From a virus, in IMG/VR virus record IMGVR_UViG_3300046006_002425, positions 1 to 20,859 of that record: a DNA stretch of 20,859 nucleotides. One strand, 5' to 3'. The position numbers were made by a program, and so were the translations under genes. How positions within the stretch are numbered: position 1 is the stretch's first letter; the number at the start of each line of letters is the position of its first letter. Of the stretch, positions 1 to 20,859 are shown piece after piece. The notes under the pieces were generated by a model. It ran no database searches and had not been told where the DNA came from. It was given only the letters and a program-made list of their open reading frames with translations.

Positions 1-1
1 G

Positions 2-409
2 GCCGGCTTACTGCCCGCCAAGCCGGGGTCTGGATGGGCCAAGGATCCATCCGCAATGCTCCGCGCTCGTTGTATATCCAAAGCGGTTCGCATGCTCGCC
101 CCAGAGGTTGTGGCCGGCATCTACACACCGGAGGAGACCGAGGAGTTTACCCCCGCTCTCACCGAGGTATCGGTAGCTCCCACCAAGAGCTTCGACATCA
201 CCGCCAAGCTTGAAGCCCTGTTCGAGGACCGCGAGCAAGAGGTTAACGCTCTGCTTCTCAAAGCCGGTCGCATTCAGGATGGTCAGACCTTCCGCGATCT
301 CCCCGATGCGGTCGCTTCCAAGTACATCTCCAAGCCGGACCTCATCCTCAGCAAGCTCGCCGTCATCGTCACCCCTGAGATCGCCACCACGGAGGTTTCC
401 AATGGTTGA
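2..409 (+). CDS. Probable single-strand annealing recombinase, C-terminal part (5' truncated)
   Basis: The frame is open from the window edge to the stop at 407-409, so only the last 135 residues are seen; the first ATG in frame, at 56, is probably internal. The visible start reads WAKDPSAMLRARCISKAVRM followed by LAPEVVAGIYTPEE. This resembles the C-terminal core of phage RecT-like and other single-strand annealing proteins, where a Trp-x-x-x-Pro-x-x-Met segment precedes a helix and an acidic tail. Such proteins anneal complementary strands and are usually encoded beside a 5'-3' exonuclease, and the next gene is a PD-(D/E)XK nuclease. The stop overlaps that gene's start by 8 bases (ATGGTTGA). 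The family call rests on this short match and on the neighbour; another conserved phage protein is possible. Confidence 0.5.
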   Translation, partial: AGLLPAKPGSGWAKDPSAMLRARCISKAVRMLAPEVVAGIYTPEETEEFTPALTEVSVAPTKSFDITAKLEALFEDREQEVNALLLKAGRIQDGQTFRDLPDAVASKYISKPDLILSKLAVIVTPEIATTEVSNG

Positions 410-1178
410 TATCATGTACGACATGCCCGCCGCGGATTACCACGAGGCGAAGGCACTCTCGAAGTCTGGTCTCGATCAGTTCCGTAAGTCCCCCGCGCAC
501 TTCCGCTCTTGGCAGGATGGAAAGACCCGCAACGAATCCAGTCCCGCGCTGGAGTTCGGTACCGCTGCCCATTGCGCCGTCCTAGAGCCGGAACGCTTTA
601 TTCTGACCTACAGGATGTTCACTGGTGATCGTCGCACCAAGCAGGGCAAGGAAGACTACCAACTGATCATCGACAACGGACAGATCCCGCTGCCTCAAGA
701 TCAGTGGAACAACCTCACCGGAGCAGCCGATGCGGTTCACGCTCATCCTGCTGCCGCTGGCCTACTGGATGGAATCAAGACCGAGGTCTCCTACTTCGCC
801 GAGTGGTCCGGCATCGAGGTCAAAGCCCGTATCGATGGGATCGGCAAGGATTACATCATCGACCTCAAGACCACCCAGGACGCCTCACCCGCGGCCTTTG
901 CCAAGTCTTGCGCTCAGTTCCGCTACCATGTTCAAGCCGCTTGGTATCAGCGCATCACCGGCATCAACCGGTTCATCTTCATCGCAGTCGAGAAGGAAGC
1001 ACCCTACGGAGTCTGCTGCTACGAACTCGACCAGCAGGCCATCGATCTTGGTAACTCCATTATCGACGAGCAGCTCCGCACGTTTATCGAATGCCAGGAA
1101 CTCAACTCTTGGCCTTGTTACCCTTCCACCACCCAAACACTCTCGCTGCCCGCGTGGGCGGCTCGTCAGTCCGAATAA
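402..1178 (+). CDS. PD-(D/E)XK exonuclease, DUF3799 / exodeoxyribonuclease VIII-like
   Basis: A 258-residue protein. The N-terminus YHEAKALSKSGLDQFRKSP (residues 13-31) is typical of the PDDEXK-like DUF3799 / RecE C-terminal nuclease family. Candidate active-site residues in order are His57 in EFGTAAHCAVLEP, Asp145 in ARIDGI, Asp154 and Lys156 in IIDLKTT, and Gln178-x-x-x-Tyr182 in QAAWY, the RecB-like motif. By family knowledge it resects double-stranded DNA to expose single strands for the annealing protein encoded just upstream. The start at 402 is chosen because GGAGG at 391-395 lies six bases before it and the reading frame overlaps the previous stop; another ATG at 414 is possible. The frame stays open far upstream, but that part is a shadow of the previous gene. 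Confidence 0.85.
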   Translation: MVDIMYDMPAADYHEAKALSKSGLDQFRKSPAHFRSWQDGKTRNESSPALEFGTAAHCAVLEPERFILTYRMFTGDRRTKQGKEDYQLIIDNGQIPLPQDQWNNLTGAADAVHAHPAAAGLLDGIKTEVSYFAEWSGIEVKARIDGIGKDYIIDLKTTQDASPAAFAKSCAQFRYHVQAAWYQRITGINRFIFIAVEKEAPYGVCCYELDQQAIDLGNSIIDEQLRTFIECQELNSWPCYPSTTQTLSLPAWAARQSE

Positions 1179-1203
1179 CAAACATCAACCAACGCACAAT
1201 AAT

Positions 1204-1623
1204 ATGACATTCAAAGTAGATAGAGCATCCGCAGAAGTTAAGCCGTTCGCCGCTCCCGGCGAATACACCGTCACCGTCAACTCCTGCAAGGACGATGGAC
1301 TCGACAAGTCTGGCAACGCCGTCGCAACCCTCCGTTACAAGGGGCCAGCGGGCGAAGTCATCAGCGACCGCTTCGTTCTCAAGGACACCATGATGTGGCG
1401 GCTCCAAGCCCTCATCAGTGCCACCGAAGCTAACATCGCTGATGGAGATGAGTTCGATTTTAGCATTGGAGGGGCTTTCCTCCGATTCCTTCAGGGATTC
1501 GTTGGTCTGTCCCTCGTGATCGTAATCGAGGAGGAGAAGTACACCGACAAGCACGGGGCCGAACAAACGACCTTCCGAGTGCGCCGCATGAAGAAGGTGC
1601 CCGCTGATCTCGACGCCATCTAA
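1204..1623 (+). CDS. DUF669-like, probable single-stranded DNA-binding protein
   Basis: 139 residues. The pattern fits DUF669-type phage proteins: a short N-terminal strand (MTFKVDRA), then PGEYTVTVNSCKDDGLDKSG (residues 18-37), a core strand, and VISDRFVLKDTMMWRLQALI (52-71). The C-terminus has an acidic patch (IEEEKYTDKHG) and a basic strand. DUF669 proteins lie beside phage recombination and replication genes and are thought to bind single-stranded DNA. Here the gene sits between the exonuclease and the helicase, which supports that role by inference. There is no SD site; the start at 1204 follows an A/C-rich leader (1179-1203). Start codons further upstream in the same frame lie inside the exonuclease gene and are not supported. 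Confidence 0.65.
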   Translation: MTFKVDRASAEVKPFAAPGEYTVTVNSCKDDGLDKSGNAVATLRYKGPAGEVISDRFVLKDTMMWRLQALISATEANIADGDEFDFSIGGAFLRFLQGFVGLSLVIVIEEEKYTDKHGAEQTTFRVRRMKKVPADLDAI

Positions 1624-1637
1624 TATCTAAACGAAAG

Positions 1638-1663
1638 CCCCCGGGAGGTGCAGCTCCCGGGGG
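1638..1663. other. Strong hairpin between the DUF669-like and helicase genes
   Basis: CCCCCGGGAG (1638-1647) is perfectly complementary to CTCCCGGGGG (1654-1663) with a six-base loop GTGCAG. No T run follows on the plus strand, so it is not a classical terminator in the direction of transcription. Read on the minus strand it is followed by CTTTCGTTT, which is weakly terminator-like. An RNA processing or stability element is also possible. Confidence 0.7.
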
Positions 1664-1670
1664 TGATCGA

Positions 1671-1684
1671 GTCCCAAACAAACA
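1671..1684 (+). repeat. 14-base leader repeat, copy 1
   Basis: GTCCCAAACAAACA, starting 31 bases before the helicase start codon. An identical copy lies at 8029-8042 before the primase-helicase gene. Both are preceded by a GATCG sequence (GATCGA here, GATCG there). Confidence 0.75.
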
Positions 1685-1701
1685 TAGTCGCAACGAACGC
1701 T

Positions 1702-2823
1702 ATGCAGACCAAAGATCATCCCGAAACCAATTCGACGCAAGCATTTCTGCTTCGTCCCTACCAGCAACGAGCCGTCGAGTGGGCTAAGTCTGGAGCCGAT
1801 GGACTCATCATTGCTCCTGCTGGATGCGGCAAGACCGTCATCGCCTCCTCCATTATCAAGCACTTTGCTCGATGGCCCGAGTGGACCTTCGGATGGCTTG
1901 CTCCTACCCGTGAGACCTGTCAGCAGGCAATCGATTCGCTCATAGCAGTAGGAGTCGATACTTCACGGGTCGAGGTTCGTTGCCCCCATGACTCCGTAGA
2001 TTTCTCCCGTAAAAACCTGATCATCGTCGATGAGGCCAAGCATGCGCCGGCGACCACCTGGCGTAAGATCATCGAGTCCTGCAAAGGACTTCGCTTCGGC
2101 TTTGACGCGACTCCTTGGTCCGATGATCCCGAGCGCAATGAGATCCTTCGTAAGATGTTCCGCGATACCCAGTTCGAGATCCGCCGTGATGAACTGGCCG
2201 GTGTACTCGCTCATGCCACCGTGTTCATGAATGACGCCACTGACCTCCATCTCCAGCAGAAGATCGATGATCAAATCGAGAGGCTGTTCACCGATCGCAA
2301 GAGGTACATGCAAGTGAGTCAGCCCATCCTTCGGGCCATGTGCGCTTGGGAAGCACTCACTGAGATCGGTATCTGTGGCAACAAGCTCCGGAACGGGGTC
2401 GCCATTATGTTGGCCAATGCCTCATCTGCAACTGGACCTACCCTGGTGCTTGTACCGCGGGTAACACTCGGCGAGATGTACGCCAGCAAGATCGAAGGAT
2501 CGATACTGGTGTATTCCAAGATGCCCAAGAAAGCTCGCCGCGAAGCGATGGAAGAGTTCAAGGCAGGGAACGTACGAACCATGATCGCCACCTCGCTGGC
2601 CGATGAGGGTCTTGACCTTCCTAACGTCGAGACATTGATTATGGTATCTGGAGGGCGAAGCGCACAGAAAACCATCCAGCGGGCCAGCCGTGCGCTGCGG
2701 CGGGCACCAGGAAAGGACACTGCCTTCATCCATGACTTCAAGGATACCTTCCATCCTCTGGCTCAGGCTCACTCCAAGAAACGGGTCAGGTGCTACAAGG
2801 AACTTGGATGCACGATCCTATGA
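1702..2823 (+). CDS. Superfamily 2 DNA helicase (DEAD/DEAH-like, DEAK variant)
   Basis: 373 residues with the full motif order of a compact SF2 helicase: Q-motif-like LLRPYQQRAVEWA (16-28), Walker A APAGCGKT (38-45), Walker B IIVDEAKHA with DEAK at 110-113 instead of DEAH, motif III-like FDATP (134-138), then the second RecA fold with TMIATSLADEGLDLP (293-307) and motif VI QRASRALRR (326-334). It resembles UvsW/RadD/RecG-like ATP-dependent translocases that remodel forks and recombination intermediates, consistent with exonuclease and resolvase neighbours. The start at 1702 is chosen over a GTG at 1648, which falls inside a strong hairpin. There is no SD; the leader is A/C-rich. It ends with an ATGA overlap with the next small gene. 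Confidence 0.88.
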   Translation: MQTKDHPETNSTQAFLLRPYQQRAVEWAKSGADGLIIAPAGCGKTVIASSIIKHFARWPEWTFGWLAPTRETCQQAIDSLIAVGVDTSRVEVRCPHDSVDFSRKNLIIVDEAKHAPATTWRKIIESCKGLRFGFDATPWSDDPERNEILRKMFRDTQFEIRRDELAGVLAHATVFMNDATDLHLQQKIDDQIERLFTDRKRYMQVSQPILRAMCAWEALTEIGICGNKLRNGVAIMLANASSATGPTLVLVPRVTLGEMYASKIEGSILVYSKMPKKARREAMEEFKAGNVRTMIATSLADEGLDLPNVETLIMVSGGRSAQKTIQRASRALRRAPGKDTAFIHDFKDTFHPLAQAHSKKRVRCYKELGCTIL

Positions 2824-2957
2824 ACACCGCACTGACTATCATGGGCATGGCAGTCCTTCTGCCACTGTGCGTGATCGCTGGTATCTATGTCGGCCACTCA
2901 ATCACCATCAAGTCTCAACAAACAAAAACCAATGAACAAAACAATCGTAGCCTGTGA
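2820..2957 (+). CDS. 45-residue single-pass membrane protein
   Basis: Its ATG overlaps the helicase stop as ATGA (2820-2823), the junction style used throughout this region. The protein begins MNTALTIMGMAVLLPLCVIA and continues GIYVGHSITI, giving one membrane helix at about residues 4-26 and a polar tail rich in Lys, Gln and Asn. Its last 26 bases overlap the start of the resolvase gene in another frame. The function is unknown. A single hydrophobic helix behind a translationally coupled start argues that it is real, but short length limits confidence. It could regulate translation of the resolvase gene rather than act as a protein. Confidence 0.5.
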   Translation: MNTALTIMGMAVLLPLCVIAGIYVGHSITIKSQQTKTNEQNNRSL

Positions 2958-3387
2958 CCCAGGCGTAAACGGGGGGTTCGCTATCCACACCAAGGACGGC
3001 ATCCTTCTCTTCGCAATGCCCGAGTCGTTGCCCGATATGGCGCAACTCCTCAGCGGATTCAAGGTGGCGGACAGTCACCTATGGATCGAGAAGGTACCCA
3101 AGTTCGTGTCCAAGCTCACACCCTCAGCAAGCGTGGCAACCCTGCACGAGAACTACGGCATAGTCCAAGGACTGGCCTACTCTCAAGGTTACGCGCTTCA
3201 TCGAGTGGAGCCTAAGATCTGGCAGGATCCTCTTGGACTCGGTGGAAAGCGGTCATGCGCCAATTCCGCGGAATGGAAGCGCAAGCTCAAGAGCAAGGCC
3301 CAGGAGTTGTATCCGCAATTAGACGTCACGCTCAAGAACTGTGACGCCCTGCTGGTGCTGCACTACGCACTCGGAGGTGGCCGATGA
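2932..3387 (+). CDS. RuvC-like Holliday junction resolvase
   Basis: 151 residues with an RNase H-like fold signature: NKTIVACDPGVNGGFAI (2-18) carrying the first catalytic Asp9, WIEKVP with Glu53, and DALLVLHYAL with Asp138 near the C-terminus. Spacing and order match RuvC and phage RuvC-like nucleases, which cut four-way junctions made during replication and recombination before packaging. The start at 2932 is chosen because the core begins immediately after it and the leader is the A/C-rich type (CAACAAACAAAAACCA). The open frame extends to 2887 but that part is inside the small membrane gene. The C-terminus overlaps the next gene as ATGA. Confidence 0.82.
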   Translation: MNKTIVACDPGVNGGFAIHTKDGILLFAMPESLPDMAQLLSGFKVADSHLWIEKVPKFVSKLTPSASVATLHENYGIVQGLAYSQGYALHRVEPKIWQDPLGLGGKRSCANSAEWKRKLKSKAQELYPQLDVTLKNCDALLVLHYALGGGR

Positions 3388-3539
3388 GCGACAAAATCAA
3401 GAGCTTCATCGATAGCGGCACCGGCGTGTACAGCATCAGCAAGAAAGAGGCTGGAGAAATTCACAAAGCGGCTAAGAAGGTGAAGAACTATGCGTTCAGT
3501 TACTGGACAAGGAATCGCAAGAACAAGGATGCGAAATGA
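3384..3539 (+). CDS. 51-residue basic hypothetical protein
   Basis: The ATG at 3384 overlaps the resolvase stop (ATGA), with an SD-like GGAGGTGG (3373-3380) just before it. The protein starts MSDKIKSFIDSGTGVYSISK and has a Lys/Arg-rich second half (HKAAKKVKNYAFSYWTRNRK), suggesting nucleic-acid contact or a small helical protein. The stop overlaps the next start as ATGA. I recognise no family. Good translation signals and the tight tandem arrangement support it as a real gene. Confidence 0.65.
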   Translation: MSDKIKSFIDSGTGVYSISKKEAGEIHKAAKKVKNYAFSYWTRNRKNKDAK

Positions 3540-3883
3540 ACATCGAAGAAACCAAAGAAGCCATCCGCGTAATGCAGGCGTTCGTAGATGGGAAGGAAGT
3601 GGAACATCGGTATAACGGAATATGGGTAAAGCTCTATGTACCTCGGTGGGGCTGGGACGACACAAAGTACCGCATCAAACCCACCGCTAAACTCCGCCCG
3701 TGGACTGCGGATGAGGTGCCGCTAGGAATGCAGGCGAGGAATCGTGAATACCCCAAAACACGTTGGTTGATCGACCGCACATCTGGCGAAGAGAACAGAA
3801 AGGATTGGTGTGAAAAATACGAACACTCCATCGACGGTGGTAAAACATGGCTCCCGTGCGGAGTGATGGAGGAATCGAAATGA
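3536..3883 (+). CDS. Conserved phage hypothetical protein (YRIKP-type)
   Basis: 115 residues. The segment WGWDDTKYRIKPTAKLRPWT (about 38-57) followed by ADEVPLG is a pattern I know from many small phage proteins of unknown function, where a Tyr-Arg-Ile-Lys-Pro strand leads to a Trp-Thr-x-x-Glu-Val-Pro turn. The second half contains KTRWLIDR and SIDGGKTWLPC, likely beta-strands; a compact beta protein is inferred. The start overlaps the previous stop, and the end (ESK-stop) overlaps the next start inside a sequence repeated at 4331-4345. No function can be given. Confidence 0.75.
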   Translation: MNIEETKEAIRVMQAFVDGKEVEHRYNGIWVKLYVPRWGWDDTKYRIKPTAKLRPWTADEVPLGMQARNREYPKTRWLIDRTSGEENRKDWCEKYEHSIDGGKTWLPCGVMEESK

Positions 3884-4158
3884 GCAACCAACCAAACCCC
3901 AACGTATTTTTCCGAGGTGAGGACATGGGAATCGGAAACTTTCCAATAAAAGGAGGAACAATCAACGACGGCGGACCAGCGTTTCCGACACCACCGGGAA
4001 TACAACACAACGATGGCCCAACCATGCGCGACCTATTCGCATTGGGTGCGTTGCCAGTAGCGTGGAAAGCATACGAGTCTTTTGATGTTAATACTATTTC
4101 CAAATGTGCCTATCAACTGGCCGACGCAATGCTCAAAGCGAGGGAGAAGGCGAAATGA
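3880..4158 (+). CDS. Conserved phage hypothetical (GGPAFP...MRDLFA motif)
   Basis: 92 residues. DGGPAFPTPPG (30-40) followed by GPTMRDLFALGAL (46-58) is the hallmark of a widespread family of small phage and prophage proteins, usually seen as GGPAFP...GMSLRDYFA. The rest, VNTISKCAYQLADAMLKARE, is a C-terminal helix that also recurs in that family. The function is unknown. The start at 3880 has GGAGGA (3868-3873) upstream and overlaps the previous stop; extending to 3847 would run further into the previous gene. The end overlaps the next gene as ATGA. Confidence 0.8.
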   Translation: MSNQPNPNVFFRGEDMGIGNFPIKGGTINDGGPAFPTPPGIQHNDGPTMRDLFALGALPVAWKAYESFDVNTISKCAYQLADAMLKAREKAK

Positions 4159-4343
4159 AAGACAACCCTCCTCTTATTATATCAATAGCTGTTTCGGTTA
4201 TAATCTCTGTTTTTGCTTCAAACCGAATTGGAGTTGTTGGAGGAATTGATAAAGTACAACAAGAAGCCGTCATCAAAGGCCATGCCGAATGGGTGGCCGA
4301 CACAAGCGGTAAACCTCAGTTTAAATGGAAGGAATCGAAATGA
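4155..4343 (+). CDS. 62-residue membrane-anchored hypothetical
   Basis: Starts at the ATGA overlap at 4155. One hydrophobic helix (LIISIAVSVIISVFA, residues 7-21) is followed by a short soluble domain, EAVIKGHAEWVADTSGKPQF then KWKESK. The tail pattern Ala-x-x-x-Gly-His-Ala-Glu-Trp...Gly-Lys-Pro-x-Phe-x-Trp is common in small phage-encoded proteins of unknown function. Likely an inner-membrane protein with its C-terminal part in one compartment; orientation cannot be decided. The region is visibly more A/T-rich than its neighbours, which may mean separate acquisition. Confidence 0.7.
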   Translation: MKDNPPLIISIAVSVIISVFASNRIGVVGGIDKVQQEAVIKGHAEWVADTSGKPQFKWKESK

Positions 4344-4588
4344 GCGATCATATTCCTGACGCCACGAAAATGATCCACGACACGCCGAGAATGCAATCTG
4401 CACTCTTAGACCATCCTGATGCTGGCTTTGCCAAAATCTGGCAGGTGGGTTGTGACATCGAACGCGGACTTAACGCGGCCAATGAGCGCATCAAGCGGCT
4501 GGAGGAGGCTGGGGATGAGATGGAAAAATATTGCAGTGATTATTACTCCAGCAACAGATGGAACAAAGCCAAGGAGGCCAAGCCGTGA
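4340..4588 (+). CDS. Small coiled-coil hypothetical protein
   Basis: 82 residues. The middle, AANERIKRLEEAGDEMEKYC (about 51-70), is a predicted coiled coil, and the protein ends WNKAKEAKP, a tail I know from many short phage proteins of unknown function. The start at 4340 lies in the ATGA overlap, with GGAAGGA (4327-4333) as SD; the five-codon extension to 4325 would lie inside the previous gene. The stop overlaps the next gene's GTG start. Confidence 0.7.
   Translation: MSDHIPDATKMIHDTPRMQSALLDHPDAGFAKIWQVGCDIERGLNAANERIKRLEEAGDEMEKYCSDYYSSNRWNKAKEAKP
4571..4577 (+). promoter_or_regulatory. Shine-Dalgarno site deciding a GTG start
   Basis: AAGGAGG lies seven bases before the GTG at 4585. 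It supports that non-ATG start over the ATG at 4558, which would need a long overlap with the previous gene. Confidence 0.75.
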
Positions 4589-4812
4589 GTACTATTAAGA
4601 TAGCCGCCTTTATCAAAGAACCGTGGCGGGACGTTGGGTTGGATGCGGAGAAACGAGGGCTTGAAATCTGCAAGCGCAACCAGATTGAGAAACCGGAGGC
4701 CAACATGGTAATGATTATTGGATTGTGCGATATCATAACCAAGCTAGAGCAGGAGAACGACGCTCTCCGCGCCGATCTGCTGCTGTGGGAGAATGGAGGA
4801 CCGTTGCCATGA
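4585..4812 (+). CDS. 75-residue hypothetical with C-terminal coiled coil (GTG start)
   Basis: The GTG at 4585 overlaps the previous stop as GTGA and has a perfect AAGGAGG seven bases upstream. The protein begins MSTIKIAAFIKEPWRDVGLD and ends with a helical heptad segment, ITKLEQENDALRADLLLWEN (about 51-70). A small helical dimer is inferred. I recognise no family and no catalytic motif. It overlaps the next gene as ATGA. Confidence 0.7.
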   Translation: MSTIKIAAFIKEPWRDVGLDAEKRGLEICKRNQIEKPEANMVMIIGLCDIITKLEQENDALRADLLLWENGGPLP

Positions 4813-4922
4813 GCAACACCATCCAATGCGAGCGATGCTTCCGAGTGGCTGTCATCTCCAAGAGCGGAAAAACCTACGTTTGCACGATCTGCGGACATCG
4901 GGAGAAGGTAAGGAAGGCATGA
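4809..4922 (+). CDS. 37-residue zinc-ribbon protein
   Basis: Two CxxC knuckles, Cys7/Cys10 (CERC) and Cys25/Cys28 (CTIC), are separated by 14 residues. This is a minimal zinc ribbon that forms almost the whole protein. GGAGGA (4796-4801) precedes the ATG, which overlaps the previous stop. Zinc ribbons of this kind usually bind nucleic acid or a protein partner; which one cannot be told here. The four well-spaced cysteines and translation signals make it convincing despite its size. Confidence 0.72.
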   Translation: MSNTIQCERCFRVAVISKSGKTYVCTICGHREKVRKA

Positions 4923-5113
4923 ACCCCGCATTCATCTACGTCCACGCATTTAACGGCATCGTTCGCGTAGAAAGTCTGGATACAGCCAAGCACATCGATG
5001 GAAATCCAGAATGGAAACACGTTGCGACAATCAACCCTCACGTTGTTCTGGAGAGCATCTTGAGAGCGACGATCAAAGATCGGAATCAGATCATCAAACA
5101 CCTACTGAGCTAA
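4919..5113 (+). CDS. 64-residue conserved phage hypothetical
   Basis: Starts at an ATGA overlap, with AAGGAAGG just upstream. The C-terminal half, EWKHVATINPHVVLESILRA, matches a recurrent small-phage-protein pattern (Trp-x-His-Val-Ala-Thr-x-x-Pro followed by an amphipathic helix). No function is known to me. It is the last gene of the unbroken chain of overlapping genes that starts at the helicase; the next gene begins after a one-base gap. Confidence 0.7.
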   Translation: MNPAFIYVHAFNGIVRVESLDTAKHIDGNPEWKHVATINPHVVLESILRATIKDRNQIIKHLLS

Positions 5114-5114
5114 T

Positions 5115-5663
5115 ATGTTTAGCCACATTGGAGAACTACCTAAGCATCAGTACGTCTGGGTACGAGACAAGTTCGTATTGAAAGAACCTACCGGGGCAAT
5201 GATTCCTGCTATCTGGTTCTCGTTATCATCAACACCAGGCCGCGCTTGGGGCTGCACCGTGATGCTGGAGTCCGGTGCCATATATCGAGGCTTACCACCT
5301 CACGCCATCGCCTTCAGCACTGACCCAGGTGAGTGGGCCATCGAACAGGCCCAGCGGTGGGATTGTTATGGATGGAAGTTCGCCACAATCGAATACACAT
5401 TCCTGCGAGGCATGGACCTCGCTGCTAAGGTTTGCGGAGGAGAAGTCAACGGATCTTACCTTTTCACCGCCGCGCCAGTGGACGACGGCTTCAGCGATAA
5501 CCCGTCGCAAGCTAAGGAGTTTACCTTCATCCGCACCTACTGCGACAACCTCACGATCCAGCCCACCGACAAGGTGCTGGTCATCGACAAATCATTCTGC
5601 ACCACACCGCCAACTTGGCCTGCCGGGATTGTCCGGTCAGACACCATCTTCTCCTGCGAATAA
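5115..5663 (+). CDS. Conserved phage hypothetical, 182 residues
   Basis: The sequence AMIPAIWFSLSSTPGRAWGC (28-47) then TVMLESGAIYRGLPPHAIAF, followed by RWDCYGWKF and later PSQAKEFTFI, looks like a well-conserved family I recall from several phages, in which all these blocks occur in this order. I know no function. Composition suggests a mainly beta-stranded globular protein with no membrane segment or signal peptide. It starts right after the previous stop (TAATATG) without an SD site, so it may depend on re-initiation. Cys-rich positions (residues 47, 84, 107, 139, 162, 181) show no obvious metal-binding spacing. Confidence 0.72.
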   Translation: MFSHIGELPKHQYVWVRDKFVLKEPTGAMIPAIWFSLSSTPGRAWGCTVMLESGAIYRGLPPHAIAFSTDPGEWAIEQAQRWDCYGWKFATIEYTFLRGMDLAAKVCGGEVNGSYLFTAAPVDDGFSDNPSQAKEFTFIRTYCDNLTIQPTDKVLVIDKSFCTTPPTWPAGIVRSDTIFSCE

Positions 5664-5682
5664 CAATCAAACACCTACTAAC

Positions 5683-6195
5683 ATGAGCACACACATCAAG
5701 ATCGAAAATCAGACCGAAGTCCCTGTCCTTGTTGCTCTTTTTGAGCAGCCCAAATGCAACGATCATCCTACTAGGAGCGCGGTCCTCAAACCGGGCGAGA
5801 GCTGCGACTGGGGCAGCGGCTCCGTACCGCTGGGCAACTACCAGTGCTACGCCGTGATGAGCGGCGATGCATCATCGCACGACGAGTGGGCGTGGCATTT
5901 CCCCGGCATCGCAGAGGTAGTCGCGCCTTTGGAACTAGGATTCAAGTTGTGGCACGAGGGCGACATCGACTGGGCCAATGTTAAGGCTATGAGCAGTGAC
6001 GATCTGAACGCTACGTTCGGATCGGCCTACACCTCGGCCAAGTCATCTACAAAATCATGGAACGGAATGTCTTCCTGCATATTCCATGTCCGCGGCGGTC
6101 CTTCCTGGGTCGAGGAAACGGAACAAGTGGGCATCTATAGGCCGAAGACAGTGGCCTATAATGGCGTTCAGTCCACCCCCATGAAGAGCGAGTAG
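5683..6195 (+). CDS. Hypothetical protein, beta-rich, 170 residues
   Basis: The start at 5683 follows an A/C-rich leader (AATAACAATCAAACACCTACTAAC) with no SD. The N-terminus, HIKIENQTEVPVLVALFEQ, then VLKPGESCDWGSGSVPLGNY, reads like a beta-sandwich of the kind seen in lectin-like or aegerolysin-like proteins: an 'N-x-T-x-x-P-V' strand followed by a 'pG-x-s-x-x-W' loop. This is only a fold impression. The C-terminal third is Ser-rich. It has no signal peptide, membrane segment or catalytic motif. Weak alternatives include a host-takeover protein or a minor virion protein. Confidence 0.65.
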   Translation: MSTHIKIENQTEVPVLVALFEQPKCNDHPTRSAVLKPGESCDWGSGSVPLGNYQCYAVMSGDASSHDEWAWHFPGIAEVVAPLELGFKLWHEGDIDWANVKAMSSDDLNATFGSAYTSAKSSTKSWNGMSSCIFHVRGGPSWVEETEQVGIYRPKTVAYNGVQSTPMKSE

Positions 6196-6202
6196 ATTAA
6201 AA

Positions 6203-6445
6203 ATGAGTCTACTTCAAGAATTAGGGTTGACGAAGGAGTCAATGGCGAAGATGTTGGGACCAGTTCCCGCCTTCAAAGCCCCTGATCCATTGATCTGCCG
6301 GCGGTGGGAAGCTGTTCCAGCAAAGATTCGGGAATCCATTCTAAAGGATAACTCAACATTCACCTACAGAGAGTTGGCCAAGAAATACGGTATCTCGCAT
6401 TCATGCGTATGGAACATCAAGAACAAACAACCAAACAAACAATAG
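6203..6445 (+). CDS. Small helix-turn-helix protein
   Basis: 80 residues. The C-terminal part, TFTYRELAKKYGISHSCVWN (52-71) followed by IKNKQ, is a clear helix-turn-helix of the resolvase/Myb-like type: helix 'YRELAKKYG', turn 'IS', recognition helix 'HSCVWNIKNK'. The N-terminal half is short and Pro-containing. It is likely a sequence-specific DNA-binding regulator, but the target is unknown. The short spacer before it (6196-6202) is A-rich and has no SD. Its end overlaps the next small frame, and a second HTH gene follows at 6633. Confidence 0.72.
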   Translation: MSLLQELGLTKESMAKMLGPVPAFKAPDPLICRRWEAVPAKIRESILKDNSTFTYRELAKKYGISHSCVWNIKNKQPNKQ

Positions 6446-6585
6446 AGGAACTACAACGATGGAAACTGTTATGTCACGAATTGGCCGCATGCTTGGGATG
6501 CGGATGCACAACTCAAACCGGCCTGTGCGTCCAGTGCCACAAAGCACAGAAACGGTATCGAGCGGTCCAGATACCGTTGCAATAG
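6409..6585 (+). CDS. Small Cys-rich, possible zinc-binding protein
   Basis: 58 residues beginning inside the end of the HTH gene. A helix (TIEELQRWKLLCHELAACLG) leads into a cysteine cluster, CGC...GLCVQC, which could hold a zinc ion. The frame competes with an alternative start at 6459 that would extend the next gene upstream and has a GAGGAA-like site before it. I prefer this frame because its residues form a helix plus cysteine knuckles, while the alternative reads as low-information Arg/Pro/Ser sequence. ATGs at 6403 and 6409 are both possible, and neither has an SD. Confidence 0.45.
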   Translation: MEHQEQTTKQTIEELQRWKLLCHELAACLGCGCTTQTGLCVQCHKAQKRYRAVQIPLQ

Positions 6586-6632
6586 ATAAAGAACCAAAGA
6601 AGAAAAAAAGAAAGTATCTCAAACATACATAC

Positions 6633-7010
6633 ATGAAAACCAACGATTCAATCGATAAGGTAAGAGAATTCAGGGTTAAGGGACTTACCTACAAAGCTAT
6701 CGGTGCAGAGTTAAACATCTCAAAGCAACGGGTGTTCCAGATCATCGCCGCCGGCAAGAAGCGGGATGCCTCGAATAACAAATGGACCGCCGGTCTCAGT
6801 TCTCGCAACGCGAACTTGATGGAGAAGCTTGGGATCAAAGACAAGGAGACCGCCATCCATGCAATCCATACCCGTGACATCGTACCGTTCAAGTGGCCGA
6901 ACTTCGGTGTTCGATCCTACCACGATCTGTGCTCGTGGCTTGGTACTCTACCCGCCGATCCCGGTCTAGGCCGGCACTGCCCCCATTGCGGTAAAACCTC
7001 CAAGCAATGA
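6633..7010 (+). CDS. HTH plus RpoA-CTD-like helix-hairpin-helix protein
   Basis: 125 residues. The N-terminal FRVKGLTYKAIGAELNISKQ (13-32) then RVFQII is a sigma-region-4-like helix-turn-helix. The following LSSRNANLMEKLGIKDKETA (56-75) and WPNFGVRSYHDLCSWLG (88-104) parallels the C-terminal domain of RNA polymerase alpha: the 'L-S-x-R-x-x-N-x-L-x-x-x-x-I' helix, then 'nfGxxSxxEl...L'. It ends with HCPHCG, half of a zinc site. A transcription factor contacting promoter DNA or RNA polymerase is inferred. The start at 6633 is preferred; the frame remains open to 6459, but that part overlaps the Cys-rich gene. It overlaps the next gene as ATGA. Confidence 0.7.
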   Translation: MKTNDSIDKVREFRVKGLTYKAIGAELNISKQRVFQIIAAGKKRDASNNKWTAGLSSRNANLMEKLGIKDKETAIHAIHTRDIVPFKWPNFGVRSYHDLCSWLGTLPADPGLGRHCPHCGKTSKQ

Positions 7011-7267
7011 GCCGTCACGCATTCTTACTCGTCGAATCCATCAAGGTGGTCCATCTCTCAGATGGACGAACCATCCGAGTGCGGCGTGATCGAACCGAAG
7101 AGAATCTAAAGACCAACTACGGAGATGGTGATATCCACCTCACTTGCGTGTCCCAAGCCCATGATCCCATCGAGATGATCAAGACCTTGGCCCGCATGGA
7201 GAGCGTTCGATCCGTAGAACTGGTTGATTCCAAAGGCAACGGACTCGTAGTCCACAAACAAAAATGA
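7007..7267 (+). CDS. 86-residue hypothetical protein
   Basis: Starts at an ATGA overlap with the HTH/alpha-CTD-like gene. The sequence has alternating strand patterns: SIKVVHLSDGRTIRVRRDRT (11-30), then HLTCVSQAHDPIEMIKTLAR with a helix, and VRSVELVDSKGNGLVVHKQK at the end. This suggests a small alpha/beta domain with a basic surface. I recognise no family. It is translationally coupled to both neighbours and its ATGA end (7264-7267) is preceded by CACAAACAAAA, the A/C-rich leader type. Confidence 0.65.
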   Translation: MSRHAFLLVESIKVVHLSDGRTIRVRRDRTEENLKTNYGDGDIHLTCVSQAHDPIEMIKTLARMESVRSVELVDSKGNGLVVHKQK

Positions 7268-7509
7268 AACAGTCCTCAACACACGACCTCGTCAACGCGC
7301 TCAATATCCTATCAGCCGAACTAGATACCCAAGATGGAATCCCCAATGCGCTCTGTGCAGAAGCATCCACTCGTCTCCTTGAGCTGGTCCAGCTCACGAG
7401 CGACCTTACAGCACACATCATCTCCAACCCTGTGCATCATGGTCGATGCAACGCCAAGACCAAGGGTTCCTACTGCAACTGTATCCTTGCACGCCTCATC
7501 ACCGCATGA
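7264..7509 (+). CDS. Conserved phage hypothetical (LDTQDGIPNA type)
   Basis: 81 residues. LSAELDTQDGIPNALCAEAS (17-36) then TRLLELVQL resembles a recurrent family of small phage proteins in which 'I-L-x-x-x-(I/L)-x-x-x-D-G-V-x-N-A' leads into a helix. The C-terminus GRCNAKTKGSYCNCILA has three cysteines (Cys62, Cys71, Cys73) that could bind metal. No function is known. It overlaps both neighbours as ATGA. Confidence 0.72.
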   Translation: MKQSSTHDLVNALNILSAELDTQDGIPNALCAEASTRLLELVQLTSDLTAHIISNPVHHGRCNAKTKGSYCNCILARLITA

Positions 7510-7766
7510 AGACCCCAAGGCAAGAGCAACCCTGGTACGAATCCCGCCTCTCAAATAACAAGAAACCTGGTCCCATAACCGAAGAAGAACGAACCATCAT
7601 CACCGATGAGAACCGCCGGCTCATCGAGCAGTCCGCTCAGATAATTGCTTGGGGCATCGCTAAAGGCTGGATCGCTTACCCCGAACCAATAGAACGTCGC
7701 ATATGGAAAATCCCTCAGCTCTCCCACCCTCCCGGTTCGTCAATCGATCCAACTCTGGAGTCGTAG
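7506..7766 (+). CDS. 86-residue hypothetical protein
   Basis: Start at 7506 in an ATGA overlap; the frame's earlier start at 7446 lies within the previous gene. It begins MKTPRQEQPWYESRL and contains an acidic helix, ITEEERTIITDENRRLIEQS (24-43), continuing into AQIIAWGIAKGWI. It has no family match I know. The last 64 bases overlap the next gene in another frame, so its Pro-rich C-terminal tail (QLSHPPGSSIDPTLES) may be under dual coding constraint. Confidence 0.62.
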   Translation: MKTPRQEQPWYESRLSNNKKPGPITEEERTIITDENRRLIEQSAQIIAWGIAKGWIAYPEPIERRIWKIPQLSHPPGSSIDPTLES

Positions 7767-7903
7767 TCACAGTCCTTCATGTTGGCCAGTATCGGCTCGC
7801 AGAACTCAAAGCTCCCGTCATCATCTACCAAAGAGGCAGCAACATCTACGTTCGCCTCACCTCGGAATTCCACACCAAATTCAAACCCTATGAAGAAAGC
7901 TAA
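7703..7903 (+). CDS. 66-residue hypothetical, SH3-like beta protein
   Basis: The core, VVVTVLHVGQYRLAELKAPV (20-39) then IIYQRGSNIYVRLTSEFHTK, reads as a five-strand small barrel. It resembles short phage proteins with the pattern 'PVVIYR...vWVRPxxEFxxxF', akin to DUF1653-like folds; this is a fold impression only. The gene starts inside the end of the previous gene (64-base overlap) without an SD site. Its end overlaps the start of the basic-protein gene by 14 bases. Confidence 0.62.
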   Translation: MENPSALPPSRFVNRSNSGVVVTVLHVGQYRLAELKAPVIIYQRGSNIYVRLTSEFHTKFKPYEES

Positions 7904-8015
7904 AGCCAAGCCCGCCGCCAAGAAGACCGCCAAGACCAGCACCAAGAAGACCGGAACCTATTCCCCCAAAACTCAAGCCATCAAACGGCTGATGAAGATA
8001 GACAAGATGAAGTAG
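7890..8015 (+). CDS. 41-residue Lys/Ala-rich histone H1-like basic protein
   Basis: The protein begins MKKAKAKPAAKKTAKTSTKK and continues TGTYSPKTQAIKRLMKIDKMK, with sixteen lysines or arginines in 41 residues and no acidic residue except Asp38. The KAKAKPAAKK pattern copies the tails of histone H1-like proteins such as those of Chlamydiae, so non-specific DNA binding or compaction is inferred. It overlaps the previous gene's end by 14 bases. A purely compositional match is possible. A small gene between nucleic-acid genes and the primase fits a DNA-binding role. Confidence 0.6.
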   Translation: MKKAKAKPAAKKTAKTSTKKTGTYSPKTQAIKRLMKIDKMK

Positions 8016-8028
8016 CCCCCAACGATCG

Positions 8029-8042
8029 GTCCCAAACAAACA
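8029..8042 (+). repeat. 14-base leader repeat, copy 2
   Basis: GTCCCAAACAAACA, identical to 1671-1684, ending five bases before the primase-helicase ATG. It forms the A/C-rich leader that replaces an SD site. Confidence 0.75.
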
Positions 8043-8047
8043 ACGAT

Positions 8048-9832
8048 ATGACACCGCACCAACGTGCGGCCCTTTGGCTTTCCAAGGTGCCGCCAGCCGT
8101 CTCCGGTCAGTCCGGACACTCAACTACCTACACCGCTGCCGTCGGTCTCGTACACGGCTTCCAGCTATCCGAGGCGGACTCTCTAGCCCTGCTCTCAAGC
8201 TGGAATCAATCCTGCCAACCACCTTGGTCCGATCGCGAACTCATCCACAAGCTCCGCGAGGCCGCTTCCAAGTCTCACTCCAAACCAGCCGGCCATCTCC
8301 TTCAATCAGGGGTATCCCCCTCAACCGCTCCATTCGATATCACCAAGGTATCCTTCAAGCGACCGTCACCAGCGGTTGCGCCCGATCCTCAAGCCAGCGA
8401 GTTCAAGCGGTTCCTTCAAGCCGCCTTCGCTCCCACCGAGGTGGTCTGTATCTGTGATGCCGTCGAGGAGGGTAGGCCAGTCACCGCTGGATCATTCATC
8501 CCCATCGAGGAATGGATCGCTCGCTTCGATGATCCGGCATCCCGCATCCTATCACCGGAACGCGAGGGGATCTTTGTTCGCATCAATCCCTTCAAACCCA
8601 ACCTCTACAGCGGCAGCGACAACGATGTCAGCGCGTACCGCCATGTCCTGGTGGAGTTCGATGACAAGCCCAAGGCTGAACAGGAGAAGCTCTTCCGCGA
8701 TTCTGGCCTCCCGATCACCGTACTCATCGATAGCGGTGGTAAGAGTATCCATGCCTGGGTCCGCGTAGATGCGCCCAACCGCAAGGAGTGGGACATCCGC
8801 CGGGATATCATCTACTCGTCGATCCCGGGCATCGATGCCAAGAACAAGAACCCCTCGCGCTACTCCCGGCTCCCGGGCGCATGGCGTAGTCCTGTATCCC
8901 AGCAAAAGCTGCTGGCCACTAACCTCGGCTCCGCTTCATGGGAAGACTACCTCACCTCCCGGGAGACCGATGACGACAAGTCCACGGTGGTCTCGATCAA
9001 AGACCTCATCAACTTCGATCCAGACAACGATCCCGACAACCTGATCGGCAAACGCTGGCTCACCCGCGGCTCCTCCATGATCATCAGCGGTGGTACCGGG
9101 ATCGGGAAGTCCAGCCTCATGATGCAGATCGTCATCCGCTGGTGCCTCGGCCTCGAATTCTTCGGGATCAAGCCGGTGAAGCGATTGAAGATCGGAGTCA
9201 TCCAGGCCGAGAACGACAAGGGTGACCTCGCCGAAGCCTTCCGCGGGGTCATCAAAGGACTCAACATGAGCGTCAGCGAGATCGCTATCCTCCAAGAAAA
9301 CCTCCACTTCCGCACCGAAGCCGTCCGTACCGGTGACCAGTTCCTCGCCTACGCCCGCCGGTTCATCCACAAATCCAAGCTCGATGTCATCGTGGCCGAT
9401 CCACTATTCAGCTACTTCGGCGGTGACCTTTCGGACCAGGGCGAGGTCAGCGTGTTCCTTCGCAACAAACTCCAGCCCATCCTACACGAGACCAAGGTCG
9501 CTTGGATCTGGATGCATCACGTTGCCAAACCTCAGCGTAAGGAAAGCAATGAACCACTCACCACAATGGAACTGGCCCACTCAGGCTTCGGCTCCTCCGA
9601 ACTCGCCAACTGGGCGCGTGAGATAGCGGTTCTGCATGAGGTAGGCCAAAACAAACCTAGAAGGTTCCAGTTGGCCTTCTGCAAGCGCGGATCGCGGCTC
9701 CAGTCTAGCTCACTTCATCTTCAGCATTCTCCCAAGGGTATTCTGTGGGAGCAGTGGAACCCGATGCTAATGACCGGGGCGCAACTGAAGGAGCCGCAAC
9801 CACCTCCACATCGGCCAAGGCGGCGCGCATAG
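8048..9832 (+). CDS. Primase-helicase: PriCT-like, primase-polymerase-like and RepA-like ATPase domains
   Basis: 594 residues. Residues 5-75 are PriCT-like: ALWLSKVPPAVSGQSGH, then LLSSWNQSCQPPWSDRELIH. Residues about 130-285 look like an archaeo-eukaryotic primase (Prim-Pol) core, with an acidic motif VEFDD (202-206) and DSGGKSIHAWV (228-238), the usual 'sGxxxH' motif. Residues 335-550 are a RepA/DnaB-type ATPase with Walker A GGTGIGKS (348-355), Walker B DVIVADP (446-452) and WMHHV (488-492). It probably primes and unwinds phage DNA at the origin. The start at 8048 follows an A/C-rich leader without SD. The last 128 bases are overlapped by a convergent minus-strand gene, and the C-terminus is Pro/Arg-rich. 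Confidence 0.85.
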   Translation: MTPHQRAALWLSKVPPAVSGQSGHSTTYTAAVGLVHGFQLSEADSLALLSSWNQSCQPPWSDRELIHKLREAASKSHSKPAGHLLQSGVSPSTAPFDITKVSFKRPSPAVAPDPQASEFKRFLQAAFAPTEVVCICDAVEEGRPVTAGSFIPIEEWIARFDDPASRILSPEREGIFVRINPFKPNLYSGSDNDVSAYRHVLVEFDDKPKAEQEKLFRDSGLPITVLIDSGGKSIHAWVRVDAPNRKEWDIRRDIIYSSIPGIDAKNKNPSRYSRLPGAWRSPVSQQKLLATNLGSASWEDYLTSRETDDDKSTVVSIKDLINFDPDNDPDNLIGKRWLTRGSSMIISGGTGIGKSSLMMQIVIRWCLGLEFFGIKPVKRLKIGVIQAENDKGDLAEAFRGVIKGLNMSVSEIAILQENLHFRTEAVRTGDQFLAYARRFIHKSKLDVIVADPLFSYFGGDLSDQGEVSVFLRNKLQPILHETKVAWIWMHHVAKPQRKESNEPLTTMELAHSGFGSSELANWAREIAVLHEVGQNKPRRFQLAFCKRGSRLQSSSLHLQHSPKGILWEQWNPMLMTGAQLKEPQPPPHRPRRRA

Positions 9833-10355
9833 CTTTCCACCAGTCTTCTCCACCAGCCTCTTCCTCCTCGGCAGAGGCTTTTTTCGCTGCTTCCATCAAT
9901 GTTTCATCGACGACGGGTTCGTAGCTAGGAGCCTCCTCCTCCTTCTTCGATTCATCCTCCTCCTTACGCTTACCCGAACGCTTCCTTTCGAGTTGGCCAA
10001 TCGATCGTTCATGCTTCTTCACCGCGGTCTTCAGATACGCAACATCACGCTTGAGGTCATTGATGGTTCTCAAGAGCAACGAAACCTTGTCCTCATCCTG
10101 CGGAGGAACCCAGTCACACCCACGCCACTGCCGATGAACCATGTCATAAACAAGGACTTGAGACTTCTTGTTCCTCATGGAATTGAAGGCACGGATCGCT
10201 CGACCAAGCTCACAGGCGAGATTCGACATTATGTAGGCCAGAACCTCGGACTTAGCCGGGTCGATGTCATGGCGTTGCGGGGGCGTCAGTCGGAACATCG
10301 ACCGAAGCGTGGAACCATTGTCCAGATAACTCATAGCAAGAGCAAATTGCGTCAT
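9705..10355 (-). CDS. Minus-strand conserved hypothetical with coiled coil and acidic/basic tail
   Basis: 216 residues from the ATG at 10355 (MTQFALAMSYLDNGS). A TTG at 10406 would add 17 residues and an ATG at 10334 would remove seven; no start has a strong SD. NLACELGRAIRAFNSMRNKK, then SQVLVYDMVHRQWRG, resembles a phage protein pattern of the type 'GRAxRAF...SQxLVYD...WkG'. Next comes a heptad coiled coil (DLKRDVAYLKTAVKKHERSI) and a highly charged Lys/Glu linker (RKEEDESKKEEEA). The C-terminus is low-complexity. The function is unknown. It is the only gene on this strand left of the control region and overlaps the primase gene tail-to-tail by 128 bases. Confidence 0.65.
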   Translation of the reverse strand: MTQFALAMSYLDNGSTLRSMFRLTPPQRHDIDPAKSEVLAYIMSNLACELGRAIRAFNSMRNKKSQVLVYDMVHRQWRGCDWVPPQDEDKVSLLLRTINDLKRDVAYLKTAVKKHERSIGQLERKRSGKRKEEDESKKEEEAPSYEPVVDETLMEAAKKASAEEEEAGGEDWWKAMRAALADVEVVAAPSVAPRSLASGSTAPTEYPWENAEDEVS

Positions 10356-10430
10356 GGACGATCCAGCGTCAAGATAAAGGAATGTTGATTTTGCAGTGCA
10401 CCCCAAAGAGTTACCATAGCCACTACTACT

Positions 10431-10469
10431 CTCCCTAGAGGGAGATTCACACTCCCTCTACTAGGGAGT
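10431..10469. repeat. Twin palindromes CTCCCT-N-AGGGAG
   Basis: Copy A: CTCCCT (10431-10436), two-base spacer, AGGGAG (10439-10444). Copy B: ACTCCCT (10451-10457), five-base spacer, AGGGAGT (10463-10469). The centres are about 22 bases apart, close to two helical turns, so both can face one side of the DNA. They lie just upstream of the minus-strand gene ending at 10355/10406 and could be operators. Half-sites could also pair across copies in RNA. Confidence 0.65.
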
Positions 10470-10470
10470 T

Positions 10471-10536
10471 AAAAACTGCTTACGCCGCAAGCTTTTCGGG
10501 GGCTTTGAAGGCCCCCACGCTGCGGCTGCAGTTTTT
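10471..10536. terminator. Three-tier hairpin, possible bidirectional terminator
   Basis: The outer stem is AAAAACTGC (10471-10479) with GCAGTTTTT (10528-10536). The middle stem is GCCGCA (10484-10489) with TGCGGC (10521-10526). The inner stem is GGGGGC (10498-10503) with GCCCCC (10511-10516), loop TTTGAAG. The T run ends the stem on both strands, so it could stop transcription both ways, shielding the minus-strand gene from the right and stopping rightward read-through from the primase. A structured origin element is the other reading. Confidence 0.6.
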
Positions 10537-10676
10537 GAATGACCCTCTACTGATTACGAAGTATCGGGTATAAGGCGGTTGTGATGGATGGATATGGATG
10601 TCGATTGCTGGAGCTTGGAGGGGTCTAGGAGAGGGTTTGATGGCTGGATGGAGTGTAGGGAGCGGAACGGGGGTTG

Positions 10677-10699
10677 GACCGCTTAGAACAGGACCGCTT
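10677..10699 (+). repeat. 9-base direct repeat GGACCGCTT
   Basis: GGACCGCTT occurs at 10677-10685 and again at 10691-10699, offset 14 bases. Another short repeat in the same gap, CCCTCTACT, occurs at 10454-10462 and 10543-10551. Confidence 0.6.
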
Positions 10700-10725
10700 G
10701 GATTGGCCTACTCGACCGCACCATG

Positions 10726-10803
10726 ATTCCGGATTTCCCGATTCCCGATTCTGGAATTCCGAATTCCGAATTCCGTATGGCGTATGGAGAATCCCGAATA
10801 CCG
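10726..10803 (+). repeat. Array of seven-base units (iteron-like)
   Basis: The stretch divides almost without exception into heptamers: ATTCCGG, ATTTCCCG (one base longer), ATTCCCG, ATTCTGG, AATTCCG three times, TATGGCG, TATGGAG, AATCCCG, AATACCG. The A/T-x-T-C-C-G core and GAATTC palindromes dominate. The 11-base sequence CCGCACCATGA borders it on both sides (10716-10726 and 10801-10811). It resembles iterons of replication origins, but also the GAATTCCG-type repeat families seen in some bacterial intergenic DNA. Confidence 0.7.
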
Positions 10804-10862
10804 CACCATGAGGTTCGATGCCTGGGGGGGGCGCACATGGGCGGGATCCTGGACGGGTGTAA

Positions 10863-10917
10863 CGGGGTCGGACACGGGATGTCCAAGGCCAATAGCGGGG
10901 TCGGACATTGGATGTCC
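10863..10917. promoter_or_regulatory. Two 22-base operator-like palindromic sites
   Basis: Copies at 10863-10884 and 10896-10917 share CGGGGTCGGACA-NN-GGATGTCC. Each contains the inverted repeat GGACA-N5-TGTCC (10870-10884 and 10903-10917). They are offset 33 bases, about three helical turns, placing both on the same face. This is the classical look of tandem repressor or initiator binding sites. The binding protein is unknown; the small HTH proteins encoded at 6203 and 6633 are candidates by inference only. Confidence 0.65.
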
Positions 10918-10970
10918 TAGGGGGGTATCCTGGTCGCCTAGTGTTAAATCAGGAACCGAGACTATGGGCA

Positions 10971-11045
10971 AAGGAAGGAAGGAAAAACCGATGGCCTACT
11001 GTTAGACAAGCGGCAAGCGGCAAGCGGCCTAGGAAGGAAGGAAGG
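10971..11045 (+). repeat. Tandem CAAGCGG triplet between two GGAA repeats
   Basis: CAAGCGG occurs three times head to tail at 11007-11027. It is framed by AAGGAAGGAAGGAAA (10971-10985) and AGGAAGGAAGGAAGG (11031-11045). The seven-base period matches that of the array at 10726-10803. Confidence 0.65.
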
Positions 11046-11074
11046 CGGGTGTCGGGTGTCCACACCCTCGAGGC

Positions 11075-11108
11075 AAAGAAAAACCCCGCAGGGTTGAACC
11101 TACGGGGT
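11075..11108 (-). terminator. Intrinsic terminator of the minus-strand operon
   Basis: Read on the minus strand: ACCCCG (11108-11103), then CCT/AGG inner pairs, loop, CGGGGT (11088-11083), then TTTTTCTTT. A GC-rich stem followed by a T run is a standard rho-independent terminator. It lies 18 bases after the stop of the last minus-strand gene at 11127, which is strong support for both the terminator and the operon direction. Confidence 0.78.
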
Positions 11109-11126
11109 GTGGTGAATGGCTTGGGT

Positions 11127-11222
11127 TTACTTACCGTTCCCGGCAAGGGCACTAATGACCAGCAGGAGGGTGAATAGCAGGCAAAGGGCAAGATACCCTA
11201 GGACACGAAGTAAGGGCTTCAC
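11127..11222 (-). CDS. 31-residue membrane protein (GTG start)
   Basis: The GTG at 11222 overlaps the stop of the previous minus-strand gene as GTGA, and GGAAGG lies eight bases upstream. The protein begins MKPLLRVLGYLALCLLFTLL and ends LVISALAGNGK: one membrane helix over about residues 4-26 with a positively charged start. It resembles the other tiny protein at the head of the operon, with the same Met-Lys-x-x start and Val-Ile-Ser-Ala-Leu-Ala segment. The function is unknown; phage micro-membrane proteins often act in lysis or exclusion. It is directly followed by the terminator. Confidence 0.6.
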   Translation of the reverse strand: MKPLLRVLGYLALCLLFTLLLVISALAGNGK

Positions 11223-11503
11223 TTAAGCTTCCTTCCGTCGATCACATCCACCCGATACTTCACACCGGGCTTCGTGACCAGTTCACGCACGCCATCCCAG
11301 CATGGCGCGCACATCGCACGCACGGTGGCGCATTTGCCAGTCTCGTTTTCCCAGACGGAAAATTCAACGGCGCGACGATAGTCCATCAGGTTTTCACAGC
11401 GTGGGCAAAAAATCGCCCGGCCCACGGAGGATTTCAGGCTTTCTCGGTCGGCATTGCGTTTGAACGTTTCAAGGATGTCTTTCATATGGTTTTGCTTAGG
11501 CAT
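11219..11503 (-). CDS. 94-residue zinc-finger-like hypothetical
   Basis: Cysteines are arranged as CPRC (Cys33, Cys36) and, after a strand-rich stretch, CAPC (Cys65, Cys68), with Cys58 between. This is a typical two-knuckle zinc site inside a small domain. The end VKYRVDVIDGRKLK is a beta hairpin. The ATG at 11503 (MPKQNHMKDILETF) is preferred; ATG 11485 is possible, and the frame extends upstream only by overlapping the previous gene. A strong SD lies further upstream but serves a 13-codon leader frame. The stop overlaps the start of the 31-residue membrane gene. The function is unknown. Confidence 0.68.
   Translation of the reverse strand: MPKQNHMKDILETFKRNADRESLKSSVGRAIFCPRCENLMDYRRAVEFSVWENETGKCATVRAMCAPCWDGVRELVTKPGVKYRVDVIDGRKLK
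11231..11236 (-). promoter_or_regulatory. SD site deciding a GTG start
   Basis: On the minus strand, GGAAGG lies eight bases before the GTG at 11222. This supports a start that would otherwise be hidden in the end of the previous gene. Confidence 0.6.
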
Positions 11504-11537
11504 AAATTGCCCGCAGAACCCACGGAGTTTCCCCCAT
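11496..11537 (-). CDS. 13-codon candidate leader peptide
   Basis: On the minus strand, GGAGG (11546-11542) lies four bases before an ATG at 11537. The frame reads MGETPWVLRAIYA and stops at 11498-11496, just past the ATG (11503) of the zinc-finger-like gene, which lies in another frame. Its ribosome site is better than that of the main gene. It may couple or attenuate translation; it may also be chance. Confidence 0.35.
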   Translation of the reverse strand: MGETPWVLRAIYA

Positions 11538-11553
11538 GGATCCTCCGGAAAAT

Positions 11554-12243
11554 TCAGGCTTCGAGAAAATGCGTTGCACCCTTTCCATGGGGTGGAATGT
11601 GGACAGACTCGAGACCGCCGCGAGCACCCGCACAGAGAAGACAGACGGCGCATGGCGTACCGTCGCGATCGGAAGCGCAAAGGTTTTCACCCACACTAGC
11701 TTCGGAGCCCACGCGAAAAGTAGACCACCCGAGTGACCGAGCGATCACGAGTTGCGCGACCGAGTCAACGGAGGCCATCAAAAGGGTTTTCCATCCTTGG
11801 AGCGATGGCTTGCGCCATTGGTGTGTGTAGCCTGTCCACCCCGAAGCCACACCCGCAATTGCAAGCGCAAGGGATAAGGGGATCCATGTCGGATCGCCGT
11901 AGGCTCCAAAGCGAACTTTGCGGCCCACGAAAGCTTCAAGGGAGCGCAAGGGAGGATAATTGCCCGCACGCCAAGCGCGCCAGATACCTTGCGGAGCCTG
12001 CCCGGGATTTACGTAGCATGTCCTTTCCACACCGAAGCGACCGTCAACCTCGTGTCCGCGATGGACACAAGATCCACAGATAAGCCGGTCAAGTCCCGTC
12101 CGGATCGCTTCCGTGGGACTCACAGAACGGACTAGGATCCAAATTTGGATCATGTCGCCGGTTTTCCGGTTGTCGGAGGGGTGATTGAAGCCGGTGGCGA
12201 TGATCACGCGGTCGTGATCCTCGTGGAGAATGAATCCGTTCAA
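11554..12243 (-). CDS. Conserved phage hypothetical, 229 residues (TTG start)
   Basis: The TTG at 12243 overlaps the previous stop as TTGA and has AAGGAGG six bases upstream. The pattern NRKTGDMIQIWILVRSVSPT (25-44), then EAIRTGLDRLICGSCVHRG and CYVNPGQAPQGIWRAWRAGN (76-95), matches a phage and prophage family I recall ('KTGdMvQtWIL...G...iCgdCphR...CYVn.gQ.p..vw..y..G.yp'), whose function is unknown to me. Later come FGAYGDPTWIPLSL and a GYTHQW segment. The Cys pair ICGSC and CYV may bind metal. No membrane segment except a moderately hydrophobic stretch around residues 120-133. Confidence 0.75.
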   Translation of the reverse strand: MNGFILHEDHDRVIIATGFNHPSDNRKTGDMIQIWILVRSVSPTEAIRTGLDRLICGSCVHRGHEVDGRFGVERTCYVNPGQAPQGIWRAWRAGNYPPLRSLEAFVGRKVRFGAYGDPTWIPLSLALAIAGVASGWTGYTHQWRKPSLQGWKTLLMASVDSVAQLVIARSLGWSTFRVGSEASVGENLCASDRDGTPCAVCLLCAGARGGLESVHIPPHGKGATHFLEA

Positions 12244-12503
12244 AGGGCCCCTCCTTCAATCCGAACGGAAAGAGCGCGGGTGTGATCTAGATGATCCCAT
12301 GATTCAAGGGAGACTTGAGAAGCGATTTTTCCACCCTTGCGCCGATACCCACCGATAGCATGGTAAGCTTCCCGAAGAGCTTCCGCCCGAGAGCGGAAAA
12401 AGCGACCGCGGGCGTCCAAACAAGCGGAAGCCGAAGAGCAAAAATAGTATCCACCGACATCTTCGAAGATTCGGGCGGTAACCGTTTGTGGGATTAGGTT
12501 CAA
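12240..12503 (-). CDS. 87-residue conserved hypothetical (TTG start)
   Basis: The TTG at 12503 overlaps the stop of the small membrane gene as TTGA, with GGAGGT five bases upstream; there is no in-frame ATG nearby. YYFCSSASACLDARGRFF, followed by RSRAEALREAYHAIGGYRRK, recalls short phage proteins with 'DxRGxxxxtxxxALxxA' and a Gly/Tyr turn. The N-terminal strand pattern and central helix suggest a small alpha/beta fold. The function is unknown. It is coupled to both neighbours in the minus-strand operon. Confidence 0.7.
   Translation of the reverse strand: MNLIPQTVTARIFEDVGGYYFCSSASACLDARGRFFRSRAEALREAYHAIGGYRRKGGKIASQVSLESWDHLDHTRALSVRIEGGAL
12250..12256 (-). promoter_or_regulatory. SD site deciding a TTG start
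   Basis: AAGGAGG on the minus strand lies six bases before the TTG at 12243, strong support for a non-ATG start of the 229-residue protein. Confidence 0.8.
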
Positions 12504-12610
12504 AGGACACCTCCGACTAGGAACTCTGCAACGCAGAGCGCGAGGGCTGAGATTACGAGGAACGCTCCGATGAGGATCGCGAGGGCGGTTAGGAAGGGTT
12601 TAAGTTTCAT
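12500..12610 (-). CDS. 36-residue membrane protein, first gene of minus-strand operon
   Basis: From the ATG at 12610 it reads MKLKPFLTALAILIGAFLVI then SALALCVAEFLVGGVL: a basic start and one or two hydrophobic stretches covering almost the whole length. Its stop overlaps the TTG of the next gene. There is no SD before the ATG. It looks related to the 31-residue protein at the other end of the operon (VISALA in both). It is probably an inner-membrane peptide; role unknown. Confidence 0.55.
   Translation of the reverse strand: MKLKPFLTALAILIGAFLVISALALCVAEFLVGGVL
12509..12514 (-). promoter_or_regulatory. SD site deciding a TTG start
   Basis: GGAGGT on the minus strand lies five bases before the TTG at 12503. 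It sits inside the end of the small membrane gene, so the two genes are coupled. Confidence 0.75.
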
Positions 12611-12646
12611 GATTTGAGAGGGAACCAATGATCGGTTCACGGGGGG

Positions 12647-12675
12647 AGAATGCAACGAGATGCGACGGGAGTCAA
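12647..12675 (-). promoter_or_regulatory. Candidate sigma70-type promoter of the minus-strand operon
   Basis: On the minus strand, TTGACT (12675-12670) is followed after exactly 17 bases by CATTCT (12652-12647). The -35 box matches five of six consensus bases and the -10 box three of six. It lies 37 bases before the first gene of the operon, within the divergent gap to the small terminase gene. I see no equally good plus-strand promoter there. Confidence 0.4.
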
Positions 12676-12717
12676 CGACAGAATACAGAAAGGGAAAGAA
12701 AGTTTATCGGGGAAGGG

Positions 12718-13164
12718 ATGAAAGCAAAGGGGGGTGATGTCCTGGTCAAAGGGGGAAAGGGGAAAGTGCCCATAAAACGTCCTTCCGATGCACCTAAAAA
12801 AAACGGGCCTGATCCCAAGACTATCGCAGATGCCGACTGGTCACGTGTCCTAGATGCCGCATCGCTCGGACTCCCGATGGAAAGGCTTTGGGCCCTTTCC
12901 GGAATGAGTGACAAGACTTTCAACCGATACTTGCTGAGATATCCGGAAAGGAAGGAAGCCATCGAAGCGGCCAGGACTCGTGGTGAATATGACCTTACCT
13001 CAGTCGTTCGATCATGCGGTAATGGCTGGCAAGGATCCGCATGGTTGCTCGAGCGTACTCGCGGTTACGTAGCCCGCGCCTCGTTAGAGCATACTGGTAA
13101 AGGTGGTAAGGAACTATCAGTTAGCGGCAATTTACTAGGAGCTTTTGGCGGGCAATCTAAATAG
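12718..13164 (+). CDS. terS: Terminase small subunit
   Basis: 148 residues. After a Lys/Gly-rich N-terminus come two helical blocks: DWSRVLDAASLGLPMERLWA (41-60) and GMSDKTFNRYLLRYPERKEA (63-82), the latter a helix-turn-helix. WLLERTRGYVARASLEHTGK near the end is typical of small terminases, which bind packaging sites and regulate the large subunit. The gene lies directly before the large terminase. The start at 12718 has GGGGAAGGG immediately upstream; an ATG at 12628 preceded by GAGAGGG would add 30 residues and cannot be excluded. It is divergent from the minus-strand operon. Confidence 0.75.
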   Translation: MKAKGGDVLVKGGKGKVPIKRPSDAPKKNGPDPKTIADADWSRVLDAASLGLPMERLWALSGMSDKTFNRYLLRYPERKEAIEAARTRGEYDLTSVVRSCGNGWQGSAWLLERTRGYVARASLEHTGKGGKELSVSGNLLGAFGGQSK

Positions 13165-13288
13165 GATAAGCAATAGCAATAGCGGTATACGGATGGCGGA
13201 TATGGTAATAGGACAACGGGGGCGGGGGACCACCCAGGAGGGGGGTGGGTGATACCTTATACCCCCCATCCCCACCCAACCCAATTTT
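13165..13288. other. Spacer before the large terminase with competing hairpins
   Basis: GGGTGG (13243-13248) can pair with CCACCC (13230-13235), while the same GGGTGGG (13243-13249) can pair with CCCACCC (13271-13277). The two stems exclude each other. The large terminase ATG at 13289 follows at once (AACCCAATTTT) without an SD. A translational or transcriptional switch is possible; no gene is seen here. Confidence 0.5.
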
Positions 13289-14824
13289 ATGAGTGTCAAG
13301 CAAATTAAACGGAAGAAATCCCCTTCACTAGGAATGGGTTCGCATATCCCTGCATGGAAGCAGCGTAAGCTCCTGGAGGAGGCACAACATTTGGCCAACT
13401 TCCCTAAGATGATGTTGGGGCTTCGCGACACCTATCCTTGGCAGGAGAAGGTGCTGGGAGCGTTGAACGAGAAGCATTCCAAGGTAGCACTCAAGGCCGC
13501 GAATGGTTCTGGCAAGACAAGCATGGTAGCCGCGAGCGCGGTTGTCTGGCACATGCTCCGCTGGCCTGGGAGCTTGGTGGTATGTACGGCTGGTGTGTAC
13601 CGACAGGTGGCCGATGCTCTGTGGCCGCATCTTCGGAAGATGATCAATGGATTGGGTGGCGAGGAGAATGGATTCTCGATCAAGGATGGAGAGATCCGGT
13701 ATGTGTACCCGAAGAAGGTGGATGGTCAGGAGCTGGTGAGTAGATGCATAGGGTTCAGCGCGAGCAATCCTGAGAAGGCGGAGGGCTGGCATGTGCAGGG
13801 TCCGAGCAATGATTTGCTGTATATTGTGGATGAGGCGAAGGCGGTACCGGACGGTATATTCCAGTCGATGGAACGGTGCCAGCCAACGCGGACTCTGTTG
13901 ATGAGTAGCCCCGGGGGCTCCTCCGGCTATTTCTACGATGTGTTCCGGCGGAACGATGGGAAGTGGAATACCTTTACGGTGACGGCTTTCGATTGTCCGC
14001 ATATCCGGAAGGAGTGGATTGATGATCAGTTCGCCAGATGGGGCGAGGGTCATCCGCTTGTGAGATCGATGATCTACGCGGAGTTCATGGAGGACGATGG
14101 GAGTTTGACGGCGGTAAAGACGATCGATTGGCAGAGGGTGGTTAGTGGCCCACCTAAGGAGGATACGGAGGGTCAGCCATTGACCGCGGGTTGTGACTTC
14201 TCGGCTGGTGGTGATGAGAGTGTCCTCGTCATACGCCAAGGTAATACGGTTAAGGGGCTGGTCCGGTGGCGGGATAAGGACACGATGGCCAGTGTGGGTA
14301 GGTTCATAGCGGAGTTCAGGAAGTGGAATCTGAAGGCGGCGGATATCTATGCGGATGTGGGCGGTATGGGGGTTGTGATGTGTGATGCCCTCCGCTCCGA
14401 GGGTTGGGATGTGCGGCGGGTTAACTTTGGTGAGCGGGCCATTCGGGATGATCAGTTCGTGAATAGGGCGGCGGAGATGTGGATCGAGTTTGGGCGGATG
14501 GTGGAGGAAGCGAAGGTGAATCTGGGGCCTGTGGGAACGGACGAGATTCTATTGCAGCAGTTCGTGAGTAGGAAGGTACGGACTAATGGTAAGGGGAAGC
14601 TGACGCTGGAGGGTAAGGACGAGTTACGATCCCGCGGGGTGAATAGTCCGGATCGGGCGGATGCTATGGTGCTGGCGTTTTGCGGTGGTGGCGGGAAGCG
14701 GATGGATGAGTACCTGAAAGCGTTGGGTGAGGATGGAAGGAGCTTGCTTGAAAGGATGGAGGATGAGATAGGTCCGGTGGAGGAAACTGGGTCTTCGCTT
14801 GCTGGATGCGAGGTTGGCGGGTAG
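13289..14824 (+). CDS. terL: Terminase large subunit
   Basis: 511 residues with the two-domain layout of a packaging motor. ATPase: Walker A AANGSGKT (70-77), Walker B LLYIVDEA (176-183) with Asp181-Glu182, and coupling motif MSSPGG (205-210). RNase H-like nuclease: Asp303 in GCDFSAGGDES, Asp356 in DIYADVGGMG, and Asp455/Asp458 in NSPDRADAM. It uses ATP to pump phage DNA into the prohead and cuts it at start and finish. The start at 13289 lacks an SD and is preceded by competing hairpins. The coding strand is strikingly G-rich compared with genes left of 10 kb. Confidence 0.93.
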   Translation: MSVKQIKRKKSPSLGMGSHIPAWKQRKLLEEAQHLANFPKMMLGLRDTYPWQEKVLGALNEKHSKVALKAANGSGKTSMVAASAVVWHMLRWPGSLVVCTAGVYRQVADALWPHLRKMINGLGGEENGFSIKDGEIRYVYPKKVDGQELVSRCIGFSASNPEKAEGWHVQGPSNDLLYIVDEAKAVPDGIFQSMERCQPTRTLLMSSPGGSSGYFYDVFRRNDGKWNTFTVTAFDCPHIRKEWIDDQFARWGEGHPLVRSMIYAEFMEDDGSLTAVKTIDWQRVVSGPPKEDTEGQPLTAGCDFSAGGDESVLVIRQGNTVKGLVRWRDKDTMASVGRFIAEFRKWNLKAADIYADVGGMGVVMCDALRSEGWDVRRVNFGERAIRDDQFVNRAAEMWIEFGRMVEEAKVNLGPVGTDEILLQQFVSRKVRTNGKGKLTLEGKDELRSRGVNSPDRADAMVLAFCGGGGKRMDEYLKALGEDGRSLLERMEDEIGPVEETGSSLAGCEVGG

Positions 14825-14842
14825 GAAGAGGGGTATACATTT

Positions 14843-16735
14843 ATGATGAGCGACAAACAGCGGAATTCGTTGCAGGGCCAGATTGTTGAGGCTGTTGCCC
14901 AGCGAAGCCCGTGGGAGATAAGGCAGACGCGGTGGTATGAGTTACGCCATCACGGATTGCGACGTACCAATAAGCCCTGGCCCAAGGCCGCGGATCTGCA
15001 TTGGCCGCTCATTGATACGGCGATCGAGAAGCTCAAGCCGCTGTTCCTCCAGCAGGCGTTGGGCATGGATGTTGTGGCCAGCTTTGTTCCGATGCGCCAG
15101 CAGTTGAATGCGTATACGAAGGTGGCGGAGGACTGGTTCAATTATAAGATTCGGGACAAGACGAACTTTACGGACGAAGTCCTGAGCTGGGTGGATTACA
15201 CGCTGATGAGCGGGCGCGGGGTGATCAAGTGCTTCTGGAATCCCGGTGATAAGCGAGTGGGGTTTGAGGCGATTGACCCGATGTATTTTATTGTGCCGGC
15301 ATACACCGTGGATTTGCAGGATGCAGATTGGGCGGTGCATGTGATGCCGATGAGTGTGGGGGCGTACAAGCGGATGGCTGGGCAGTTCGGGTGGAAGAGC
15401 GATTCCAAGACGATCGAGAAGATTCGGGGTAATCCGCAGCAGGACGATAACGTGCCAGGGGCAGCGACCGAGGAAGACGCAAAGCAACTTCGTGAGGGTA
15501 TCACTTACACGAGCAATACCGATGGGGTGATTGTGTGGGAGGTGTACAAGAAGCGGGATGACGGGGTGTGGGAGGTTTACCTGTATAGCCCCGCGGCAGT
15601 GGACATGGATCTGCGGGATCCGATGGAGTTGCCATATGATCATGGCCAATGTCCCTTCGTGGACTTCCCGTATGAGATCAAGGACAAGGGATGGTTCAGC
15701 CCGCGGGGCGTGTGCGAGATCCTGGCTCCGTTCGAGTTGTCGATGACCTCGATGTGGAACCACAAACACGATGCGATGACGCTCTATAATCGCCCGCTAT
15801 TCCGAGCGGAACGGGAGCTGCCGAACAGTATCAACTTGCGGTTCTCACCCGGGCAAATCTTGCCGTATGGCGTGGCCCCGGTCCAGATGCCGCAGCCCCC
15901 GGTGAGCTTCGATCAGGAGCTGAACCAGACTCGGGCGGTGGCGGAGAACCGGATCGGTAGTCCGGATTACGCGATGGGTAGTGCGATGGGCGGGGGTAGT
16001 GACCGGCGGACGGCGACCGAGATCCAGAGTATCAATGCTCAGGCCATGCAGAGTGGGGATCTGCGGGCGCGACTATTCCGTATGGCACTGGGCAAGATGT
16101 ACCGGCAAGCTTGGGGACTTTATGTTCAGTATGATTCCAAGAGTTTACGATACCGCTTCGCGGAGGACTCGCTGGATGCGGATCCGGTGGCATTGCACGA
16201 TCAATATGAGCTGGAACCGAAGGGCGGTATGGACATGGTCAGCCGGCAGATGATGGTTCAGCAGGCCATTAACCGTAAGCAACTCTTCCAGAACAGCCCC
16301 TGGGTGGATCAGGTGGAGCTGGATAAGAGCATTATGGAGCTGGATGACCCGAGCCTGATCAAAAAACTGATACGGGATCCAGGTCAGAAGCAGCAGGATG
16401 AGCTGGAGGACGAGACCAAGACGATCCCGACACTGCTAATCGGCATCCCGGTGCCGGCTAAACCGGGTCAGAACTTCGCGGGCCGTATAGGTGTGCTGAT
16501 GCAGTACCTGAATGGCGCCATTCAACAGGGTCAGCAGTTCAGTCCGGCTTCTAAGAATGCGTTCATGGTGCGTATTGACAGCCTGTTGCAGGGGTACGAG
16601 CAGGTGGCTACCAATGAAGCGCGGAAATTGCGGGCTGAGATCCAGAAGTTCCTGACCAGCAGCGGTTTGTTGCAGCAGCAGCAGCCCCAAATGCCGATGC
16701 CGCCCGCCGTACCAGAGCCGCAGATGGTTCAATAA
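14843..16735 (+). CDS. Portal protein (P22/podovirus-like)
   Basis: 630 residues. RTNKPWPKAADLHWPLIDTA (41-60) then IEKLKPLF is a hallmark near the N-terminus of P22-like portal proteins. The middle holds the long wing/stem helices. The last 30 residues are rich in Gln, Pro and Met (QQQQPQMPMPPA), likely a flexible tail. Twelve copies would form the ring through which DNA enters and leaves the capsid and on which terminase docks. It follows the large terminase by 18 bases. ATGs at 14843 and 14846 are both possible (GAAGAGGGG upstream). Confidence 0.88.
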   Translation: MMSDKQRNSLQGQIVEAVAQRSPWEIRQTRWYELRHHGLRRTNKPWPKAADLHWPLIDTAIEKLKPLFLQQALGMDVVASFVPMRQQLNAYTKVAEDWFNYKIRDKTNFTDEVLSWVDYTLMSGRGVIKCFWNPGDKRVGFEAIDPMYFIVPAYTVDLQDADWAVHVMPMSVGAYKRMAGQFGWKSDSKTIEKIRGNPQQDDNVPGAATEEDAKQLREGITYTSNTDGVIVWEVYKKRDDGVWEVYLYSPAAVDMDLRDPMELPYDHGQCPFVDFPYEIKDKGWFSPRGVCEILAPFELSMTSMWNHKHDAMTLYNRPLFRAERELPNSINLRFSPGQILPYGVAPVQMPQPPVSFDQELNQTRAVAENRIGSPDYAMGSAMGGGSDRRTATEIQSINAQAMQSGDLRARLFRMALGKMYRQAWGLYVQYDSKSLRYRFAEDSLDADPVALHDQYELEPKGGMDMVSRQMMVQQAINRKQLFQNSPWVDQVELDKSIMELDDPSLIKKLIRDPGQKQQDELEDETKTIPTLLIGIPVPAKPGQNFAGRIGVLMQYLNGAIQQGQQFSPASKNAFMVRIDSLLQGYEQVATNEARKLRAEIQKFLTSSGLLQQQQPQMPMPPAVPEPQMVQ

Positions 16736-16738
16736 GCT

Positions 16739-17041
16739 ATGACCTGCAAAGATTGCCGATATCGAGCCTCCGACAAGACCTGCCGGCGGTTTCCGCCCAC
16801 CAGTAGGCCAACTTGCTGGCCCACTGTACTGGATTTCGATTGGTGCGGAGAATTTTACGCTATGACCGCTATTATTGTGGAGCCTCAGCCCGTTTTGACC
16901 TCGATTCCGGTGCAATCCCAGCCCCAAGCTCCGTTAATGGAGCAGCTTGAGGAGGGTGTAGCACCGAAGATCAGGTTCCAGAAGGCTAAGAGGCAGGAGA
17001 ACATCAAGGAGTTGCAGGATTCACCGCTATTCCAATCTTGA
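16739..17041 (+). CDS. Small Cys-rich N-domain protein of the head block
   Basis: 100 residues. The N-terminal 40 contain Cys3, Cys6, Cys14, Cys26 and Cys36 (CKDCRYRASDKTCRRFPP, then WPTV and DWCGEFY). I know this as a small recurrent module in bacteria and phages, probably metal-binding. The rest is a Pro/Gln linker followed by a charged helix (EGVAPKIRFQKAKRQENIKE). An internal ATG (residue 42) could start a second product carrying only the linker and helix. It sits between portal and scaffold genes; a minor head role is inferred. Confidence 0.7.
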   Translation: MTCKDCRYRASDKTCRRFPPTSRPTCWPTVLDFDWCGEFYAMTAIIVEPQPVLTSIPVQSQPQAPLMEQLEEGVAPKIRFQKAKRQENIKELQDSPLFQS

Positions 17042-17042
17042 T

Positions 17043-17288
17043 ATGGCCGAGTACCAAGGAAAGAAAGTATCGTTAGGCAAACCTTTCTACACACCGGGCG
17101 AGTCCAAGAAGAAAGCGGTGTACGTCCGCAATCCGAAGGGCACGGTGATCAAGGTTCGTTTTGGTGATCCCAATATGGAGGTTAAGAAGGACGATCCGGA
17201 GCGGCGCAAGAGCTTCCGAGCGAGGCACAACTGCGATACGGCGAAAGATCCTACGAAACCTAGAACTTGGTCATGTCGGGCATGGTAG
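17043..17288 (+). CDS. Conserved phage protein with RKSFRARHNCD...WSCRAW motif
   Basis: 81 residues. The central GTVIKVRFGDPNMEVKKDDP (33-52) and C-terminal RKSFRARHNCD and TWSCRAW blocks define a conserved segment found in many phages, notably marine T4-like ones, often as a separate head-region gene or as part of a larger protein. The biochemical role is unknown to me. The two cysteines in HNCD and WSCR and several basic residues are invariant-looking. It begins one base after the previous gene's stop. Confidence 0.78.
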   Translation: MAEYQGKKVSLGKPFYTPGESKKKAVYVRNPKGTVIKVRFGDPNMEVKKDDPERRKSFRARHNCDTAKDPTKPRTWSCRAW

Positions 17289-17292
17289 ATTT

Positions 17293-17448
17293 ATGAAAAA
17301 GAAATCGAAGTTCAGCAAACTGGCAACGCAACTCAAGAAGGAGGGCGCGGATGATCCCAAAGCTCTCGCGGCATACATTGGTCGCAAGAATCTTGGGGCC
17401 GCAGAGTTCATGCGCCGCGCCGCAGCCGGTCGCAAGAAGGCTAAGTGA
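17293..17448 (+). CDS. 51-residue conserved basic phage protein
   Basis: The ATG at 17293 gives a Lys-rich protein: KKEGADDPKALAAYIGRKNL (20-39) then GAAEFMRRAAAGRKK. The 'D-P-K-A-L-A-A-x-I-G-R-K-x-x-G' core is a recurring phage pattern, frequently adjacent to or fused with the previous RKSFRARHNCD family, as here. The function is unknown. The frame extends upstream but overlaps the previous gene; five bases separate this start from that gene's stop. The stop touches the next start. Confidence 0.75.
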   Translation: MKKKSKFSKLATQLKKEGADDPKALAAYIGRKNLGAAEFMRRAAAGRKKAK

Positions 17449-17771
17449 TGATTTCACTCATTTCACGAGTCCGCGCCGCATGGACTTTTGGCCGGCATCA
17501 ATGCTGGGTCGATGCGCTTCCTTGGAACAGGGATGACGCGACCACCCTCAATAACTTTTTCAAGAGCGAGACCGGAAAAAAGTTCAAGGACGCTCTCCTG
17601 AACACTGTTCTTATGCAGAACGCTTCTGCAATTACGGACAGAAACCATTTGCAATACTCCTCTGGATTTGCAATGGGTCAGGCCAGTCTTGTGAAGGTCA
17701 TCGAGATGATGGCCGACCGAGAATCAATTACGGGACAGGAAGATGATCCGGATTCTGTCACGAATACATAG
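17448..17771 (+). CDS. 107-residue conserved phage hypothetical
   Basis: Starts at ATG 17448 directly at the previous stop; a GTG one codon earlier is equally possible. KKFKDALLNTVLMQNASAIT (45-64), then NHLQYSSGFAMGQASLVK, is a helical pattern known from small phage head-region proteins ('LRNTVLxQNASAL...nLqYAcGFAxG'). The C-terminus is acidic. The function is not known to me. Located before the scaffold gene with a short gap. Confidence 0.72.
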   Translation: MISLISRVRAAWTFGRHQCWVDALPWNRDDATTLNNFFKSETGKKFKDALLNTVLMQNASAITDRNHLQYSSGFAMGQASLVKVIEMMADRESITGQEDDPDSVTNT

Positions 17772-17827
17772 GATCAAAGTTGCGGTTGCTGCGTCTGTGC
17801 GGACCAGCAAACGAATACAAGCACAAT

Positions 17828-18784
17828 ATGTCAGATGAAACAATGAGTGCCGATGCGATGCTCGCTTTGGCCAATGATCACGATGCTGGTGTCGATATCG
17901 ACAGCCAACCACGGGAGCAGACTCAAAATAAAAACGAGTCAGCTTCGGTTGAGCAAGATTCCTCCAATGAGGGGAGTGCCAGTAAAGAGGTTAATAACCG
18001 CGAGCAAGATGATGTAGGCACGAGCAGTAAGTCAGAGACCGATTCCAAGGCCAAGCAGAAGGAGGAGAAGCCGAAGGATCAGAAGAGCAAATTCGCCCAG
18101 GATCAGAATCGAAAGACCAAGACCTGGGAACAAATCAACGCTGAGAAGGAGGCTATCAGGGCCGAGCGCGAGGCGGTGAAGCGTGAACGGGAAGAGTGGA
18201 TCAAGCAACGGGAGCAATCCACGGTTGCTGATACCAATTCTTTTCGGGACGAGAAGGGTTACACTGCTGAGGATTACGAGGCTGCGGCCAAGGAATTCGA
18301 TGCGGATGGTGACTCTCAGTTGGCCAAGGCAGCGCGAGCCAAGGCTGATGGCGTCCGTAAGACCGTGAGTGTTAAGCAGCAGCAAGTTCAACAGGAACGC
18401 TTTACGAGGACATGGGCAGATAATTTCAACAAGTTGTCCGAGAAAGAGACTTGGTTGAAGGATCAGTCTAGTAACGAGTACAAGCGAACGGTTGAGTTGT
18501 TGCAGCGCATTCCGATCTTAACAACGCTGCCCAATGGGTTAGCCCATGCGGTAGAATTGATGAAGCTCCAAGATACTGCGGGTCGATATCAGTCTGTAGA
18601 AGCCGAGAATAAGTCTCTGAAAGAACAGCTCAACAAGCTCCAGCAGAAGACCGCCATTGGTAAAAGCGTTCCGGCAGGACAACTCAAAGCAGAGGAAAAG
18701 GATTTTTCCAAGCTATCCCAGAAGGAGCAACGGGATGCGCTCATGAGAGCCGCACGAGAGTTCGATCGGGAAAGCAACCAATAG
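17828..18784 (+). CDS. Scaffolding protein
   Basis: 318 residues of low-complexity, highly charged helical sequence: a disordered acidic N-terminus (residues 1-95, rich in Ser, Glu, Gln), a coiled coil around 98-135 (AEKEAIRAEREAVKREREEW), and a further helix around 250-280 before a C-terminal helix (LSQKEQRDALMRAAREFDRE). Position directly before the major capsid gene and this composition are the standard signature of a capsid scaffold, which assembles the prohead and then leaves. The call rests on context and composition, not sequence identity. The start at 17828 follows GCACAAT without SD. Confidence 0.75.
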   Translation: MSDETMSADAMLALANDHDAGVDIDSQPREQTQNKNESASVEQDSSNEGSASKEVNNREQDDVGTSSKSETDSKAKQKEEKPKDQKSKFAQDQNRKTKTWEQINAEKEAIRAEREAVKREREEWIKQREQSTVADTNSFRDEKGYTAEDYEAAAKEFDADGDSQLAKAARAKADGVRKTVSVKQQQVQQERFTRTWADNFNKLSEKETWLKDQSSNEYKRTVELLQRIPILTTLPNGLAHAVELMKLQDTAGRYQSVEAENKSLKEQLNKLQQKTAIGKSVPAGQLKAEEKDFSKLSQKEQRDALMRAAREFDRESNQ

Positions 18785-18802
18785 CACAACCACAACTAAA
18801 AT

Positions 18803-19960
18803 ATGCCCATCACCACTTCCGGTACAACCGGTATTGCACTTCAGTTCCAGAACTTCTTCAGCAAGGAGCTTCTCTCGATCGTCCAACAGGAGACGATTCT
18901 TGATCAGTTCTCCATGAAGGCTCCGATCCCCAAGAACAATGGTAACCAGGCCATCACGATGTTCCGCTTCGGTTCGCCGAGCGTTGCTAGTGTCCAGACC
19001 ATCAGTTCTGAAGGTACTCCTATCAGCTCTGGAAACTATCGTTCCCTTGTTCTCAACAGCCTCAGCAAGAGCCTCGCTCAGTACGGTCAGGTGATCGGAT
19101 TGACCGACATCCTCCGCGCTACGGACCTGTTCAACTCCCTCCAGCAGGCCACCAAGACCTCCGGTCTGGACATGGCCCTCTGGGTTGACTCGGTCATTCG
19201 TAACACCCTGATCGGATCTAACCTCACTGCGAGCGGTTCTTCTATCGGTTCCGCCGCCGAGGGTGGTGGTACGTTCGATAACTCAGATGCTTGTAACACT
19301 GTTGCAAGTTCCGGTGGTATCAAGGTGTACGGCAACCCCGCTACGCTGACCACTCAGACCTTCTCCGCGTTGAACAGCGATACGACCGCCGCCAACACCA
19401 CGATGACCGCTTCTGCTGTCCTCGATTCAATGACCCGCCTGAAGCGTAACCGCGCTCCGATGATCAACGGTGGCTACGTTTTGGCGACCGATCCTCGTGT
19501 TACCCGTGATTTGATGCGCGATACCGATTGGTTGAACGCTTCCAACTACGGCAACAAGGGTACCCCGTTCTACAAGGGCGAGGTGGGTTCCATCTACGGT
19601 TGCCGCGTTGTCACTCAGACCAACTCGTTTGTCAGCACCGGCTCCGGTACTGCGGCTGATGAGTTCATCTATCAGGCTACCGCCGCGGGTGGCGGTCTGG
19701 CGGTTAGCAAGGACATCATCGCCTCGTTCTTCTTCGGTAACGAGTCGTTCGGTATCCCTGCCTTGACCGGTGATGATCCGTTGTCCCCGAAGGTTGTGAT
19801 CACCGATACCCCCGATAAGAGCGATCCGTTGAACCAGCTCGTCACCGTTGGTGTGAAGTTGTACTTCGCTACTCTGCGTTTGGCCGCTGGTAACACTGGC
19901 TCCACTGCTAACCCAGTCTGGTACTTGGTGCATCGTACGAAGACCTCTACCACGCTGTAA
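18803..19960 (+). CDS. Major capsid protein, N4-gp56 family
   Basis: 385 residues. The N-terminal layout fits the N4-gp56 major capsid family: KELLSIVQQETILDQFSMKA (15-34), an ITMFRF strand, then SEGTPISSGNYRSL with LSKSLAQYGQVIGLTDI. The gene lies right after the scaffold. Codons are dominated by GGT, CGT, GCT, TTC, AAC and AAG, a sign of strong expression and different from the G-ending codons of the terminase and portal. Despite that there is no SD; the leader (ATAGCACAACCACAACTAAAAT) is A/C-rich. The family occurs in podo- and siphoviruses, so it does not fix the tail type. Confidence 0.85.
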   Translation: MPITTSGTTGIALQFQNFFSKELLSIVQQETILDQFSMKAPIPKNNGNQAITMFRFGSPSVASVQTISSEGTPISSGNYRSLVLNSLSKSLAQYGQVIGLTDILRATDLFNSLQQATKTSGLDMALWVDSVIRNTLIGSNLTASGSSIGSAAEGGGTFDNSDACNTVASSGGIKVYGNPATLTTQTFSALNSDTTAANTTMTASAVLDSMTRLKRNRAPMINGGYVLATDPRVTRDLMRDTDWLNASNYGNKGTPFYKGEVGSIYGCRVVTQTNSFVSTGSGTAADEFIYQATAAGGGLAVSKDIIASFFFGNESFGIPALTGDDPLSPKVVITDTPDKSDPLNQLVTVGVKLYFATLRLAAGNTGSTANPVWYLVHRTKTSTTL

Positions 19961-19961
19961 T

Positions 19962-20348
19962 ATGCGACCCAAGACGGCCACCATCATGGTGATTGCCGTC
20001 GGCCCAAAGGGGCATCGTCGAGAAATCGGTGGTGCCCCTTCTCATTCCGCTTGCGGATGTGATGAGGCTGACAACAATGCGCCAATGATTGCGATTCCAG
20101 TCGAGGCTCTTTCCACTGACACGGAAGATGGCCAACAGGCTTCCCCCGAGGTTGGTGATGAAGTTGTCCTACAGGAAGTTCGAGGTATTCTCAAGAAGCT
20201 TGAAAATGGTGAGGCTTACGTTGAGATCCAGAGCGTGAACGGTATGCCCGCCGAATACGAGAAGGCCGGCAAGGAATCAATGGAACCAATGGACGAAGAA
20301 GGTATGCGAAACATGGTTTCCGAGTACGACAGCGAGATGGAGTCTTAA
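19962..20348 (+). CDS. Conserved phage hypothetical after the capsid gene
   Basis: 128 residues starting one base after the capsid stop. MIAIPVEALSTDTEDGQQAS (42-61), then PEVGDEVVLQEVRGI with the strand YVEIQSVNGMP, is a pattern often seen just behind N4-type capsid genes. The N-terminal 40 residues, with CGCD, may be an add-on, and an internal ATG at 20085 could be the real start. The C-terminus is Met/Glu-rich. A head-stabilising or regulatory role is only a guess. Confidence 0.68.
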   Translation: MRPKTATIMVIAVGPKGHRREIGGAPSHSACGCDEADNNAPMIAIPVEALSTDTEDGQQASPEVGDEVVLQEVRGILKKLENGEAYVEIQSVNGMPAEYEKAGKESMEPMDEEGMRNMVSEYDSEMES

Positions 20349-20349
20349 C

Positions 20350-20604
20350 ATGCCGATCTACACCTTCGAGAACAAAGGCAAGTCCTTGGAGCAAATCGCT
20401 CCAATGGGAACCGATTCTCTTGTTATCAAGGGTGAACGCTGGACGAGGCAGCCGGTAGCCCGCTTCGGGGTTACCGGTTTTGCCCGCGAAGCCGAACTCA
20501 AGGACAAGGTAAAGCAGGGCTTTAGCCGGATGGAAGACCGGCAGGGTACCCGCTTTGAAAGCACTTTCAGCAAGAATCAGATCCGTAAAATTTGGGACAT
20601 ATGA
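20350..20604 (+). CDS. 84-residue FmdB-like N-terminus protein without cysteines
   Basis: MPIYTFENKGKSLEQIAPMG copies the opening strands of FmdB-type zinc-ribbon proteins, where CxxC pairs follow, but this protein has no cysteine at all. Phage versions of this fold with lost cysteines are known to me. The remainder is basic and helical (REAELKDKVKQGFSRMEDRQ). Its place behind the capsid genes suggests a virion or assembly role, not a regulator. It overlaps the next gene as ATGA. Confidence 0.65.
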   Translation: MPIYTFENKGKSLEQIAPMGTDSLVIKGERWTRQPVARFGVTGFAREAELKDKVKQGFSRMEDRQGTRFESTFSKNQIRKIWDI

Positions 20605-20859
20605 GCATAGAATCTAATCTGGCAACCGAGTATTCGATGGGCAATGCGGGCTTCCAGCTCGTGACCTCTACCGCGTTGACCACTGGCCCATTCGTTGCGA
20701 TCACCACGATTGCCGTCACCACTTTCACTTCGATCACCGGTAATGGAATCAGCGGCTCTTGGTCCACAGTGGCTATCCCCGCTGGCATTACGCTTCCTGG
20801 GCCGATCACGAGCTTCCAGATTTCCAGTGGTCAGGTGGTCGCGTTCAACGGAATCATCA
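20601..20859 (+). CDS. Truncated Thr/Gly/Ser-rich structural-type protein
   Basis: Only the first 86 residues are inside the window. After MSIESNLATEYSMGN the sequence is low in charge and rich in Thr, Ser, Ile and Gly (FVAITTIAVTTFTSITGNGI), with a strand-like ending ITLPGPITSFQISSGQVVAF. The pattern resembles conserved small phage virion-associated proteins ('ItLPaGtxxxGxfTsixlxSGxViAY'), an inference. The start overlaps the previous stop as ATGA. Confidence 0.65.
   Translation, partial: MSIESNLATEYSMGNAGFQLVTSTALTTGPFVAITTIAVTTFTSITGNGISGSWSTVAIPAGITLPGPITSFQISSGQVVAFNGII

Follow-up and report, generated by a model that had tools for sequence, protein, structure and literature searches.

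Stop-codon-anchored RNA elements in a minus-strand operon with exchangeable cassettes in a lake phage family

How genes without a Shine-Dalgarno sequence (SD) initiate translation in bacteria and phages is an open question. In phage T7, RNase III sites lie between early genes. Translational coupling through RNA unfolding is described for VII-IX of phage f1, the coat and lysis genes of MS2 and rpmI-rplT of E. coli (review PMC12548453), and a screen, as that review summarizes it, indicates that structure directly after a stop codon lowers coupling, which counts against a gating role for the elements presented below. In the operon described here, the arrangement characteristic of RNA-unfolding coupling, a helix between an upstream stop codon and a downstream start codon, is present in two types of element, each with its helix P1 at the stop codon.

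The window, the whole 20,859-nucleotide stretch that was analysed, is a virus contig of 20.9 kb that encodes a terminase, an SU10-type portal and a major head protein, and a DNA search with it gave no near match among 50,697 GenBank phages. Homologues of its gene C at 76-100% identity were found by protein search in at least 80 IMG/VR loci (phrog_2554 loci number ~555), and the operon is common to at least ~100 related IMG/VR contigs of a lake phage family. The order of the locus in relatives is primase (plus), a 233-aa gene (usually minus), E...C...A (minus), TerS (plus) and TerL (plus). The features of the operon in the window are as follows.

12647..12675, minus strand: candidate promoter, TTGACT (12675-12670), 17 nt, CATTCT (12652-12647); read from the sequence, TTGAC box conserved in relatives' leaders, below the consensus scan
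12622..12638, minus strand: leader hairpin GAACCG-AUCAU-UGGUUC, 11 nt 5' of the SD-less ATG of A; covariation, spacing
12500..12610, minus strand: gene A, 36-aa membrane micro-protein, ATG start, replaced in relatives by other TM peptides; open reading frame, homologues
12240..12503, minus strand: gene B, 87 aa, TTG start in a TTGA overlap, SD, variable slot; open reading frame, homologues
11554..12243, minus strand: gene C, 229 aa, TTG start, phrog_2554, constant, seven invariant cysteines, TIM-barrel-like model; profile, alignment, model
11492..11556, minus strand: structured RNA element anchored at the C stop codon; covariance-model match (57.8 bits, E 3.6e-11), covariation, z -4.9
11546..11556, minus strand: P1 5' strand, beginning with the UGA stop of C, partner 11503-11513; folding, pairing partly invariant
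11515..11544, minus strand: P2 hairpin, GAAA (GNRA) loop 11528-11531; compensatory changes, loop tally
11503..11513, minus strand: P1 3' strand, overlapping the P3 5' arm and loop; folding
11498..11512, minus strand: P3 hairpin GGGCA-AUUUA-UGCCU, 12 nt 5' of the SD-less ATG of D; hairpin and spacing survey
11219..11485, minus strand: gene D, 88 aa, two CxxC (zinc-ribbon-like), ATG start, variable slot; open reading frame, homologues
11127..11222, minus strand: gene E, 31-aa membrane micro-protein, constant last gene, GTG start in a GTGA overlap; open reading frame, pN/pS
11075..11108, minus strand: intrinsic terminator, stem 11083-11108 plus U tract; terminator scan, compensatory changes in relatives

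The preliminary description of this stretch had proposed a self-contained minus-strand operon of five genes, and most of that layout was recovered. Open reading frames A to E are genes rather than chance frames because their homologues stand in order in ~80 IMG/VR loci and because pN/pS is low in E (0.13) and D (0.14); E is under strong purifying selection. The overlaps TTGA (12503-12500 and 12243-12240) and GTGA (11222-11219) are present, the SD-like strings GGAGGT, GGAGGGG and GGAAGGA precede B, C and E, respectively, and A and D have no SD. The four plus-strand junctions inspected (3384/3387, 3536/3539, 7007/7010 and 7264/7267) are ATG overlaps of 4 nt, again as described, and the stem of the terminator varies with compensation across loci. 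What did not hold is the statement that the operon runs opposite to all its neighbours, since the next downstream gene (9705-10406, 233 aa) is also on the minus strand and is conserved. It shares ~128 nt with the 3' end of the primase gene, and about ten relatives give only a 32% match to it, in the opposite orientation. The stretch at 10400-11075 has no clear genes and contains imperfect repeats around GTCCGACCCCG and GGAATTC. The proposed promoter fared unevenly: it is too weak for a consensus scan, but its TTGAC box recurs at the same place in the leaders of many relatives. Transcription from this candidate promoter would be expected to begin near 12640, where the leader hairpin lies. Gene D most likely starts at the ATG at 11485, where its homologues begin MKDILE; a start at 11503 was rejected, as the homologues begin at the codon matching 11485.

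Comparison among relatives bears out the earlier term accessory module, in that primase, TerL, C, E and the terminator are retained, whereas the genes upstream of C and those that separate C from E vary. Within the operon the constant parts are gene C, the membrane peptide E and the terminator, and the other genes exchange as cassettes: the slot of gene A is filled by several membrane peptides of 33-37 aa, the slot upstream of C either has no gene or encodes one of several kinds of 84-97-aa protein, and zero to three small genes stand between C and E (D, f4a, f4b, f4c, f8, f14, f19, f22 and f23, where all names but D are family names coined in this analysis). Two of these C-E families match phrog_9974 and phrog_3199, both PHROGs of unknown function. 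The operon is thus well supported as an ordinary kind of accessory module, with C and E constant and the cassettes exchangeable. The further suggestion of a role in host interaction or superinfection exclusion found no support, as no known exclusion or defence family was matched. PADLOC returned nothing for A-E, and A, B, C and E gave no match in Pfam (above cut-off), NCBIfam or the PHROGs of known function. Small membrane peptides by themselves do not signal exclusion.

Why, then, are the starts mostly TTG and GTG? Such starts are present in the window, but they are not a fixed property of the genes, since the start codons of C and E vary among ATG, GTG and TTG in relatives; to this extent the earlier reading of the start codons was incomplete. 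The start codon of E mostly tracks the preceding cassette, being GTG or TTG after D (24/24 distinct contexts), ATG after f8 (7/7), ATG or GTG after f4b, and GTG where E directly overlaps C. The predominance of TTG and GTG is a by-product of cassette exchange because the end of the upstream cassette supplies the first base within the NTGA overlap, and these starts are ordinary NTGA overlaps with exchanged cassettes.

Gene C, described earlier as a conserved phage protein of unknown function, is a full-length member of phrog_2554 (profile match E 7.1e-61, residues 10-226) with homologues in 147 GenBank phages, and proteins of this family occur in Mycobacterium, Gordonia, Klebsiella, Microcystis and roseobacter phages. 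Its seven cysteines are invariant in an alignment of relatives at 39-90% identity to C and fall into the patterns CxxC...C and C...CxxCxxC. The similarities of the AlphaFold model (pTM 0.80) to TIM barrels, to radical SAM proteins of phages and to Gp88 are all non-significant (fold search, E > 0.1); a radical SAM or Gp88-like identity found no support, there being no Pfam match, no CxxxCxxC motif and no fold match outside that range. As a guess, C may be a metal- or cluster-binding enzyme. Gene D gave sub-threshold zinc-ribbon and Lar-like hints only (Lar-like PHROG match E 0.013), and a protein search found no homologue of it in GenBank phages.

Among the side observations on the phage family, phages that share 92-100% identity in TerL (13289-14824) often have TerS genes (12628-13164) of only 42-60% identity, a contrast between adjoining packaging genes that is out of the ordinary. 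The primase gene (8048) and TerL (13289) have ATG starts without an SD, kept in relatives. One Verrucomicrobiota MAG contig carries the module with a TerL 93% identical, and the module or a C homologue is seen on the Verrucomicrobiota MAG contigs of loci L102 and L108. Distant TerL relatives (26-43% identity) were found in 13 of 289 Verrucomicrobiota genomes. A Verrucomicrobiota host remains a lead because the RNA element after gene C was found in none of 288 other genomes of the phylum.

This structured RNA between C and D was missed in the preliminary description. In most relatives, 56-61 nt of conserved non-coding sequence with no kept reading frame come after the C stop codon; a 13-codon open reading frame with a good SD at this place in the window (MGETPWVLRAIYA, ~11541-11500) was discarded, its start, SD and frame all being unconserved in relatives. 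We collected 66 distinct versions, all of which fit one fold. Its basal helix, P1, has 8-9 pairs and one mismatch; next comes a 2x2 internal loop, in which the first mismatch is purine-purine in 65/65; and P2 has 10-12 pairs and, in most versions, a GNRA loop. Two ungapped sub-alignments, of 27 and 11 sequences, were counted separately, and therefore the alignment was not fitted to the structure. All 459 cells are paired in the larger group, 43 of them changed on both sides, and all 198 in the smaller, with 27 changed on both sides. The two-sided changes include G-C to C-G, C-G to U-A and U-A to A-U. None of 500 shuffles attained the values of the two sub-alignments, in a shuffling that ignores the relatedness of the sequences, and moving the partners by 1-3 columns left 29-53% paired. 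MAFFT alignments of all versions together and of the 17-nt hairpins misregistered some helices and were left out of the counts.

Across the 66 versions G-U pairs number 141 against 6 A-C, and this excess together with the mostly GNRA loops indicates a sense RNA. The covariance-model score listed above comes from a model of one group from which the window was left out; most full-length cases score 50-89 bits in sense and at most 25 in antisense. The fold of the window element has an energy of -33 kcal/mol (z -4.9). Rfam (release 15) gave no match in the window, and a permissive search with two versions gave chance-level matches only. The element is single-copy per genome in six long relatives, and an interpretation as repeated DNA was rejected on this ground and as pattern matches outside the operon lack the fold. 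In distant phrog_2554 loci the element was absent from those tested with the covariance model, and an E-terminated operon was seen in none of these loci.

The position of the element is tied to the C stop codon. In 62/66 versions the triplet ahead of P1 is a stop, and in three more the stop is offset by one base; P1 starts at this codon, and in the window the UGA takes part in the pairing. A hairpin, P3, lies 8-13 nt before the SD-less AUG of the next gene, and P1 and P3 are mutually exclusive because the bases that make up the 3' strand of P1 also supply the 5' arm and loop of P3. Over 65 versions the energy difference between the two states averages 0.7 kcal/mol (range -9 to +3.5), and the favoured fold varies. 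A ninth extra pair of P1 is C-G, G-C or U-A, and version L064 changes U-A to C-G; since most P1 pairs are invariant, P1 rests on few changes and its support is thinner than that of P2.

Hairpins of the same kind stand elsewhere in the operon. Like A, the peptides that replace it have no SD. Where A is the first gene, it is preceded by a leader hairpin of 6 bp with a five-base loop, mostly 10-12 nt from the ATG; its 10 distinct 6-bp/5-nt versions are paired in 60/60 cells (shuffled mean 75%, 0/2000 shuffles), and one stem position shows all four Watson-Crick pairs. Where f9 precedes A, a second element is found, with a P1 (UGACCGGAUC/GGUCUGGUCA) that contains the stop codon, a P2 that is often GNRA-looped and a P3 hairpin 8-12 nt before the ATG. 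Its layout is that of the C element and its sequence is different. Across the three sites the hairpin loop follows the consensus A, U/C, any, A/G, any (AYNRN), the sole exception being at position four. These RNA elements do not appear in the catalogues searched; their structures are well supported while a role as switches is unproven.

The genes of the operon divide by mode of start. Those that overlap the preceding gene (NTGA) use ATG, GTG or TTG, mostly with an SD, whereas those that follow a gap use ATG only, have a hairpin ahead and rarely have an SD. Hairpin and ATG occur together in 59 of 60 genes after the RNA element that follows C and in 47 of 50 non-overlapping first genes in slot A; 12 apparent SDs were seen in the latter, and those inspected are GGAG strings inside the hairpin arm. 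Where the element is absent after C, the next gene has an SD and an overlap in 10/10 relatives, so that after the same gene C relatives offer a natural comparison between SD plus overlap and RNA element plus ATG. SD-less plus-strand controls gave a hairpin in 0/16 primase and 0/44 TerL genes, and random ATGs in 13%. A phage-wide rule that couples SD-less starts to hairpins was rejected on these controls, and therefore P3 is no general substitute for an SD and the hairpin belongs to this operon. The 6-bp version followed by ATG occurs only in this operon within a 36-kb relative.

What could such an arrangement do? The reading that we consider best, and to which the sequence patterns lend about even confidence, is that the elements are ribosome-gated translational switches at stop codons. 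One promoter would drive the module, which would be translated in two modes: NTGA-overlapping genes would initiate through an SD with any start codon, and non-overlapping genes would initiate at an ATG without an SD, behind a 6-bp AYNRN hairpin that ends ~11 nt upstream. At the promoter this hairpin would stand alone, with no competing helix, and at internal sites a competing P1, bearing the mostly GNRA-capped P2 and starting from the upstream stop codon, would sequester its 5' arm. A ribosome finishing the upstream gene would open P1, P3 could then form and the downstream ATG would become usable, such that translation of the cassette would depend on upstream translation. The reader of P3 might be the 30S subunit or a phage RNA-binding protein. 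That the ribosome does the opening, that P3 activates and does not repress, and that any factor binds are all inferred. A switch opened by a terminating ribosome fits best because it accommodates stop anchoring, exclusive P1 and P3 and an SD-less start, and we count stop anchoring, ungapped covariation, the split in start mode and the independent f9 element in favour of gating. Counting against it are the few changes in P1, the varying favoured fold and the other SD-less phage genes that have no hairpin, as well as a P3 change in the f9 element that costs P1 a pair. With rather more doubt, these may represent a new class of two-state, stop-anchored elements that pass translation to SD-less genes via an initiator hairpin and are reused with unrelated sequences at several junctions.

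An alternative hypothesis is that RNase III-type processing takes place in the P1-P2 stem and that P3 then folds at the new 5' end of the freed mRNA and protects it, in imitation of the 5' end made at the promoter. A stem of ~20 bp with a conserved 2x2 internal loop and a purine-purine first mismatch in 65/65 would suit such an enzyme, P3 formation requires the loss of P1, and the leader at the promoter bears only a P3-like hairpin, near the predicted 5' end. However, cleavage needs no exact anchoring at a stop codon, and a stability cap would not predict the near-constant distance to the ATG; we regard this hypothesis as unlikely. The loops, kept as A-Y-N-R-N at three sites while the stem sequence is free, may instead point to P3-type hairpins as operators for a repressor or activator, possibly C or D, in translational autoregulation where P1 and P2 only tune access. 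Confinement of the 6-bp version plus ATG to the operon in the 36-kb relative, and its absence at two other SD-less genes, would agree with this, but C and D match no RNA-binding family and distant phages have C without the element, which leaves autoregulation improbable in our estimation.

The stems might also act at the level of DNA, for instance as recombination boundaries for cassette exchange, given that the element sits where constant C meets variable genes. The excess of G-U over A-C mismatches, the mostly GNRA loops and the far lower antisense model scores argue against this, and the stem sequence is unconserved, though homologous exchange would require its conservation; we consider a DNA-level role very improbable. 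The data do not separate the ribosome-gated switch from the RNase III or protein-operator hypotheses. If the switch reading is true, the elements would be a compact, sequence-flexible coupling device across gaps of ~60-75 nt and would explain how cassettes are exchanged with translation kept coordinated.

Each of the described systems shares part of this design. The P3-type hairpin resembles the coat-protein operators of MS2-type RNA phages in being small, having an A-first loop and lying near a start codon, but here it stands ~11 nt upstream of the AUG, which is outside the hairpin, its loop has five bases, and no coat-like protein is known. Like the intercistronic RNase III sites of T7, the C element is a long interrupted stem between phage genes; unlike them, it is anchored at a stop codon and overlaps an alternative hairpin. 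RNA-unfolding coupling likewise involves an intercistronic helix that sits beside a downstream start codon and is linked to translation of the upstream gene. The elements described here differ in that an alternative hairpin rather than an exposed SD precedes the start, and in that the helix contains or abuts the stop codon, covaries in 66 versions and recurs with unrelated sequence.
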